From contig NZ_CP098039.1 in NCBI RefSeq assembly GCF_023650955.1, forward strand, positions 1,984,001 to 2,048,000: a stretch of 64,000 nt of DNA, given 5' to 3'. The position numbers and the translations under genes are program-made. How positions within the stretch are numbered: position 1 is the first letter of the stretch; each line of letters starts with the position of its first letter. The DNA comes from Thermosynechococcus sp. HN-54. Lineage in GTDB: Bacteria > Cyanobacteriota > Cyanobacteriia > Thermosynechococcales > Thermosynechococcaceae. Shown here in pieces: positions 1-64,000 of this stretch. The notes below the pieces were generated by a model. The model had not been told where the DNA came from and did not search any database. It saw only the letters and a list, made by a program, of their open reading frames with translations.

Positions 1-1074
1 TGTATTGTCTTTATTGATGAGTTAGATGCCATTGGTAAGTCCCGTTCCAGTGCAGGCTTTTATGGCGGGAACGATGAGCGGGAGCAAACCCTGAACCAAC
101 TCCTCACAGAAATGGATGGCTTTGATGCCACGGAGGCAACGGTGATTGTCCTTGCTGCAACGAACCGACCAGAAACCCTTGATCCGGCATTGCTGCGCCC
201 TGGACGCTTTGACCGCCAAGTGTTGGTCGATCGCCCCGATTTAAGTGGTCGGGAGGCAATTTTGAAAATTCATGCCAAAAAGGTGAAACTGGCCCCTGAA
301 GTGGATCTGCACGCGATCGCTGCCCGTACACCAGGGTTTGCTGGTGCAGACTTGGCCAACCTAGTCAATGAAGCAGCCCTACTGGCGGCTCGCAATCAGC
401 GGGAAGTGGTGACGCAGCAGGACTTTGCCGAAGCCATTGAACGGATTGTGGCTGGCCTTGAGAAGAAAAGTCGTGTCCTCAATGACAAGGAAAAGAAAAT
501 TGTTGCCTACCACGAAGTGGGTCATGCCCTTGTTGGCTGTGCGCTGCCGGGCAGTGGTCGGGTAGAGAAAATCTCGATTGTGCCCCGTGGCATGGCGGCC
601 CTTGGTTACACATTGCAGTTGCCGACGGAGGACCGCTTCCTGCTTGATGAGCAAGAACTGCGTGCCCAAATTGCCACATTGCTGGGGGGGCGATCGGCAG
701 AGGAGATTGTCTTTGGTACTATCACTACTGGGGCAGCTAATGATCTGCAGCGGGCAACAGATTTGGCAGAGCGAATGGTGCGCAGCTACGGCATGAGTAA
801 AGTCCTTGGTCCCCTTGCCCTTGAGCAACAACAGGCGAGCTTGTTGACGAACAATGGCATGATGCTACGGGCAGTCAGTGAGGAAACGGCTCAGGCCATC
901 GATCGTGAGGTCAAGGAAATTGTTGAAGCCGCTCACCAGCAGGCCCTCAGTATTCTCAAAGAAAACCGTGACCTTCTCGAAGCGATCGCCCAAAAACTCT
1001 TGGAAAAAGAAGTGATTGAGGGCGAAGAACTCCACGAACTACTGGCTCAAGTAAAAACTCCCACCGCTGCCTAA
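1..1074 (+). CDS. ftsH: ATP-dependent zinc metalloprotease FtsH (5'-truncated by window edge)
   Basis: This is a membrane-anchored AAA+ zinc protease that extracts and degrades damaged or unassembled membrane proteins. In cyanobacteria it works in photosystem II repair. The frame is open from base 1, starting inside the Walker B region (residues [10 protein letters not shown]), so the N-terminal membrane segments and Walker A lie outside the window. Visible features are the second region of homology (RPGRFDRQ), the zinc site HEVGH at 511-525, the downstream helix with [15 protein letters not shown] that supplies the third zinc ligand, and a C-terminal helical tail ending in TAA. Cyanobacteria carry several FtsH paralogues, and the visible half does not tell me which one this is. 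Confidence 0.96.
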
Positions 1075-1164
1075 CCAAGGGAGTCTCAAAAATCCAAGAA
1101 AACGCCAAAAAAAAGACCAGCGGATTACTGGTCATTCAGTCCAATGTTTTTGTCTTAGAAGAGC

Positions 1165-1224
1165 AGCTAAGGCGCACACAAAGTGATGAGGGCGATCAAA
1201 AAGCTGCGCTGCACTGCCTTAGCT
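1165..1224. repeat. Long-range inverted repeat in the ftsH-tldD gap
   Basis: Perfect 9-bp arms AGCTAAGGC (1165-1173) and GCCTTAGCT (1216-1224) enclose 42 bases between two converging genes. Just upstream a smaller hairpin, GACCAG/CTGGTC (1115-1120 and 1128-1133), lies close after the ftsH stop. No clean T-tract follows either one. They may be processing or termination structures, or part of a small RNA. The rest of the 248-base gap shows nothing I recognise. Confidence 0.4.
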
Positions 1225-1322
1225 CCCCTTCTTCTTCCATGATAATGGAGCGAGAGTCACAAAAATTCACATATAAAATCTTTGGGCATTTCTACTCAAA
1301 CCCATAACTGCAGGTAATCAGT

Positions 1323-2789
1323 TTAGCGGCCACCGACGGTAATGGCATCGACTTTAATGTGGGGTTGACCAACGGTGACGTAGATACTACCGCTAATCGA
1401 GCCACAAAAACCGGGGGCAAGAGCCAAATCGTTGGCAGACATTGAGATTCGCTGCATGATTTCCTTTGCTTCGCCAATCAGTGTGGCTCCTTTGAGGGGC
1501 TGTTTGATCTGGCCATTTTCAATCCAGTAGGCTTCCTCAACGGCAAAGTTAAATTGACCCGTGGCACCGACACTACCGCCCCCCATACGTTTGCAGTAAA
1601 TGCCGCGATCAATGGAGGCCATCAAGTCCTCAACACTGTATTCACCGGGGGCAATGTAGGTATTGCGCATCCGCGAAGCGGCGGCATAGGTATAACTTTG
1701 GCGGCGGCCACTGCCCGTGCGCGGGTGCCCTGTGCGCATCGAACCCGCGCGATCGCTCAAAAAATTCTTGAGCACCCCATTTTCAATCAGCAGCGTGCGC
1801 TGAGACGGCATCCCCTCATCGTCCATATCAATACTGCCGAAGGCACCGCTGGTAATCCCCTCATCCCAAGCCGTCAAGTTTTCATGGGCAATTTTTTCGC
1901 CTTTTTTATCGGCAAAGGGGGTCGTGCCCCGCTCAATTTGTGTCGTTTCCAAGAGGTGGCCACAGGCTTCGTGGAAGATCACCCCCCCAAATTGGTTGGC
2001 CATGATCACCGGATAAGTGCCCGATTCCACGTAGTCGGCATAGAGCATTTTGCCGGCTGCTTCAGCAACGGTATCGGCCAAGGTGGTGTAGTCCCACTGG
2101 CGCAAAAAGTCTGGATTACTGGTATCGCCATTGCGCTCACCAATGGAAGCGCGGTGCTCGCCATCGGCACAGAGAACAGAGGCCACTGCCGACTGGGTAA
2201 GGCGAATATCCCGACCAAAGGTGCCATCACTGGCAGCTACCATTACCTCTTGCCAATCGCGAAAATAACTGAGGCGGCGGGATTGCAGATGTTGGGTTTT
2301 CTGGCGCAGGCGATCGCTCCCCGCCAGCAGAATATCAGCCACTTCGGCGATGGGACTACAGGTGGCTAGCCAGTTTTCTTTGCGGCCTTGGGCATAGTCC
2401 CGCAGCAGCTCAAGGTGAATTGCTGGCACATAGGCTTGGGGACTCGGCAGGAGTAACCCCATCAAGCCAAGGGCTTTTTCGAGGGCAGCCCGCAGACCCT
2501 TGAAGCTGAGATCATTGGTGCTGACATAGCAATCACTGGTTCCCCGAAAAACGCGAATACCCGCCCCTAAGCTCAACCGCGGCGAGACACTCGTCAGGCG
2601 ATCGTCCTCCACAAGGGCACTCACGTACTGATTGCGCTCTAGGAAAATCTCGACAAAGTCAGCGCCAGCGGCTCGCCCTAATCCAAGGAGAGTGGCTAGG
2701 GGAGATTCCCAAGAGCCATCAAAGCGATCGCCTTCAGGGGAATAGCTAAGGTGGGCAAGATCCGCAGAACGAAGAAGCGTGGCTGGCAT
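1323..2789 (-). CDS. tldD: TldD-family metalloprotease
   Basis: This belongs to the TldD/TldE (PmbA) family of zinc peptidases, which cleave unfolded peptides and process modified peptides such as microcins. The characteristic zinc helix HEACGHLLE lies in the middle of the 488-residue protein, which identifies the catalytic TldD-type subunit rather than the E subunit. The C-terminal half has the family's glycine-rich GSxYVTVG-like segment. A TTG nine bases upstream is in frame, but the ATG at 2789 gives the usual MPAT start and is preferred. The gene converges with ftsH and lies downstream of rplY and purA on the same strand. No TldE partner is in the window. Confidence 0.93.
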
Positions 2790-2840
2790 TGTTAACAATC
2801 ACTTAACATATCCCCACTATAGCAAATTCCCCCTTGCAGC

Positions 2841-3146
2841 CTAGTTTTCAGCTTTGGCTAAAAAGGAGAGGTGATAGAGGGTATCCTTGGCGGGGTGGGC
2901 TTGCACCTCTTGGAGCACCACCGTTCCCTGCCACGGCAGATCGGGGATCGAAAGCTGAATTGGGGTTTTCTGGGGACGGGCATCCCGCACCAAAAATTCG
3001 GCGGCATGGGTATCCACCACGAGGGAAATCGAAGATTCAATCGTAGGGCCGTAGAGAACGGCAGGAGTTTTGCCCTCACGCCGCAGGGCATTGGGCTTGG
3101 CATCGGCAGGGCGTAGTTGCCCCTCAATCGCTAAGGAACGAGACAT
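2841..3146 (-). CDS. rplY: 50S ribosomal protein L25 (short form)
   Basis: This 101-residue protein matches the L25/Ctc N-terminal 5S-rRNA-binding domain. The N-terminal segment LRPADAKPNALRREGKTPAVLYG is the family signature (quoted in part: NALRREGKTPAVLYG), followed by the beta-barrel. There is no long C-terminal CTC domain. L25 binds 5S rRNA at the central protuberance of the large subunit. It starts at an ATG 14 bases after the purA stop on the same strand, so the two are probably co-transcribed. Confidence 0.88.
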   Translation of the reverse strand: MSRSLAIEGQLRPADAKPNALRREGKTPAVLYGPTIESSISLVVDTHAAEFLVRDARPQKTPIQLSIPDLPWQGTVVLQEVQAHPAKDTLYHLSFLAKAEN

Positions 3147-3160
3147 TGCTGCAACTCCAA

Positions 3161-4513
<1,353 letters not shown>

Positions 4514-4646
4514 TTAACTCGTTAATTAACACAATCGTCTATTGTAACCCTTGGGGCAAATGCACACAAGCGCGCGATCGCAAAAATTTTGCCATTGCCC
4601 TGACCGTCCTAGGGGCGATCGTGCTAGCATAAATAATGCCTTGAAT

Positions 4647-4718
4647 GCCGATGTAGCTCAGTGGTAGAGCACTCGATTCGTAATCGAGCGGTCGTGAGTT
4701 CGAATCTCATCATCGGCT
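4647..4718 (+). tRNA. trnT-CGU: tRNA-Thr (anticodon CGU)
   Basis: A full cloverleaf can be drawn. The 7-bp acceptor stem is GCCGATG/CATCGGC (4647-4653 and 4711-4717). The anticodon stem CTCGA/TCGAG closes a seven-base loop with anticodon CGT at 4679-4681. The T-arm has the TTCGAAT loop and the discriminator is T at 4718. No CCA is encoded. CGU reads ACG threonine codons. The ruvA coding region begins only about 40 bases downstream, so its leader abuts the tRNA 3' end. Confidence 0.97.
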
Positions 4719-4759
4719 TGGCTAGCCTATCTGCAACCGTCTGCGAGCAGGAATATACT

Positions 4760-5392
4760 GTGTTTGCCTACCTCAGAGGAACTGTTGTCGGCCATCAATC
4801 GGAAGGTGGCCATCGCTCTGCCCTAATTCTAGAGGTGAATGGGGTCGGCTATCGCTTACTGGTCACATCCCATCTGTTGCGGCAATACCCGCCGAGTGCT
4901 GAGGTGGTGCAGATTTTTACCCATCTCAGTGTCCGCGAGGATCAGATGCTCCTCTATGGCTTTGCCTCGGCAGCGGAGCGGGATCTCTTTTTACGTTTGA
5001 TCCGTGTCAATGGGGTTGGGCCACAGATGGCGCTATCGTTGCTGGATACACTGCCCTTGCCAGAACTCGTGCAGGCAATTGTGAGTGGCAATACCCGCCG
5101 TCTCAGCCGCGCACCGGGAGTGGGCAACAAAACCGCTGAACGTATTGCCCTTGAACTCAAAGCAGCGCTGAGTGCGTGGCGACAGGAAATGGGTTTAACG
5201 ACGCCTGCCTCTAGTCTCCCTACAGAAGCGATTCGTGAAGAGCTAGAGCTAACACTCTTGGCCTTGGGCTATAGCGATCGCGAGATTCAAGCAGCACTGA
5301 CGGCGGTAGCGCAAACAAGTACCCTTGCCAAGAACAGTGATCCAGAAGCATGGCTGCGAGAAGCAATTACATGGCTAAGTGCCAATACCTAG
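4760..5392 (+). CDS. ruvA: Holliday junction DNA helicase subunit RuvA
   Basis: RuvA binds four-way junctions as a tetramer and loads the RuvB motor for branch migration. The protein starts with the family hallmark [V/M]FAYLRGTV and contains two helix-hairpin-helix segments ([15 protein letters not shown] and [14 protein letters not shown]), plus the C-terminal RuvB-contacting domain. The frame is open further upstream into the tRNA gene, but that stretch is non-homologous. I place the start at GTG 4760, preceded by AGGAA at 4749-4753 with good spacing, giving 210 residues, the normal size. It follows tRNA-Thr directly and no ruvB or ruvC is nearby. Confidence 0.95.
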
Positions 5393-5432
5393 GCCTTAGG
5401 ATGAATAAAGACGACACCTACTCTAGACTTCT

Positions 5433-6410
5433 ATGGGGCAGCCAACCTTTATTGGCCTATTTGCTGGCATCGGTGGGATGCGGCTCGGTTTTGCCCAAGC
5501 GGGGGGTCAATGCATTTTTTGCTCAGAGTGGAACAAGTTTGCCCAGATAACCTACGAAGCAAACTTTGGTGAGATGCCAGCAGGAGATATTACGCAAATC
5601 TCCTCAGAGGACATTCCCGATCACGATATTTTACTCGCAGGGTTTCCCTGTCAACCCTTCAGTATTGCGGGTGTCAGCAAGCATAATGCCTTAGGAATTC
5701 ACCATGGTTTTCAGCACCCCACTCAGGGGAATCTATTTTTTGAGATCGCTAGAATCCTGAAGGATAAACGGCCTAAAGCCTTTTTACTAGAAAATGTTAA
5801 AAATCTTCAAAGTCACGATCGCAGTAGAACCTTTCAAACAATTCAAAAAACCCTAAATGATTTGAGATACTACATTTATTATCAAGTGATTAATGCCGTT
5901 CATTTTGTACCGCAGCATCGCGAAAGGATTTTTATTGTGGGTTTTAGAGATCCTCTTGAATTTACATTTCCTCAGTTGCCAACTCAACGACATAAAGTCA
6001 GAGATATTCTAGAGCCATCAGTAGAGGCTAAATATACTTTGAGCAATCATCTGTGGCAATATTTGCAAAACTATGCTGAAAAGCATCGTGCTCGTGGTAA
6101 TGGATTTGGCTATGGTCTAGTTGATTTAGAGGGAGTAACCCGAACGTTAAGCGCAAGGTATTACAAAGATGGCTCGGAAATCCTGATTGCCCAAGAAAAC
6201 AACAATCCGCGTCGCCTGACGCCAAGGGAATGTGCGCGCTTAATGGGGTTTCCTGACTCTTTCAAGATTGTGGTTAGTGATACAAGAGCATACCAGCAGT
6301 TTGGCAATTCGGTAGTGGTGCCACTCGTCAAAGCGATCGCTGAGGAGATTTTAAAATCTCTAAGCCAAAGAAAGCTACTAAAACAAACTAAGCAGCTGAC
6401 TCTCTTTTAG
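5433..6410 (+). CDS. DNA cytosine-5 methyltransferase (type II modification enzyme)
   Basis: This transfers a methyl group from SAM to C5 of cytosine in a specific DNA site. The 325-residue protein shows the ordered C5-MTase motifs: [11 protein letters not shown] (motif I, SAM), the catalytic PCQPFS with Cys73 (IV), ENVKNL with Glu120 (VI), [12 protein letters not shown] (VIII), a short target-recognition region, and the GNSVVVPL terminal motif (X). The gene is lower in GC than the backbone. It sits 40 bases after ruvA and just before the remains of what is probably its cognate endonuclease gene. The sequence specificity cannot be read from the protein. It appears intact, so it would now act as an orphan methylase. 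Confidence 0.95.
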
Positions 6411-6476
6411 TTCAGATATGGTAATGAATGTTTTAAGCAAGCAGGAGAAGCAAGTTCTAAGAGAGATACTTTCACC

Positions 6477-7565
6477 CAGAAGTGTTGAAAGATAGTTTAA
6501 GAGGCTAGAAAAAAGGGAAGAAATGTCGTATTCTTCCCTCAAAAGAAGAAAAATTAATCAGCTTACTATGGCATCTTTTTCAGTTCTTGTCAAGTCTATT
6601 CTCAAGCAGCTCAGCCCTTGCGACTACCCCGTCCTCAACTCTCAATTGTTCTTCAAAATCTGGTTGACCTACATTCTCGACCAAGGATTAACCAGCATGA
6701 GAGCCTTATTTTATCGCTTGAATCATTCGGGGATTACAGTGGATATGTCCACGTTTTCCAAGGCGAACAAAACTCGAACAACCACCTTATTTGAGAGGAT
6801 TTACACTCATCTCATGTCTCAAGCTCGCAAGAGACATCGTTGTTCAAGTCTGATGCTGTTTCCTATTGATTCAACCGTCATTACCCTGACGAGTAAGCTC
6901 TTTTGGTTCTACAAATACCATCAAGTGAAGTTAATTACAGGATTTGATTTAACAGAGAACATCCTGGGTAAGGCAGTAGTCTCTTTTGGGGAGAGACATG
7001 ACCTAAGCTTTCAAGACGAGATTTTAGAAATGATCCCTGAGAATGCCGTTGCCATCATGGATAGAGGGTTTGCGAGTTGGAGATTTTTAGAGCGGCTGAG
7101 TGAGAGGAAGTGTTTATTTGTTGTGCGTATCAAGAATAACATGAGAATGAAGCTCAATCATGAGAGATACCGAGTGGTTCAATTTTTTGATGAGCATGGA
7201 ACAGAGTTTCGTATTGCGACGAATCTAATGCATCTAAGTGATGAGGAAGTGAGTGAGCTGTATCGGCATCGGTGGGGGATTGAGAACTTATGGAAGTTTC
7301 TAAAGATGCATTTATCATTAGACAAGCTGATTACGAAGAGTTTGAATGGGGTGATAAATCAGATTTATATGGTTTTGATTGGGTACTTAATTTTAGAGCT
7401 AATGGAGATACCTGAATACTTTGGCAGGAAGCTATTAGACAAATTGCGATATTTGCAACTGGAACTGAGTCGCCGCTGCTCGATAGTGCATTGGAGCTTT
7501 GATTGGCAGCCAGAGCTACTTGTCACTTAGGATGTTAAGTTTTGTTGCAGAATTCAACACTTCTG
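6477..7565 (+). mobile_element. Complete IS4-family insertion sequence (1089 bp)
   Basis: The ends are defined by perfect 13-bp terminal inverted repeats: CAGAAGTGTTGAA at 6477-6489 and its complement at 7553-7565. Outside them is a direct 9-bp duplication, ACTTTCACC, at 6468-6476 and 7566-7574, the expected footprint of IS4-type transposition. The element carries one transposase gene. The perfect target duplication and open transposase frame indicate a fairly recent insertion that has not rearranged. It lies in the 5' part of the endonuclease gene. Confidence 0.93.
6523..7530 (+). CDS. IS4-family DDE transposase
   Basis: The 335-residue transposase shows the DDE triad: Asp116 in FPIDSTVI, Asp180 in IMDRGFAS and Glu254 in the IS4 signature Y-x2-R-x3-E-x6-K (Tyr247, Arg250, Glu254, Lys261). 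A GGGAAG ribosome site lies just before ATG 6523. No frameshift or stop is visible, so the protein could be active. It fills nearly all of the surrounding insertion sequence. Confidence 0.95.
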   Translation: MSYSSLKRRKINQLTMASFSVLVKSILKQLSPCDYPVLNSQLFFKIWLTYILDQGLTSMRALFYRLNHSGITVDMSTFSKANKTRTTTLFERIYTHLMSQARKRHRCSSLMLFPIDSTVITLTSKLFWFYKYHQVKLITGFDLTENILGKAVVSFGERHDLSFQDEILEMIPENAVAIMDRGFASWRFLERLSERKCLFVVRIKNNMRMKLNHERYRVVQFFDEHGTEFRIATNLMHLSDEEVSELYRHRWGIENLWKFLKMHLSLDKLITKSLNGVINQIYMVLIGYLILELMEIPEYFGRKLLDKLRYLQLELSRRCSIVHWSFDWQPELLVT

Positions 7566-8350
7566 ACTTTCACCTAATAAGTATTACATGACGCCTATTG
7601 TTAAGAGAATTAATCAATGGGTTGTTAGTCAGAACAATATAAAAGAAGCATGGTTATTAGTGCTTAACCAGTTAAACAAGATCATACGAGCTTCCCAGAC
7701 TGATGTGGAAATGATTTTATATCAAAGACTTCAACAGAAGAAAATAAAGAATAAAAGTCAAGCCATAAAGAGCATTGTTGGCAATGCTTTCTCCAATGCA
7801 TTAATTTACATATTTCTTGTTAATAAATGTCACAAAAATATACCCAACTGGATGTTCATAACATCTCAGCTATCGAGTATTCCAAATTTCAAGAGTGCAA
7901 TTAATATCAATATCCAAAATGAAGTACAAAAACCAGATATGGATATTGTAATTTATGCAATTATATAGTAACGCCAAGCAAAAATATCCACCAGAAAGTT
8001 ATATTATTTTGTCTCTTAAAACTTCCTTGAGAGAAAGAGCGGCTCAAACTTATAAGTGGAAACTTCTAATGGAAATTGCTCTACATAGCCCCGAATTACG
8101 TGAAAAATATAACATCTCCTATAACTCATCAGTAATTCCAATTATCTGTTTTGCAACAACGAACTTTTACAATGAAGTGAGTCATCCTCAGCAACGAGGA
8201 CTGTTGAAGTTTTTTGATCGATCTTTTATTGCTAAGGAAATAAGTGTTACAGAGAACTCGTTTATTTATCCTCTCTCCAACCTAATTCCGTTTGCTATAG
8301 AAAAGCTCTCAAATCCCTATGTTCAGCTTAGTTTGTTTTAAGCCGCAAAT

Positions 8351-8375
8351 AAAAAAGGGGCAGTTTTATGCCCCC
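8351..8375 (-). terminator. Rho-independent terminator for the coiled-coil membrane gene
   Basis: Read on the minus strand, GGGGCA and TGCCCC (8374-8369 and 8362-8357) form a 6-bp G/C-rich stem with a six-base loop. A run of six Ts follows (AAAAAA at 8351-8356 on the plus strand). It lies about 36 bases past the stop of the minus-strand gene ending at 8411. On the plus strand there is no T-tract, so it is directional. Confidence 0.75.
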
Positions 8376-8410
8376 TAGTATCAGCAAACTATAGTGAACG
8401 ATTTGAATCC

Positions 8411-9223
8411 CTAGGAAAACATCGGCAGGCGAGAATAGATCGCTGTCCACAGGGGACTCCAAGGCCCAAGGTTGAGCACCAGAGCTGCGATCGCTACAGT
8501 GCTGCTGAGCCATGTCAGCCATTGGGAATAGATATTTGCCCCTTGCTTTTGCGTTTGCAGGTGTTCAACGGTTTGCTGAAGCTGCTCGACTTCTTGGTTC
8601 AGATCTGCAATCTCATGGTGTAGCTCATCAATTTCACGATCGCGATCGCTCACCGTGGCATGACAAGCCGCTAGTTCTGCCTCTTTTTCGCGACAGGTGG
8701 CTTCAATCGTGGTGAGAGAAGCGGTCAATGTCGCCGTTTGACTGGCATATTCTTCTTCGAGGCTGCTACTGCGTTGGTAGGCGGTTTCTAGCTCTTGGCG
8801 ATAGCGATCGCAATTGTCCCGTAGGGCTTCGTTTTCCGCTTGGCTATTGTTGAGGGCATCGGTTAATTCCGCCACTTGCTGACGATAATCCCTCACTTGC
8901 TCTTGAAGCTGCTGCTGCTGGTCTTCTAGCTCCTGACAGCGGTGTTGCAGCTGTTCCACCTCTGAGCGCAATTGCTCAATTTCTTGGCGCTGGCGATCGC
9001 GCTCCTGTTCGCTACGGCTGACCAGTTCCTTTAGCCCTTCAATGCGCTGGGCTTGTTCGTTGACAATCTTGTGCAGGCGATCGCACTCTTCCTTCAAACG
9101 TTGCACAGAACCCTTGTACTGCCGCTGTACCCACGCCCGCAAAAACGATAGGCCAGAGATGGTAAATCCAATCAGGGCATAGGTGCCCACCACTGTATGA
9201 CCCATGGCCGACATCTGTAACAT
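8411..9223 (-). CDS. Membrane protein with long central coiled coil, function unknown
   Basis: The 270-residue protein has a hydrophobic N-terminal segment (about residues 9-27, GHTVVGTYALIGFTISG). About 180 residues of Glu/Gln/Arg/Leu-rich heptad sequence follow, a strong coiled coil, and then a second hydrophobic segment near the C-terminus (TVAIAALVLNLG). A membrane helix at each end of a coiled coil suggests a rod or tether, perhaps dimeric, lying along or bridging a membrane. No enzymatic motif is visible. A TTG two codons upstream is also in frame, but ATG 9223 is preferred. A terminator follows the gene at 8351-8375. I cannot assign a family. Confidence 0.8.
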   Translation of the reverse strand: MLQMSAMGHTVVGTYALIGFTISGLSFLRAWVQRQYKGSVQRLKEECDRLHKIVNEQAQRIEGLKELVSRSEQERDRQRQEIEQLRSEVEQLQHRCQELEDQQQQLQEQVRDYRQQVAELTDALNNSQAENEALRDNCDRYRQELETAYQRSSSLEEEYASQTATLTASLTTIEATCREKEAELAACHATVSDRDREIDELHHEIADLNQEVEQLQQTVEHLQTQKQGANIYSQWLTWLSSTVAIAALVLNLGPWSPLWTAIYSRLPMFS

Positions 9224-9515
9224 ACTCAACCCCTGAACTTCAGTTGAATGTCAATGAAAACGCCGCAATCCAGAATACAGCCCTTTTCCTAAGGATGGAA
9301 CCCGCCCAAAACAGTCAAAGCCGCTGTCGGACAGGCCTCTATCTCTTTAATCCTTTGGCGATCGCTCCCCTATGCAGGAGCAGAGTGATAACGTTTGGGA
9401 ATCAATGTAGAAACTTCTATTTCCTAGTCTAGCGAGGGAGAATGACCGCTGGGGCTAGCTTCTTGCCAGCATTGGTACAATAAGGGATGCACTTGAATTT
9501 GCAAGGGGAAGACCA
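9224..9515. other. Gene-free divergent intergenic region
   Basis: These 292 bases separate the divergent coiled-coil and YggT genes. A plus-strand frame at 9244-9432 has no recognisable homology, no convincing ribosome site and a backbone-unlike composition, so I do not call it a gene. A TACAAT hexamer at 9476-9481 could be the -10 box for yggT, but no matching -35 is evident. Nothing else is recognised. Confidence 0.4.
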
Positions 9516-9806
9516 ATGACCGAGGCACCTGTATTGCCCATTCTATTGATGGGGATTGCGAACTTTTTGCAGATCTACTTAATTGTGCTGCTGATTCGCG
9601 TCCTGCTGTCTTGGTTTCCCAATATCAACTGGTACAATCCGCCCTTTTCAATTCTCAGTCAGTTAACAGATCCTTACCTGAATCTCTTTCGTGGTCTGAT
9701 TCCCCCCATTGGCGGCCTTGACTTTTCGCCGATTATTGCCTTCTTCCTCTTGCAATTTATTGTCCAACTCTTATCGGGGTTCTCCAGTAGCGCCACCTTC
9801 TTCTAA
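9516..9806 (+). CDS. YggT/Ycf19-family integral membrane protein
   Basis: This 96-residue protein has two hydrophobic stretches (residues 8-33 and 68-90). The conserved YggT-family segment between them is RVLLSWFPNINWYNPPF followed by LTDPYLNLFRGLIPPIGGLDFSPI (quoted in two parts: LTDPYLNLFRGLIPP and LDFSPI). In cyanobacteria and chloroplasts the family (Ycf19, CcdA-independent cytochrome assembly or nucleoid-distribution proteins) localises to the thylakoid. The exact biochemical role is unclear. An AGGGGAAG ribosome site precedes the ATG. mnmG follows 28 bases later on the same strand. Confidence 0.93.
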   Translation: MTEAPVLPILLMGIANFLQIYLIVLLIRVLLSWFPNINWYNPPFSILSQLTDPYLNLFRGLIPPIGGLDFSPIIAFFLLQFIVQLLSGFSSSATFF

Positions 9807-9834
9807 ACCATTGCTAGCCTAGGGGGCAATCGCC

Positions 9835-11748
9835 ATGTCAACGCTGCCTGCATTTCAGGATGAATTTGATGTCATTGTTGTCGGTGCGGGTCACGCCGGC
9901 TGTGAAGCGGCCTTGGCAACGGCACGGTTGGGCTGTCGTACCCTCTTGCTGACCCTCAACCTCGATAAAATTGCTTGGCAGCCCTGTAATCCTGCGGTGG
10001 GTGGCCCCGCAAAATCGCAACTGGTGCACGAAGTGGATGCCCTTGGGGGCGAAATTGGGCGTGTGACCGATCGCACCTATCTGCAAAAGCGGCTCCTGAA
10101 TGCCTCACGGGGGCCAGCGGTCTGGGCATTGCGGGCGCAAACCGATAAGCGCGAATACAGCGCCGTCATGAAGCAGGTGGTGGAAAATCAACCTAACTTG
10201 CTTGTGCGCGAGGGCATGGTGACGGATTTAATCCTCGACTCAAATGACATGGTGATTGGGGTTGAAACCTATTTTGGCGTCGCCTTTCGCTGTCAAGCAG
10301 TGATCCTGACGACGGGCACCTTCCTCGGTGGCCGCATTTGGGTGGGGAATAAATCCATGCCCGCTGGTCGGGCTGGCGAATTTGCTGCCGAGGGACTCTC
10401 CCAAACCTTAGCCCGCCTCGGCTTTGAAGTGGATCGCCTGAAAACAGGAACGCCCGCACGGGTGGATCGGCGATCGGTGGATTACAGCAAAATGGAACCC
10501 CAGCCCCCAGATGGGCAGGTGCGCTGGTTTAGCTTTGATCCCAACGCATGGGTCAAGCGGCCGCAAATGAACTGCTACTTGACGCGCACCACTGCTGCGA
10601 CTCACCAACTAATTCGCGAGAATTTGCACCTGACACCCGTCTATGGTGGTTGGGTGGATGCCAAAGGTCCCCGCTACTGCCCCAGCATTGAGGATAAAAT
10701 TGTTCGCTTTGCCGATAAAGAAAGCCATCAAATTTTCATTGAACCCGAAGGCCGTGATACACCAGAACTCTATATCCAAGGCTTTTCCACAGGGCTACCG
10801 GAACCCCTGCAACTGCAACTGTTGCGCACGCTACCGGGGCTAGAAAACTGCATTATGCTGCGTCCCGCCTATGCAGTGGAGTACGACTACTTGCCGGCAA
10901 CCCAATGCTTTCCCACCCTGATGACGAAAAAAATTCAGGGGCTGTTTTGTGCGGGGCAAATTAATGGCACCACGGGCTATGAGGAAGCGGCCGCCCAAGG
11001 GATTGTGGCTGGGATTAACGCAGCTCGGTTTGTTCAAGGGAAGCCAATGATTACCTTCCCGCGTCAAGAGAGCTACATCGGCACTCTCATTGACGATCTG
11101 TGTACGAAGGAACTGCGGGAACCGTACCGCATGCTCACTAGCCGCTCGGAATATCGCTTGGTCTTGCGATCGGACAATGCTGACCAGCGGCTCACCCCGC
11201 TGGGGTATGAGATTGGCTTGGTGAGTGAAGCGCAGTGGCAGGTGTTTCAAGCAAAGCAACGGCGCCTTGCGGCGGAGACCCAACGCCTGCAAACAAGGCG
11301 CATTAAAGCCCATGAATCCGTCGGCGAAGCGATTGTGGCCGCGACAGGTCAAGCGATTAAGAGTGCCATTGCCCTTGATGAGTTGCTGCGGCGATCGGGG
11401 GTACACTACGAACTATTAGATCGCCATGGCCTCGGCAATCCCGACTTGACCCCCCAAGAGAAGGAGGCGGTTGAAATTGCTATTAAGTACGCCGGCTACA
11501 TTGAGCGACAGCAACGGGAAATTGAGCAGATTGCCCGCCAAGAACAGCGTCCTTTGCCTGCGGATTTGGATTACTTTGCCATCCCTACCCTTTCGATGGA
11601 GGCACGGGAAAAACTCAGTGCTATTCGCCCCTTGACGATTGGTCAAGCCAGCCGTATTGGTGGGGTAAACCCAGCAGATATTAATGCCCTTTTGGTCTAT
11701 CTCCAGGTGCAACAGCAGCGACAATCCCTAACGGCGGTGGGGGGCTAA
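9835..11748 (+). CDS. mnmG: tRNA uridine-5-carboxymethylaminomethyl modification enzyme MnmG (GidA)
   Basis: MnmG is the FAD- and methylene-tetrahydrofolate-dependent partner of MnmE. Together they install the cmnm5 group at wobble U34 of certain tRNAs. The N-terminus has the FAD dinucleotide fold [14 protein letters not shown] and the family signature [20 protein letters not shown] (first 12 residues [12 protein letters not shown]). The middle has [15 protein letters not shown], and [19 protein letters not shown] follows with the conserved cysteine. The 637-residue length is normal. mnmE is not in the window. ureD follows six bases after the stop. Confidence 0.98.
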
Positions 11749-11754
11749 GACCGC

Positions 11755-12579
11755 GTGGCCGGCTGGTTGGGAGAACTGGAGTTGGCCTATGCTTGGCAGC
11801 AGGGACAGACGATTCCAGTGCGGGCCTATGCCTCGGCACCCCTAAAGCTGCAACGGTCGTTTTATCCCGAGGGAAGGCCGATTTGCCACAGTGTAATCCT
11901 GCATACGGCGGGGGGCTATGTGGGGGGCGATCGCCTGCATCAAAAGATTCGCCTTGATCCCCAGTGTCGTGCCCTATTGACAACGGCTGCTGCTGCTAAA
12001 ATCTACGGCCGTGCTCAAACCGTTGTCGAACAAACCATCCACTGCCACATTGCTAATGAGGCTGTTTTAGAATGGCTGCCCCAAGAAACAATTGTCTTTG
12101 ACGGTGCCCAATTTTGCCAACGCCTACGCATTGACCTTGACCCCAGTGCACAGGTTTGCCTGTGGGAGATGACCCGCTTTGGCCGCACGGCTCGCGGTGA
12201 AGCCTTTAGTCGTGGCTATTGGCGTTCCCATACGGAGGTGTGGCAAGCAGGTGTGCCCCTGTGGCTCGATCGCCAGCGGATTGAGGGCACAACAGTGCGG
12301 CTAACAGCGATGAATGCATTGCAGGGGTGTCCCCTCATGGGGACATTGGCTTGGGTAGGTAGGGAAGTGAGCGGCGAACAGATACAACGGCTGCGGGATT
12401 TAGCAACGGGGATTCAGGGGGAGATGGGGGTCAGTGCCCTGATTCGTGGGGTAGTTTGTCGCTATCGCGGTCACTCAATGGGGGAATTACGGCACTGGTT
12501 TGTGGCGGCTTGGCAAATGTTACGACAGGCACAAGATGCCAGTTCCTCGCCTTGTTATCCACGAGTTTGGCCACGGTAA
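11755..12579 (+). CDS. ureD: Urease accessory protein UreD
   Basis: UreD (UreH) is the scaffold that, with UreF and UreG, delivers nickel to apo-urease. The 274-residue product starts at GTG 11755, six bases after mnmG. It shows the family segments APLKLQRSFYPEG, HTAGGYVGGDRL, LTTAAAAKIYGRA and VLEWLPQETIVFDGA, and a normal C-terminal PRVW end. Structural urease genes are not in this window, so the ure genes are dispersed. A decayed partial copy of this gene lies at 13387-13544. Confidence 0.95.
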   Translation: MAGWLGELELAYAWQQGQTIPVRAYASAPLKLQRSFYPEGRPICHSVILHTAGGYVGGDRLHQKIRLDPQCRALLTTAAAAKIYGRAQTVVEQTIHCHIANEAVLEWLPQETIVFDGAQFCQRLRIDLDPSAQVCLWEMTRFGRTARGEAFSRGYWRSHTEVWQAGVPLWLDRQRIEGTTVRLTAMNALQGCPLMGTLAWVGREVSGEQIQRLRDLATGIQGEMGVSALIRGVVCRYRGHSMGELRHWFVAAWQMLRQAQDASSSPCYPRVWPR

Positions 12580-12723
12580 TCAGCAGCATTGGCCTTCTGG
12601 AGGACGCGATCTCCAGCGACGAGATTTATGATGGTTTTTGGATGAGACACTCAGCTCGCCTTGAGCAATAGGAGAGGCGGGCAAATATCTCGCTAGAAGC
12701 TACCCTTTTTGCAGAACCAGCCC

Positions 12724-13296
12724 ATGATTGCCCTGAACCTCCGCCCCACAATTGAACTGACGGACGAGGCCTTCGAGCAACTTTGCCGGAGCAATCCCGA
12801 CCTGCGGCTGGAACGTAGTGCTCAGGGAGAATTAATTGCCATGGCGCCTGCTGGCAGTGAAAGTAGCCGTCAAAACCTAAGCCTCAGTGCCCAGTTATGG
12901 TACTGGAATCAACAAATGAAACTCGGTGTAACCTTCGATTCCTCCGCGGGCTTTACCTTAGCCAATGGAGCCATTCGCTCCCCTGATGCTGCTTGGATTG
13001 AAAAAAGCCGCTGGCAACGTCTCACCCCTGAGCAACGCCGCCGATTTGCTCCCATCTGTCCCGATTTTGTGTTGGAACTCAAGTCTCCCACAGATGACCT
13101 TGCCTCTCTCCAAGCTAAGATGCAGGAGTATGTGGACAATGGTGCCCAATTGGGGTGGTTAATTGATTCGGAAACGCACCAAGTTTACTGTTATCAACTC
13201 GGCCAAGCTATGCAGCTTTTGGAGCATCCCTCTCACCTCTCAGGCGAACCGGTATTGCCCAACTTCGTGATGGATTTAACGTTGATCTGGGATTAG
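12724..13296 (+). CDS. Uma2-family (DUF820) putative PD-(D/E)xK endonuclease
   Basis: The 190-residue protein fits the Uma2/DUF820 family, which is greatly expanded in cyanobacteria and has a restriction-endonuclease-like fold. The N-terminal part has the usual opening (TDEAFEQLCRSNPDLRLER). The nuclease residues appear as SPDAAWI and PDFVLELKSPTD, where Asp and the Glu-x-Lys pair form the active site. It ends in the typical LPNFVMDLTLIW. An upstream TTG (12709) is in frame, but ATG 12724 is the likelier start. The substrates of the family are unknown. It lies between ureD and a relic zone. Confidence 0.88.
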   Translation: MIALNLRPTIELTDEAFEQLCRSNPDLRLERSAQGELIAMAPAGSESSRQNLSLSAQLWYWNQQMKLGVTFDSSAGFTLANGAIRSPDAAWIEKSRWQRLTPEQRRRFAPICPDFVLELKSPTDDLASLQAKMQEYVDNGAQLGWLIDSETHQVYCYQLGQAMQLLEHPSHLSGEPVLPNFVMDLTLIWD

Positions 13297-13351
13297 TGAT
13301 TCTCTATCTTGCTGTCGCATTCCCTGCTGCGCAGTCAGGGTGAAAGGGGGA

Positions 13352-13393
13352 CTATCTGGCTCGCAGTTGATCGCCAACGCGGCGCAGTGCCTC
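13352..13393 (-). pseudogene. Relic of the 3' end of a KefB-type antiporter gene
   Basis: Read on the minus strand this gives VEALRRVGDQLRAR followed by TAG. The intact KefB gene ending at 14904 has MDALQRIGDQLQAR just before its stop. The two match at most positions, in the same orientation, and the DNA is also similar (the core GCAGTTGATCGCCAA is shared). The fragment carries a stop immediately after the match and nothing upstream of it continues the gene. It therefore looks like a duplicated gene tail left beside the AT-rich insertion. Confidence 0.7.
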
Positions 13394-13544
13394 AACCCCA
13401 GTACCATGCCTTGTTGACAACGGCCACCGGGTCTATGGTCGCGCTCAAGTGCTTGTGGAGCAAACGATCCACTGCCATGTTGCCGATGACACTGTTTTAG
13501 AATGGCTACCCCAAGAAACAATTGTCTTTGAGGGTGCTCAATGA
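13387..13544 (+). pseudogene. Decayed ureD fragment
   Basis: This stretch is a partial copy of ureD bases about 11956-12112. In two frames it reads PQYHALLTTAT, then after a shift VYGRAQVLVEQTIHCH and VLEWLPQETIVFEGAQ, then a stop. The intact gene has PQCRALLTTAA, IYGRAQTVVEQTIHCH and VLEWLPQETIVFDGAQ. A short deletion in the GCT repeat causes the frameshift, and neither the start nor the last half of the gene is present. The third-position differences suggest an old duplicate or a second ureD, not a recent copy. Confidence 0.85.
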
Positions 13545-13574
13545 GTGGTTTGTTACTATCAGGGTTACTTAGTT

Positions 13575-14657
13575 TTATTCAATTAATGGCGTCAATTCTC
13601 TTTTCATTTCTTCTGCTGTCTTGATACAGTTAAATCCCCAAAAATAGTTACAGGCTTCATATTGATCATGTGTAACACACAGTGAGATATTGCGAAACAA
13701 ATTAGTCAGATGTGATGAAATTGATTGATATGTTTTTCTTTCTTTATAAGATTTTATGCTATTCTCTACCCTGATTTTCAAGGGAATGTTGATCAGAACA
13801 TCTGCTGTCCAAGTTATCTGCTGTTCAGACAGCCAATGGGGTCTATTCATGTAAATGCAGTACCCAATGTGAGTACCAATAGCGTTAGAAGCAGTGACAT
13901 CTGACAACCAGATAATTGATTTAAGACGATTCAGAAAATTCCAATCATAAATATGACCTGCTGTTGTGCAATGAAACCCTGCATTGAGGTAGGGTTCTAC
14001 AATTTCAGGCCGACAGTCTTTCCAGTAAAAGCAAATGAGTACTGATTCAAATTGATGCTCTTTTGATACTCTTTTAAGCCATTCGATAGCCTGTAAATGA
14101 TTGAATGAGGTTTTAATTAGATGGGTTGAGTGTGCAGGAAAAAATAGTAGCGTTTTTCCAAGTTTTTTCTTGTAATTCTTTAGTGTTTCAATATCGATTA
14201 ACTCTGCGTAATGTATATATGGCCCTATAGGTAGTACTCTCCTCTCCGTATACTTTGAAATAGCTTCTTTTCTAAACTCACTGAATGTAATAATTGCCCT
14301 TGCAAAGGGATCATCGTCAGGTGCTCCGGAATCATCTAGATAGCAACCATGTTCGATAGGCGCCAGCAGCTTTTTTTTAGTCTGAATACCAGCGTACCGC
14401 TTGATCGTTCTGGATATACCGTAGAGTGAATTTTGTGAAAATTCTTCTGGGACTAAATGATAGCAAACTCTCATAGGGATATCTACGTTATTAATATCCC
14501 GGTCAAACTGAAGTATGCTTGCATTCTTTTCTATGTAGGGCAAATATAGGTAAGACTCAAGTTTTGTAATTGGGTTTCTGGCGGGTGCAATCAGAAACAG
14601 TCGAATAGCCCTGATCGTTTTCTCAATTCCTCTTGACAAAGATTGATTTAGTAGCAT
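13575..14657 (-). CDS. AT-rich gene of unknown function, possible GT-B-like surface-polysaccharide enzyme
   Basis: The 360-residue protein is not confidently recognised. It is soluble-looking, with an N-terminal basic helix (RGIEKTIRAIRLFLIAPARN). The C-terminal half resembles the donor-binding half of GT-B-type polysaccharide enzymes: LLFFPAHSTH, then VLICFYWKDCRPEIVEPYL, then LSDVTASNAIGTHIGYCIYM. The last part has the feel of the D-T/S-x-x-GxH block of capsule glycosyl- or glycerophosphate-transferases. The AT-rich composition and lack of HIP1 sites contrast with both neighbours. It is bracketed by two copies of the KefB 3' end, which supports acquisition by transfer. AGGAAGT precedes the ATG. 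Confidence 0.6.
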   Translation of the reverse strand: MLLNQSLSRGIEKTIRAIRLFLIAPARNPITKLESYLYLPYIEKNASILQFDRDINNVDIPMRVCYHLVPEEFSQNSLYGISRTIKRYAGIQTKKKLLAPIEHGCYLDDSGAPDDDPFARAIITFSEFRKEAISKYTERRVLPIGPYIHYAELIDIETLKNYKKKLGKTLLFFPAHSTHLIKTSFNHLQAIEWLKRVSKEHQFESVLICFYWKDCRPEIVEPYLNAGFHCTTAGHIYDWNFLNRLKSIIWLSDVTASNAIGTHIGYCIYMNRPHWLSEQQITWTADVLINIPLKIRVENSIKSYKERKTYQSISSHLTNLFRNISLCVTHDQYEACNYFWGFNCIKTAEEMKRELTPLIE

Positions 14658-14903
14658 GACTTCCTGTATATCCTCTGTTAGAGGAGGAATAATTCTTCGT
14701 CTAAGATTATACTAGGAGATGATTCTTGTTAACAAAAGCTAAAGCTAATTTGGCTAATAATAGACTTTCTTAAGTTTGGTAAATGGGATTGGCAGTGCTG
14801 TTGAGGCTGAATGGAAGATGATTTGGGGCGCGTTGGGGTAAGTTTTCTAGCTATAGTCAAGGAACATCAGTATAGTATCCCCACAGTGCTCGCTAGTACG
14901 TGC

Positions 14904-17153
14904 TCACGGCGGCAGCGGAGTGGATCTCGCTTGCAGTTGATCGCCAATGCGCTGTAGGGCATCCATAGGCCCGGTGAGGAGGAGGCGATCGCCGGCCATC
15001 AAAGAACAATCGGCACTCGGTTCGGAAAGCAGTGTTCCTTCTCGCCGCAGGGCACGGATGGTCACTGTCTCAGGCAGGTGTAGATCAGCAATGGTTCGAG
15101 TTTGCTCCCCCGTCTCTTCTGGCAACATCACCCAGAGAAAGGAGGTTTCCCCTTGGGGCACACTGACACGACCATTGATTAGGGCTTCAAAGGCCTCAAA
15201 CTCCGCTGGTTGGCCGACAATGAGCAGGCGATCGCCAACTTGGAGGCAGGTTTGACCACTGGGATAGTCCACTTCAGTGCCATCAGCACGCACAATGGCC
15301 AGCAACGTCACCCCCGTCAACTGCCGCAGTTGAATGTCCGCAAGGCTCATCCCCGCGACTGGCGAATCCTCAGGAAGGGTAAACCAGCGGCTGTTCATGT
15401 CTTGGGCTGCTTGGCGCAAAAGACGGCCTGTTCTTTCAGGGGGATGATCGCCGCGCAAATTGGCATAGTGACTGTCCCGCACCTGTTGCACCTCTTGCTG
15501 AATGTGGCGCTCACCCATGCCGAGGGTAAAGAATAGATGGGCCGCCAACTCCAAGCTGGCCTCAAACTCCGGCTGCACGACCTCCCGTGCTCCCAGTTGA
15601 TAAAGTAACTCAATGTCGCGATCGCTATTGGCGCGGACAATGACATCCAATTCCGGGGCAAACTCTAGAGCACGCTTGAGACAGAGGCGGGTACTCATAC
15701 TATCCGAGAGGGCGATCGCCATGCCGAGGGCTTGATCGACCCCTGCTTTGGCAAGGATTGTGGCACTGGCGGCATTCCCGTAAATGTAAGGCAGTTGGGC
15801 ATCGCGCACTTCGTTAATCACCGTTTCACTTTGCTCAATCACCAAGACAGGATAATTCTGCTTTTGGAGGAGTTTCACCACACTCTTGCCGACGCGACCG
15901 TAGCCACAGACAATCACATGGTTTCGCTGAGGCAGCCCCGTTAAATCTATGTCGAGAATCTCATCCTCCTTGAGGATTTGACGCAGCAAGGGCAATTCCA
16001 GCAGCAATGGCACTAGCTTCAACAAAAAGGGTGTCACTAGCAACGTCACTGCTGTGGTGCCGAGGGTCAATAAGTAAACCTGTTGGGAGACCAAACCCAA
16101 GCCCCGTCCTGCCGTCAGCAGCACAAAGGAAAATTCCCCAATCTGGGCAAGGCCCATCCCTGCGAGGAGGGAGGTTTTCCACGAGTAGCCAAAGAGTTTG
16201 ACAATGGGGGTGGTGATCAAGAATTTGCCCAGAATTACCAAGCTCACCAGTTCAATGATCAAATCCAAGTGCTGCCAGAGAAACACTGGATCGATGAGCA
16301 TGCCAATGGAGGCAAAAAAGAGGGTCGTAAAGATGTCGCGGATTGATTCCACATAGTCGAGAGTCTGATCGGCATACTCCACCTCGGAGATCATCAGACC
16401 CGCAATAAAAGCACCAATCTCAATCGACAGACCTAAATACTGCGTCAGGAGGGCAATCCCCAAACAGAGGGCAACGACGCCCAAAAGGAAAAGTTCACGA
16501 CTTTCAGTTTTTGCCAGCAGTCGCAGCAGCGGGGGCAGCAACCAAATGCCAGCAGCGATCGCTCCAGCGGCAATCAAGCCAATCGTGAGCAGCGCTTCTC
16601 CAAGAGCCAGCCATAATTCCTCTAGGGGTTTATTCAGGGCGGGCAGCACGGCAATCATCAAGCCCACCGCCAGATCCTGCACGACCAAGATGCCCAGCAT
16701 AATTTGCCCTTGGATCGACTCCAACTCATTGCGATCCATCAGGCTGCGCAGAACGACCGCTGTTGAGGAGAGGGACAACACAGCACCCAAGAAAATTCCT
16801 TGGCTTGGCGAACTCACCCAGCCAACACCCACGGAAATGAGCGTTGTAACTGCAATGGTCAGGAGAATTTGCAGGGCACTGCCCCCTAAGCTAACCCCTT
16901 GGACTTTCCGAATTTCACCGAGGGAGAAGCTCACCCCTAGGGCAAAGAGCAAAAAGGCCACCCCCAGTTGTGCCAAACCTTCCACTTGGGGTACTTCCTT
17001 GAGGAGTCCCAAGCCCGTTGGCCCCACCAACATACCGGCCAACAGGTAGCCCAGTAGGATCGGTTGTCGCAGCAAAGCCGCTAACGCACCCCCCACCGCC
17101 GCTGCCCCCAGCACCACACTGAGGTCAATGACAAGGCGAAAATCTTCGGTCAT
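14904..17153 (-). CDS. KefB-type monovalent cation:proton antiporter with TrkA domains
   Basis: This CPA2-family transporter has 749 residues. About 12 membrane helices fill residues 1-385. A TrkA-N (RCK) domain follows, with the nucleotide-binding fold VIVCGYGRVGKSVVKLL near residue 415. Two TrkA-C domains lie near the C-terminus (SPVAGMSLADIQLRQLTG... and the terminal ADLHLPETVTI region). Such proteins exchange K+ or Na+ for H+ under nucleotide control. It starts at ATG 17153, eleven bases after the opcA stop on the same strand. Its 3' end is duplicated as a relic at 13352-13393. Confidence 0.93.
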   Translation of the reverse strand: MTEDFRLVIDLSVVLGAAAVGGALAALLRQPILLGYLLAGMLVGPTGLGLLKEVPQVEGLAQLGVAFLLFALGVSFSLGEIRKVQGVSLGGSALQILLTIAVTTLISVGVGWVSSPSQGIFLGAVLSLSSTAVVLRSLMDRNELESIQGQIMLGILVVQDLAVGLMIAVLPALNKPLEELWLALGEALLTIGLIAAGAIAAGIWLLPPLLRLLAKTESRELFLLGVVALCLGIALLTQYLGLSIEIGAFIAGLMISEVEYADQTLDYVESIRDIFTTLFFASIGMLIDPVFLWQHLDLIIELVSLVILGKFLITTPIVKLFGYSWKTSLLAGMGLAQIGEFSFVLLTAGRGLGLVSQQVYLLTLGTTAVTLLVTPFLLKLVPLLLELPLLRQILKEDEILDIDLTGLPQRNHVIVCGYGRVGKSVVKLLQKQNYPVLVIEQSETVINEVRDAQLPYIYGNAASATILAKAGVDQALGMAIALSDSMSTRLCLKRALEFAPELDVIVRANSDRDIELLYQLGAREVVQPEFEASLELAAHLFFTLGMGERHIQQEVQQVRDSHYANLRGDHPPERTGRLLRQAAQDMNSRWFTLPEDSPVAGMSLADIQLRQLTGVTLLAIVRADGTEVDYPSGQTCLQVGDRLLIVGQPAEFEAFEALINGRVSVPQGETSFLWVMLPEETGEQTRTIADLHLPETVTIRALRREGTLLSEPSADCSLMAGDRLLLTGPMDALQRIGDQLQARSTPLPP

Positions 17154-17164
17154 GGGATCTAATG

Positions 17165-18499
17165 CTAGGGCATCAAGGCCAGCATCTGAGCCACAACAGC
17201 AAAACTCTCGTTGTAGAGAAAGTCCTGTCCCCAGCGTTGTAGCTCCTGACTGAGAAGTATCTCAGCGGTTTGGTCACTGAGCGGCGTCACATGGTAAGTG
17301 CGACACAGTTGAGCACTGCCGCCGGCTTCCATGCGCATGCAGCCACGGGTTTCAGAGCAAATAATCGTACAGCAATCTGCCTCAAGGTTGGTGGAGGTCA
17401 GCTTCAAATCAATGAGATCGCCGAGAACCTGTCCTGGATCGCCTGTTGGCATACCCGCCAGTTTTGCCTTAATTAATCGCTGATCAGCGCCAACAAGCTC
17501 GACATGGCACAGGTCGTAGTCACCGCTCTCATGGGTAATGTGTCGGGGCTGCCACTGGAGACGGGAGGCCAACCAGCCGAGGTACATCAGCGCTTGGGCG
17601 GGGTTCCCCTTTTCGTAGTCAATGACCACTTGATCAATTTCCTTGATGGCCAAACGGCGTTCGGGGGGATCAAAGGCTTCGGCGGCCAGTTCTTGCCATG
17701 CCCCCAGACGGCGCCAGTTCAAATCTGCGAGAGGGAGGTTTTGTTCCAGCAGGGGGGCGATCGCCCGCAAGCCCCGCAGCGGATCGAGAAAGTCACTGGA
17801 ATCCACAAGCACGCGGTTAAATTGGGGCGCAAGGGTTTGAAACAGATCAAAGTTATTGAACAAGTCCCCTTTCCACCACAGAAAGCGGGGTAGCTCGCGA
17901 ATAATCAGGGACTTTAAGAGGGGTTCTACCCGCTGAAAAGCACTATGGGTGCCCTTGAGGGTAATGTACTCACAGCAAACGAGGGAACTGCGCACCTTTT
18001 TGTTAATGGGGCAGTAGGCCGCCACCTGAGCCGTAATTCCCGTATCTTCGCCAAGGGTAGGACACAGGGCAATCACCCGACAGGGATTTTGGCTGGCGAT
18101 CGCGTCAGCAATGCCACTACCGCGCATATCTACCGCATAGCGATCGCTCCGAGGGGTTCCCTGAGCATATTCTGCCTGCAAGGCCTGTCGGAGTTGGGGC
18201 GTGACTCGACCCGTCAAGGGCAAGTTGTGGTTCTTTTCGGCAGCACGAATCGCCGACTGCATCCGCGGGCCAAGAATGCCATCAATGGGGCCTGTGTAGT
18301 AGCCCAAAGCCGCCAGCAGTTGCTGCGTATCATCCGCCTCATAGACGACGAGGGTAAACGTGGTTGCCCGCACCGCGGCGGGCGCCGTACCATCTCCCCC
18401 ATGACTCAGCCAAATTTGCCGCAGACTCTGTTCAATGTCATCGAGGGAGACATCCACGGGATCTTGGAGCGCTACGAGGGGAGTTGATTCAGTCGCCAT
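17165..18499 (-). CDS. opcA: Glucose-6-phosphate dehydrogenase assembly/redox protein OpcA
   Basis: OpcA is the cyanobacterial activator of G6PDH, needed for Zwf oligomerisation and redox control of the oxidative pentose phosphate pathway. The N-terminal part (DPVDVSLDDIEQSLRQIW) is typical. A peptidoglycan-binding-like repeat at about residues 55-105 (ALGYYTGPIDGILGPRMQSAI) precedes the OpcA domain, an arrangement seen in other cyanobacteria. The frame is open to 18562, four bases from zwf, but MATESTP at 18499 with AGGT upstream matches the family start better (444 residues). It is the third gene of the fbp-zwf-opcA operon. Confidence 0.93.
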   Translation of the reverse strand: MATESTPLVALQDPVDVSLDDIEQSLRQIWLSHGGDGTAPAAVRATTFTLVVYEADDTQQLLAALGYYTGPIDGILGPRMQSAIRAAEKNHNLPLTGRVTPQLRQALQAEYAQGTPRSDRYAVDMRGSGIADAIASQNPCRVIALCPTLGEDTGITAQVAAYCPINKKVRSSLVCCEYITLKGTHSAFQRVEPLLKSLIIRELPRFLWWKGDLFNNFDLFQTLAPQFNRVLVDSSDFLDPLRGLRAIAPLLEQNLPLADLNWRRLGAWQELAAEAFDPPERRLAIKEIDQVVIDYEKGNPAQALMYLGWLASRLQWQPRHITHESGDYDLCHVELVGADQRLIKAKLAGMPTGDPGQVLGDLIDLKLTSTNLEADCCTIICSETRGCMRMEAGGSAQLCRTYHVTPLSDQTAEILLSQELQRWGQDFLYNESFAVVAQMLALMP

Positions 18500-18565
18500 A
18501 CCTAGGTACCTATCTGTTGTAGAGGTGTGAAAGAGTTCGGCCTTTATTCCCATGATGGGCAAACA

Positions 18566-20095
18566 TCACAGTCGCCGCCACCGCCGGCCATCGGCGTTAA
18601 TCATCGCTTCCGCGGCATCGGGATCCCAAGTCCCCGCCTCATAGGTGGGAATGGTGTCTGGATCCGTAGGGGCATCCCAAGCACTGAGAACCGGCATCAC
18701 CACCCGCCAAGCGGCTTCCACCTCATCCGCCCGCGTAAACAGGGTTTGATCCCCCAGCATGCAGTCCAGCAAGAGCCGCGCATAGGCATCCGCTGTCGCC
18801 ATGCCAAAGGAGGAGCCATAGCTAAAGTCCATTTCCACCGTGCGTGTGCGCAGATCCGCACCGGGCATCTTTGCCTCAAAGCGCAGGGCAATTCCCTCAT
18901 TGGGTTGGATGCGCATCGTCAGGATATTGGGATTGGTTTGGCGTGCCGCCGACTGGAAAATCAGCAGGGGCACATCGCGAAACTGAATCGAGATTTCCGT
19001 CACCTTTTTCGCTAAGCGTTTACCCGTGCGCAGATAAAAGGGCACCCCCTGCCAGCGCCAGTTATCAATCACTAGTTTGAGTGCCACATAGGTAGGAGTG
19101 GTGGAAGTGGGACTGACGCCCGGCTCTTCGCGATAGCCAACAACGGGTTTACCCTTCATCCAGCCGGCTCGGTATTGGCCGCGCACGGCACAGGCATCGA
19201 GATTATCCAAATCGGCCAAACGGGTGGCTTGGAGAACTTTTACCTTTTCGTTGCGCAGACTATCGGCATCGAGGGCGTTGGGGGGTTCCATGGCGGTCAA
19301 GGCCAATAACTGAAGGATGTGGTTTTGCACCATGTCCCGTAGGGCGCCCGAAGTTTCATAGTAGCCCGCGCGATCTTCAACCCCCACGGTTTCGGCGACG
19401 GTAATCTGCACATGATCCACGTACTGGCGGTTCCAGAGGGGTTCAAAGATGGCATTGGCAAAGCGAAAGACCATCAGGTTTTGAACGGTTTCTTTGCCGA
19501 GGTAGTGGTCAATGCGATAAACTTGCTCCTCTTTGCACACGGACTGCACCACCTCATTGAGGGCTTGGGCAGAGGTGAGATCGCGGCCAAAGGGTTTTTC
19601 AATCACGAGGCGATGCTTTTGGGGATCACTCAAGAGACCGGCAGCCCCCAGTTGCTGAATCGCTTCAACGAAAAAGTTGGGCGACACCGCAAGATAAAAG
19701 ACACGATTGCCACGGGTTTGGCGTTTTTCGTCCAGTTCGGCCAAGAGGGTTTTCAGCTTGGTGTAGGTGCTTGGCTCATCCATATTGCCAGAGCAGTAAA
19801 ACAAACCTTGGGCAAATTCCTGCCACAGGGGTTCGGCCTGAATGCCACCGCCAAATTCCTCAACGCCTTGGCGGAGGTGCTCACGAAAATAGTCATCGCT
19901 CCAGTGGCGACGCGCCACCCCAACAATCGTGAGTTCTGGGGGCAGACGGCGTTCGAGTTTCAGTTGATAAATAGAGGGAATGAGCTTGCGCTGGGTCAGG
20001 TCACCACTGGCACCAAAAATAACTAAAATGAGCGGCTCTGGCGTCCGCTCTTGGCGTAATCCGACCCGTAGGGGATTTTCAAATAGGGTTACCAT
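18566..20095 (-). CDS. zwf: Glucose-6-phosphate 1-dehydrogenase
   Basis: Zwf oxidises glucose 6-phosphate to 6-phosphogluconolactone with NADP+, the entry to the oxidative pentose phosphate pathway used in darkness. The 509-residue protein has the coenzyme motif [13 protein letters not shown] and the active-site motif [10 protein letters not shown] conserved C-terminal region follows. The ATG at 20095 lies three bases after the fbp stop, so translation is probably coupled. opcA follows. Linkage with its assembly factor and with FBPase is the classic cyanobacterial arrangement. Confidence 0.98.
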
Positions 20096-20098
20096 GGG

Positions 20099-21145
20099 TT
20101 ACACCTGTGTCACGGTTGGGTTGGCAGGGGTTTGCTGGATAAAGGATTCAACGAGGGCAACATTCTCAGGACTGCCAATAATCAGCGGTGTGCGCATGTG
20201 CAGATGATCGGGCACGACATCGAGGAGGGGTTGGGTGCCGGTACTGGCTTTGCCGCCGGCCTGTTCCACGAGGAAGGCGATCGGTGCCGCTTCGTAGAGT
20301 AGACGCAACTTACCCGCAGGATTTTTCTGGGTGCCGGGGTAGAGAAAGACGCCCCCCTGCATGAGGATGCGGTGAATATCGCCGACGAGGGCACCACTGT
20401 AGCGGGCACTGTAGCCGGGCTGGCGATGGACATGGCGGACATAGTTACGAATGGATTCTTCCCATGCCCAGAAGTTGCCTTCGTTGACACTGTAGATGGG
20501 GCCACTGGCGGGAATTTGCAGGTTCTCGATCGCCAGAATAAACTCGCCAAGGCTAGGGTCAAGGACAAAAACATGGGTGCCCCTGCCCATGGAATAGACC
20601 AGCATGGTGCTAGGACCATAGAGAATATAGCCTGCGGCAATTTGCTTGTGGCCATCTTGTAGGAGATCGGCAGCCGTCCCATCGAGATCGGTGCCCTCCT
20701 GCTGACGAATCGCAAAGATCGATCCCACATTCAGGTTAATGTCCACATTGGAGGAACCATCGAGGGGATCGTAAAGCAGCGTGTAGCGGCCAATGGGGCA
20801 ATTTTCAGGAATGTAATAGGGCTTCTCCATTTCCTCGGAGGCAAGGCGACACACTAGACCACTCTGCTTAAAGGCCGCAATAAAGACTTCATTGGCATAG
20901 ACATCCATTTTTTTGACATCTTCACCTTGGATGTTCACTGCCCCCGTAAAGCCCAGTACCCCCTCCATGAGGCCCGCTCGACTCAAACGGCGGGCAATAA
21001 GCTTGCCGGCAAGGGCAATGCGATTCATCAGGGCACTCAGGTCTTGGGCATCGGCATCAAAGCTTTGGAGTTGTTGAAGAACGTGGCGAGATAAGGTCAA
21101 ACAATCGCGGTCGAGGGCTTGTTCGTGGGCTGCAAAATCAGTCAT
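20099..21145 (-). CDS. fbp: Fructose-1,6-bisphosphatase class I
   Basis: The enzyme dephosphorylates fructose 1,6-bisphosphate in gluconeogenesis and the oxidative pentose phosphate cycle. The metal and substrate motif [20 protein letters not shown] (here quoted as DPLDGSSN) is present, as is [11 protein letters not shown] upstream of it. This is the class I F-type enzyme, not the bifunctional F/S type. The frame extends eight codons further upstream, but ATG 21145 has a strong GGGAGGGG ribosome site and gives 348 residues. It is the first gene of the fbp-zwf-opcA operon. Confidence 0.97.
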
Positions 21146-21207
21146 AGCCCCTCCCTGGTGAGGATGCATCTAGCCCCGATCCTAAACCGTCTCTTTTCAG
21201 AAGTGGT

Positions 21208-21232
21208 GAGTCTTTAGATCAACTAAAGATTC
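21208..21232. terminator. Hairpin at the 3' end of the cysteine-hydrolase gene
   Basis: GAGTCTTTAG (21208-21217) pairs with CTAAAGATTC (21223-21232) over 10 bp with one G-T pair, closing a five-base loop. It overlaps the stop of the minus-strand hydrolase gene and lies ahead of fbp. No T-tract follows on the minus strand, so it may slow or process the transcript and need not end it. Confidence 0.45.
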
Positions 21233-22236
21233 AGAGGCGTAGTTGTGGTTGTCGTGATGCGGTGCATGCCCGCAGCAGCAAACCCGGCAAAGGTTGCATC
21301 GGCGGTTTCACTAAAGTCCACCACCCCCGGCACCACCACAGGGGACATACAATCCTCAAGGAGATAGACCCGCTGAGCCAGTTGGGGATCGCGCTGTTGA
21401 ATTTCACTGAGCAAGTCGGCCACCGTCCAAGCGACACAGTGACTTTTGGCTTGACCGGCAATGATCAGGCGATCGCCCGCCAGCAGATGCTCAATCAAAG
21501 CCGTATTCAACGGCATCAAGGGACGCCCTTGGGGGTCATGGCTCACCTCTGGGCGCAGCACCGAGTAATTTTCCGTCAGGGGATGGCTGCCCTTAAGTTC
21601 AATGCGAGTTTGCTGCTGTCGCGCCACAGTATGAAAAAAACAGGCCTCCTCCACAGCAGACACCAAGGCATGACCAATGCCCCCCAGCATGGAGTGGTAG
21701 GGCCAAATCGTCAAGGGAAACTTACCCTTAGCAGCTAGCTGAGCCACGTAGTACCGGGCATAGGCCTGAAGACTTTCCAAATCCGCTAGGGGCAGTGAAG
21801 GCAGCAGGTGAGGATTGGGCTGCCAATATCCGCTCTCCACCTCTTGAAGGGTGATGGTCGTTAAAGGTAGGGGATGCTCACCAGCGGGGTTGACCCAAAA
21901 CAGAGGATGGAAAATCTGACTGGCGGTGTGGGTATCAAGAGTAACAATGATCTCGCTAATCTGGGCAAGGTGGGTGTAGATAAAGCGGCACAGGCGTTGA
22001 TTATCCGCAACGGCACCGTGGACAAATAGCTCAAAATCTGGCAGGCAAAACGTGTTTTGGACATCAATGAGTAAGAGAATCGTGCGCTGCCGATCTTCAC
22101 TGGCAGGGGGAATCTGGTACTGCTGTGCCCATTGGCGAGCCTGCGCTGCCCGTTCTTGGTAGGGGACACGCCACACTTGGTCAACCTTGTCGGCATCAAA
22201 GAAGTTGGGAATGGGCAGGTCTGTTGCTGCAACCAT
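21223..22236 (-). CDS. Isochorismatase-like cysteine hydrolase
   Basis: The 337-residue protein has the isochorismatase/nicotinamidase fold. The catalytic Asp is in LLLIDVQNTF, the Lys in GKFPLTIWPYH, and the nucleophilic Cys in GQAKSHCVAWT. It is longer than bacterial nicotinamidases (about 200 residues) because of an N-terminal extension of about 50 residues and an insertion before the Lys motif. The motif geometry resembles nicotinamidase, but the substrate is not certain. It ends 77 bases upstream of the fbp start on the same strand, separated by a hairpin. Confidence 0.85.
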   Translation of the reverse strand: MVAATDLPIPNFFDADKVDQVWRVPYQERAAQARQWAQQYQIPPASEDRQRTILLLIDVQNTFCLPDFELFVHGAVADNQRLCRFIYTHLAQISEIIVTLDTHTASQIFHPLFWVNPAGEHPLPLTTITLQEVESGYWQPNPHLLPSLPLADLESLQAYARYYVAQLAAKGKFPLTIWPYHSMLGGIGHALVSAVEEACFFHTVARQQQTRIELKGSHPLTENYSVLRPEVSHDPQGRPLMPLNTALIEHLLAGDRLIIAGQAKSHCVAWTVADLLSEIQQRDPQLAQRVYLLEDCMSPVVVPGVVDFSETADATFAGFAAAGMHRITTTTTTPLNL

Positions 22237-22271
22237 TAGCTCACTCCATGCAAGGGATACGCTAGGAAATC

Positions 22272-22285
22272 GTATCTAATGATAC
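22272..22285. promoter_or_regulatory. NtcA-like palindrome GTA-N8-TAC
   Basis: GTATCTAATGATAC matches the NtcA consensus (GTA, eight bases, TAC) and is a near-perfect palindrome. It lies in the 168-base divergent region between the cysteine hydrolase (start 22236) and the gene at 22405. A TAN3T-type -10 box at the canonical 22-24 base spacing is not clear on either strand. I rate it a candidate only. Confidence 0.35.
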
Positions 22286-22404
22286 AAATGTTAATTTTTA
22301 ATAAAATGCTGAGTATATCAGAAATTCTACGGATGTACAAGTATTGTTCACCTCTATAAAATTTGTGGTTAGTGAAAGTTTAATCCTCGTATAGGAGAAC
22401 CTAA

Positions 22405-23013
22405 ATGTTGGTGCGCACGCTCAAGAGTGTTTTGGAGCAACACATTGCCGGAGTTCCGGGCGTGTTAGCCGTGTTGATTGGCCGCATGACGGATGGGGCA
22501 ACCATTGCCGAAATTAACTACAGTGGCAACAGCCTCGAAAATGATTCCCTAAGTTCCTTGGGTGCCTATGCCAGCGATCTGCTACGAGCCAATAATCGCG
22601 TGTGCCAAGTGGTGGATCCTGCCTCAGAGGCAGATTACTTGCTGGCAGGCTCAGCAGAGGTACGACTGGTGATCAAAGCCTTTAGCAAAACCCCCTACTT
22701 TGTTCTATTTCTTACCAAGGGTAGCACTAACCTGAAGCTGGTGTTTGAGCGGATCAAGGCCATCTTGGCGGATGGCAAGCCCCTGTTGCCGCCTGTACAA
22801 GACAACACCACCTCGATCGCCCAACTGCTCCTAAGTTATGCTCGCCGCTATGCCCCGGATCCCAACTTTGTGACACTGCGGCTATCGCTAAAAACCGGTT
22901 TGCACCGCGAGCGGCTGGAAAAAGGCCAGTTGGATGAGCGAGAAGTGCGCATTCTCTACAAGGGCGTGGCCGATATTTTGGGCGTGGAACGCCTGCCCGT
23001 TGCCCTTCCCTAA
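22405..23013 (+). CDS. Conserved cyanobacterial protein, possible Roadblock/LC7-like N-terminus
   Basis: The 202-residue soluble protein begins with a segment (VLEQHIAGVPGVLAVLIGRMTDGATIAE) whose spacing and hydrophobicity resemble Roadblock/LC7 domains, small dimeric regulators of Ras-like GTPases. I infer this from pattern only. The C-terminal half is basic and helical with no known motif. AGGAG at 22393-22397 sets the ATG. The V4R-domain gene follows 46 bases later on the same strand, so the two may act together. Confidence 0.6.
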   Translation: MLVRTLKSVLEQHIAGVPGVLAVLIGRMTDGATIAEINYSGNSLENDSLSSLGAYASDLLRANNRVCQVVDPASEADYLLAGSAEVRLVIKAFSKTPYFVLFLTKGSTNLKLVFERIKAILADGKPLLPPVQDNTTSIAQLLLSYARRYAPDPNFVTLRLSLKTGLHRERLEKGQLDEREVRILYKGVADILGVERLPVALP

Positions 23014-23059
23014 AGCTGTTTGATCCCCTTTCTTGAACAACGAGTAAAGATTTGTACCT

Positions 23060-24301
23060 ATGTTTGAGCATCTCCGCATCGATCGCCCCCGCAAGCTGGT
23101 GGCTTTTTTTAATGAGCCTGTGATCTTCCACTGCCACCACTACAACCTGTTTTTGCAACAGACCATTGAAGACCCCGACTGGCTTGATGGGATCAGTATC
23201 CTACAGACCTCAGCCCAAGAGATTTTCTATAGCTTGCTCGCCAATGCCTTTAATACGTTGGGAGTGCAAACCCCAGGGGAACGCCTTGCCACCGCGGCAC
23301 AAATTTTTAGCTTCTTGGGCCTTGGCCGTCTCAACTTTGATGTGACCGAACAGGGGGGCGAGGTGGAGTTGACCCACTCCCACTATGCAGAGGTCTGGCT
23401 AGGGAAATATGGCGAGCAGGTGAGCCGCACGAAACCCATTGATCACTTAGCCGTGGGCTATGTGGCAGCAACGCTGGATGCAACCTTTGCGGCGTTGGGT
23501 ACCTATGTGGCCGAAGAAACGAGCTGCATGGCGGTGACGCGGCAGGATCACTGCATGATCCATGTGACCAAAGCACCAGTGCGCCGCTCCCTGACGCCGA
23601 GTCCGCAGATGGGCAAGCTTATTGATCAACCGGTGCCCCTGCCGAAGGCAGAAACCAGTGTGGACTACGATGCGGTAAATGAAGCCCTGTGGGAGCTACC
23701 CCTTGAAGGGGATGTGAATGGTCAAATCCGGGCGTTTAATGTCTTGTTAACGCGCATGCCCGCCAACTACTACAACCGCATTCAGTACCGCTTCTTGGAT
23801 GAGCTGCAAAAGGTAGATCCGCAGCTTCTAGAGGTGGGGCAAGCCTTGATCCGTGAATCGGGCCATGTTTGTGTCTTCTACACCTTTGGCAATATCATGG
23901 AGTCTTTGGAGTGGGAAACGGTGGTTGGCCCCATGTTGAAGACCGACACAGATTGGATTCACGGGGGCTATGCCGTTGCTAGTAGCTTGGGGTGGGGTCG
24001 TTGGCAAGCCCTAGAGGTGGTCAGGAATGAATTCTGTCGGGTGGCGATTGATGGCAACTACGAAACGAACTACTTCTTGGCCTCCTATCCCCATGCCCTG
24101 CAACCCGCCTGCTACTTTGCCCAAGGGGCGGTGCCTGCAATGATGAACGTTGTCTATAACGGGTGCATTCAGCAAAAGCCTGTCTTGGATGAGGCGTTTT
24201 ACAATCGTCTCTTTCAACGGGGCGGTGTATTTCAAGGGGCAGAGGTGAAGGCACGGGAAAAGGGTGATCCTTGGTGTGAATTCTATGCTCAACGCCTATA
24301 A
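23060..24301 (+). CDS. V4R (4-vinyl reductase-like) domain protein
   Basis: The 413-residue protein appears to contain two related halves. The first ends around SCMAVTRQDHCMIHV. The second has WGRWQALEV, LASYPHALQPACYFAQGAVPAMM and a terminal KAREKGDPWCEFYAQRL. The small-molecule-binding V4R fold (vinyl-reductase or hydrocarbon-binding type) typically ends in such a G-D-x-x-C-x-F motif. In other systems V4R domains sense aromatic or tetrapyrrole-like ligands. No DNA-binding or enzymatic domain is fused. It is likely co-expressed with the preceding gene, and a 98-residue ORF follows 14 bases later. Confidence 0.75.
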   Translation: MFEHLRIDRPRKLVAFFNEPVIFHCHHYNLFLQQTIEDPDWLDGISILQTSAQEIFYSLLANAFNTLGVQTPGERLATAAQIFSFLGLGRLNFDVTEQGGEVELTHSHYAEVWLGKYGEQVSRTKPIDHLAVGYVAATLDATFAALGTYVAEETSCMAVTRQDHCMIHVTKAPVRRSLTPSPQMGKLIDQPVPLPKAETSVDYDAVNEALWELPLEGDVNGQIRAFNVLLTRMPANYYNRIQYRFLDELQKVDPQLLEVGQALIRESGHVCVFYTFGNIMESLEWETVVGPMLKTDTDWIHGGYAVASSLGWGRWQALEVVRNEFCRVAIDGNYETNYFLASYPHALQPACYFAQGAVPAMMNVVYNGCIQQKPVLDEAFYNRLFQRGGVFQGAEVKAREKGDPWCEFYAQRL

Positions 24302-24315
24302 GTCAGTTCTAAAGG

Positions 24316-24612
24316 ATGTCAATTCAACTCTCTAAACGTCGGGAATGTGGGGGCACATGGGTGGTGGACGTTGATTTAGGACGATCGCCCACGGAAAAGG
24401 AACTTGCCACCCTTGCCCAGCGCCATGGTGGTCGCTGTCGCCAGTTTCAACAGTTGGTGTGGTTAGATCTGCCTAGCGGTCGGATTACGGCTTCACTGCG
24501 GCTGTCGCGTCTGACGATTCGCTTGGGGGATAAAGCCATTGAAGCGGCGATTATTGCGGATTTGCAGCAGCTGGCTGAGGGGAGTGTGCCGACGTTTGCA
24601 ATGGATGTCTAG
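24316..24612 (+). CDS. Small conserved hypothetical protein (98 aa)
   Basis: The product is a 98-residue protein of mixed alpha/beta character with no motif I recognise (opening SIQLSKRRECGGTWVVDVDLG). An AGGATG context precedes the ATG, and spacing to the neighbours on both sides is short (14 and 8 bases), suggesting operon membership. It sits between the V4R gene and livM. Confidence 0.65.
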   Translation: MSIQLSKRRECGGTWVVDVDLGRSPTEKELATLAQRHGGRCRQFQQLVWLDLPSGRITASLRLSRLTIRLGDKAIEAAIIADLQQLAEGSVPTFAMDV

Positions 24613-24620
24613 CAGGGGTT

Positions 24621-25565
24621 ATGGCGGGTTGGCTCGGCACGTACGACTTCCTACTGGTTGCAATGACCCTAGGGGCGATGCTGGCCTTGTCACTGTATTT
24701 ACCCCTGATGAGTGGCCAACTCTCCCTTGCGAGTCCAGCCTTTTATGCCATGGGTGGCTATATTGCTGCCTTGGTCTCAACCCGTCTTTTTCCTAACCTG
24801 AATCCCTATCCTGTGCCGCTGGTCCTAGGGGAAATGGCTTTGGCTGCTGTGGTCTGTGGCTTGGTGGGATGGGGCTTGGGGGTGCCGGTATTGCGGTTGC
24901 GGGGCATCTATTTTGCCATTGCCACGATCGCTTTCTCTGAGGTGCTGCGGGTATTGGCACTGAACCTAGAGATCACTGGGGGGGCGATCGGCATCTTTGG
25001 CATTCCCCAACCCTTTAGTACACCCTTGGGCTACTTGTGGCTGACGCTGCCCCTGCTGATCATGGTGGCGATCGCCATCGGTCGCTTGGAACAAACCCGT
25101 GCGGGCAAGGCAATGCAGGCCATTCGTGCTGATGAATTGGTGGCACAGACCCTCGGCATGGATACCACTCGCTATAAGGTTTTCGGCTTTGCCTTGGGGG
25201 CGATTCTGGCGGGAGTGGCGGGAGTTTTGGCTGCGCATCTTTTGAATACTTGGAATCCGCGGCAGGGCACGTTTGATACGGGGGTGCTGGCGCTGACGGC
25301 GGTATTGGTGGGGGGCAATCGCACGTTTATGGGGGCGATCGCTGGCGGTATGCTCTTTACGGCCTTACCAGAATTCCTACGGGGACTCGCCGATCAACCC
25401 TACTTACCCGCCGCAGTGGCCACTTTTTTCCGCGATGGGCGTCTGATGCTCTATGGATTGCTGATTATCCTCGGCACGCGGTTTTTTCCCAAGGGGTTAT
25501 GCCAGCCTCCCAACTGGCGATCGCTCTGGTGCACCCTATTCGGCAATAAAACAAGGAAAATGTGA
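24621..25565 (+). CDS. Branched-chain/neutral amino acid ABC transporter permease (LivM/NatD type)
   Basis: The 314-residue membrane protein has about nine hydrophobic segments. It carries the LivM signature PVLRLRGIYFAIATIAFSEVLR (quoted as RLRGIYFAIATIAF) and the cytoplasmic coupling loop with GKAMQAIRADELVAQTLGMD. This subunit forms half of the translocation path of an amino-acid importer. The partner permease, binding protein and ATPases are not next to it, which is common in cyanobacterial Nat systems. A UrtC (urea) assignment is less likely but not excluded. It ends overlapping the possible GTG start of the next gene. Confidence 0.9.
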   Translation: MAGWLGTYDFLLVAMTLGAMLALSLYLPLMSGQLSLASPAFYAMGGYIAALVSTRLFPNLNPYPVPLVLGEMALAAVVCGLVGWGLGVPVLRLRGIYFAIATIAFSEVLRVLALNLEITGGAIGIFGIPQPFSTPLGYLWLTLPLLIMVAIAIGRLEQTRAGKAMQAIRADELVAQTLGMDTTRYKVFGFALGAILAGVAGVLAAHLLNTWNPRQGTFDTGVLALTAVLVGGNRTFMGAIAGGMLFTALPEFLRGLADQPYLPAAVATFFRDGRLMLYGLLIILGTRFFPKGLCQPPNWRSLWCTLFGNKTRKM

Positions 25566-25591
25566 TCAGTTCTCCTTCATTCGGCTGCTTC

Positions 25592-28312
25592 ATGTCGCAC
25601 CCTCGTCGCCTCATTGAGTCCCGCTTGCCCCTACAACCCATCTCCGAGGCCTCCGCCCGCGAAAAGTCCATTCGCCACGGCCACATTTCTACGCTCCACA
25701 TCTGGTGGGCACGGCGACCCTTGGCGGCCAGTCGAGCAGCGGTCTTTGCCACCTTGGTACCCAATACCGATGAAAATGCCAAGCTGGTGGAGGCGATTGT
25801 CCCTTGGGAGGCGGTTAAAGATGGCAACACCCCGGCCATTGAGAAGGCGCGGCAGCAAATTTTAGAAGCTTTTGGTGGTACACCCCCACGGGTATTGGAT
25901 CTCTTTGCCGGGGGTGGGGCGATTCCCCTTGAGGCCTTGCGCTTGGGCTGTGAAACCTATGCCGTGGATTTGAATCCTGTAGCCTATTTGCTGCTGAAAG
26001 GGACACTGGAATACCCCCAACGCTATGGCCAGCCCAATAGCCGTGCGATTCCTGAATACATTCGCGCCCGTGATGCCCAAAACCGCACCCAACAATCTTT
26101 GCTGCTCAGTGGTGAGACGGGGGAATGGCAGCAGGCCTATGCCCAAAATCCCTTGGCCACGGAAGTGCGTTATTGGGGCGAGTGGGTATTGGAGCGAGCA
26201 CGCTCAGAACTAGCGGACTTTTATCCAGTAGATGGCGATGGCAAGACGCCGCTAGCCTATCTCTGGGCACGGACAGTGACGTGTACGAACCCCACCTGTC
26301 GAGCCGAAGTCCCGCTTGTGCGCCAATGGTGGCTAGCGAAAAAAGAGAAAAAGCGCCTTGCCCTCAAACCCTGCGTGGATACAGCAACGAAAACCATCAC
26401 CTTTGATGTGGTGGAAGTCCCTGCGGGAGCCACTTGGCCAGAGGAGGGCACTGTTCAGCGGGGGAATGCAACGTGTCCAGTTTGTGGGACAACGATTCCA
26501 GCCAAAGATATTCAAACTAAGGCGAGGAAAAAACAGTGGGGACAAAGAATCATGGCTACTGTCTTATCTGACCAGCGTGGGGATGGCAAAGTTTATCGGT
26601 CAGCCAATCAAGATGACTTCGATAGCTTTGAGAAAGCAAAAACTAGGCTTTCGGAGGTTGCTCAACTCAGTAGTTCCTTTGAGAATTTGCCACTCCTACC
26701 CAATGAGCCAATTCCCTATGACCCCAGAGCTTTTACACCCTGTATTTACGGATTCCAAACTTGGGGAGACCTCTTTAACGCGCGGCAAGCCTTGGCCTTG
26801 GTCACGTTTGCCCAGTGGGTTCGCGCTGCCCACACAGAAATGCTGCAACGGGGCATGGAGGAGGAGTTCGCAAAGGCAGTCACAACCTACTTGAGCCTAA
26901 TTCTTGATCGTGTGATTGACAAAAATGCTTCCATTGTTGTTTGGGACAACACACGGGATAACCCAACTCACGTTTTCTCGCGTCAAGCTCTACCCATGGT
27001 TTGGGATTATGCGGAAATTAATCCCTTAATTAATAATGGTTGGCCTAACGCAGCTCAGTGGGTTTGGCTCTCTATTCAATCGCTTTCTTTTGCAAGTATC
27101 TTGCCTGTTACTGTAAAACGCGCAACTGCCACATCTCTTCCCTTTACTGACAACTTCTTTGATGCCATTGTCACCGATCCCCCCTACTACGATGCTGTGC
27201 CCTATGCTGACCTCTCGGACTTTTTCTATGTCTGGCTGCGGCGCACCGTCGGGCATCTCTATCCAGAGCACTTTCGCACCCCCCTCACCCCCAAAGGCCA
27301 AGAAATTGTCCAAAATCCCGTCCGCCACAGTGGTGACAACGACAAGGCCAAAGCTTTCTTTGAAACCATGATGCAGCAGGCCTTTCAGGAAATGCACCGC
27401 ATCCTCAAACCACGGGGAAAAGCCACCATTGTCTTTGCCCACAAAAGCACCGATGCTTGGGAAACCCTGATTAGCGCCCTCATTGCCGCTGGCTTTCAGG
27501 TGCAAGCCTCATGGCCACTGCATACAGAAATGCAAACACGCCTACGGGCACGCAACTCAGCGGCACTGGCCTCTTCAACATTCCTCAGTTGCACCAAGCG
27601 GGAGGGTGGTCAGCGGGGCTTGTTCACCAGTGTGCGCAATCAGATGCAAGCGTCGATTCGGCCTCGCCTAGAGCAGTTTTGGCAAGCGGGGATTCGTGGC
27701 GCGGACTTTTTCATGTCGGCGATCGGCCCAGGGCTAGAGGCCTACAGTGCCTACGATGTGGTGCAACGTGCCGATGGTCGGGCAGTCACCGTGGGCGAAC
27801 TCTTGATGGAGGTACGCAAAATTGTGCTGGAGTTTGCCCTTGAGCAGGTGCTGGGGACAACAAGTGTCGCTGATGTGGATAGCCCGACGCAATTTGCCCT
27901 CTTGGCACTGTGGGCCTATGGCAATGAGTTGCCCTCCGATGAAGCCCGCAAGCTGGCCCAAAGTACCGGGGTGGAGTTGAGTGAGCTGGGCAGTCTAGTG
28001 CAGATCAAGGGAGAAAAGACCCTCTTGCCCAGTGCCAAGGAACGCAGCCAAAAGGACAAGAACTTTGGGTTTGGTGAGGCGGTACCCATCATTGATGCCC
28101 TGCATCGGTCACTGTTGCTGCTGCCAGAGGAAGGCCGCGAGGGGGTTGCCAAGTACCTCGATGAGGTGGGGTATCTTCAGCAGCCGAGTTTTTGGGTGGT
28201 GACCCAAGCCCTTGCCGATATTCTCGATGACCGCTTGCTTCATGAATTCCTCGCCTATCGCGAAAGTCTGCCGCAACTGATTCAACCTGATCAAGGACAA
28301 CTCAGCCTATGA
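25592..28312 (+). CDS. DUF1156/COG1743 DNA methylase with zinc ribbon
   Basis: This is a 906-residue putative adenine-specific DNA methyltransferase. The DUF1156 N-terminus has the segment EKSIRHGHISTLHIWWARRPLAASRA (quoted: HISTLHIWWARRPLA). SAM-binding motif I is VLDLFAGGGAIPLEALRLG near residue 100. A zinc-ribbon-like region is formed by CTNPTC and CPVCGTTIP. The catalytic motif IV DPPYYDAVPYADL lies near residue 529. A GTG at 25562 overlaps the livM stop and is in frame, but the family N-terminus starts with MSHPRR at 25592. Family members usually sit in defence modules with helicases or ATPases, but here no partner is visible. The anti-sigma gene overlaps its stop by ATGA. Confidence 0.85.
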   Translation: MSHPRRLIESRLPLQPISEASAREKSIRHGHISTLHIWWARRPLAASRAAVFATLVPNTDENAKLVEAIVPWEAVKDGNTPAIEKARQQILEAFGGTPPRVLDLFAGGGAIPLEALRLGCETYAVDLNPVAYLLLKGTLEYPQRYGQPNSRAIPEYIRARDAQNRTQQSLLLSGETGEWQQAYAQNPLATEVRYWGEWVLERARSELADFYPVDGDGKTPLAYLWARTVTCTNPTCRAEVPLVRQWWLAKKEKKRLALKPCVDTATKTITFDVVEVPAGATWPEEGTVQRGNATCPVCGTTIPAKDIQTKARKKQWGQRIMATVLSDQRGDGKVYRSANQDDFDSFEKAKTRLSEVAQLSSSFENLPLLPNEPIPYDPRAFTPCIYGFQTWGDLFNARQALALVTFAQWVRAAHTEMLQRGMEEEFAKAVTTYLSLILDRVIDKNASIVVWDNTRDNPTHVFSRQALPMVWDYAEINPLINNGWPNAAQWVWLSIQSLSFASILPVTVKRATATSLPFTDNFFDAIVTDPPYYDAVPYADLSDFFYVWLRRTVGHLYPEHFRTPLTPKGQEIVQNPVRHSGDNDKAKAFFETMMQQAFQEMHRILKPRGKATIVFAHKSTDAWETLISALIAAGFQVQASWPLHTEMQTRLRARNSAALASSTFLSCTKREGGQRGLFTSVRNQMQASIRPRLEQFWQAGIRGADFFMSAIGPGLEAYSAYDVVQRADGRAVTVGELLMEVRKIVLEFALEQVLGTTSVADVDSPTQFALLALWAYGNELPSDEARKLAQSTGVELSELGSLVQIKGEKTLLPSAKERSQKDKNFGFGEAVPIIDALHRSLLLLPEEGREGVAKYLDEVGYLQQPSFWVVTQALADILDDRLLHEFLAYRESLPQLIQPDQGQLSL

Positions 28313-28746
28313 CGCCTCCCTTCACGACGGTTTCCCTAACCTTGCCCAGTGACCTGACACAGCTTGAGGCTCTATTGGCATGGTTCAATCAGTACCGTCC
28401 GACGACGCTGCCCCTTGAGGAGTGGTTGAAACTAGAGCTAGCTCTCGCAGAGGGATTCACCAATGCCGTTCGCCATGCCCATCGCAATCGCGCCAGCAAC
28501 ACCCCCATTCGCATTGATCTCTCCCTTGCAGACACTGTGATTGAATTGCGCATCTGGGATCAAGGGGATCCCTTTGATTTGATGGCAAAGCTAAAAACGC
28601 TGCCCTCCCAAATTGCTCTTGATGCTGAAGGGGGACGCGGCCTGCGCCTCTTGGCAACCATTATGGATGAATTGGACTATCAACGCATTGACACGGGCGG
28701 CAACTGTTTGATTCTGCGCAAAACTGTGAAGTCCAAACCCCAATAG
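28309..28746 (+). CDS. RsbW-like serine kinase/anti-sigma regulatory factor (HATPase_c_2)
   Basis: The 145-residue ATP-binding protein of the GHKL family has the N-box ELALAEGFTNAVRHAHRN, the G1 box IWDQGDPFDL and the G2 box EGGRGLRLLAT. These proteins phosphorylate STAS-domain anti-anti-sigma factors or sequester sigma factors, acting in partner-switching modules. No STAS or PP2C partner gene lies nearby. The ATG overlaps the preceding methylase stop (ATGA), so translation is coupled. Confidence 0.9.
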   Translation: MTPPFTTVSLTLPSDLTQLEALLAWFNQYRPTTLPLEEWLKLELALAEGFTNAVRHAHRNRASNTPIRIDLSLADTVIELRIWDQGDPFDLMAKLKTLPSQIALDAEGGRGLRLLATIMDELDYQRIDTGGNCLILRKTVKSKPQ

Positions 28747-28750
28747 GCCG

Positions 28751-29575
28751 CTATTTGTGGGGAAAAAGGCGGGCTTCCAGTTCTTCATAGGGGGCATCAA
28801 AGGGACAGCGATCGCTCATCGAACAGTGGCGACAGTATTTGCTATCGCTATAACGTTCGAGGTTCTGACGGTTAAAAAAGTAAGGTTTGTGGCTAAACGT
28901 GCTGGCGACCCACTGCCACGAAAGGTTATTACTTGCTGGATCGCCATCGAGCAAGTGCTGCAAAAACCAAGCGGCTCCCGCCTGCCAGCGCACGCGACAC
29001 CAATGCACCACATAAGCTGCCAGCCAGAGTCGGGCATGATTGTGCAAGTACCCCGTTTGTTGCAGGTCGCAACTAAAGGCATCCATACAGGCTAGACCCG
29101 TTTCCCCAGCGAGGAGGGCAGGGGGCAATTCCGGTTGATAATCTGTTGCTTGCCAACCCGTTTTGTAGGGTTCAATGTCCTGCCACAGGCGATCGCCCCA
29201 ACGGGCATAGAGGCGCTGCCAATAGTCTCGCCACGCCAGTTGTTGGAGGAGAGCCTCCGCTTGATGGGGGTGAGCTACCGCTTGCCACACGCGATCGCGC
29301 ACCGTTGCCAAACTAATCACCCCATGGCGCAAATAGGCCGAAAGCCCCGTCACTGCCCCCGCCAAGAAATTGCGAGTCTTGCCATAGCGTAGGGGCTGGA
29401 TTTTTTCCAAACGCTCTTGAGCCGCTCTTTGACCCCCACGGGTTTCACTGACAACATCGTCGTCTCCCACCACATCTGCAAACACTTGACGTAGGTAGGG
29501 CACATAGGCGTCACGCATGCCTTGAATTCGCTCCACAGCCGCCGCACGAAGCAAGTCTTCAGGAGAGTGAGTCAT
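28751..29575 (-). CDS. Half-size photolyase/cryptochrome-like FAD-binding protein
   Basis: The 274-residue protein corresponds to the FAD-binding helical domain of photolyases only. The segment YGKTRNFLAGAVTGLSAYLRHG is the usual FAD entry motif, and FLQHLLDGDPASNNLSWQWVASTFSHKPYFFN is the conserved core that binds FAD (quoted: DGDPASNNLSWQWVAST). The N-terminal antenna (MTHF or 8-HDF) Rossmann domain is absent. The C-terminus has an unusual cysteine group C-x2-C-x6-C (KYCRHCSMSDRCPFD) that might bind a metal or Fe-S cluster. This may be a repair or signalling flavoprotein. It converges with the anti-sigma gene with four bases between the stops. Confidence 0.88.
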   Translation of the reverse strand: MTHSPEDLLRAAAVERIQGMRDAYVPYLRQVFADVVGDDDVVSETRGGQRAAQERLEKIQPLRYGKTRNFLAGAVTGLSAYLRHGVISLATVRDRVWQAVAHPHQAEALLQQLAWRDYWQRLYARWGDRLWQDIEPYKTGWQATDYQPELPPALLAGETGLACMDAFSCDLQQTGYLHNHARLWLAAYVVHWCRVRWQAGAAWFLQHLLDGDPASNNLSWQWVASTFSHKPYFFNRQNLERYSDSKYCRHCSMSDRCPFDAPYEELEARLFPHK

Positions 29576-29579
29576 GGGT

Positions 29580-30308
29580 CTAGGGAGTGAGCAAACGTTG
29601 CAGGCGATCGCGATTATCTAAGTGTCCGACAATGCGGCGCACGGGTTGCGGATAAACCCGCACTAAGGTTGGTGTGGCTTGGACTTGATCCTCCTCTGCC
29701 AGTTCCGGCTGCTTCGTCACATCCACCACCTTGAGGGTATAGGGCACCTTCAGGGAGCGACTCAGCAAATCATGGAGGTTTTTCAGGGCGACCTCAGCCG
29801 CATGGGTTTCCCCGCGCACATAGAGGCGAAAGACATAGCGATCGGGTTCCGAAGGACGCGGTGCAAAAGTGCTGAGGGGTGTCGCCTCCTGCAAATCATA
29901 GACGAGCTGGTGATGCTCCCACAGTTGAGGAAAGCTGCTGCGGTAGGCCTCTAGGGCTTGCAGATCGCAAGGATGCTGCGGATCCTGTACCAGCTGCCAA
30001 GGCAACACTGGTTGGTCAGGCGGGGCAAACAGAGCATTCAAGAGGGGACGATGCGGCCACGCCAAAGGATAGACCTCCGCCGCCACCCGTAGGCATTGCT
30101 GCTCCTCATCAAACCAATAATCTACCGCCGCTGTGTAGCAGGGAGAGAGAAATAGGGGTGGCTCCTCCAAATCCAAGAGTTGTTGCAAGGCTTGACAGAG
30201 CGATCGGTGCCACTGTCCCTGCTTGGAGGGGTCACGGCAAAAGACCACATCCTCCCCCGGTGTAAAGAGCGCCAACCCCTTGTATAAGACAGGCTTGAGG
30301 TTAACCAT
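29580..30308 (-). CDS. KaiB-domain protein with N-terminal extension
   Basis: The 242-residue product carries a C-terminal KaiB-like thioredoxin fold (about residues 155-240): RLYVRGETHAAEVALKNL, then LKVVDVTKQPELAEEDQVQATPTLVRVYPQPVRRIVG, followed by NRDRLQRLL (quoted parts: LAEEDQVQATPTL, PVRRIVG). These match the KaiB consensus closely. The first 150 residues are of unknown type, not a histidine kinase as in SasA. The start at 30308 lies four bases after the pilT stop, so it is probably translationally coupled to the pilus retraction ATPase. An in-frame extension upstream overlaps pilT and is rejected. Confidence 0.85.
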   Translation of the reverse strand: MVNLKPVLYKGLALFTPGEDVVFCRDPSKQGQWHRSLCQALQQLLDLEEPPLFLSPCYTAAVDYWFDEEQQCLRVAAEVYPLAWPHRPLLNALFAPPDQPVLPWQLVQDPQHPCDLQALEAYRSSFPQLWEHHQLVYDLQEATPLSTFAPRPSEPDRYVFRLYVRGETHAAEVALKNLHDLLSRSLKVPYTLKVVDVTKQPELAEEDQVQATPTLVRVYPQPVRRIVGHLDNRDRLQRLLTP

Positions 30309-30312
30309 TGCC

Positions 30313-31671
30313 CTAGACACGACCCCGCAGAATTTGCGCCATTTCGTTAGGTTTGGGAGAGTGTTCGATAGCGGTTTCTTCGTCAATCCGCCCCGCCTCA
30401 TAGAGTTCATAGAGGCACTGGTTCATCGTGCACATGCCGTCGTAGGTACACTGCGGAATAATCGCCTCGATTTCCTCCACTTCACCCCGCAAAATGTAGT
30501 CCTTGATGGCATCGGTGTTGATCATGATCTCGTGAATCGCCGCCCGCTTGCCATCCGTCGTGCGCACAAGGGCTTGGGCAATGACCGCCACCAGCGATTC
30601 TGCCACCTGCATCCGCATTGGCCCCTGTTCATCGGGGTTGTAGAGGTTGAGGATCCGCTCAATCGTTTTCACGGCACTGTTGGTGTGCAACGTACCAAAG
30701 ACCAAGTGACCCGTTTGCGCTGCTTTTAGGGCTGTATTCACTGTCTCGCGATCGCGCATCTCCCCAATCAGAATAATGTCGGGGTCTTCCCGCAGTGAAG
30801 CCTTGAGGGCATTGTCAAATTTCAGCGTGTGGATGCCCACCTCCCGCTGGCGAATCAAAGAACGGCGGCTTTGGTGCACAAACTCAATCGGGTCTTCAAT
30901 CGAGATAATGTGCTTTTGCATTTCCGTGTTGATGTAGTCCACCATTGCCGCAAGGGTAGTGGACTTCCCAGAACCTGTGGGTCCTGTCACCAGAATCAAG
31001 CCCTTGTGATAGTGGCAGAGATCCTTGAAGACCGGCGGTAAGTTCAACTGCTCCAGCGTGAGAATCTTCACAGGGATCAAGCGCAGCACCATGGCGGGGC
31101 CTTTGAGGGCGACAAAGATGTTAATCCGCACACGGCATAGCCCCTCGTACTGGTAGGCGCCATCGTATTCCAAATGGGTGCGAAACTGCTCAATTTGTTG
31201 CGGTGTCAGCAGTTCGTTGAGCCAGTAGTTAAAGGTTTCTTCATCAGTCACGGGGTAGTTGGTGATTTCTAATTTCCCGCGATCGCGAAAGCGCGGCGCT
31301 TCGCCAACCCCCACGTGAATATCGGAATAGCCGTGCTCAAAAGCCTCGCGCACCAGTTGTTCCATCGTGGGGCCAGAAATACGCGCGGCCGGTGTCGGCA
31401 TCGGTTGGGTCGGTACCCCCTGTTGGGGCATTCCCGGCTGCGGTGGCATCGGTCGTGGGGGCATCCCCGGTTGCGGTGGCATGGGTCGGGGCGGCATGCC
31501 CGGTTGGGGAGGCATCCCTTGGGGTGGGGGGGCAGTAGGCCGGGGCGGCGCCATTCCCGGTTGGGGGGGCATCGGCGGAGCACCCGCCCCCATTGGCGGA
31601 CGGGGGGGAGCCATTGGCGGTGAATTGGGCACACGCGGCGGTGGAGGAGGAGGACTTTGGGGATTGGTCAT
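30313..31671 (-). CDS. pilT: Type IV pilus retraction ATPase PilT with proline-rich N-terminus
   Basis: PilT drives pilus retraction and so twitching motility and phototaxis. The 452-residue protein has the Walker A GPTGSGKSTTLAA, Asp box DPIEFVH, Walker B IILIGEMRDRETV and His box TGHLVFGTLHTN. The C-terminal AIREIM-like motif is AIHEIMINTDAI. Ahead of the PilT core is an unusual 95-residue segment of Pro, Met and Gly, including two 11-residue repeats of GMPPRPMPPQP. Its function is not known and may involve protein binding. The following KaiB-domain gene is coupled to it, so the two may act in one pilus-control unit. Confidence 0.95.
   Translation of the reverse strand: MTNPQSPPPPPPRVPNSPPMAPPRPPMGAGAPPMPPQPGMAPPRPTAPPPQGMPPQPGMPPRPMPPQPGMPPRPMPPQPGMPQQGVPTQPMPTPAARISGPTMEQLVREAFEHGYSDIHVGVGEAPRFRDRGKLEITNYPVTDEETFNYWLNELLTPQQIEQFRTHLEYDGAYQYEGLCRVRINIFVALKGPAMVLRLIPVKILTLEQLNLPPVFKDLCHYHKGLILVTGPTGSGKSTTLAAMVDYINTEMQKHIISIEDPIEFVHQSRRSLIRQREVGIHTLKFDNALKASLREDPDIILIGEMRDRETVNTALKAAQTGHLVFGTLHTNSAVKTIERILNLYNPDEQGPMRMQVAESLVAVIAQALVRTTDGKRAAIHEIMINTDAIKDYILRGEVEEIEAIIPQCTYDGMCTMNQCLYELYEAGRIDEETAIEHSPKPNEMAQILRGRV
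31437..31502. repeat. 33-bp tandem repeats encoding GMPPRPMPPQP in pilT
   Basis: Two near-identical 33-bp units lie in the proline-rich N-terminus of pilT, each encoding the 11-residue unit GMPPRPMPPQP. They are part of a longer stretch of degenerate PPQPGM units. Boundaries are approximate. Copy number could vary between strains. Confidence 0.6.
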
Positions 31672-31754
31672 AGGGAGACTCGTGAGAGGGCTAGGAATGG
31701 ATCAGGTATTTTCAGTGTGCCACTGTTCTTGGCCAACCATAGGGGTCATTAGCA

Positions 31755-32738
31755 TTATGTTAAGACTTGACGGCACAGGAAAACCCACAGGGGCAACACC
31801 CCCACAAAACTCAGCGTACTCAGGGCAATCACGGCAGGGGGCAAATCGGTGTTCAGTTCATATTCCTCCGCCAAAATCAAGGCGGCAAAGGCAGTAGGTG
31901 TACCGGCCATAATGGCGATCGCCAGCAAGTCATCACCCCGTAGCCCCAAGCCATAGGTAATTCCAATCATTGCTAGGGGCAGCAGCAGGGTTTTTACCAA
32001 CATGGGCACCACGGCCATGCGAAAGCTCTGCCAGCCCGGCAACCGACTCAGGCGAATACCCGTAAGGACAAAGGCAAAGGGAATCACCAAGTGAATATCC
32101 GTCTCACACAAACGGTCAATCACCGCAGGAAACCCAAGATCATGGGTGGCAAAGCCCGCCATTGACGCCCAAAGGGTCGGCACCGTTGGAATCACCATTA
32201 AGGCGCGCCACCAAGGTTGATCATTGCCTTTGCCGTAGTACTGACCAAGAAAGGAGCCAAGGCCATAGGTACCGAGGGCATTTTGGGTGATAGCATAGAA
32301 TGCCGCCCAAGGCAATGCCGTGGCACTCAGAAGCGGAATTGAGACCCCCAAGCCGACAAAACCGGTGTTGCCGAGAATGCTGGCAATCAAATAACTCCCC
32401 TGAAAGCGGCGACTTTCTCCCTCTGGAACTGTACTCGTCAGAAAGGGAGGGGTATATTGCAGCCACTGCGGTTGAAAGTAACGTTTCTGCCAATGGTAGA
32501 GGCCTTGGGCAAGGGTATAGCCGACAGTCAGCGCCACAAAGGCCAGCACCGGTGCCAACCAAATTAACCCCGCGAAGTTGGTCTGCCGCACTAAGGCAAA
32601 AATTTGAATGGGCACCCCGACCCAATAGAGACCACGTCCCAACCATTGGGGAATCACTGCCGGCAACCAACGGCCACAGATGAACCCCAGACTTGTCCAA
32701 ATGACTAAGGGGCTAGCTGCGCTGAGTGCATCCGCCAT
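31755..32738 (-). CDS. AEC-family (auxin efflux carrier-like) transporter
   Basis: The 327-residue membrane protein has about ten hydrophobic segments in two halves joined by a loop. The conserved AEC features include a residue pattern NTGFVGLGVSIPLL in the first half and AGTPTAFAALILAEEY in the second. The family transports small carboxylates or auxin-like anions, with substrate unknown here. Its start at 32738 (MADALSAASP) is preferred. The upstream in-frame extension overlaps the divergent MFS gene. Confidence 0.85.
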   Translation of the reverse strand: MADALSAASPLVIWTSLGFICGRWLPAVIPQWLGRGLYWVGVPIQIFALVRQTNFAGLIWLAPVLAFVALTVGYTLAQGLYHWQKRYFQPQWLQYTPPFLTSTVPEGESRRFQGSYLIASILGNTGFVGLGVSIPLLSATALPWAAFYAITQNALGTYGLGSFLGQYYGKGNDQPWWRALMVIPTVPTLWASMAGFATHDLGFPAVIDRLCETDIHLVIPFAFVLTGIRLSRLPGWQSFRMAVVPMLVKTLLLPLAMIGITYGLGLRGDDLLAIAIMAGTPTAFAALILAEEYELNTDLPPAVIALSTLSFVGVLPLWVFLCRQVLT

Positions 32739-32804
32739 CGCGATCGCCCTTAACGATTCTCCACTAAATATACTGTGGATATTCCTAAATACAGGAGTTG
32801 ACTC

Positions 32805-33968
32805 ATGGTGTTCCAAAAGGGATCCGCCCTGCGGTTTGTGGTGCTCTTGGGGGTGGTGTCCCTCTGTGCCGATGCCACCTATGAAGGGGCGCGCAGTCTC
32901 ACGGGCGTCTATTTAGGGGTATTGGGTGCCAGTGGGACAGTTGTCGGCCTCGTGGCAGGCTTGGGCGAGTTCATTGGCTATGGTCTGCGCCTTGTGATTG
33001 GCTATGTGAGCGATCGCACCCGTGCCTATTGGCGCATTACCACCCTTGGTTACGCCATCAATACCCTAGCTGTGCCCCTCATGGCCTTGGCCCATCGTTG
33101 GGAAGTCCTAGCGGGATTCATGATTGCTGAGCGCACGGGCAAAGCCATTCGTACACCCCCCCGCGATGTTTTGCTCTCCTACGGTGCCCATCAAGTGGGT
33201 CGTGGAGTGGGGTTTGGTCTCCATGAAGCAATGGATCAGATTGGTGCCGTTGTTGGGCCGCTGATCGTGGCCGGCGTCTTTGCCCTCACCCAACACTATC
33301 AATGGAGTTTTGCCGTTCTTGCCATTCCCGCCCTGATCGGTTTGGTCGTTTTGGGGGTGACGCAACGGCGGTACCCAGAGCCACGGGACTTTGAAACAGT
33401 GGTTCAGGATTTGGATACCAAAAGACTACCAAGGCTGTTTTGGATTTATCTATTGGCCGTGGCCTTTCTGGGTGCTGGTTATGTGGATTTCCCCTTGATT
33501 GCTTTTCATTTACAGCAGGGAGACAGTCTGCAAACCAGCCAAATTCCACTGCTCTATGCCTTGGCGATGGGGGTTGATGCGGTGGCTGCCCTCCTCTTTG
33601 GGTACTTACTGGATCGCATTGGCATCATGGCCTTGATCCTTGCGGTTGTGCTGTCGGTGGGCTTCGCTCCCTTGGTTTTCCTCAGTTCTGCGGTGATTTG
33701 GGGCATGGTGCTGTGGGGCATTGGCATGGGTGCCCAAGAATCCATTGTGCGGGCGATCGTCGCTAACCTCGTCCCCCCAGAACGGCGGGGGTCGGCCTAT
33801 GGCATCTTCAGCACTGGCTACGGTTTGGCGTGGTTCTTGGGGAGTTTGCTCATGGGCGTGCTCTACGATCGCTCCTTGGGGCTGTTGGTACTGGTGTCGG
33901 TGGTGCTGCAACTACTGGGACTGCCACTGCTATTGTGGATTAGGCAAGGGGCGAGGCATCGTGCTTAG
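32805..33968 (+). CDS. Major facilitator superfamily transporter
   Basis: The 387-residue protein has about 12 membrane helices with the loop motif GYVSDRTRAYWRI between helices 2 and 3. A conserved ERTGKAIRTPPRDVLLS loop is typical of a prokaryotic MFS subfamily of unknown substrate. It is transcribed divergently from the AEC gene. It converges with the ABC exporter, overlapping it by 29 bases at the 3' end. No specific substrate can be named. Confidence 0.88.
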   Translation: MVFQKGSALRFVVLLGVVSLCADATYEGARSLTGVYLGVLGASGTVVGLVAGLGEFIGYGLRLVIGYVSDRTRAYWRITTLGYAINTLAVPLMALAHRWEVLAGFMIAERTGKAIRTPPRDVLLSYGAHQVGRGVGFGLHEAMDQIGAVVGPLIVAGVFALTQHYQWSFAVLAIPALIGLVVLGVTQRRYPEPRDFETVVQDLDTKRLPRLFWIYLLAVAFLGAGYVDFPLIAFHLQQGDSLQTSQIPLLYALAMGVDAVAALLFGYLLDRIGIMALILAVVLSVGFAPLVFLSSAVIWGMVLWGIGMGAQESIVRAIVANLVPPERRGSAYGIFSTGYGLAWFLGSLLMGVLYDRSLGLLVLVSVVLQLLGLPLLLWIRQGARHRA

Positions 33969-35766
33969 GGGCTGCTTCTTCGGCGAGCGCCTGCAACCGA
34001 TAGAGATGGGCATATACCCCGTTGCGCGCCAAGAGTTCACTGTGGGTTCCCTGCTCCACCAGTTGTCCCCGCTTGAGCACAAAAATGCGTTCCACATGGC
34101 GGATCGTGGCGAGGCGGTGGGCAATAATAATGGCGGTTCGATTGACCAAGAGGCGGTTCAAGGCCTCCTGAATCATCACCTCTGTGCCCACATCCAAATT
34201 GGCAGTTGCCTCATCAAGGACGAGGATTTCCGGATTGCGAATCGCCACCCGCGCAAAGGCCAAGAGTTGCCGCTGGCCTGCCGATAGATTCGTGCCCCGC
34301 TGTCGCAGGGGGGTGTCATAGCCTTGGGGCAATTGCTCAATGAACTCAGCAATGTTCATTTCTGCGGCCACCCGCTGAATTGCGGCAAGGGTGTAATTGT
34401 CGCCAAGGGCAATGTTGCTTTTCACATCTCCGGAAAAGAGAAAGCTATCCTGCAAAATCACGCCAATGTGCTGCCGCAGTTCTGCTTGGGTGAATTCACG
34501 GACATTGCGACCGCCAACGAGCACTTCGCCCTGCGTGGGATCATAGAGGCGACAGAGCAAGCGAATAATCGAACTTTTGCCTGCACCTGTGGGGCCAACA
34601 ATCGCCACCTTCTCGCCAGCGCGAATTTGAAAGGACAGTTGCTTAAGCACATAATCGTCGTCTTTGTAGGCTAACCAGACATCGCGAAACTCAACGGCAG
34701 CGGCTGTATTTGCTGTCTTGGGTAAACGCAAAAAGGTGCGATCGGGATCCTGAATTTCAATCGGTTCTGAGAGCAGATCATGGATGCGCTCAATGGCGGT
34801 TAAGCCCGCTTGCACCGTGGTAAATTTCTCGGCTAACTGCCGCAATGGATCAAAGACGCGCTGGGAAAAAAGGATAAACGTGGCCAAGGTGCCAAAGTCA
34901 ATGGTGCGCTGCTCCACCAAAGCGCCTCCGAGCCAGAGCACACCGGCGATCGCCACAAAGGCAATCCACTCTAAGGTTGCTGATACTGCGGCATCGTAGA
35001 AAATGGTTTGATCCACCTCTTTAACGTAGCGTTGATTGCGCCGCCGAAACAATTGGCTATTAAACGCCTCGCGGCGAAACAGTTGCACCACCGTAATGCC
35101 GACAATGTTTTCCTGAAGATCGGCATTCAGCAGCGATAGCTCCTCCCGCGATTTATAGTTAGCTACCCGATAGCGATGTTGAAAATAGATAATCAGGGCG
35201 GTGATCGGCAGCACCAAGGCGAGCAGCAGGGTTGCCAGCAGGCGGTCAATGAAAAACATCGTCAGGATGACCACCAGCATTGAAAACACATCACTGAGAA
35301 CCCCCACAGCCCCAGTGGCAAAGACATCCCCCAAGGCGTCCACATCACTCGTTAAGCGGGTAATCAGCTTACCAACAGGGGTGCGGTCAAAAAAGCGGGA
35401 GGACAAGTGCAGCACATGGTCAAATAAGTCGTGGCGAATATCGGCGGTAATGTTTTGGCCAATTTTTTGAATCCAGTATCCCTGCACCGCCTGCACCCCA
35501 AATCGCAACACCACCGTAACCAAGAGTGCAATGCTTAGTAGATCAATGCCTTGGGTCAGGGTCAAGGTTTTCAAAAAGCGGTAGGTACTCTCTTCCCCCT
35601 TGAGGAGGGCGATCGCCTGCCCAATAATAATGGGCTGTAATGCTGCCGCTGCCGCCAAAGGAATCAAGAGCAAGCTACTCCCCACCAGTCCCCAACGATA
35701 GGGCTTAAGGTAAGGAATCAGTCGTTGCAAAAGTTGCCAATCCGTGGAGCGTGTTGCCGCTGTCAT
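33940..35766 (-). CDS. ABC-type exporter (fused permease and ATPase, MsbA/MdlB-like)
   Basis: The 608-residue half-transporter has six membrane helices in residues 20-310 and a nucleotide-binding domain after residue 340. The latter shows Walker A GPTGAGKSSII, signature LSAGQ, Walker B ILVLDEATANLD and switch His in IIIAHRLAT. It should dimerise and export lipid, peptide or drug substrates. The substrate is not deducible. It overlaps the 3' end of the convergent MFS gene by 29 bases. Confidence 0.94.
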   Translation of the reverse strand: MTAATRSTDWQLLQRLIPYLKPYRWGLVGSSLLLIPLAAAAALQPIIIGQAIALLKGEESTYRFLKTLTLTQGIDLLSIALLVTVVLRFGVQAVQGYWIQKIGQNITADIRHDLFDHVLHLSSRFFDRTPVGKLITRLTSDVDALGDVFATGAVGVLSDVFSMLVVILTMFFIDRLLATLLLALVLPITALIIYFQHRYRVANYKSREELSLLNADLQENIVGITVVQLFRREAFNSQLFRRRNQRYVKEVDQTIFYDAAVSATLEWIAFVAIAGVLWLGGALVEQRTIDFGTLATFILFSQRVFDPLRQLAEKFTTVQAGLTAIERIHDLLSEPIEIQDPDRTFLRLPKTANTAAAVEFRDVWLAYKDDDYVLKQLSFQIRAGEKVAIVGPTGAGKSSIIRLLCRLYDPTQGEVLVGGRNVREFTQAELRQHIGVILQDSFLFSGDVKSNIALGDNYTLAAIQRVAAEMNIAEFIEQLPQGYDTPLRQRGTNLSAGQRQLLAFARVAIRNPEILVLDEATANLDVGTEVMIQEALNRLLVNRTAIIIAHRLATIRHVERIFVLKRGQLVEQGTHSELLARNGVYAHLYRLQALAEEAAPKHDASPLA

Positions 35767-36183
35767 GCCCTGCTGAACGTTGTGAAGGTACTCTTTCCCA
35801 GTCTAGTCTGGGGCTGTAATTGTTTGTAACAATCTACACGCTTCTGGCAGTTGTCATTTCGCCTTGCCTCAGCTAAGCTAAAGTTAGTTCGGGCTATTCA
35901 ATCCCCCGCATAGCCCCACTGAAATCCCCGAAAAGGTAAGTTATGCCGAAAGGGTAACGCACAAATCAAGGATCCTGTAGCCGCCGCTCCAGAAAATGGT
36001 ATGGATGTCCTTGATGCCGAAGGGATTTTTTCCAAGCTTCTCGACAGCTCTAAGGTTAGGGTGTAGATTCGCTTGTCTGTTGGCATTGAATACAGTGGGC
36101 GATCGCCGCGAGGCTCCCCATGACTCTCTCGAAATCACAGTAGGCTAGAACTAGCTGCACTCCCTTTCAGGCCATCAATACTT
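35767..36183. other. Gene-free intergenic stretch of 417 bases
   Basis: No gene is called here. Two minus-strand frames (35898-36086 and 35941-36138) and one plus-strand frame without a start codon, ending at about 36066, cross the middle. None shows a family I know. The region must hold the divergent promoters of the ABC exporter and the following zinc-ribbon protein gene. A relic gene or small RNA is possible, but I see no hallmark of either. Confidence 0.4.
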
Positions 36184-37767
36184 ATGAGTGACTCCCGTTT
36201 GCTCGATCGTGCGCGGCAGGGTGACCCCCGTGCCATTTCTACGCTGCTGAATGCTGTCCTCTTGCCCAAGCGGGTGAAGGCCACTGTGATCCGTCAGGCT
36301 GAGGAGCTAATGATTACGCTGCACTCAGAAAAACTACTCAATCAAGGGGCAGCAGTGACCCTAATCCGCACGGCCTTGGAAAAGTTGCACCTACCAGAGA
36401 TTCAACGGGTCTCCATTGAGTCGCGAGTTTTAGGCGTTCCCCTCTGGGAAAGTCATTTTCAGCTCCAAGTCATACCACCTACCCAACGCCATCAGGACAT
36501 GGTCGAGGATCCATGGGGCGCCGAAACGGCACCAACTGAGCCACTCCCCCCTGAACCCACCCTGCTGGATTTAATGTCCGCCTTTAAGGAGGCTGAGGCA
36601 GCTCCCACTCAGCCAGAGCCATCGCCACCAGTTGTTAGTGATACCCCTGAACCGGCACCTGCCATCGAGGTAGTCAGTGAAGATGATGAGGATAGAATAG
36701 GGGAGTCTCAGGAGAGTCTCGCGAATGACCTAGCAGAAGTCAACCCTGACATCAATGCGGAAGAAGACATTAGCGTCGCCGATTTGGCTGCCGCCTTTGA
36801 TCCAAACCCACCCTCACCAGAACCCAATACTGACAGTGAAGAATCTCCATCTGAACCGCCTCCCCTCCAAGAAAAACACATTGAATCCAACACCCTTGAT
36901 GGGTTCTCAGAAGAATTACCAGTTCTCGCGGTCACTGCTGAATCACCCGTAGAAGAGAGCATTGCACCACCAGGAGCCCAAGCAAGTGTTGCTGAGATCC
37001 CTGAACCAGCACCCGACCTCTCTGAAGCTACCCTAGAGCAACCGACCCTTGAGGCATACGACTTCCCTGAACCGACGACTGAGGACATTGCCGCCCTAGG
37101 AGCCTTAGAAACGGAAATCAGCCCACAAACTGCGATCACCGCTGAGATGGCTGCTGAAGCTGAATCCTCCCCTGAGGGAGCGATCGCCCCAGACACCGTA
37201 GCCGCTGCACCCGCACCAGTAGTTCATGACCCATGGGTCGCTCCAGAACCCTCACCTTCTGCCGCCGCTATCCCTCAGGATGCCCCGCAGATTTCTCAAG
37301 AACAATCTCCAGCTCAAGAAACCATCAGCTATCCCCCCCTCAGCGATCCTTGGCTAGAGGCCGCGCCTGCTCCCGAGGTCAAGCCAGACAGGACACAGCA
37401 GCCCCCACCAACCGCACCCCCAGAAACGGCCGCCTCTGAGTCAGAGATTTACACCATTCCAACCATTGAAAAAGTCCCCCGCGATCATCAATCAAAAGTG
37501 GCAGGTCTTGCTGGCATGGTCATGGGTCTAGGCTTTTGTGCCACGGGATTAGGAGCGATTATTGGCCTGCCGATGGTGGTGGGCAGTATGTGGATGCTTG
37601 GGGATGAGGAGGTGTGGCGTGGCGAGTGTCCCCATTGTCATCAGCGGCTAAAAGTGCCGGTGGGTAAGCTGTGGCGCTTTAGTTGTGAGAAGTGTCAAGG
37701 GTTGATTGAAGTGAAGCAGGGTCGCTTTTACCCACGGGCAACACCCCCCGCCCCTCCCTTGTCTTGA
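36184..37767 (+). CDS. Large acidic linker protein with C-terminal membrane segment and zinc ribbon
   Basis: The 527-residue protein has three parts. The N-terminal domain (about 1-95, MSDSRLLDRARQGDPRAISTLLN) is a conserved cyanobacterial module. A roughly 330-residue Pro/Glu/Ala/Ser-rich linker is strongly acidic and probably disordered. A C-terminal hydrophobic stretch (VAGLAGMVMGLGFCATG... IIGLPMVVGSMWMLG) is followed by a zinc ribbon with CPHCHQ and CEKCQG. It is likely an inner-membrane or thylakoid protein with a cytoplasmic zinc knuckle. The function is not known. Confidence 0.8.
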   Translation: MSDSRLLDRARQGDPRAISTLLNAVLLPKRVKATVIRQAEELMITLHSEKLLNQGAAVTLIRTALEKLHLPEIQRVSIESRVLGVPLWESHFQLQVIPPTQRHQDMVEDPWGAETAPTEPLPPEPTLLDLMSAFKEAEAAPTQPEPSPPVVSDTPEPAPAIEVVSEDDEDRIGESQESLANDLAEVNPDINAEEDISVADLAAAFDPNPPSPEPNTDSEESPSEPPPLQEKHIESNTLDGFSEELPVLAVTAESPVEESIAPPGAQASVAEIPEPAPDLSEATLEQPTLEAYDFPEPTTEDIAALGALETEISPQTAITAEMAAEAESSPEGAIAPDTVAAAPAPVVHDPWVAPEPSPSAAAIPQDAPQISQEQSPAQETISYPPLSDPWLEAAPAPEVKPDRTQQPPPTAPPETAASESEIYTIPTIEKVPRDHQSKVAGLAGMVMGLGFCATGLGAIIGLPMVVGSMWMLGDEEVWRGECPHCHQRLKVPVGKLWRFSCEKCQGLIEVKQGRFYPRATPPAPPLS

Positions 37768-37793
37768 ATCTAACCAGAACTCTAGATGTCTAA

Positions 37794-38372
37794 CTAGGTG
37801 TCTAAATCCTCTAGGTTCAAACTAACTTGACCCCGTTGACGACGGGCTTCAAGGGCTTGGGCAATCAGATCCAATAGCCCCGGTGCTTCTTCTTGAATCG
37901 TCAGCAATAGGCGTTCACCCATGGCCAAATCTGCATCGAGCGGGGGAGGCTCCTGTTCAACTAACTGTCGCAGTCGCGGTACAGTATTGTCAACAATTTC
38001 CACCAATGCCCCCAAGCAACGAAAAAATTGCCGTTCGGTGAGGGTGCTATCCTCAATGGGGAATTCAATCATCGCACGCACTTCACCCGCGTTGGGGTCA
38101 TACTCCCACTGCAACATTTTTGTCTGCCACGAAATGCACAGTAGGGTTTGCAAAATGGCATCGCGAAACTGGTGGGTTTTAATCCCCGGCAAGAGATTGG
38201 GGGCATAGAGCTTAAAAAACTCGCCCCCCTCATCTAACTCAATGACGACGATAAATCGCTCAAGGTGATCGCCGTTGACGCCCGTAATAATTTGGTGGTT
38301 GGGCGCATTCAACCGATAGTTCAGTTGGTGCCGTTGGAGATATTGGGCAATTTGGCTGAGGGCGATCGCCAT
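37794..38372 (-). CDS. Conserved cyanobacterial protein, possible YbjN/secretion-chaperone-like fold
   Basis: The 192-residue soluble protein has an alpha/beta N-terminal domain (IAQYLQRHQLNYRL, HLERFIVVIELDEGGEFFKLYAPNLL) similar in pattern to YbjN and type III secretion chaperones, a fold used for peptide binding. The C-terminal 60 residues are helical and acidic. I infer the fold by pattern, without clear motifs. It converges with the preceding zinc-ribbon gene with 26 bases between the stops. Confidence 0.65.
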   Translation of the reverse strand: MAIALSQIAQYLQRHQLNYRLNAPNHQIITGVNGDHLERFIVVIELDEGGEFFKLYAPNLLPGIKTHQFRDAILQTLLCISWQTKMLQWEYDPNAGEVRAMIEFPIEDSTLTERQFFRCLGALVEIVDNTVPRLRQLVEQEPPPLDADLAMGERLLLTIQEEAPGLLDLIAQALEARRQRGQVSLNLEDLDT

Positions 38373-38384
38373 GCCACGGTGATT

Positions 38385-38984
38385 CTACACTGCTGCCAAG
38401 GGTCGGTGGCTGATCGTTGTTCCTAAAACCTCTAAAAATGCCGCCAACCACCGGGGATGGGCAGGCCAAGCAGGCGCCGTGACCAGATTGCCATCCACCA
38501 CCACTGCATCTACCGCCACACTGGTAAAGTTCCCCCCGGCACTGACCACCTCAGGACCACAGGCAGGATAGGCCGTACAGGTTTTACCCGCAAGGACGCC
38601 CGCTGCTGCCAGCAGTTGTAGCCCATGACAAATGGCTGCAATCGGTTTTTGGGTCTCGCCAAAGTGCTTAGTGATTTCCAGTACCCGTGGGTTAAGGCGC
38701 AAATACTCTGGGGCACGGCCACCCGGCACCACTAAGGCATCATAGGTACTGGGATCAATTTCCGCAAAGGTGGCATTGAGCGTAAAATTGTGCCCCCGTT
38801 TTTCACTATAGGTTTGATCCCCCTCAAAATCGTGAACTGCCGTGCGAACCATGTCCCCAGCGACTTTATCCGGACAGACGGCATGCACAGTATGCCCCAC
38901 CATTTGTAGAGCTTGAAAAGGCACCATCACTTCGTAGTCTTCAACATAGTCACCCACGAGCATGAGAATGCGTTTGCCACTCAT
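38385..38984 (-). CDS. DJ-1/PfpI-family protein
   Basis: The 199-residue protein belongs to the PfpI/DJ-1 class-I glutamine-amidotransferase-like superfamily. The nucleophile elbow is [11 protein letters not shown], with the reactive Cys followed by His, and the [13 protein letters not shown] segment follows. Members are glyoxalase III-like enzymes, deglycase candidates or proteases. The actual activity here is unresolved. The frame extends upstream to 39101, but ATG 38984 with an AAGAGG ribosome site gives the family-typical start [12 protein letters not shown]. Confidence 0.9.
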
Positions 38985-39087
38985 GATTTCTTGCCTCTTG
39001 CATTGACCTGTTTTGATCCTGACATAATCTTGTCCCCTCCAAAAGTTAGGCTTAAAAAGTAAAAAGCGGATAGTCAGGTAGAGTCTA

Positions 39088-39873
39088 ATGGTAGAAAGCA
39101 AGACTGCTGCCGGGGTTTACTTTGTGGGGGCTGGCCCCGGTGATCCAGAATTATTGACCCTCAAGGGACAGCGGCTGATCCGAGAGGCCGATGTGATTCT
39201 CTATGCCGATTCCCTTGTACCAAGCGAGATTTTGCAGTTTGCGCCGCCGAGTGCCCTCTGTATTCCCACAGCGGCAATGACCCTTGAAGAAATGATTCCG
39301 CTGATGGTTGCAGCCGTCCAAGCGGGTAAAAAAGTGGTGCGGTTGCAATCGGGAGATCCTAGCCTCTACAGTGCCATTCACGAGCAGATCTGCCGCCTAG
39401 CCCAGGCAGGCATTGCTGTTGAAGTTGTCCCCGGCATTAGTGCCTATCAATTGGCCGCCGCCCGCCTCAATGCCGAACTCACCCTACCCGAATTGGTACA
39501 AACTATTATCCTCACCCGTGCGAGTGGCCGTACGCGAGTGCCGCCAACGGAAGAATTGGCCAGTCTAGCCGCCCACAAGGCCAGCCTCTGCCTCTATCTG
39601 AGTGCGAATTGTGTCCACCGTGCCCAGCGAGACTTGCTTCAGCACTATCCGCCCGAAACCCCAGTTGCTGTGGGCTACCGCTTGGGATGGCCCGATGAGC
39701 AGTTGTGGCTGGTTCCCTTGGCTGAAATGGCATCATTCAGTCAGCAGCAGCGTTTGACGCGCACTACCCTTTACCTGATCAGTCCAGCACTGGCAGTACA
39801 ACATCAAGGCCATGGCTCATTGCGTTCCTGTCTCTATAGTCCAGAACACCACCATCTATTTCGCCCTCATTGA
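39088..39873 (+). CDS. cobM: Precorrin-4 C11-methyltransferase
   Basis: CobM (CbiF) methylates precorrin-4 (or cobalt-precorrin-4) at C11 in the corrin ring of cobalamin. The 261-residue protein has the N-terminal tetrapyrrole-methylase motif [15 protein letters not shown], the motif [14 protein letters not shown], and a family-specific C-terminal pattern. It starts at ATG 39088, divergent from the PfpI gene. No cobalamin riboswitch is apparent in the 103-base gap. Other cob genes are not in the window. Confidence 0.95.
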
Positions 39874-39910
39874 TCCTGCCTATAATTGGGATACGTTGTA
39901 GGCAAAGGCT

Positions 39911-40171
39911 GTGGGCAACTGGCTAAGCAAAGTACTGCTCTTTTTGATTCGCGCTTATCAGCGTTGGATTTCGCCCTTATTTTTGCCCACCTGTCGCTAT
40001 ACGCCCACTTGTTCTGCCTATGCGGTTGAGGCGATCGCTCGATTTGGGGCAGTGAAGGGAACCTATTTAGCGGCTCGCCGTATTTTGCGCTGCCACCCCT
40101 TTGCCGCCGGCGGCTATGACCCTGTACCCGATCTCCACAGCGACTCTTTACCTCCCACTCCCCCGTGTTAA
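39911..40171 (+). CDS. yidD: Membrane protein insertion efficiency factor YidD
   Basis: YidD is a small membrane-associated protein that assists YidC-dependent insertion. The 86-residue product has the canonical sequence [11 protein letters not shown], then [14 protein letters not shown], with the conserved cysteines, and [17 protein letters not shown]. It starts at GTG 39911, 37 bases after cobM. It is not linked to rpmH-rnpA-yidC here. Confidence 0.96.
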
Positions 40172-40184
40172 TTTCTGGGAGACC

Positions 40185-41006
40185 CTATAGACCCTCTACA
40201 GCATCGGCATAGCTATAAATCTCTATTCCCAATGCTTCGGCAACGGGTCGTGCTCGATCATCCACCATTGGCGAGATCACGATTTTACGTTCAATTTGGC
40301 GTTGGTGGTGCCGTGCATAAAAATTCACCTTGCGATCAAAGATATACATCCCTGCCTTGTCAATTGAAGATTTAATTTCACAGGCGATCGTCAGACCGTT
40401 TTTGATGATTAAGTCTAGTTCCACCTGATCCGGACGACCAAAGACCTCGCCCTCATGGTCATAGAGGGTCAAGTTTAGCACTTCAACCCCGAAGGATTCC
40501 GTCAAGATACCAGCAAGTGCATTCCGAAAACTTGTTTCAGAGGCAATCCCCCAGCGAGCACCTAGGGCACCTATCGTACTCTCAAACCGTTTATCCAGAC
40601 GCCGAATTTCTGCAAGTTGCTCATGCCAGCGGCGATCCTGTTCCTCCCATCTGCGGACTTGTTCCTCCCACTTGCGATCTTGCTGCTCCCAGCGATGGAC
40701 TTGTTCTTCCCATTTACGATTTTGCTCTTCCCAACGACGAGCTTGTTCCTCCCACTTGCGATCTTGCTGCTCCCAGCGATGGACTTGTTCTTCCCATTTA
40801 CGATTTTGCTCTTCCCAACGACGAGCTTGTTCCTCGCGATCGCGCCGAAGTTCATCTAGAATGCGATCGAACTTAACGTCTGCCTCACGACGAGGAACGT
40901 ATAATTCCGAGACTGTGCGCAGGACAAAGTCCCTCAGGCTGGGATCTTGAGCTACGAGCCGAGGTAACTCCTGTTGAATGAGGGCAATAATCTCTGCCTG
41001 CTCCAT
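40185..41006 (-). CDS. DUF3782-type PD-(D/E)xK nuclease-like protein with repeated coiled coil
   Basis: The 273-residue protein has a helical N-terminus, a coiled coil built of RxWEEQxRKWEEQ-type units (residues about 60-130), and a nuclease-like C-terminus. The latter has GARWGIASETSFR, then Asp in VELDLII and Glu-x-Lys in ACEIKSSI, the expected PD-(D/E)xK active-site residues. Cyanobacteria carry many such genes of unknown role. The coiled coil contains two perfect 84-bp tandem units. A partial copy of its 3' end lies at 43260-43292. Confidence 0.85.
   Translation of the reverse strand: MEQAEIIALIQQELPRLVAQDPSLRDFVLRTVSELYVPRREADVKFDRILDELRRDREEQARRWEEQNRKWEEQVHRWEQQDRKWEEQARRWEEQNRKWEEQVHRWEQQDRKWEEQVRRWEEQDRRWHEQLAEIRRLDKRFESTIGALGARWGIASETSFRNALAGILTESFGVEVLNLTLYDHEGEVFGRPDQVELDLIIKNGLTIACEIKSSIDKAGMYIFDRKVNFYARHHQRQIERKIVISPMVDDRARPVAEALGIEIYSYADAVEGL
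40658..40825. repeat. Two perfect 84-bp tandem repeats in a coiled-coil nuclease gene
   Basis: The units at 40658-40741 and 40742-40825 appear identical over their 84 bases and encode the 28-residue coiled-coil unit of alternating RRWEEQNRKWEEQ and HRWEQQDRKWEEQ. Each contains two related 42-bp sub-units. Identity at synonymous positions points to recent duplication or gene conversion. The 28-residue length keeps the heptad register. Confidence 0.85.
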
Positions 41007-41065
41007 GAGGTGCTTCTAGGTGAGCTATCTTCAATTCTAGGGGATGAGCTGTTTGCGTTGCGGCC

Positions 41066-42229
41066 TTAACCCAAGACCTGTTTGAGCGCCTGAATTACCT
41101 GATCCTGTTGCTCAAGAGTCAGTCCATAGTAGAGGGGTAAGCTCATCGCTTCACGGTAATAGGCTTCGGCGTTGGCAAAGTCTCCCCATTGAAAGCCCAA
41201 TTGTTGATAGTAAGGTTGGGTATGCACAGGAATGTAGTGGAGATTCACCCCAATCCCAAGGGAACGAAGGGCTTCAAAGACCTCTCGATGGGAAGCTTGA
41301 ATCTGGTCTTGCTTTAGGCGAATGATGTACAGATGCCAACTGGAGCGGGTATCGGGATGCTGAAATGGGAGCGTGAGGGGTAAATCAGCAAGATATTGAT
41401 CGTAGCGTTGGGCTAAAAAACGTCGCCGTTCGACAAACTGATCGAGGCGTTGCAGTTGCTGTAGTCCAAGAGCCGCTTGGAGGTCGGTCATGCGGTAGTT
41501 AAAGCCCAGTTCCAGTTGTTGATAGTACCAAGGGCCATGGGAGTCACTCACCATTTGTTGGGGATTACGGGTAATACCGTGGCTGCGCAAACGGACAAGG
41601 CGCTGGTAGAGGTCTGGATCATTGGTGAGAATGGCACCGCCCTCACCTGTGGTGATGATTTTGACGGGATGAAAGCTAAAAACCGCCATTGTTGAGAATT
41701 CACAGCAGCCAATCGGGCGACCACGATACTGACCACCAATGGCATGGGAGGCATCTTCAATCAGGGTAAAGCCATAGGTCTGAGCCAGTTTGGCCAGAGC
41801 AGCCATCTCACAGGATTGTCCTGCAAGGTGAATGGGAATGACAACCTTGGGGAGAGTGCCTTGTTTTTTAGCAATTTCTAGCTTGTCTGCGAGGGCAGAG
41901 ACACTCAGGTTATAAGTCTGGGGGTCAATATCAACAAAGTCCACGGTGGCACCACAGTAGCGGCCACAATTGGCTGAGGCAACAAAGGTAATCGGCGATG
42001 TCCACAGGCGATCGCCCTCCTTTAACCCCGCAGCGATACAAGCTAAGTGAAGAGCCGCTGTGGCACTACTGACAACCACGGCATACTGAGCACCACAATA
42101 ATTCGCTAGGGCTGCTTCAAATTCAGGAATTTTTGGGCCTTGGGTGAGCCAGTCCGATTGCAATACCTCAACAACAGCAGCAATATCCGCTGCGGTAATG
42201 TCTTGGCGACCGTAGGGAACGATGCTCAT
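41066..42229 (-). CDS. pseC: UDP-4-amino-4,6-dideoxy-N-acetyl-beta-L-altrosamine transaminase
   Basis: PseC is a PLP-dependent aminotransferase that makes the C4 amino sugar in the pseudaminic acid pathway. The 387-residue protein of the DegT/DnrJ/EryC1 family has the lysine-containing segment FSFHPVKIITTGEGGA, with the PLP-binding Lys in HPVK, and IEDASHAIGG upstream. The stop of pseB abuts its ATG (TAAATG), so the two form a tight pair. Homologous enzymes act on other UDP-4-keto sugars. The adjacency to a PseB-type dehydratase and to pseF/G/I supports the pse assignment. Confidence 0.92.
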   Translation of the reverse strand: MSIVPYGRQDITAADIAAVVEVLQSDWLTQGPKIPEFEAALANYCGAQYAVVVSSATAALHLACIAAGLKEGDRLWTSPITFVASANCGRYCGATVDFVDIDPQTYNLSVSALADKLEIAKKQGTLPKVVIPIHLAGQSCEMAALAKLAQTYGFTLIEDASHAIGGQYRGRPIGCCEFSTMAVFSFHPVKIITTGEGGAILTNDPDLYQRLVRLRSHGITRNPQQMVSDSHGPWYYQQLELGFNYRMTDLQAALGLQQLQRLDQFVERRRFLAQRYDQYLADLPLTLPFQHPDTRSSWHLYIIRLKQDQIQASHREVFEALRSLGIGVNLHYIPVHTQPYYQQLGFQWGDFANAEAYYREAMSLPLYYGLTLEQQDQVIQALKQVLG

Positions 42230-43258
42230 TTAGCCCTTGCCTGGAATAAAGTTGGGGTCAACGTGTTTGCGAATCAGGGTGCGTAGTTCTTCCACCGTTA
42301 GGAAGCGATCGTTGATGCCAGAATTATAGCTGAAGCCCGGTTTGACCCGTGTCGCCCCTGTTTTGGTACAGTACTCCTCTATCGTGAAGCGTCCCTGAGT
42401 AGGCAAAATGGCATAGTACTGACCTAAATCAACTGTCGTGTAGGAATCTGAAGTGGTAATCATCTCTTCGTGGATTTTCTCGCCTGGACGAATACCCACG
42501 ATCGCCCGCTCACAGTCAGGACAAATCGCCTCTGCAACATCGAGAATGCGATAGGAGGGAATTTTCGGTACAAGGATTTCCCCCCCCCAACTGTGCTCCA
42601 ATGCCCATAGGACCATTTCCACCCCCTCTTGCAGGGAGATATTAAACCGCGTCATCGCTGGATCCGTAATCGGTAGGCAGCCCTCACAGCGTTTCTTTAG
42701 GAAAAAGGGAATGACTGACCCCCGCGACCCCATGACGTTGCCGTAGCGAACCACGCTAAAACGCAGCTCACGACCCGCAAAGTTATTGGCAGCAATGAAC
42801 AGCTTGTCACTACAGAGCTTTGTTGCACCATACAGGTTGATAGGCGCAGCTGCCTTGTCGGTCGAGAGGGCAACCACCTGTTTGACATCGGTATCGAGGC
42901 AAGTTTGAATGACATTTTCTGCCCCCATCACATTGGTGCGAATAAACTCAATGGGGTTGTATTCCGCCGCAGGCACTTGCTTGAGGGCAGCCGCATGAAC
43001 AACGGTATCCACTTTATTGAGGGCACGGCGCAGGCGATCGCGATCCCTGACATCGCCTATGAAGTAGCGGATGCCCGGATACTTCTCATAGGGAAACTCT
43101 TGAGCCATCTCAAACTGCTTTAGCTCATCGCGGCTAAAAATGACCAGACGCCGAATATCAGGAAACCGCCGCAACACCTCCTTGACAAAGGCACGACCAA
43201 ACGACCCTGTACCCCCCGTAACCAGTACACCGCTCTCCTTCGTTAGTCCTTGAGACAT
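42230..43258 (-). CDS. pseB: UDP-N-acetylglucosamine 4,6-dehydratase (inverting)
   Basis: PseB converts UDP-GlcNAc to the 4-keto-6-deoxy L-altro sugar by inversion at C5, the first step of pseudaminic acid synthesis. The 342-residue short-chain dehydrogenase has VLVTGGTGSFGRAFV (Rossmann motif), HAAALKQVPAAEYNP and LSTDKAAAPINLYGATK. The last supplies the catalytic Asp-Lys and Tyr-x3-Lys pairs of the inverting subfamily. It starts at ATG 43258. Immediately upstream lies a relic of a nuclease gene tail. Confidence 0.95.
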   Translation of the reverse strand: MSQGLTKESGVLVTGGTGSFGRAFVKEVLRRFPDIRRLVIFSRDELKQFEMAQEFPYEKYPGIRYFIGDVRDRDRLRRALNKVDTVVHAAALKQVPAAEYNPIEFIRTNVMGAENVIQTCLDTDVKQVVALSTDKAAAPINLYGATKLCSDKLFIAANNFAGRELRFSVVRYGNVMGSRGSVIPFFLKKRCEGCLPITDPAMTRFNISLQEGVEMVLWALEHSWGGEILVPKIPSYRILDVAEAICPDCERAIVGIRPGEKIHEEMITTSDSYTTVDLGQYYAILPTQGRFTIEEYCTKTGATRVKPGFSYNSGINDRFLTVEELRTLIRKHVDPNFIPGKG

Positions 43259-43259
43259 C

Positions 43260-43292
43260 CTATAGATCCTCTACAGCATTTCCATAGCTATT
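43260..43292 (-). pseudogene. Relic 3' tail of a DUF3782-type nuclease gene
   Basis: On the minus strand this reads NSYGNAVEDL followed by TAG. The intact nuclease at 40185 ends YSYADAVEGL-stop. The DNA matches at 28 of the first 32 positions, in the same orientation as the 40185 copy, so the two form a direct repeat around the nuclease-pseC-pseB block. No further nuclease sequence is seen upstream. It lies two bases ahead of the pseB start. Confidence 0.6.
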
Positions 43293-43566
43293 TTCTTTTC
43301 TCAGCAAGCAACTAGAGAGCTTATTGTACTCTGGAGGCCTTTATCAGAGCAGTGATCTCTGCTTTTCCTTATGCCATCGGTGAGCTTACTCCTTTCAGCA
43401 ATGGACTTTCCTCTTGCGGTTGTGCTGATCTTCATCTAGGATTATAGTCAAAGTAAGACTGAGCCTAATAACTAGGTCTGCAAGGTAAATAGACAAGAGA
43501 CTACTACTCTCTGACGTGTTGGTTGTTCAGTACGCAGCCTTTATTAGCACCTTCTTCAAATTAAAA

Positions 43567-44997
43567 ATGACTGTCGATATATTACTGATTGAAACATTTG
43601 CTTATTGTCCTCACCTAGAAACCTCTGGTGAGATTGCTATTAAATTCAAAAAAAATGATCTTGAAGTTGGCATTGTATTCATTGATGTAGATAATCCTGA
43701 TGACTACATTCCAAAGCCTAAATTCTTGATCCCTAGAAGTCGTCAAAATCGTGTAAAAGCTCTCTTTGGGGTTCTTAAGGGCTATAATATTGAAAATTGC
43801 TGGATAGAAATACCTGATGAATCATTAACTAACTTGCTCTTCGAGAAGATACGGAATCAAATCGATAGCTGTAATGATATTCGATCGATAAAAGAAATAA
43901 AGATACACGATCTTAACATTGGGCTAGGAGTTGCAAGCTCCTATGTTTCATACATGAAAGATCCAGAACCTTACATTAACAAAGAGTTAATTCAGCGATA
44001 TTTTAAGTCAGCGATCGCTACATATCTAACAACAGAAAAACTAATTAAACGCTTTAGTCCTCGTAAAATTATAACATATAATGGAAGATTTGCTTGCTCA
44101 AAGCCGATTGTTGATTTGTGTAAAAAATATTCAATACCTCTGCTATATCACGAAAGAGGTGCAACAAAAGAGCGATACTATCTATCAGATAATTCTCCTC
44201 ATGACTTCAAGGCTATTAGAACATCAATAAAGGAAATGTGGGAGCTTTCTGAAGTTCAAGGTAAAGACGAAATAGCAGAATCTTATTTTTTAAGAAAAAT
44301 AAAAGGTGAAGGAATTGGCTGGGTCTCTTTCACAGAAAATCAGTTAAAAGGGATGGTGCCTGAAAAAAGTAAAAAGTACAGATGGACGTACTATAGTTCT
44401 AGTGACGATGAATTTATTTATGTTGAAGGCTCAATAGAACATCCTATCTTTAAGTCCCAGATTGAAGCAATTCATTGGCTCATAGATTATGTGGCAAAAC
44501 TAAATGATGTAGAGCTAGTTATACGTGTTCACCCTTATAAAGAACAAAAGAGTCAAAGGCTCCGAGATTTTTGGAATAATCTTTGTGGTAAGAATGTATC
44601 AGTAGTCCCTAGCTACTCTCCTGTTGATTCCTATGCACTAGCTAAAAACAGTGATTTAATTATTGTTTATGGCTCAACAATAGGAGTAGAGGCTGCATAT
44701 CTAGGTAAACCAGTAATTGTTATTGGTGATGCTACCTATAGAGAACTTGATTGTGTTTACGAGCCATCATCTCTAGAAGAGCTAAGTGGTTATCTATCTC
44801 TAAAATTTCTTAATCCTAAAAATAGTAAAAATGTAATGCCTTTTGGATACTATTATATGACATACGGAGAATTATTCTCATATTACAAGCCTTACAGCTT
44901 ATTTCATGGTAAATTTGTGGATAAATATTTACTTTATGAAAACCAAATCTTTTCAAGATTACATGAATTGAAACTAAACTTAAGTCAGTTAACTTAA
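43567..44997 (+). CDS. Putative GT-B glycosyltransferase/capsule polysaccharide biosynthesis protein
   Basis: The 476-residue AT-rich gene product resembles KpsS/LipB-like and related capsule glycosyltransferases. The N-terminal half ends in IITYNGRFACSKPIVDLCKK, then YHERGAT. The C-terminal half has VELVIRVHPYKEQK and SYSPVDSYALAKNSDLIIVYGSTIGVEAAYLGKPVIVIGD, the sugar-nucleotide-binding block of the fold (quoted in parts). An upstream in-frame codon at 43516 is less likely than ATG 43567. The acceptor and donor sugars are not deducible. It opens the plus-strand part of the island. Confidence 0.8.
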   Translation: MTVDILLIETFAYCPHLETSGEIAIKFKKNDLEVGIVFIDVDNPDDYIPKPKFLIPRSRQNRVKALFGVLKGYNIENCWIEIPDESLTNLLFEKIRNQIDSCNDIRSIKEIKIHDLNIGLGVASSYVSYMKDPEPYINKELIQRYFKSAIATYLTTEKLIKRFSPRKIITYNGRFACSKPIVDLCKKYSIPLLYHERGATKERYYLSDNSPHDFKAIRTSIKEMWELSEVQGKDEIAESYFLRKIKGEGIGWVSFTENQLKGMVPEKSKKYRWTYYSSSDDEFIYVEGSIEHPIFKSQIEAIHWLIDYVAKLNDVELVIRVHPYKEQKSQRLRDFWNNLCGKNVSVVPSYSPVDSYALAKNSDLIIVYGSTIGVEAAYLGKPVIVIGDATYRELDCVYEPSSLEELSGYLSLKFLNPKNSKNVMPFGYYYMTYGELFSYYKPYSLFHGKFVDKYLLYENQIFSRLHELKLNLSQLT

Positions 44998-45017
44998 CTC
45001 TCAAGGAGAAATCAAAA

Positions 45018-45677
45018 ATCAAATCTTTTCTGAAAAAGCTTAAGTCGAAAATCAGTAACCCATTATGTCAATTTCTAAGAATTGACCCTATTAGACTTCT
45101 TGTAGGCTCTATTCGTTTAAGATACTATACTTTAAACTGTGGAATTAAATCATTGGAATCAAATGATGCATTTGAGTTGACTATGTTTGACAACATGAAG
45201 GCAGTTAAAAATCATAAACCAGACTTTTTAATGCTTCGAACGAACAAACTGATTTTACCATTATTGGGTATAGAAACAGTGTTTCCTGAGTCTTCAATTC
45301 TAGTAATTGATCCAAGAGCTGAAAATGACTAGCTTCGATTATTCAGTTGGGGTTTCAAAAATGTTAAAGGTCTAGACTTAATAAGCTACTCACCTCTAGT
45401 TGATCTTGGAGATATGCACTCTATGCCCTATGAAGATAATTCCTTTATGTCGCCCATAGAAGCTGAGAAGAAATTCGGATATTCAATAGAACCAAAAGAT
45501 GGTAGCTTTGTAAGATTAAATAGTGCTGAACAAATCTATGAACTCTTTGGGGATGTAATTTCACATATTTACTTCTGTAATAATGCCACATTAAGAGATA
45601 AGGTTGAAATTTTGCAACAAAACGGTTTGTATCCTAATTCAACTGTGGCAACAATTTTCTCGATAAGTAAGGATTAA
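45018..45677 (+). pseudogene. Degenerate class I SAM-methyltransferase-like gene
   Basis: One plus-strand frame runs through this region. AAGGAG at 45003-45008 sits correctly for a start near 45018, where the codon is ATC instead of ATG. An in-frame amber TAG lies at 45330-45332 inside ILVIDPRAEND. The frame then continues through LISYSPLVDLGDMHSMPYEDNSF, a typical motif order of polysaccharide-cluster methyltransferases. It jumps directly to MSPIEAEKKFGYS and EQIYELFGDVI, as if the part that usually lies between them had been deleted in frame. The three lesions mark it as a pseudogene. An ATG at 45414 opens an 87-residue remainder. Confidence 0.75.
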
Positions 45678-45681
45678 TTGA

Positions 45682-46695
45682 ATGAGATTATTTTCAAAGA
45701 TATACTTACTTAAATTACCAATTGACTTCCTTGTTTTAGGAATTTTTTTCATTTACTTCTTAAACTATGGTCAAACACCTCAAAGAGGTTACTTATTGAT
45801 GAGAAATTTATACGTTAAAACAAATGGATGGCTTACACAAATACTGGCAAAAATTTATAAAATTTATTTTCGTTACTCCAATGTAAATAAATCTTTACCT
45901 AAAATTAATCATAATATAGAGATTAAGCTTACTAAAATTTTAGATGAGTTACGAAGAGACGAATTTTCCGTATTAGAAAAAACAATAGAACTTTCTAAGA
46001 TTGAAAAAATCTATCATTTTTCACTTAATACTCTCTCTGAAAATGACAGAAAACTTTTAAGAGATAATCATCATCTTGGTAAAAAAGCTAGGATATTTTA
46101 CTCGGTTGATACTATATTTGAGTCAGAAGATATACAATCTATCATTTTTGATAATGATCTCTTGAACTTAGCTTACTTGTACTTGGAAGCACCTCCTGTA
46201 TTAGACTTAGTTACTATGTGGTGGTCTGTTCCATCTGATAACTCATGTCTATCAGAAGAAGCACAGCTATTTCACTTTGATTATGATAGATTTAAGTTTC
46301 TGAAGTTTTTCTTTTATTTAACTGATTTTAGTCCAGTGAATGGCCCACACTGCTATGTCAAAGGTTCCCATATTCACAAGCCAAGAGAACTTTTCAGAGA
46401 TGAAAGATTTACTGATGACTTGATACGCAAATACTATTCTGAAGATAAAATAGTAGAAATTTGCGGAGCACAAGGAACAATTATAGTTGCTGATACAATT
46501 GGCTTTCACAAAGGAAAACCCTTAGAAAAAGGATCTCGTCTATTGTTGCAAATTCAATTTTCCTTAAGTAAATTTGGACAGAGTTGTAAAGGTGTTGATG
46601 AAAGCAAAATCTTGCCCCAGTTCTATAACTATTATCAAGGTAATTTAATACATTATGAACCATTCTTCAAGACAAGATCAAAATACTTAAGATAG
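45682..46695 (+). CDS. PhyH-type Fe(II)/2-oxoglutarate dioxygenase
   Basis: The 337-residue product has an N-terminal hydrophobic segment (about residues 10-29) and a C-terminal phytanoyl-CoA dioxygenase-like core. The iron ligands appear as His198-x-Asp200 (LFHFDYDRF) and His276 (IGFHKGK), with Arg286 (GSRLLL) for 2-oxoglutarate. The motif order is that of the PhyH family. Such enzymes hydroxylate or halogenate small substrates and occur in surface-glycan loci, where they may modify a sugar or lipid. The substrate is unknown. It follows the methyltransferase pseudogene. Confidence 0.85.
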   Translation: MRLFSKIYLLKLPIDFLVLGIFFIYFLNYGQTPQRGYLLMRNLYVKTNGWLTQILAKIYKIYFRYSNVNKSLPKINHNIEIKLTKILDELRRDEFSVLEKTIELSKIEKIYHFSLNTLSENDRKLLRDNHHLGKKARIFYSVDTIFESEDIQSIIFDNDLLNLAYLYLEAPPVLDLVTMWWSVPSDNSCLSEEAQLFHFDYDRFKFLKFFFYLTDFSPVNGPHCYVKGSHIHKPRELFRDERFTDDLIRKYYSEDKIVEICGAQGTIIVADTIGFHKGKPLEKGSRLLLQIQFSLSKFGQSCKGVDESKILPQFYNYYQGNLIHYEPFFKTRSKYLR

Positions 46696-46703
46696 CACTA
46701 ATT

Positions 46704-47660
46704 ATGGAATATGAGCTAAGTAAAGGAGTTCTTTTTCTCATCTTTAATCGACCTCACACGACCCAGCGAGTGTTTGAGGCTATTCGCCAAGCTCGACCAC
46801 CAAGGCTATATGTAGCCGCTGACGGCCCTAGGGAAAATCAAGAAGGAGAAGCAGAAAAGGTTGCCGAAGTCAGAAGAATCGCAACCCAAGTAGATTGGCC
46901 TTGTGAGGTCAAAACTCTTTTCAGAGAGAAGAATTTAGGATGCAAGGTAGCTGTTAGTAGCGCCATCTCTTGGTTTTTTGAGCATGAGGAGCAGGGGATT
47001 ATCCTAGAAGATGATTGCTTGCCTCATCCTGATTTCTTTAAGTTCTGTGAGGAGTTATTAAACTACTACGCTGATGATAGCCGTGTCTGGGTTATCACAG
47101 GAAACAACTTCCAAGATGGACAAGTTCGAGGAGATAGCTCGTATTATTTTTCTAAGTATAACCACTGTTGGGGGTGGGCTTCATGGCGGCGTGCTTGGGA
47201 AAAGTACGAAGTCGATATATCCTTCTGGCCGGATTGGAAGAGATCAACAGATTGGCGTAAAAAAGTACCTAATTCTGTTGAACGAAAGTACTGGAAGAAA
47301 GTTTTCGATCAGGTTTATCTCGGGAAGATTAACACTTGGGATTATCAATGGACGGCCACTGTCTGGTATTATGGTGGGCTAACAGCGATACCAAATGTCA
47401 ATCTTGTAAGTAATATTGGCTTTGGTGCAGATGCTACCCACACAACGGCAGTAAATGATCTCCATGCTAACTTACCAGTTTTTCCGCTAGGTGAGATTAG
47501 ACATCCAAAAGAGGTTATTGTTGATGTTGATGCTGATCGCTATACCTTTAATGGGTATTGCGGTAGTAAGTACATGCGTTTTCTTAATGCTTTATTTAAG
47601 CTACTTGAGAGGGTTATTAAAAAATTTCAAAATCTGATTAAACGTCTGGGGAAAGTCTAA
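46704..47660 (+). CDS. Family 2-like glycosyltransferase
   Basis: The 318-residue protein has a GT-A-type domain. The nucleotide-binding start is LFLIFNRPHTTQRVFEAIR and the metal motif is GIILEDDCLPHPDFF (EDD). The C-terminal region (HCWGWASWRRAWEKY) is characteristic of a subgroup often annotated as hemolytic-protein HlpA-like or nucleotide-diphospho-sugar transferase. It would transfer a sugar from a nucleotide donor in glycan assembly. The acceptor is unknown. It starts eight bases after the PhyH gene and is part of the same operon. Confidence 0.88.
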   Translation: MEYELSKGVLFLIFNRPHTTQRVFEAIRQARPPRLYVAADGPRENQEGEAEKVAEVRRIATQVDWPCEVKTLFREKNLGCKVAVSSAISWFFEHEEQGIILEDDCLPHPDFFKFCEELLNYYADDSRVWVITGNNFQDGQVRGDSSYYFSKYNHCWGWASWRRAWEKYEVDISFWPDWKRSTDWRKKVPNSVERKYWKKVFDQVYLGKINTWDYQWTATVWYYGGLTAIPNVNLVSNIGFGADATHTTAVNDLHANLPVFPLGEIRHPKEVIVDVDADRYTFNGYCGSKYMRFLNALFKLLERVIKKFQNLIKRLGKV

Positions 47661-47665
47661 GCTTT

Positions 47666-48613
47666 ATGAATCTATCAGTTCCTAAGTCACCTTTAACAAG
47701 TAAATCAAATACAGTAAATCTTAGAAAATTATCTGCCAAGAAAGTCTGCGAGGAATGGAGTAAAGTATTTGGTATTAACGTGTCTGATCAGCTTACTAAA
47801 ATTGAAACAATCTATCATTGGAAATGCCTAGAGACTAATTTTGAATGGTATACTCCTGCTGAAGCTGCTGGTGATGGCCTCCTTTACCAGCAATTACAAA
47901 AATTTCCATGGTACTACATGTCTGATAAATGGGAATTTCATGCTGCTTTAGACTATATTCAACCATCAGAAAAAGTTCTTGAAGTGGGTATTGGTGGAGG
48001 AAGTTTTCTCCAACTAGCAAGACAAAAAGGTATCGATATTGAAGGTATAGAGATTAATCCTGAGGCAATTAAAAATGCTCGAGATTTAGGTTTTTCAATT
48101 TATCCACTTTCAATCGATGATTTCCTAAACCAATATCCACATCAAAAGTACGATGCTATTTGTTCTTTTCAAGTGGTTGAACATATTCCTGAACCTATTT
48201 TATTCTTAAGCAAGCTAATTGATACCCTAAAGCCGGGCGGAAAGCTAATTCTATCTGTACCCAATGCCGAAGTTCTACGTAAGCTTGATCCATACTACGA
48301 AAATCTTCTTGATCAGCCCCCTCATCATATGTCCCACTGGTCTAAAAGAGTCTTTTGCTACTTACCTAAAGCTTTACCGCTGGAAGTTATTGACTTAGTA
48401 GAAGAACCGCTGCAAAGCTATCATGTAGAATGGTTTGTTATTGGCTATTTTAGAGCTTTACTCAAAACTAAACTTAGAGTGCCAAGTCTAGCATGTCGCT
48501 TGATTGCAAACTACGTAACCTTAAGTCCAATTAACCTTCTCCTGAAACTAGGTACGCGAAGACTGCTGCCTGGGCACACTTTGTTAGCCGTACTCACTAA
48601 AAAAGCACCATGA
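47666..48613 (+). CDS. Class I SAM-dependent methyltransferase
   Basis: The 315-residue protein has SAM motif I VLEVGIGGGSFLQLAR, the acidic residue of motif II GIEINPEAI, and motifs AICSFQVVEHIPEP and LKPGGKLILSVPNAE. It likely O- or N-methylates a sugar of the surface glycan or a lipid-linked intermediate. The stop overlaps the next gene's ATG (ATGA), indicating coupled translation. Confidence 0.92.
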   Translation: MNLSVPKSPLTSKSNTVNLRKLSAKKVCEEWSKVFGINVSDQLTKIETIYHWKCLETNFEWYTPAEAAGDGLLYQQLQKFPWYYMSDKWEFHAALDYIQPSEKVLEVGIGGGSFLQLARQKGIDIEGIEINPEAIKNARDLGFSIYPLSIDDFLNQYPHQKYDAICSFQVVEHIPEPILFLSKLIDTLKPGGKLILSVPNAEVLRKLDPYYENLLDQPPHHMSHWSKRVFCYLPKALPLEVIDLVEEPLQSYHVEWFVIGYFRALLKTKLRVPSLACRLIANYVTLSPINLLLKLGTRRLLPGHTLLAVLTKKAP

Positions 48614-49878
48614 AAGCTGCCCACCTAAATACCTATGCAGACCACGGAGGAGCAGCAAAAGCGGCTTTAAGGATTTGTCAGTCTCTCCGAGATATGGGCT
48701 GTGATGCATCTATAGTTGCTATTTGCTCTCGACTGAATGAGAGTTACATTCTATCCCAAAAGAGTATATTTACTTCAATCAAGTACACTCTATTCAACAA
48801 GTTATCTAAAGTCTTCATTAAACTATCTAACTTTAGAACTGAGAATAAAATCCTTCACAGCCCCAACCTATTTTCTTACTACTCAGCGACATTTTTGGAG
48901 TTATTGCTACCTGATCTTATCCATCTCCACTGGATTGCAGCGAACCTATTGAGTATTGAGGAAGTTTCTAAGTTAAGGCAGCCAATCGTTTGGACACTGC
49001 ATGATATGTGGGCATTCTGTGGTGCCGAACACTACACGGAAGATTTGCGCTGGAAAGATGGCTACTATGCCCATAATCGACCTGCCTATGAAAAGGGATT
49101 TGATTTCAATCGCTGGACTTGGGAGCGTAAGCGAAAACATTGGCAAAAGCCTATACATATTGTTGCACCGAGTCGCTGGCTTGGCGAATGTGTCGAGCAA
49201 AGTGCTCTGATGAGGAGCTGGCCTGTCAGCGTCATTCCCAACCCAATTAACATTGAACAATGGCATCCCTATGATAAAGATCAGGTGCGTCAAGAGTTAG
49301 GCTTGCCTTTAGATACATCTGTCGTTCTTTTTGGAGCGATGGGAGGTGGTAAAGACCCGCGTAAAGGATTTGATTTACTAAAGGAAGCGTTAGGCTACTT
49401 GAAAGGGAAAGGCCAACCCTTGCAACTCGTTGTTTTTGGGAAAGCTCAGCCTCGCAAGAAACAACATTTAGTATTTCCAGTGAAATACACAGGGCACATT
49501 ACCGATGAAAATTATCTTTGCAAGTTTTATAGCGCAGCCGATGTTATGATTGTCCCCTCACGGCAAGATAATTTGCCCAACACGGCCATTGAAGCAATTG
49601 CTTGCGGCACACCTGTTGTGGCATTTAACGTTGGTGGTCTGCCAGATATTGTGACTCACAAACATAGCGGCTATCTTGCTCAGCCATTTGATCCGCAAGA
49701 TTTGGCCCATGGAATTCAGTGGGTTTTAGAGGATCCACAGCGTCATGCTGAATTATGTGTTCAAGCCCGTGTGGACGCAGTGGGGAAATTTGCCTATCCT
49801 GTGGTGGCTAAACAATACCTTGCGGTTTATGAGGAAGTTCTGGAGCAGCATCGTCAACAACAGTCGCCCGTACGGTAG
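48610..49878 (+). CDS. Family 4 glycosyltransferase (GT-B)
   Basis: The 422-residue protein has the GT4 domain pattern. The N-terminal half has HLNTYADHGGAAKAALRI and LHWIAANLLS, and the C-terminal donor-binding half has NLPNTAIEAIACGTPVVAFNVGGLPDIV with the catalytic Glu in the EAIACGTPV segment. It would add a sugar from a UDP or GDP donor. The ATG overlaps the methyltransferase stop. The last 71 bases overlap the convergent histone-deacetylase-like gene. The 3' half looks GC-richer than the 5' half. Confidence 0.93.
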   Translation: MKAAHLNTYADHGGAAKAALRICQSLRDMGCDASIVAICSRLNESYILSQKSIFTSIKYTLFNKLSKVFIKLSNFRTENKILHSPNLFSYYSATFLELLLPDLIHLHWIAANLLSIEEVSKLRQPIVWTLHDMWAFCGAEHYTEDLRWKDGYYAHNRPAYEKGFDFNRWTWERKRKHWQKPIHIVAPSRWLGECVEQSALMRSWPVSVIPNPINIEQWHPYDKDQVRQELGLPLDTSVVLFGAMGGGKDPRKGFDLLKEALGYLKGKGQPLQLVVFGKAQPRKKQHLVFPVKYTGHITDENYLCKFYSAADVMIVPSRQDNLPNTAIEAIACGTPVVAFNVGGLPDIVTHKHSGYLAQPFDPQDLAHGIQWVLEDPQRHAELCVQARVDAVGKFAYPVVAKQYLAVYEEVLEQHRQQQSPVR

Positions 49879-50767
49879 CAACCACTGATCGCCCCAAGGC
49901 ATCAAGGTTATATCCCCCCTCCAAACCCACAACAATACGGGGAGTGATCTGCAAGCACTGGTGCATCATCCAGCCATAATCAGCCTCTTCTAGCTCAATG
50001 CTGGAAAGGGGATCCTGGCGGTGGGCATCGTAGCCAGCACTAATGATGAGCAAATCTGGTTTAAACTGCTGCAAGAAGGGAATAACGTGATCTTGGAAAG
50101 CCGCTCGGTAAGTTGCTCCAGTTGAGCCGCTGGGCATAGGCAGATTGAGGACGTTGTTATAGTACCCGCGATCGCCCCCATCGCCCGTATAGGGATAGGC
50201 AGGACACTCATGGAGCGAACAATAGGCAATCTGAGGATGCGCTTGAACCAGTGCTTGGGTACCATTGCCGTGGTGGACATCCCAATCGAGAATGGCGACT
50301 CGTGTGATCCGTGGCAGACTGAGGGCATAATGGCCCGCGATCGCCCCATTGGCCAAGAGACAAAAGCCCATTCCCCGTTCCCGTAACGCATGGTGGCCGG
50401 GGGGGCGCGATAAAATAAAAATGGGTTGCTGCCGTTGCACTGCCAAATCCACACCATCGAGCCAAGCCTGTACGGCTAATCGTGCCACGCGATCGCTCAC
50501 CTCATTGAGGTAGGTATCGGGATCCAACCAGCCGCCCCCCTCTGCCGCAATCCGCGTTAATTGCTCTAAATACACTCGACTATGTACCTTTTCCAACCAC
50601 GGAGTTAATCCTTCTCCAACAGGGGTGGGTTCACGCCATTCTGCCGCTGGAAATGCTGCCTGTAAGTGCTGATGGATGGCGACTAACCGTTCGGGTCGCT
50701 CAAAGTGAAACTGGCAGCAGCGGTGTTCGAGGAAGCGATCGCTATAGATAAAGACAGGGGAAAACAT
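49808..50767 (-). CDS. Histone deacetylase family protein (acetoin utilisation/acetylpolyamine deacetylase type)
   Basis: The 319-residue zinc hydrolase has the catalytic pattern of the arginase-deacetylase fold: RPPGHHALRERGMGFC, then the metal-binding Asp and His in ILDWDVHHGNGTQ, and the Asp in ISAGYDAHRQDPLS. Bacterial members deacetylate acetylpolyamines or acetylated proteins. The start at 50767 (MFSPVFIYSD) matches the family better than the nine-codon upstream extension. The GC-rich, HIP1-containing gene lies against the direction of the glycan genes and splits the pse locus. It overlaps the GT4 gene by 71 bases. Confidence 0.94.
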   Translation of the reverse strand: MFSPVFIYSDRFLEHRCCQFHFERPERLVAIHQHLQAAFPAAEWREPTPVGEGLTPWLEKVHSRVYLEQLTRIAAEGGGWLDPDTYLNEVSDRVARLAVQAWLDGVDLAVQRQQPIFILSRPPGHHALRERGMGFCLLANGAIAGHYALSLPRITRVAILDWDVHHGNGTQALVQAHPQIAYCSLHECPAYPYTGDGGDRGYYNNVLNLPMPSGSTGATYRAAFQDHVIPFLQQFKPDLLIISAGYDAHRQDPLSSIELEEADYGWMMHQCLQITPRIVVGLEGGYNLDALGRSVVATVRATVVDDAAPELPHKPQGIV

Positions 50768-50880
50768 AGGCACTCGGTCAGGCATTGCGTCCACGCATAA
50801 AAATTGGTATCGTAGAGCGCAGGATCACTCATAAAGAGAACCAGTAAACTACTGATGAACTATACTGCAACCCTAGCATA

Positions 50881-51588
50881 ATGAAAATCGCGATTATTCC
50901 AGCGCGAGGGGGTAGCAAACGAATTCCCCGCAAAAACATCCGCAACTTCTGTGGAAAGCCGATGATTGCTTACGCGATCGCGATCGCTCAAGACTCTGGT
51001 TTATTTGATCGCATCATTGTTTCTACTGAAGACCCAGAGATTGCTACCATTGCTTCTCAATGGGGTGCAGAAGTTCCCTTTGTGCGGCCAGCTTCCCTAG
51101 CTGACGACTATACGGGCACCACACAAGTCATTGCCCATGGTATTCAAGTATTGAAAGAGCAGGGCTGTCATCCTGAGCTAGTGTGCTGCATTTACCCTGC
51201 TGTTCCGCTGCTACAGGCTGATGATCTCAAAGCTGCCTTGAACATGCTGCTTAGTTCTAATGCTCCTTATGTTTTTCCCGTGACGAGCTTTCCTTCTTCC
51301 ATACAACGAGCTTTACGACGACATCCATCTGGTCAGATGGAGCCTTTTTATCCAGAGTATGAGCAAGAACGTACTCAGGATTTAGAACCTGCTTACTATG
51401 ACGCAGGTCAATTTTATTGGGGCAAAACTGAAGCGTGGCTTGCAGACATTAGTATTCATCAGCACGGTATTGGTCTTGTCATTCCCCAGTTGCGGGTTGT
51501 AGATGTTGACACTTTGGAGGATTGGCAGCGTGCCGAAGTCCTGTATAAAGTACTGTACTCTACTCAAGTGGTGCAGGATTCATGCTAA
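50881..51588 (+). CDS. pseF: Pseudaminic acid cytidylyltransferase
   Basis: PseF activates pseudaminic acid with CTP to give CMP-pseudaminic acid, the donor for glycosyltransfer. The 235-residue protein has the CMP-sialic-acid-synthetase-like start IIPARGGSKRIPRKNIR, then DAGQFYWGK and VVDVDTLEDWQ near the C-terminus, which fit the PseF/NeuA family. Adjacent PseG and PseI genes make PseF the likely specificity. A HIP1-like run is present early in the gene. The ATG lies close to a weak ribosome site. Confidence 0.93.
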   Translation: MKIAIIPARGGSKRIPRKNIRNFCGKPMIAYAIAIAQDSGLFDRIIVSTEDPEIATIASQWGAEVPFVRPASLADDYTGTTQVIAHGIQVLKEQGCHPELVCCIYPAVPLLQADDLKAALNMLLSSNAPYVFPVTSFPSSIQRALRRHPSGQMEPFYPEYEQERTQDLEPAYYDAGQFYWGKTEAWLADISIHQHGIGLVIPQLRVVDVDTLEDWQRAEVLYKVLYSTQVVQDSC

Positions 51589-51659
51589 TCATTTTGTACT
51601 GGGGCTCTTCTTAATCTAGGCTATTTGAAAAATAGAACTAATACTATTGTTGGGGAAAG

Positions 51660-52763
51660 ATGAGTATTTGCATGCAAAGAGTAGGTAATATTGCGATCAG
51701 GGTAGAGGCTAACTCAGAGATCGGCCTAGGACACTTACGACGTTGTTTAACCTTAGCAAAACAGTTATTTGAGGATGGCTTTTGTATCTACATTATTTCT
51801 CTTTCATCAATTAGCCACGATCTTTTACAGGGTTTTCATCATATTTGTATAAGAAATATGTATGAGAGTCTAGCCAAAAGTAATATCTTTCCTAATAATT
51901 TTAATAAGGAGTTACTTGATGCTGAATGTACACTAACAGCAATTAAAAACTTGTCAATTGATTGGGTAGTACTAGATAGTTATAATTTGGGGATTTCGTG
52001 GGAACAACGAGTTGCCGAATCTGGATATAAAATACTTGTGATTGATGATTTTCGTAATAGAGCACACTATGCAGACATAGTATTGAGTGATATTGATATT
52101 CCCTTTAATAAAAATCTGCTAAAAAAATCAACTAATTGTCATCAATTAGTAGGCTTAAAATACGCACTGATCGATTCATACTTTATTACTGCAAAAAATG
52201 GCCATAAGGACTGTACTCTACAGGATAACAGAAAGAAAATTCTGATTTCTTATGGTGGAAGTGATCCTACAGGAGAAACTATTAAAGTACTAGAATCAAT
52301 AAGGCTTTTGATGGAAAATCACCCTAGACTTAAACAAGAAGTTAGTGTTGATGTAGTAGTTGGCTGCTTCAATTCAAATTTTAAAATAATCAAAGAAATT
52401 AGTAAGAACTTAGATGAAGTAAAAATTCATTATGCTCCCGATAGCTTAGCAAATCTACTTAAGAATGCTGACATTTTTTTAACTTCGGGAGGTAACTCTA
52501 TGATAGAAGGTTTGTTTATGCAAAAAACTTGTTTAATTACAACAACAAGCAAAAATCAAATCCTCTCTGTTATGTGCTTACTTAAAAAAAATTCTATCTA
52601 CTACTTAGGTCATTACAATGAGGTAAAGTCTCATACTATATGTGACTTTTTGTTAAAATCTATAAAAGATGATTCGAGTTCTAAGATCAACCACAATCTG
52701 GTATGTGATCATCTAGGGGCTAGCCGAGTAAGTCGCATGCTAAAGTTAATCATGAGCAAGTAA
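51660..52763 (+). CDS. pseG: UDP-2,4-diacetamido-2,4,6-trideoxy-beta-L-altropyranose hydrolase
   Basis: PseG removes UDP from the 2,4-diacetamido sugar (inverting hydrolase). The 367-residue protein has the GT-B-like start EIGLGHLRRCLTLAKQL, the usual G-x-G-H-x-x-R segment, then SYGGSDPTGE and DIFLTSGGNSMIEG, matching PseG. It is longer than the Campylobacter form. I see no fused GNAT (PseH) domain. Gene order pseF-pseG-pseI is kept here with short gaps. The gene is AT-rich. Confidence 0.92.
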   Translation: MSICMQRVGNIAIRVEANSEIGLGHLRRCLTLAKQLFEDGFCIYIISLSSISHDLLQGFHHICIRNMYESLAKSNIFPNNFNKELLDAECTLTAIKNLSIDWVVLDSYNLGISWEQRVAESGYKILVIDDFRNRAHYADIVLSDIDIPFNKNLLKKSTNCHQLVGLKYALIDSYFITAKNGHKDCTLQDNRKKILISYGGSDPTGETIKVLESIRLLMENHPRLKQEVSVDVVVGCFNSNFKIIKEISKNLDEVKIHYAPDSLANLLKNADIFLTSGGNSMIEGLFMQKTCLITTTSKNQILSVMCLLKKNSIYYLGHYNEVKSHTICDFLLKSIKDDSSSKINHNLVCDHLGASRVSRMLKLIMSK

Positions 52764-52788
52764 ATCCGTAAAAATTTGAAGTAATAGT

Positions 52789-53844
52789 ATGAATACATCT
52801 ATTTCAATCGGTTCTAAAATCATTGGACAAAGTTATCGTCCCTTAATTATTGCCGAAATGTCTGGTAATCATCATGGTAATATAGATAGAGCATTTGCTA
52901 TTATCGATGCTGCGGCTAAAAGTGGTGCAGATGCTATAAAGTTACAAACTTTCACACCTGACACTTTAACTATAGATAGTAAACGTCGTGAGTTTCTTAT
53001 AGATGATCCTGAGAGTCCATGGTTTGGTCAGTATCTCTGGGATTTATACTCTGAAGCTTACATGCCTTGGGAATGGCAGGAAGAGTTATTTAAATTTGCC
53101 CGCAATAAAGGTCTCGCTTGTATTAGTACTGCATTCGATATTTCTTCATTAGAATTTCTCCTATCTATTGGAGTTGATGCGATAAAAATAGCATCATTTG
53201 AGCTTATTCACATCCCTCTACTCTCAGAAGCATCTTATTGCGGTAAGCCATTGCTCCTTTCTGTTGGTATGGCAACATTAGATGAAATACAAAAAGCTGT
53301 AGAGACAATCAGAAAAAGAGGCTGTGAAAACTTTATTCTACTAAAATGCACTAGCGCCTATCCTTCAACTGAAAAAGATGCTAACATCCTAACAATACCA
53401 GACTTAAGAAGTCGCTATAACTGTTATGTAGGATTATCTGACCACACTTTGAGTCCTTATGCTGCATTTGCTGCTGTTGCCCATGGGGCAGTGATCGTTG
53501 AAAAGCACTTTACTTTATCCCGCTCTGAAAGAGGAGTGGACTCAAGTTTTTCAATTGAGCCCACCGAACTACACCAGCTTCGACTAGGTACAGAGATGGT
53601 TTGGAAAAGTTTAGGGAAAGTCTGTTATGAGCCGTTATCATCAGAAAAAGCTTCATTGAAGGAGCGTCCCTCGATCTATGTTGTAAAATCTATTAAAAGC
53701 GGAGAAACATTTACGAATGAGAATATCCGTATTATACGACCTTCAGGAGGATTACTACCTGAGTTCTATGACCAAGTACTCGGAAGAAAGTCTAGGGTTA
53801 CGCTGGAAGCAGGAACTCCTCTATCTTGGGATAAAATTGATTAA
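52789..53844 (+). CDS. pseI: Pseudaminic acid synthase
   Basis: PseI condenses the 6-deoxy-AltdiNAc sugar with phosphoenolpyruvate to form pseudaminic acid. The 351-residue NeuB-family protein has IIAEMSGNHHGNIDRA, DAIKLQTFTPDTLT, then GVDAIKIASFEL and a C-terminal SAF (antifreeze-like) domain around RPSIYVVKSIKSGE. NeuB relatives make sialic or legionaminic acid, but the pseB/C/F/G neighbours favour PseI. A methyltransferase follows 63 bases later. Confidence 0.94.
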   Translation: MNTSISIGSKIIGQSYRPLIIAEMSGNHHGNIDRAFAIIDAAAKSGADAIKLQTFTPDTLTIDSKRREFLIDDPESPWFGQYLWDLYSEAYMPWEWQEELFKFARNKGLACISTAFDISSLEFLLSIGVDAIKIASFELIHIPLLSEASYCGKPLLLSVGMATLDEIQKAVETIRKRGCENFILLKCTSAYPSTEKDANILTIPDLRSRYNCYVGLSDHTLSPYAAFAAVAHGAVIVEKHFTLSRSERGVDSSFSIEPTELHQLRLGTEMVWKSLGKVCYEPLSSEKASLKERPSIYVVKSIKSGETFTNENIRIIRPSGGLLPEFYDQVLGRKSRVTLEAGTPLSWDKID

Positions 53845-53907
53845 CTTCAGCCAACTGTTTAAATCTAAGAGCATATAAGTCAAAATAATTTTCAGGAGAA
53901 AATATCA

Positions 53908-54588
53908 ATGAATGAATATCTTCAAACAAATGCTCATTATTGGTCAGGAACTTACAACGCTCCAAACGTAGAGAGCTTTATTTTTAGGTTTTATGGCAGA
54001 ATTCTAAAGTTTGACTACGGTATTGATGGCCAAGGACATGAACGTTTACTAGACTTTGGTTGTGGACAAGGTGCTGCCTTGGCCTTTTTTGATAATTTAG
54101 GATTTGATTGTTTCGGAGTTGATATTGCCGCTAATGATATTGCCGTTGCTCGTAGCAGAATGCCACACATTGCTTCACAGTTTGCTGTCATTGAACCTAA
54201 ACCTAATCCAGAGCAGATATTCTTTGGAGGTGACTTTGATATAGTTATATCTATTCAAACTTTAGACTTTTTGTCGAATACAGATTTTGACTTAGCAATT
54301 AGGTGCCTCTATAACAACATGAAAGTTGGTTCCAAAATTTATGCTTCTATGAATGGATGGACGCACTACTATAGAAATCATGGGACTTATGTTGGGGACG
54401 GTTTGTGGCATGTCCAATTTAAGACTGACCGTTTAGACTATGATCTTTACCTTAACTTTGTGAGAGACAAGGAAGAAATGGTGAAGAAATTTTCCTTGTT
54501 TAAGCCTATTTATCTAGATTACTATGACTACTCTTTTCGTGAAGAAGGGAGCGAGTTGAGATATACTTTCTTTGGTGTTAAGGAGTGA
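53908..54588 (+). CDS. Class I SAM-dependent methyltransferase (small)
   Basis: The 226-residue protein has SAM motif I LLDFGCGQGAALAFFDN with GVDIA for motif II and a core DIVISIQTLDFLSN. It would methylate a sugar or amine. Its position between pseI and an amidinotransferase suggests it decorates pseudaminic acid or a linked sugar. The ATG is preceded by AGGAGAA with good spacing. Its stop lies seven bases ahead of the next start, with AAGGAG for the next gene inside its end. Confidence 0.88.
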   Translation: MNEYLQTNAHYWSGTYNAPNVESFIFRFYGRILKFDYGIDGQGHERLLDFGCGQGAALAFFDNLGFDCFGVDIAANDIAVARSRMPHIASQFAVIEPKPNPEQIFFGGDFDIVISIQTLDFLSNTDFDLAIRCLYNNMKVGSKIYASMNGWTHYYRNHGTYVGDGLWHVQFKTDRLDYDLYLNFVRDKEEMVKKFSLFKPIYLDYYDYSFREEGSELRYTFFGVKE

Positions 54589-54595
54589 ATTAGTA

Positions 54596-55750
54596 ATGAA
54601 AATAAAATCTAACAATGAATGGGATAAACTTAAGACAGTCATCGTTGGTACAGTAGAAAATTTCTCTCCAGGATTAGAAGTTATAGATAGTTCAAGATCA
54701 TTTGAGATTTTGACAAAGGCTGAAACTATCGCTCGTAAAGCCTACCCCCAATGGTATTTAGATGAAGTAGCTGAAGATTTAGAGGTACTGTGTAGCATTC
54801 TACGAAAAGCTGGCGTTAACGTCTTACGTCCTTCATGGCATGAGGAATACTACACCTTTAGTACCCCGAATTGGTCAGCATCTGGTTTTGATATATATAA
54901 TGTTAGAGACATTCACATTGTTTTTGGAAATACTTTAGTTGTCAGTGCTCCATCATCTAGATTTAGATTATTTGAGTTTTACGCCTTTCAAGACTTGCTC
55001 TACAAGCATTGTTTTGATGAAGGATTTAGATGGATATTTGCACCACCGCCAAAGTTAAAAGGGGAATATCGTCAGCTATTACAGCGTCCTTTAACTGATC
55101 TAGAAAATGTGGAAGATAAAGTACACCAACAGCTAAGTGGTGGAGTCAATGAAATATTTCACTTCTTGGTTGAGGACGAAATTATTTTTGATGCTGCCAA
55201 CATAATTAGGCTCGGAAAAGATATTTTATATTTAGTTTCCTCGACTGGAAATCATAAAGGAGCTAAATGGCTTGCTGATGTGTTAGGTAGTGACTATAAA
55301 GTTCATTTGACGCATACCTATCGATCCTCTCACTTAGATTCAACTATATTACCTCTTTCTGAAGGGGTGGTTCTATTAAATGGTTTCAGAGTAAAAGAAT
55401 CTACATGTCCTGAAGTATTCAGTAAGTGGGATAAAATATACTTTACGGAGGTTGTACCTGTGCCTGAAACTGAGGTCTCCTTTCATAGAGAGGTACGCCT
55501 TCCTGTATATGAAGAATTATTATCCATGGGTGTTATTTCTCATTTAAATACCATGAGTTCTCCTTGGGCAGGATTGAATGTATTTTCCATTTCTCCTGAT
55601 ACAGTCTTGGTTCATGACCAGCAACTCCCTCTAATCAAAGCCCTCGAAGCCAAAAGGTTTACTGTTGTTCCTGTCAGAATGCGTCATTGTTACACAATGC
55701 TAGGTGGTTTGCATTGCACTACTCTAGACCTTGAAAGAGATCACAGGTAG
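54596..55750 (+). CDS. Glycine amidinotransferase-like (GATM) enzyme
   Basis: The 384-residue protein matches the L-arginine:glycine/inosamine-phosphate amidinotransferase family. The catalytic triad can be placed as Asp199 (IIFDAANI), His246 (SSHLDST) and Cys374 (GGLHCTTLD). This is the usual Asp-His-Cys geometry of the beta-propeller amidinotransferase fold, and the length is close to family normal. The enzyme would move an amidino group from arginine to an amine. Sitting at the end of the pse operon, the acceptor may be an amino sugar, which is an inference. I chose ATG 54596 (MKIKSNN) with AAGGAG upstream over the earlier frame at 54572. Confidence 0.85.
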   Translation: MKIKSNNEWDKLKTVIVGTVENFSPGLEVIDSSRSFEILTKAETIARKAYPQWYLDEVAEDLEVLCSILRKAGVNVLRPSWHEEYYTFSTPNWSASGFDIYNVRDIHIVFGNTLVVSAPSSRFRLFEFYAFQDLLYKHCFDEGFRWIFAPPPKLKGEYRQLLQRPLTDLENVEDKVHQQLSGGVNEIFHFLVEDEIIFDAANIIRLGKDILYLVSSTGNHKGAKWLADVLGSDYKVHLTHTYRSSHLDSTILPLSEGVVLLNGFRVKESTCPEVFSKWDKIYFTEVVPVPETEVSFHREVRLPVYEELLSMGVISHLNTMSSPWAGLNVFSISPDTVLVHDQQLPLIKALEAKRFTVVPVRMRHCYTMLGGLHCTTLDLERDHR

Positions 55751-55807
55751 CGAGTGAACCAAGCCATTGAGCGGGGTACGGCTGTCTCGTGGGAGCATAT
55801 TGGCTGA
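55751..55807 (+). pseudogene. Short in-frame gene-tail relic after the amidinotransferase stop
   Basis: Immediately after the TAG of the amidinotransferase, in the same frame, lies RVNQAIERGTAVSWEHIG followed by TGA. The codons are GC-rich, unlike the AT-rich gene before them. It is too short for a gene and has no start. It reads like the last few residues of some resident protein that was cut at the island boundary. I cannot name the source. Confidence 0.35.
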
Positions 55808-55809
55808 AC

Positions 55810-56238
55810 CTAGAGGTGGAGCGGCTCTTCAAAAATTTGCGCTTCAGAAAAGGGGCACGTTTGGGGCAACATTTCAGGGTCAAGGGGTGTTTCTTGTCCT
55901 ACTAAATCAAGAGCCGTCTCATAACTGATGCCAATTGCTTCTGAGAGGTAGGGCTTGAGGCTGGGGTTTTCCCTGAGGTGGCGTTCTATGCGACGTCGTT
56001 GCTCACGAATCGTGTAAAGCCAGCTTTTTGAGCGTCTTTCAGGTTGGTAGTACCACTTGATCAAGTGAGCCAGTAACACTTCAAGGCGGCTGCGCAGTTC
56101 CCGCTTCTCCTGCCTGCCCAAGGCTTCAATCTCCTCACTTAAGTTCTCAAGGTCGAGGAGTTCAAATTTGCCCTGGCGGAGGTATGTGGCTTGCTGTTGC
56201 GTCCAAGCATAAAAGTCGGTTTCATAGAGGCTACTCAT
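55810..56238 (-). CDS. DUF29-family protein
   Basis: The 142-residue protein matches DUF29, a family common and often multi-copy in cyanobacteria. It opens with LYETDFYAWTQQQATYLRQGKF, the typical start (quoted: YETDFYAWTQQQ), and has LDLENLSEEIEALGRQEKR and QPERRSKSWLYTIREQR. It is an all-helical protein with no known activity, sometimes linked to toxin or mobile regions. It marks the return to GC-rich backbone just beyond the glycan island. Confidence 0.93.
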   Translation of the reverse strand: MSSLYETDFYAWTQQQATYLRQGKFELLDLENLSEEIEALGRQEKRELRSRLEVLLAHLIKWYYQPERRSKSWLYTIREQRRRIERHLRENPSLKPYLSEAIGISYETALDLVGQETPLDPEMLPQTCPFSEAQIFEEPLHL

Positions 56239-56289
56239 GGCCGGCTCGACTCCAGAGATATCTAGTCAGGCTAGGGCAGTGCAGGGAAG

Positions 56290-56787
56290 TTATCGCTTTT
56301 CTAGGGTGTGTAGTACTTTTTCAATATCTACGATAAAGATGGGCGGTAACTCCTGATCGTCTTGACTACTGACCATGAGGGAACTGACGTTGTGAATGCT
56401 CCCCCAGTGGAGATAGTTGCTGGGAATGGGATGAATCGCCTCCCGCGGGATGCGCTCAATGACGGGGGGGTCTGTGAGGGGGAGTCCGAGCCACTCTTCT
56501 TGCAAACGGGGCTGGAGAATGAGCAAAAATTTGAGCTTTTGCGTTTCTGAGGCTGAGAGGGGATCATCAAAAAGACAGCGGCCAATATCAATGACTACAA
56601 TTTCCCGATTCTCATAGCTGACAAGGCCAACCCCCCGCTGCTGTGGATCGCCATGAACAGGGGGCAAAGGAATGACGCGATAGGCCTGTGCCATGGGCAC
56701 GGCAAACTGCTCTTGACGCACGATGAAGGTGAGGAATTGCTCTAAAACAATCGGTTGGCTTTGGCGACGACGACGGCTTTTAAGCAT
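56290..56787 (-). CDS. CheW-like adaptor (second CheW of the pix operon)
   Basis: The 165-residue protein has a CheW-type beta-barrel (FLTFIVRQEQFAVPMAQAYRV, then NREIVVIDIGR; quoted in part). It begins with a basic KSRRRRQS tail. CheW domains bridge chemoreceptors and CheA. It overlaps the 3' end of the CheA gene by eight bases, so translation is coupled. It is additional to the PixI CheW at 62431. I see no REC or kinase domain in it. Confidence 0.85.
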   Translation of the reverse strand: MLKSRRRRQSQPIVLEQFLTFIVRQEQFAVPMAQAYRVIPLPPVHGDPQQRGVGLVSYENREIVVIDIGRCLFDDPLSASETQKLKFLLILQPRLQEEWLGLPLTDPPVIERIPREAIHPIPSNYLHWGSIHNVSSLMVSSQDDQELPPIFIVDIEKVLHTLEKR

Positions 56788-59581
56788 GGCGGATCAACTG
56801 ATCAAGGGTGGCCAAGAGGTCGCTTTCGCGGAAGGGTTTGCTAAAGTAGGCGGCTGCTCCCAGACGTTCTGCCAGTTGGCGGTGTTTTTGACCCGTGCGC
56901 GAAGTCAGCATCATGACAGGGGTGTTTTGACAGTGGGGGATGCGGCGAATTTGGGTGAGAACGCCAAACCCATCAAGACGAGGCATTTCAATATCGCAAA
57001 TGAGGGCGTTGACGTGTAGTCCCCCTTGGAGCTTATCAATGGCCTCCTGACCATCTTTGGCCTGCTCGACCCGATAACCCGCTTTTTCGAGGATACTGGC
57101 AAGAAAGCGCCGCACGTTCACTGAATCATCAACCACAAGGACGGTGTCTTGGCTAGGGGCAACGGGGCTAGCCACAGGGACACGAGAACTCTCTTGTTCT
57201 GACCAATCAAAAAGGGCGAGGGGATCTAATAGAGGGACAATACGGCCATTCCCCAAAATTGTGCAGCCACTAAAGCCCTTGGGGAGGGCTAATTCTCCTT
57301 CGACTTGGCGAATGGTGACTTCCTGCTCGCTCCAATAGCGATCAACCCGCAGGGCGAGGGCACTGTCCCCTTGACTAACAATCATCAGGGTTGGTTCGTT
57401 AATTGTGGGTGCTCCCTCCATTTCCACGGGACGATAGGGACGCTGAAAGTGGAAAATCTGGGTGAGATCAACTAAGGGAATGAGATAGCCTTCCCAGTCA
57501 ATTAGGGTTGAGCCAAGGGTTTCGATCGGAGGGTAGCGATCGGCCAGTACCATTTCCTCGATTTCTTCGGTTGGCACCGCCAAGAGCATGCCAGCGGCCT
57601 CCACCAAGAGCACCCGTACCACCGAAAGGGTGTAGGGAATTGTAATCGTAAATCGCGTGCCTTGGCCGGGGGTACTGTGAATTTGGATGTCACCGCGAAT
57701 TTGCCGTAGGTTGGTGCGCACTACGTCCATGCCTACGCCGCGTCCAGAGAGGCTAGTTACCTGTGAGGCTGTTGAAAAGCCCGGCTCAAAAATCAGTTGC
57801 CAAAGGTCGCGATCGCTCGCGGTTTCCAACCAGTCCCGAGCTAAGCCCAATCGCCGTGCCGTTTGGCGAATTTTCTCTGGATTGAGACCGCGGCCATCAT
57901 CCGCCACCGTAATTACGGTTTGGTTACCGCGATAGGCCGCTTTTAGAGTAATGGTTCCCGCTGGGGGTTTACCAAGGGCTTGGCGTTCCTCGGCGGGTTC
58001 AATCCCGTGATCAAAGGCATTGCGGACAAGGTGCAAGAGGGGATCCGCCAACACACTCAATACAGTCCGGTCAATGAGAACGTGGCTGCCCTCAATCTCT
58101 AAGTTGACATTTTTACCATGCTCGCGACTCAATTCACGGATTAGGCGAGGATAGCGGTTGGCCAGATCCGCAAAGGGGCGCATCCGCACTTGGGTAAACC
58201 GAGCTTGAAGTTGCTTGGCGGTGCGGTTGAGATCACGGCCAGTGCGTTCGGTTTCCTCTAGGCTCAATTCCAAATCGCTGGTAATTTCCTGCACCTGCAC
58301 AATGGTTTCCATCACCTCTTGGGAGAGCAGGTGCACATCGGTGTAGCGATCGAACTCGAGGACATCGAAGCCATGCTGATTTTGGGGATTAAAGTGATGG
58401 GGGGCACTGACACGGTCATACTCTGTGCGCAGACGAAAGTTGGCACGCTCAAGAGCACGCACTTTTTGCTTGAGACCCACTAGCAGATCATGGAGGCGTT
58501 CCCGTTGTAGATCCAGACCGTTACACTCAATGAGCAACTCCCCCATCAGATCACTCAGTTGATCCAACTGATGCCCCGGCACCCGCACGGTCATTTCCTT
58601 GGGTTCTTGGGTTTGGGGCTGGGGAGTCACTGGGGTGGTCTCAGCCTCTAGAGTAGGGGAAGGTGCCTCTCTAGGGGTGGGTGGGGGGGACAATAAATCC
58701 CCTAAGGAGAAAGCCTCCACTTCAGCACTGGCAAAGTCCTCGACTCCTAATTCTTGATTGAGGTTGGCCAGCGGCAAATCAATAATGGTTTGATCCTCGT
58801 CTTCTTCGTCCCCTTGATCATGGCCTTCAGGGGTTTCCAAATGCGTGGGGAGAGCCTCCAGTTGACCAGTAATCACAAGGGCTTGGCAGCGTCGCCATTG
58901 CTGAATAATGTGGGCACCCGCTTCGCTGACATCACAGTTGGGCTGCTCCAGATAGGCACTGACGGAGGCACAAAACTCGGCAAACTGGGGCAGCTCCAGC
59001 ATTTGCCCTAGGCCTTCCAGTTCTTGGGCAGCGATCGCCAGCTCCTCCTTGAGGCAGGGTTGACCGGGGGTTTGCAGGACGGTTTCCAAGCGTTGCAGGC
59101 AGGCTTCCACCTCGGTTTCAAAGAGAACCACCCGCATCTGCTGGCCATCATCGCCACTGAGGAGTGCCAGATCATCCTCTGCCGTCGGCTCTCCCAGCCG
59201 TCCCTGTAACTCATCCAAAATTGGCTCGACTTGGGTGCGCCACCAGCCCTCATTGGGTTCAACCCCCTGGCGATGGAGGGTAATGACTGCTTGCAGTTGA
59301 TCCACGGCCTTGAGCAGGAGGTGTTGTACCTCCACATCCTCGCAGGGTCGAGATTTCAAGACCTTGAAGAAATCCTCAAGGCGATGAGCCAGCTCACTGA
59401 GGGACATAAAGCCCATCATTGCGGCGCCGCCTTTAATGGAATGAGCCGCCCGCAGCACGCCATCGATCACCCCCGGCTGGTGGGAGAGTTCCAGTATCCC
59501 TGACTCAATCGTTTGCAGGTAGTCCTGAGCCTCCTCGAGGAACTGGAGACGAATCGTTTCCTCAACGCCGGGTTCGGGCAT
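56780..59581 (-). CDS. pixL: CheA-type hybrid histidine kinase PixL
   Basis: The 933-residue kinase has a histidine phosphotransfer domain at the N-terminus (phospho-acceptor His47 in LRAAHSIKGG), a Glu/Asp-rich linker, and dimerisation and HATPase domains (DPLLHLVRNAFDHGIE N-box, DDGRGLNPEK G1, GRGVGMDVV G2). A CheW-like domain follows, and a C-terminal receiver domain with phospho-acceptor Asp in ICDIEMPRLDG. It is the kinase core of the phototaxis signalling array and should relay PixJ signals to PixG and PixH. It follows pixJ with a two-base gap. Confidence 0.96.
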   Translation of the reverse strand: MPEPGVEETIRLQFLEEAQDYLQTIESGILELSHQPGVIDGVLRAAHSIKGGAAMMGFMSLSELAHRLEDFFKVLKSRPCEDVEVQHLLLKAVDQLQAVITLHRQGVEPNEGWWRTQVEPILDELQGRLGEPTAEDDLALLSGDDGQQMRVVLFETEVEACLQRLETVLQTPGQPCLKEELAIAAQELEGLGQMLELPQFAEFCASVSAYLEQPNCDVSEAGAHIIQQWRRCQALVITGQLEALPTHLETPEGHDQGDEEDEDQTIIDLPLANLNQELGVEDFASAEVEAFSLGDLLSPPPTPREAPSPTLEAETTPVTPQPQTQEPKEMTVRVPGHQLDQLSDLMGELLIECNGLDLQRERLHDLLVGLKQKVRALERANFRLRTEYDRVSAPHHFNPQNQHGFDVLEFDRYTDVHLLSQEVMETIVQVQEITSDLELSLEETERTGRDLNRTAKQLQARFTQVRMRPFADLANRYPRLIRELSREHGKNVNLEIEGSHVLIDRTVLSVLADPLLHLVRNAFDHGIEPAEERQALGKPPAGTITLKAAYRGNQTVITVADDGRGLNPEKIRQTARRLGLARDWLETASDRDLWQLIFEPGFSTASQVTSLSGRGVGMDVVRTNLRQIRGDIQIHSTPGQGTRFTITIPYTLSVVRVLLVEAAGMLLAVPTEEIEEMVLADRYPPIETLGSTLIDWEGYLIPLVDLTQIFHFQRPYRPVEMEGAPTINEPTLMIVSQGDSALALRVDRYWSEQEVTIRQVEGELALPKGFSGCTILGNGRIVPLLDPLALFDWSEQESSRVPVASPVAPSQDTVLVVDDSVNVRRFLASILEKAGYRVEQAKDGQEAIDKLQGGLHVNALICDIEMPRLDGFGVLTQIRRIPHCQNTPVMMLTSRTGQKHRQLAERLGAAAYFSKPFRESDLLATLDQLIRHA

Positions 59582-59583
59582 GG

Positions 59584-62406
59584 TTATCCCTCAGCAGTCA
59601 CCTTAAAGATGTTGACGGAGTTTTGGAGTTCCTGAGCCATGTCCACGGTGGCTTGGAGAGACTCAGAGATCTGTTTGGAGGTGGCCGACATGCCTTCTGA
59701 AACCTTGGCGAAATCGCGCATCAGCGTATTCACCGTATTGGAGGTGCGGGCTTGGGAAACCGTGGCTTGGGAAATAGACTGCACCAGCTCGTCAATGTGC
59801 TGCGACACCTGCACGATTTCTTCGAGGTTCTGCTTGGTGATTTCCACAAGGCGGGTGCCTTCGACCACTTGGGCGGTACCCGTTTCCATGGCACTGACCA
59901 CTTCGTGGGTTTCCTGCTGAATTGTTTCTACGATTTGCTCAATTTCACGGGTTGCCGCGGCCGATCGCGCTGCTAGTTCACCCACCTCTTCTGCCACCAC
60001 AGCAAAGCCTCGGCCTTCTTCACCGGCACGGGCAGCCTCAATACTAGCATTGATGGCCAAGAGGTTGGTTTGCAGGGCAATCTGGTTAATCAGGGAGATC
60101 ACCTTGGAAATTTGCTGCGAGGATTCGCCTAAGCGCTTCACTTTTTTGGCAGTTTCAGCCACGGTTTCCCGCAGGTGGAGAATGCTCTCGACGGTGGCAT
60201 CCATCGTTTCACCACTGGTGACCGCTCGCTCTGAGGCTTTACGCGCCACTTCTGCCGCCTCGTTGGCGCTGTTTGCCACCGATTCAATCGAGCTGGACAT
60301 GGCCTCAACCGCTTCCAGCATCCGCTTCACTTTCTTGGCTTGCCGCAGGGATTCTTCCGCCAGCTCGGTCATGGCTTGCTCATCCGCCAAGAGGGCGGTG
60401 TTCACTTTCTCGGTGGTGGCTTTCACTTGGATGACCACGTCCCGCAGACTTTCAATGAGCGAGTTGAAGATGTCAGCAACGGTACCAATTTCATCGGCAG
60501 TGATGTCTGCGCGTACTGTTAGATCCCCTTGGGAGGCGGCCTCTACCTCCGTCAGTAGGTTGATCAACTGCGTTTGGATGCGCTCCGTACGCTGCTGTTG
60601 CTCCTGAGCAAGGCGTTCGGCTTCTTTTTGGGCGGCAGTGGTCTGCTCAAGGAATTTGCTGCGCTCTAGAACCAGTCCTGCTTGGTTGGCCAACTGGAGA
60701 AAGGCATCAATTTCGGGCTGTTGCCATTGACGCGAGCCGCTGCACTGATGGGCAATTAACAGAGCCACCAGTTTTTTTTCCACGAGCACGGGCACGACTA
60801 GGTTGGCTCGCACCTTCAGGGGAGCGAGTTGTTTCAGGTGGCACTCCGTCAGACCCGCATTGAGAATATCGGCTGTGGCTTGGACACGCCCTTTGGTGTA
60901 GGCATCCACCCAATTTTGACGGAAGCAGGGATCGTCAATCACCTGTTCGAGGGCTTGGGGCCACCCCACGCCAACAGATTCGGCGATGACTTTGCCCACG
61001 TAGTTCTGATCAAATTCATAAAAAATCACGCGATCGCACCCCAACAGGTGACGACCCTCATTGACAAGGTTATCGAGAATTTGCTGGCGATCGCTCTGCT
61101 GGGTCAAGCGGAAGACACTATCGCGCAATTGCTGAGCGCGTTGGGCAGTCAGTCGGGCTTCGGTAAGGGAGGCTTCTAACTGTGCGGCCATCTGGTTAAT
61201 GGTGCGGCTGAGGGTGGCCAATTCATCATCCCCTTCTACGGGGAGGCGGGTCTGGAGATCCCCTTCACCAATTTTTGTTACCGCGTTGGTGGCGCGCAGC
61301 AGCGGTTGAATGCCGCGATCGCTCAGATAAATAGCGATCGCCCCCGCCACAATTGCCGTCACGACTACCCCAGACAAAAGTGTCCACGTGAGGTTTTGCA
61401 GGGGCTTGAGGGCATAGTCTTGGTCGGTACCAAGGACAATGGAAGTAAAGGGTTGCGAAACACTGGTGTAGCTGAGAATTTGGGACTCCCCATCCAAGCG
61501 GCGTTTTTCTGTCAGCGTGCTCGTGGGCCTATTTTCCCTTGTTTGAGCCAGTTTGGGAAAAGCCTCCTCTAGGGGTTTGCCCTGCAACTCTGGGATTGAG
61601 GCCGCGAAGATCCTTCCCCCCGGCTCAACGAGGTAAAAACTCTCCTGTTGATCCCGATCATAGGTTTTAAAAAACTGCTGAATACTGCCCTTGGGTACCC
61701 GCAACCGCAGCACCGCCATGATTTGCTGGTTTTGGGGATTGATCAGCGGTACCGCCAAAAACATCCCGAGGGGGCGATCGGGCCGCGACAGCGTTGGCTC
61801 AACGGTTAAAACCACGCCCCGAGTTTGGATCGCCAGCTTAAAGTACTCTTGATTTTGGAGAATATTGTTGGCGAGACGGTTTCCTGCTGAGGATTGAGCA
61901 ATGACGGTTCCTTGGCCATCGTTGGCAATGATTGCCGCACTGTCGTAGACCACATAGGCATCAAGGAACTGATCGAGAACGGCTTGCAGTTGGGGGCGAT
62001 CGCGCCGCTGAATTTCACTGCTATAACGATTATTCAAAACAGAAGCCAAGACCCGTGCGTCCCCCCGGCGATCGCGCAGATAGTTGTCAAATTGAAGCGC
62101 TGCACTATTGGCTTCCTGTTGCTGAAGTTGCAATACCTGCTGCATTAACTGTTGACGCGCCACTTCATTGGCCGCTAAGCCCACCCCAATCATCGGCACC
62201 GTTGCAAGGGCAACAGCACTGGTAATCAGTTTCGGACGTAGCCCCCAAAATTTGCGGCGGGGGGGCGGTGGGGATGCAGGTTGTTCAGGGGATTTGCCGT
62301 TGGCGGGTGCTGTTTTCTCCTCAAGAGAAGGCAGTTGGTAGTTCAAGACCGAGGGTGGCAAGGGGGGAATATCGAGGGGGGGTTTAGCAGTGGTCATTGT
62401 TGGCAC
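59584..62406 (-). CDS. pixJ: Cyanobacteriochrome chemoreceptor PixJ (DXCF type)
   Basis: The 940-residue photoreceptor has a proline-rich cytoplasmic N-terminus, TM1 (about 58-80), a periplasmic Cache-like domain (85-335), TM2 (about 340-361), HAMP (362-414), a GAF domain (about 431-587), and the MCP signalling hairpin (tip [15 protein letters not shown]). The GAF has the DXCF motif DPCF with Cys494 and the bilin-attaching Cys522 in ECHLKQL, so it should be a DXCF cyanobacteriochrome sensing blue and green light. These residue numbers agree with those I recall for TePixJ, using the GTG start at 62406. The ribosome-site spacing would also fit ATG 62397, three codons in. Confidence 0.96.
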
Positions 62407-62430
62407 ATCCTAACAGCATCAATAGCAGCC

Positions 62431-62946
62431 CTATCCGACATCAACAGCAAGCACACTTGCACAAAACCGTTCGGCGATCGCAGCGCCATCGAGGATGAAA
62501 ACGACCTCCTCGGCTAGACGACAGCAGCCTTTCAGGTAGGGAACCAGCGCCGCACTCACTGTACCCACAGGCGATTGAATGGCTCGCTCGGGAAGACGGA
62601 CAATGCCGCGTACTTCCTTTAGCGCCAATCCGAGGTATCCCTTGGGGGTGTGCAATAGCACGATCGTCACTAGAGACATATCTGCATCCAGTGGCTCTAG
62701 GCTCAGCAAGTGGGCTAAATCCAGCACCCAAACAATGCGGTTACGAAAGTTCAGCAGCCCCATCACCACTGGGGGCATATTGGGAATCACTGTGAGCTGT
62801 TGCGGCGGGATCACCAACACCTGCTGAATCTCAGTCATCGGCAGCAGTGCCGTCAATTGCTCGTGCACTACTAAGCGCAAGTAGGGTGCCCCTTGGGGGC
62901 GATCGCGCCCTTCACCACTGTTCAACCAAGGTGCCACCCCCAACAT
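62431..62946 (-). CDS. pixI: CheW-type adaptor PixI
   Basis: The 171-residue CheW-like protein couples PixJ to PixL in the phototaxis array. It has the fold pattern LRLVVHEQLTALLPMTEIQQVLVIPPQ, then MGLLNFRNRIVWVLDLAHLL and the conserved LALKEVRGIVRLPE strand (quoted in part). The gene lies between pixH and pixJ in the typical cyanobacterial order, with two bases between pixH stop and its start codon and about 24 bases to pixJ. Confidence 0.92.
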   Translation of the reverse strand: MLGVAPWLNSGEGRDRPQGAPYLRLVVHEQLTALLPMTEIQQVLVIPPQQLTVIPNMPPVVMGLLNFRNRIVWVLDLAHLLSLEPLDADMSLVTIVLLHTPKGYLGLALKEVRGIVRLPERAIQSPVGTVSAALVPYLKGCCRLAEEVVFILDGAAIAERFCASVLAVDVG

Positions 62947-62948
62947 CG

Positions 62949-63311
62949 CTACACCACCACCGACTTCAGCGCCCGCACTAGATCGTCACGGTTAAAGGGC
63001 TTCGTCACATAGGCATCAGCCCCCTGTTTCATAGCCCAAAGACGGTCTAGCTCTTGGTTTTTCGAGGTGCAGACAACAATGGGGAGCTTTTCTGTTTCTG
63101 GATTTTTCTTGAGACTGCGGCAGAGTTCAAAGCCGCTCATCCCCGGCATCACCACATCCGTCACCACCACATCGGGCTTGTACTGCGTGACTTTTTCTAG
63201 AGCCTCCTTGGCGTCAGTGGCCGCAATGACGGTATAGCCAGAGTCCTTAAGAAACGAGGTAATCAGTGCCATTTCCGAGGGGGTATCTTCTACCACTAAG
63301 ACCGTCGTCAT
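62949..63311 (-). CDS. pixH: CheY-like response regulator PixH
   Basis: The 120-residue stand-alone receiver domain has the acidic pair VVEDTPSE, phospho-acceptor Asp in VVTDVVMPGMSG, Thr/Ser switch in VVCTSKN and Lys in YVTKPFN. It serves as a diffusible output or phosphate sink in Pix signalling. An in-frame TTG at 63323 is rejected because GGGAGAT precedes ATG 63311. pixG lies upstream and pixI downstream on the same strand. Confidence 0.94.
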   Translation of the reverse strand: MTTVLVVEDTPSEMALITSFLKDSGYTVIAATDAKEALEKVTQYKPDVVVTDVVMPGMSGFELCRSLKKNPETEKLPIVVCTSKNQELDRLWAMKQGADAYVTKPFNRDDLVRALKSVVV

Positions 63312-63377
63312 GTCATCTCCCAAATGTCAATTCAAATAATCAATTACTGTCAATATACTGCCCACAGGTTGTCTGTA

Positions 63378-64000
63378 CTACGTCAAGTACTGAAACACCA
63401 TTTTGAGAAGTTCCGCTTGAGTAAAGGGCTTGGTCATGTAATCCGTTGCCCCCACAAGACGGGCTTTGGCGCGGTCAATGAGACCCGTGTTACCCGTCAC
63501 CATAATGATGGGGACTGACTTAAAGCGTTCATGGTTGCGAATGACTTTACAAAACTTATAACCATCAATGTTGGGCATCCCCACGTCCAGCAGGATTAGA
63601 TCTGGATTGAGGCGCATCACCTCCATCAGGGCTTTCACAGAATCATTGAGGGCAATGACTTCAAAGGCATCATCGGCCAAAAACCGCTTAATTTCATTGA
63701 GCATCGTCGGACTATCGTCAATACAGACAATCCGATAGGTACGGTTTGGCACTTGGGAAGTGAAAAAGCCACTGCCTACATCACCACTCTCCTCCGCAAC
63801 AGCGGGTGTGGTTTCTTGCCACAAACTGGTATCAAAACTCGGCAGTAAATCAAAGGGGTGCTGCGGTTCCCGAACGACGACGGCCCCTTTCTCAATCAAA
63901 GGCACAAGGCTGCGCACCAAGGTAATTTCATTTTGGTTCATGAGCACCGCCAAGTGGCGAAAGCTAAAGCCCCGCAACATCGACCCCAAGCGTTGCTGCT
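63378..64000 (-). CDS. pixG: PatA/PixG-type response regulator (5' part beyond the window)
   Basis: The gene is open to the window edge, so only the C-terminal part is seen. It has a stretch of the N-terminal PATAN (DUF4388) type (LRGFSFRHLAVLMNQNEITLVRSLVPLIEKGAV, quoted in part: SLVPLIEKGAV), and a C-terminal receiver with ICIDDSP-like VCIDDSPTML, Asp in LLDVGMPNIDG, and KPF switch YMTKPFTQ. PixG is the first gene of the pix operon and controls pilus motor recruitment in phototaxis. The pixH gene follows 66 bases downstream of its stop. Confidence 0.92.
   Translation of the reverse strand, partial: QQRLGSMLRGFSFRHLAVLMNQNEITLVRSLVPLIEKGAVVVREPQHPFDLLPSFDTSLWQETTPAVAEESGDVGSGFFTSQVPNRTYRIVCIDDSPTMLNEIKRFLADDAFEVIALNDSVKALMEVMRLNPDLILLDVGMPNIDGYKFCKVIRNHERFKSVPIIMVTGNTGLIDRAKARLVGATDYMTKPFTQAELLKMVFQYLT

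What the first reader, a model, noticed from the sequence alone, without database searches (positions are those of the whole stretch)
29580..31671. KaiB-domain protein translationally coupled to PilT
A protein with a clear KaiB-like fold at its C-terminus (LAEEDQVQATPTL and PVRRIVG) and an unknown 150-residue N-terminus starts four bases after the pilT stop. This links a clock-type fold to the pilus retraction motor, in a window that also contains the phototaxis operon. It may be a time- or redox-dependent regulator of pilus retraction. I do not recall a described function.
Basis: partly seen in the sequence, partly recalled or inferred. Interest (0 to 1): 0.6.

Follow-up and report, generated by a model that had tools for sequence, protein, structure and literature searches.

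The report
KaiB-like protein paired with PilT2
Next to a gene for an accessory pilus-retraction motor, many cyanobacteria keep a two-part relative of the clock protein KaiB that appears locked in its binding-ready shape, which suggests a role at the pilus motor for a protein whose job is an open question.

Summary
In a Thermosynechococcus-like chromosome, pilT (30313-31671, minus) is followed after 4 nt by a 242-aa protein (29580-30308) with a C-terminal KaiB domain (Pfam 103.8 bits). The protein is not undescribed: it is the "elongated KaiB", whose KaiB domain from T. vestitus (KaiB-TV-4, PDB 8UBH, 88% identical) was shown by NMR to be stably fold-switched. Its role was left open. The motor is the accessory PilT2, not the pilBTC-type PilT1.

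New here: the pilT2-elongated-KaiB order is kept in 76 of 85 testable genomes across 24 families; the commonest other real neighbour reaches 16 of 89 loci. The residues that hold KaiB in its resting fold are gone (G89 in 0, D91 in 1 of 66). Of 27 positions shared by the KaiC binders KaiB and SasA, the three lost (53, 58, 60) all lie on the KaiC-facing helix.

Best reading: a locked KaiB-fold adaptor working with PilT2, perhaps not reading KaiC in the usual way. Against an exclusive PilT2 role: four genomes keep the protein without PilT2, five have PilT2 elsewhere, and in one genome it is broken together with kaiB. No binding was tested.

The parts
30313..31671 (-). pilT2: PilT-family retraction ATPase with a proline-rich N-terminal tail of about 95 residues
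   Evidence: ORF; TIGR01420 468.4 bits, cut-off 319.1; a second, PilT1-like gene at G000:C1:2122656-2123708
30309..30312 (.). four-base gap between the pilT2 stop and the KaiB-4 start
   Evidence: sequence; gap 4 in 6 of 6 Thermosynechococcus loci examined
29580..30308 (-). elongated KaiB (KaiB-4), 242 aa
   Evidence: family alignment for the start
29880..30308 (-). N-terminal domain (residues 1-143), alpha/beta domain of cyanobacteria, no assigned fold
   Evidence: AF2 pLDDT 87.7, pTM 0.82; profile found in 201 of 388 class genomes; no clear PDB or Pfam match
29583..29837 (-). KaiB domain (residues 158-242), modelled in the fold-switched thioredoxin-like form
   Evidence: PF07689; AF2 strand-helix order in the best of five models; VIA Z 15.2 to fsKaiB 5jwr_D and 12.8 to 8ubh
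29679..29708 (-). segment equivalent to KaiB residues 51-60 (helix alpha2, the KaiC-facing helix), rewritten in this family at 53, 58, 60 (in the window protein at 58 and 60)
   Evidence: alpha2 as KaiC contact from PMC6769508 (passages)

Best explanation
The gene is elongated KaiB (KaiB-4): a two-domain, non-enzymatic adaptor made together with the accessory pilus-retraction ATPase PilT2. Its KaiB domain is locked in the thioredoxin-like, binding-ready fold because the positions that hold KaiB in its resting fold are gone. Its former KaiC-facing helix carries a family-specific, conserved signature, so it most likely docks a fixed partner of its own, with PilT2 or another part of the pilus motor as the first candidate, while the conserved N-terminal domain supplies the second contact or the signal input. 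Net effect (inferred): it tunes or recruits PilT2 activity. Shown here or in print: domains, fold class, conserved gene pair, residue pattern. Inferred: the lock for the whole family, binding to PilT2, effect on retraction, any timing input.
For: Gene pair: PilT2 lies directly upstream on the same strand in 61 of 66 genomes of sample 1 and 15 of 19 testable of sample 2, together 76 of 85 in 24 families; the 9 exceptions are scattered over the tree (8 changes, at least 5 forced). Flanks are not kept: in 89 loci the commonest other real neighbour, a wecB-like gene, is found in 16 (larger clusters there were antisense frames lying over pilT2 itself; many loci have only about 1.5 kb of flank). In 27 loci with PilT2 but without KaiB-4 (of 33 such genomes, G197 aside; those for which a locus was returned), no downstream gene within about 1.5 kb is shared by more than 5. 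63 of 66 KaiB-4 genomes have PilT2. G039 keeps the pair although no KaiA, no KaiC over the cut-off and no separate KaiB was found. Locked fold: 8UBH NMR; AF2; TeKaiB G89 and D91 are 21 of 21 in KaiB1, but G89 0 and D91 1 of 66 in KaiB-4, and G89A/D91R is the published fold-switch pair (passage). Helix signature: Q53 56, Q58 53, S60 55 of 66.
Against: KaiB-4 persists without PilT2 in G051, G233 and G256, and intact beside a pilT2 remnant in G183; in the G051/G233 pair it is still under purifying selection (dN/dS 0.16, few changes). Two of 66 (G185, G191) and three of the second sample (G246, G253, G338) have PilT2 elsewhere. PilT2 exists without an intact KaiB-4 in 34 of 48 class genomes. The proline-rich PilT2 tail is alike with and without KaiB-4. 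In G147 KaiB-4 and kaiB1 are both broken, which points to the clock, though pilT2 is a remnant there too. In G248 KaiB-4 lies in three frames while PilT2 (elsewhere), KaiA, KaiC and kaiB1 are found, so it looks dispensable or is an assembly error. Conserved gene order can outlast function. No binding evidence exists.
Confidence: 0.45

Rival explanations
1. Clock-to-motor adaptor. [quoted passage not shown]
For: Fold-switched KaiB is the KaiC-binding form (passages). KaiA is in 65 of 66 KaiB-4 genomes. KaiC was tested in ten chosen genomes only: a hit in 10, over the cut-off in 9. P51, E55 and A61-P63 of the KaiC-facing half are kept. KaiB-4 and kaiB1 are broken together in G147. Clock control of natural competence is known in S. 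elongatus (PMC7125226, passages); a paper on pilus oscillation was seen only as a reference title.
Against: Of 27 positions shared by KaiB1 and SasA, KaiB-4 loses only 53, 58 and 60, all on helix alpha2, the main KaiC contact (chance of all three falling among the 6 shared alpha2 positions 0.007, computed after seeing the result). The lateral ring contacts are lost or mixed: R23 R in 31, K26 K in 14, D91 D in 1 of 66. Almost all class genomes have a clock, so co-occurrence says little. G039 keeps the pair without detected KaiA or canonical KaiC, unless the assembly has a gap.
Confidence: 0.2
2. Clock accessory that only sits beside pilT2. KaiB-4 modulates the oscillator or CikA/KaiA through its conserved beta2 strand, and the gene order is ancestral legacy.
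For: beta2 (KaiA/CikA-binding strand) is kept: Y40 66, L42 61, K43 64 of 66 (strand role from passages). KaiB-4 survives loss of PilT2 and is broken with kaiB1 in G147.
Against: Legacy order would be expected to erode like the flanks, yet the pair alone is kept in 24 families. The KaiA/CikA contact A41 is T in 64 of 66. The KaiC-facing helix is rewritten. G248 has KaiB-4 in three frames with the clock genes present, and G039 has KaiB-4 with no clock genes detected.
Confidence: 0.2
3. Thiol-redox regulator: the thioredoxin-like domain senses or transmits redox state to the pilus.
For: Thioredoxin-like fold. The N-terminal domain has cysteines kept at C24 57, C38 65, C57 45, C114 57 of 66.
Against: The KaiB domain lacks any cysteine in 59 of 66 members, so it has no thioredoxin active site; N-domain cysteines may be structural.
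Confidence: 0.06

Closest known systems
Elongated KaiB / KaiB-4 (Schmelling 2017 PMC5520375; KaiB-TV-4, PDB 8UBH, Wayment-Steele 2023 PMC10808063)
   Same: Same protein family: about 150-residue N-terminal extension plus a KaiB domain; KaiB domain 88% identical to 8UBH (10 differences in the 85 aligned residues); locked fold-switched state
   Different: A term search of PMC5520375 for 'pil' and 'twitching' found nothing; the passages seen of PMC10808063 do not mention pilT. New here: the conserved pilT2 neighbour, the helix alpha2 signature, a model of the N-terminal domain
KaiB (KaiB1, circadian oscillator)
   Same: Homologous domain; PF07689
   Different: Below both KaiB equivalog cut-offs (82.4 of 145.3; 84.1 of 110); family lacks G89, D91 (1 of 66) and K58; has an extra domain
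SasA N-terminal domain
   Same: KaiB-related thioredoxin-like domain fused to another domain, used as a fixed adaptor
   Different: No histidine kinase domain matched; KaiB domain is C-terminal; basic residue at 58 and L53 of SasA not kept in the family
Legionella KaiB Lpp1115 (4kun)
   Same: KaiB homologue crystallised in the fold-switched form; VIA Z 13.9; not involved in circadian rhythms but implicated in stress responses (PMC10808063, passage)
   Different: Single domain, 30-31% identity; any pilT link was not examined
PilT2 / PilU-type accessory retraction ATPases
   Same: The upstream gene: PilT family with proline-rich N-terminus, as PilT2 is characterised in PMC12288463 (passage)
   Different: None seen; a PilU-like role is a speculation of that review

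Membership tests
KaiB domain family (PF07689) | HMM match above the curated cut-off | tested here: met
   103.8 bits against 27
Elongated KaiB / KaiB-4 | KaiB domain with a conserved N-terminal extension of about 150 aa | tested here: met
   242 aa; N-domain profile matches 201 of 388 class genomes, with one match in nearly all listed rows (two in G147, G248, G259, G440); extension described in PMC5520375
Elongated KaiB / KaiB-4 | extension found only in cyanobacteria | not tested
   stated in PMC5520375; phyla outside Cyanobacteriota were not searched here
Elongated KaiB / KaiB-4 | KaiB domain stably in the fold-switched state | tested here: inconclusive
   model only for this protein: best of five AF2 models has the fold-switched order (pLDDT 77.6; the other four 52.9-58.1), VIA Z 15.2 to fsKaiB; NMR exists for the 88% identical orthologue
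Circadian KaiB (TIGR02654, NF006798) | score above equivalog cut-offs | tested here: not met
   82.4 of 145.3; 84.1 of 110
Circadian KaiB | residues G89 and D91, whose change favours the fold-switched state | tested here: not met
   L and T in the window protein; G89 in 0 and D91 in 1 of 66 family members, 21 of 21 KaiB1
KaiC CI-ring binders (KaiB1, SasA) | helix alpha2 residues shared by KaiB1 and SasA | tested here: not met
   3 of the 6 shared alpha2 positions lost in the family (53, 58, 60); in the window protein L53 is kept, 58 and 60 are Q
KaiC CI-ring binders | binding to KaiC | not testable with these tools
   no complex modelling or assay available
SasA | histidine kinase domain | tested here: not met
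   Pfam lists only KaiB and a sub-threshold thioredoxin match
Thioredoxins | active-site cysteines in the thioredoxin-fold domain | tested here: not met
   no Cys in residues 158-242
PilT2 | PilT family ATPase with proline-rich N-terminus, outside pilBTC | tested here: met
   TIGR01420 468.4 bits; tail visible; PilT1-like gene elsewhere beside a PilB-like frame
N-terminal domain: any known fold | structural match in the PDB | tested here: inconclusive
   Foldseek best E 0.12; VIA best Z 3.8, rmsd 6.0 over 95 residues

The most novel reading that the evidence does not exclude
Elongated KaiB is a direct, transcription-independent output of the Kai clock to the type IV pilus: it senses the oscillator (through KaiC, KaiA or CikA with a re-tuned interface) and sets PilT2 activity by time of day, giving cyanobacteria a gated retraction force.
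Probability: 0.17. Interest if true: 0.85.

Novelty: new variant of a known kind. Interest (0 to 1): 0.55.

Why it matters
The authors who solved KaiB-TV-4 wrote that its biological role remains to be found (PMC10808063, passage), and the function of PilT2 is also unsettled (PMC12288463, passage). A gene pair kept in 24 families joins the two open questions and says which partners to test first. If the protein acts on the motor, a metamorphic clock fold has been frozen and reused as a fixed adaptor, a clean example of how a fold-switching protein evolves into a stable one.

Tried and rejected
Fold of the N-terminal domain: Pfam on 28 members, PDB profile search (best E 0.029, unrelated names), Foldseek and VIA on the model gave nothing to build on. 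By eye its strand-helix order recalls longin or ADF-like domains (recall); VIA rows for ADF/cofilin have Z about 3, which is noise level, so I do not claim it. No longin or roadblock chain was listed; that excludes nothing.

Proline-rich PilT2 tail as the docking site for KaiB-4: rejected as a specific link because PilT2 without KaiB-4 has a similar tail (63 and 27 sequences compared). In the same call the PilT2 positions that differ most between the two groups lie mostly in the C-terminal third; this is confounded by phylogeny and not used.

sll1532 of Synechocystis as the homologue (my recall of gene order): dropped; passages of one paper speak of an rpoZ-sll1532 operon and a hypothetical protein.

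A role shared with the photolyase-like gene or with the chemotaxis-type operon: the first is adjacent only in the Thermosynechococcus loci, the second lies 25 kb away.

Literature: eight searches. No listed title or opened passage links KaiB-4 with pilT. Of the 16 papers that hold both 'KaiB' and 'PilT' and the 13 with 'KaiB' and 'type IV pili' I opened passages of one and judged the rest by title. Papers outside the library, such as Zhang 2024 (look-up failed), were not seen.

Rows dropped: the seven named-contig loci L036-L042 (L041 looks like the same genome as L074) and the truncated L082 were left out, leaving 66 rows; L120 (contig end) was left out. In the second sample I chose 20 of the 201 matching genomes, mostly from families not yet covered.

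Full report
What is there. The window is part of a 2.7-Mb chromosome; its closest named matches are Thermosynechococcus. On the minus strand, pilT (30313-31671, 452 aa) is followed after four bases by a 242-aa gene (29580-30308). Its C-terminal half is a KaiB domain (PF07689, 103.8 bits, cut-off 27). The genome holds three KaiB-domain genes over the cut-off: this one, KaiB itself, and a 402-aa frame that I take for SasA. The pilT product is above the PilT-family cut-off and carries a proline-rich tail; a second, PilT1-like gene sits about 107 kb away beside a PilB-like frame. By the description in a recent review (PMC12288463, passage) the gene in the window is pilT2.

It is a known protein without a known role. 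The PDB hit 8UBH is the KaiB domain of the T. vestitus orthologue, KaiB-TV-4 (10 differences in 85 residues of that alignment). Wayment-Steele 2023 (PMC10808063; passages) showed by NMR that it is stably fold-switched and monomeric, and left its role as an open question. Schmelling 2017 (PMC5520375; passages) described the elongated KaiB with its roughly 150-residue extension, without homologues outside cyanobacteria. A term search of that paper for 'pil' and 'twitching' found nothing.

Gene order. Among the 114 class genomes in the listing of an even draw, 66 carry an intact elongated KaiB. pilT2 is directly upstream on the same strand in 61 of the 66. A second set of 20 genomes, which I picked from the 201 of 388 class genomes with the N-terminal domain, gave 15 adjacent, 4 not, and 1 at a contig end. 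Together 76 of 85 testable genomes, in 24 anonymous families; the 9 exceptions need 8 changes on the protein tree, at least 5 forced by well-supported branches. Neighbours beyond the pair are not kept: across 89 loci the commonest other real gene is a wecB-like gene in 16, on the other strand; two larger clusters were antisense frames lying over pilT2. Many loci had only about 1.5 kb of flank, so this control is rough. In 27 loci with PilT2 but no elongated KaiB, no downstream gene is shared by more than 5. The exact four-base spacing occurs only in the 6 Thermosynechococcus loci examined; 9 of the 61 sample-1 genomes with the pair have gaps under 20 nt, the rest 25-924 nt. Strict translational coupling is therefore a minority feature while the ordered pair is general.

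Fold. AF2 with eight sequences gives the KaiB domain the strand-helix order of the fold-switched form in its best model (pLDDT 77.6, pTM 0.54; the other four models scored 52.9-58.1). Its best matches are fold-switched KaiB chains bound to KaiC (VIA Z 15.2, rmsd 1.7, 87 residues, 5jwr_D) and 8UBH (Z 12.8). The N-terminal domain alone is modelled with confidence (pLDDT 87.7, pTM 0.82; five models at 85.1-87.7) but matches nothing solved. No free-standing copy is among the listed matches, a list that was cut.

What the residues say. In circadian KaiB, the double change G89A/D91R shifts the protein to the fold-switched state (review PMC8059507, passage). Both residues are invariant in 21 KaiB1 sequences. 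Among the 66 elongated KaiBs G89 is never kept and D91 once, so the lock seen by NMR in one member probably holds for the family. KaiC is bound mainly through helix alpha2 (PMC6769508, passages). Of 27 positions shared by KaiB1 and SasA (21 sequences each), the two KaiC binders, the elongated family loses three: 53, 58 and 60, all on alpha2 (chance 0.007, computed after the fact). Yet the helix is conserved inside the family (Q53 56, Q58 53, S60 55 of 66). The simplest reading is a fixed partner at this face that is not KaiC, or KaiC bound differently. Which alpha2 side chains touch KaiC I could not check, for lack of coordinates. In the window protein itself L53 is kept.

Natural experiments, for and against. 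G051 and G233 lack PilT2; genes that elsewhere lie upstream of pilT2 now stand next to the elongated KaiB, so pilT2 was probably lost from between. The protein stays under purifying selection there (dN/dS 0.16, against 0.03-0.21 in 17 pairs with PilT2; few changes), though its stem branch is long (0.44). G183 keeps an intact elongated KaiB and kaiB1 beside a pilT2 remnant. G147 of the same genus has the elongated gene, kaiB1 and pilT2 all broken while KaiA and KaiC are present. G256 has the protein and only a PilT1-like gene. These cases argue that PilT2 is not its only reason to exist and that a clock tie is possible. Two cases point the other way: G039 keeps the pair with no KaiA, no KaiC over the cut-off and no separate KaiB found, and G248 has the elongated gene in three frames although PilT2 (elsewhere) and clock genes are found; both are draft assemblies. 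Finally 34 of 48 class genomes without an intact elongated KaiB have PilT2.

Verdict on mechanism. I hold it most likely (0.45) that the elongated KaiB is a locked adaptor working with PilT2 or the pilus motor; a clock-reading adaptor (0.20) and a clock accessory that merely lives beside pilT2 (0.20) remain serious rivals. A thiol-redox function of the KaiB domain is unlikely, since 59 of 66 members have no cysteine there, but four N-domain cysteines are well kept. Everything about binding and effect is inference.

Novelty. The protein and its fold are published; no listed title or opened passage in the held library ties it to pilT2 (searches; most of the listed papers were judged by title).

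Noticed in passing
window 28751-29575 (-): A 274-aa protein with only the FAD-binding half of a photolyase/cryptochrome starts four bases after the KaiB-4 stop; it is next to KaiB-4 in 6 of 6 Thermosynechococcus loci and was found in none of the other loci searched, whose flanks are short.
   Followed up: partly
L083 (G185) and L125 (G338), just downstream of KaiB-4: In two of the genomes where KaiB-4 is not next to pilT2, the next gene is cofH (8-HDF/F0 synthesis), well over its NCBIfam cut-off. Possibly coincidence, but 8-HDF is a photolyase antenna (recalled).
   Followed up: partly
L183, L182 (G147); L070, L184 (G183): In one genus with reduced genomes G183 has a pilT2 remnant with intact kaiB1 and KaiB-4, while G147 has all three broken with KaiA and KaiC still present.
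   Followed up: partly
G039 (L078) and G248: G039 keeps the pilT2-KaiB-4 pair although KaiA, canonical KaiC and a separate KaiB were not found; G248 has KaiB-4 in three frames with clock genes present. Both are draft assemblies.
   Followed up: no
89 loci; example L047:770-1891 (-): A wecB-like epimerase gene lies upstream of pilT2 on the other strand in 16 of 89 loci and a small membrane-protein gene without NCBIfam match in 13.
   Followed up: partly
L082 (G197): A 5'-truncated KaiB-4 keeps only the end of the N-domain and the KaiB domain, still downstream of pilT2.
   Followed up: partly
window 30308-29880 (-), KaiB-4 residues 24, 38, 57, 114: Four cysteines of the N-terminal domain are conserved (57, 65, 45, 57 of 66) with a WH motif, invariant in the 28 members of A3, near C38; metal, redox or core role unknown.
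   Followed up: no
   Followed up: no
window 28309-28746 (+): RsbW-like HATPase gene, convergent to the pilT2-KaiB-4 cluster.
   Followed up: no
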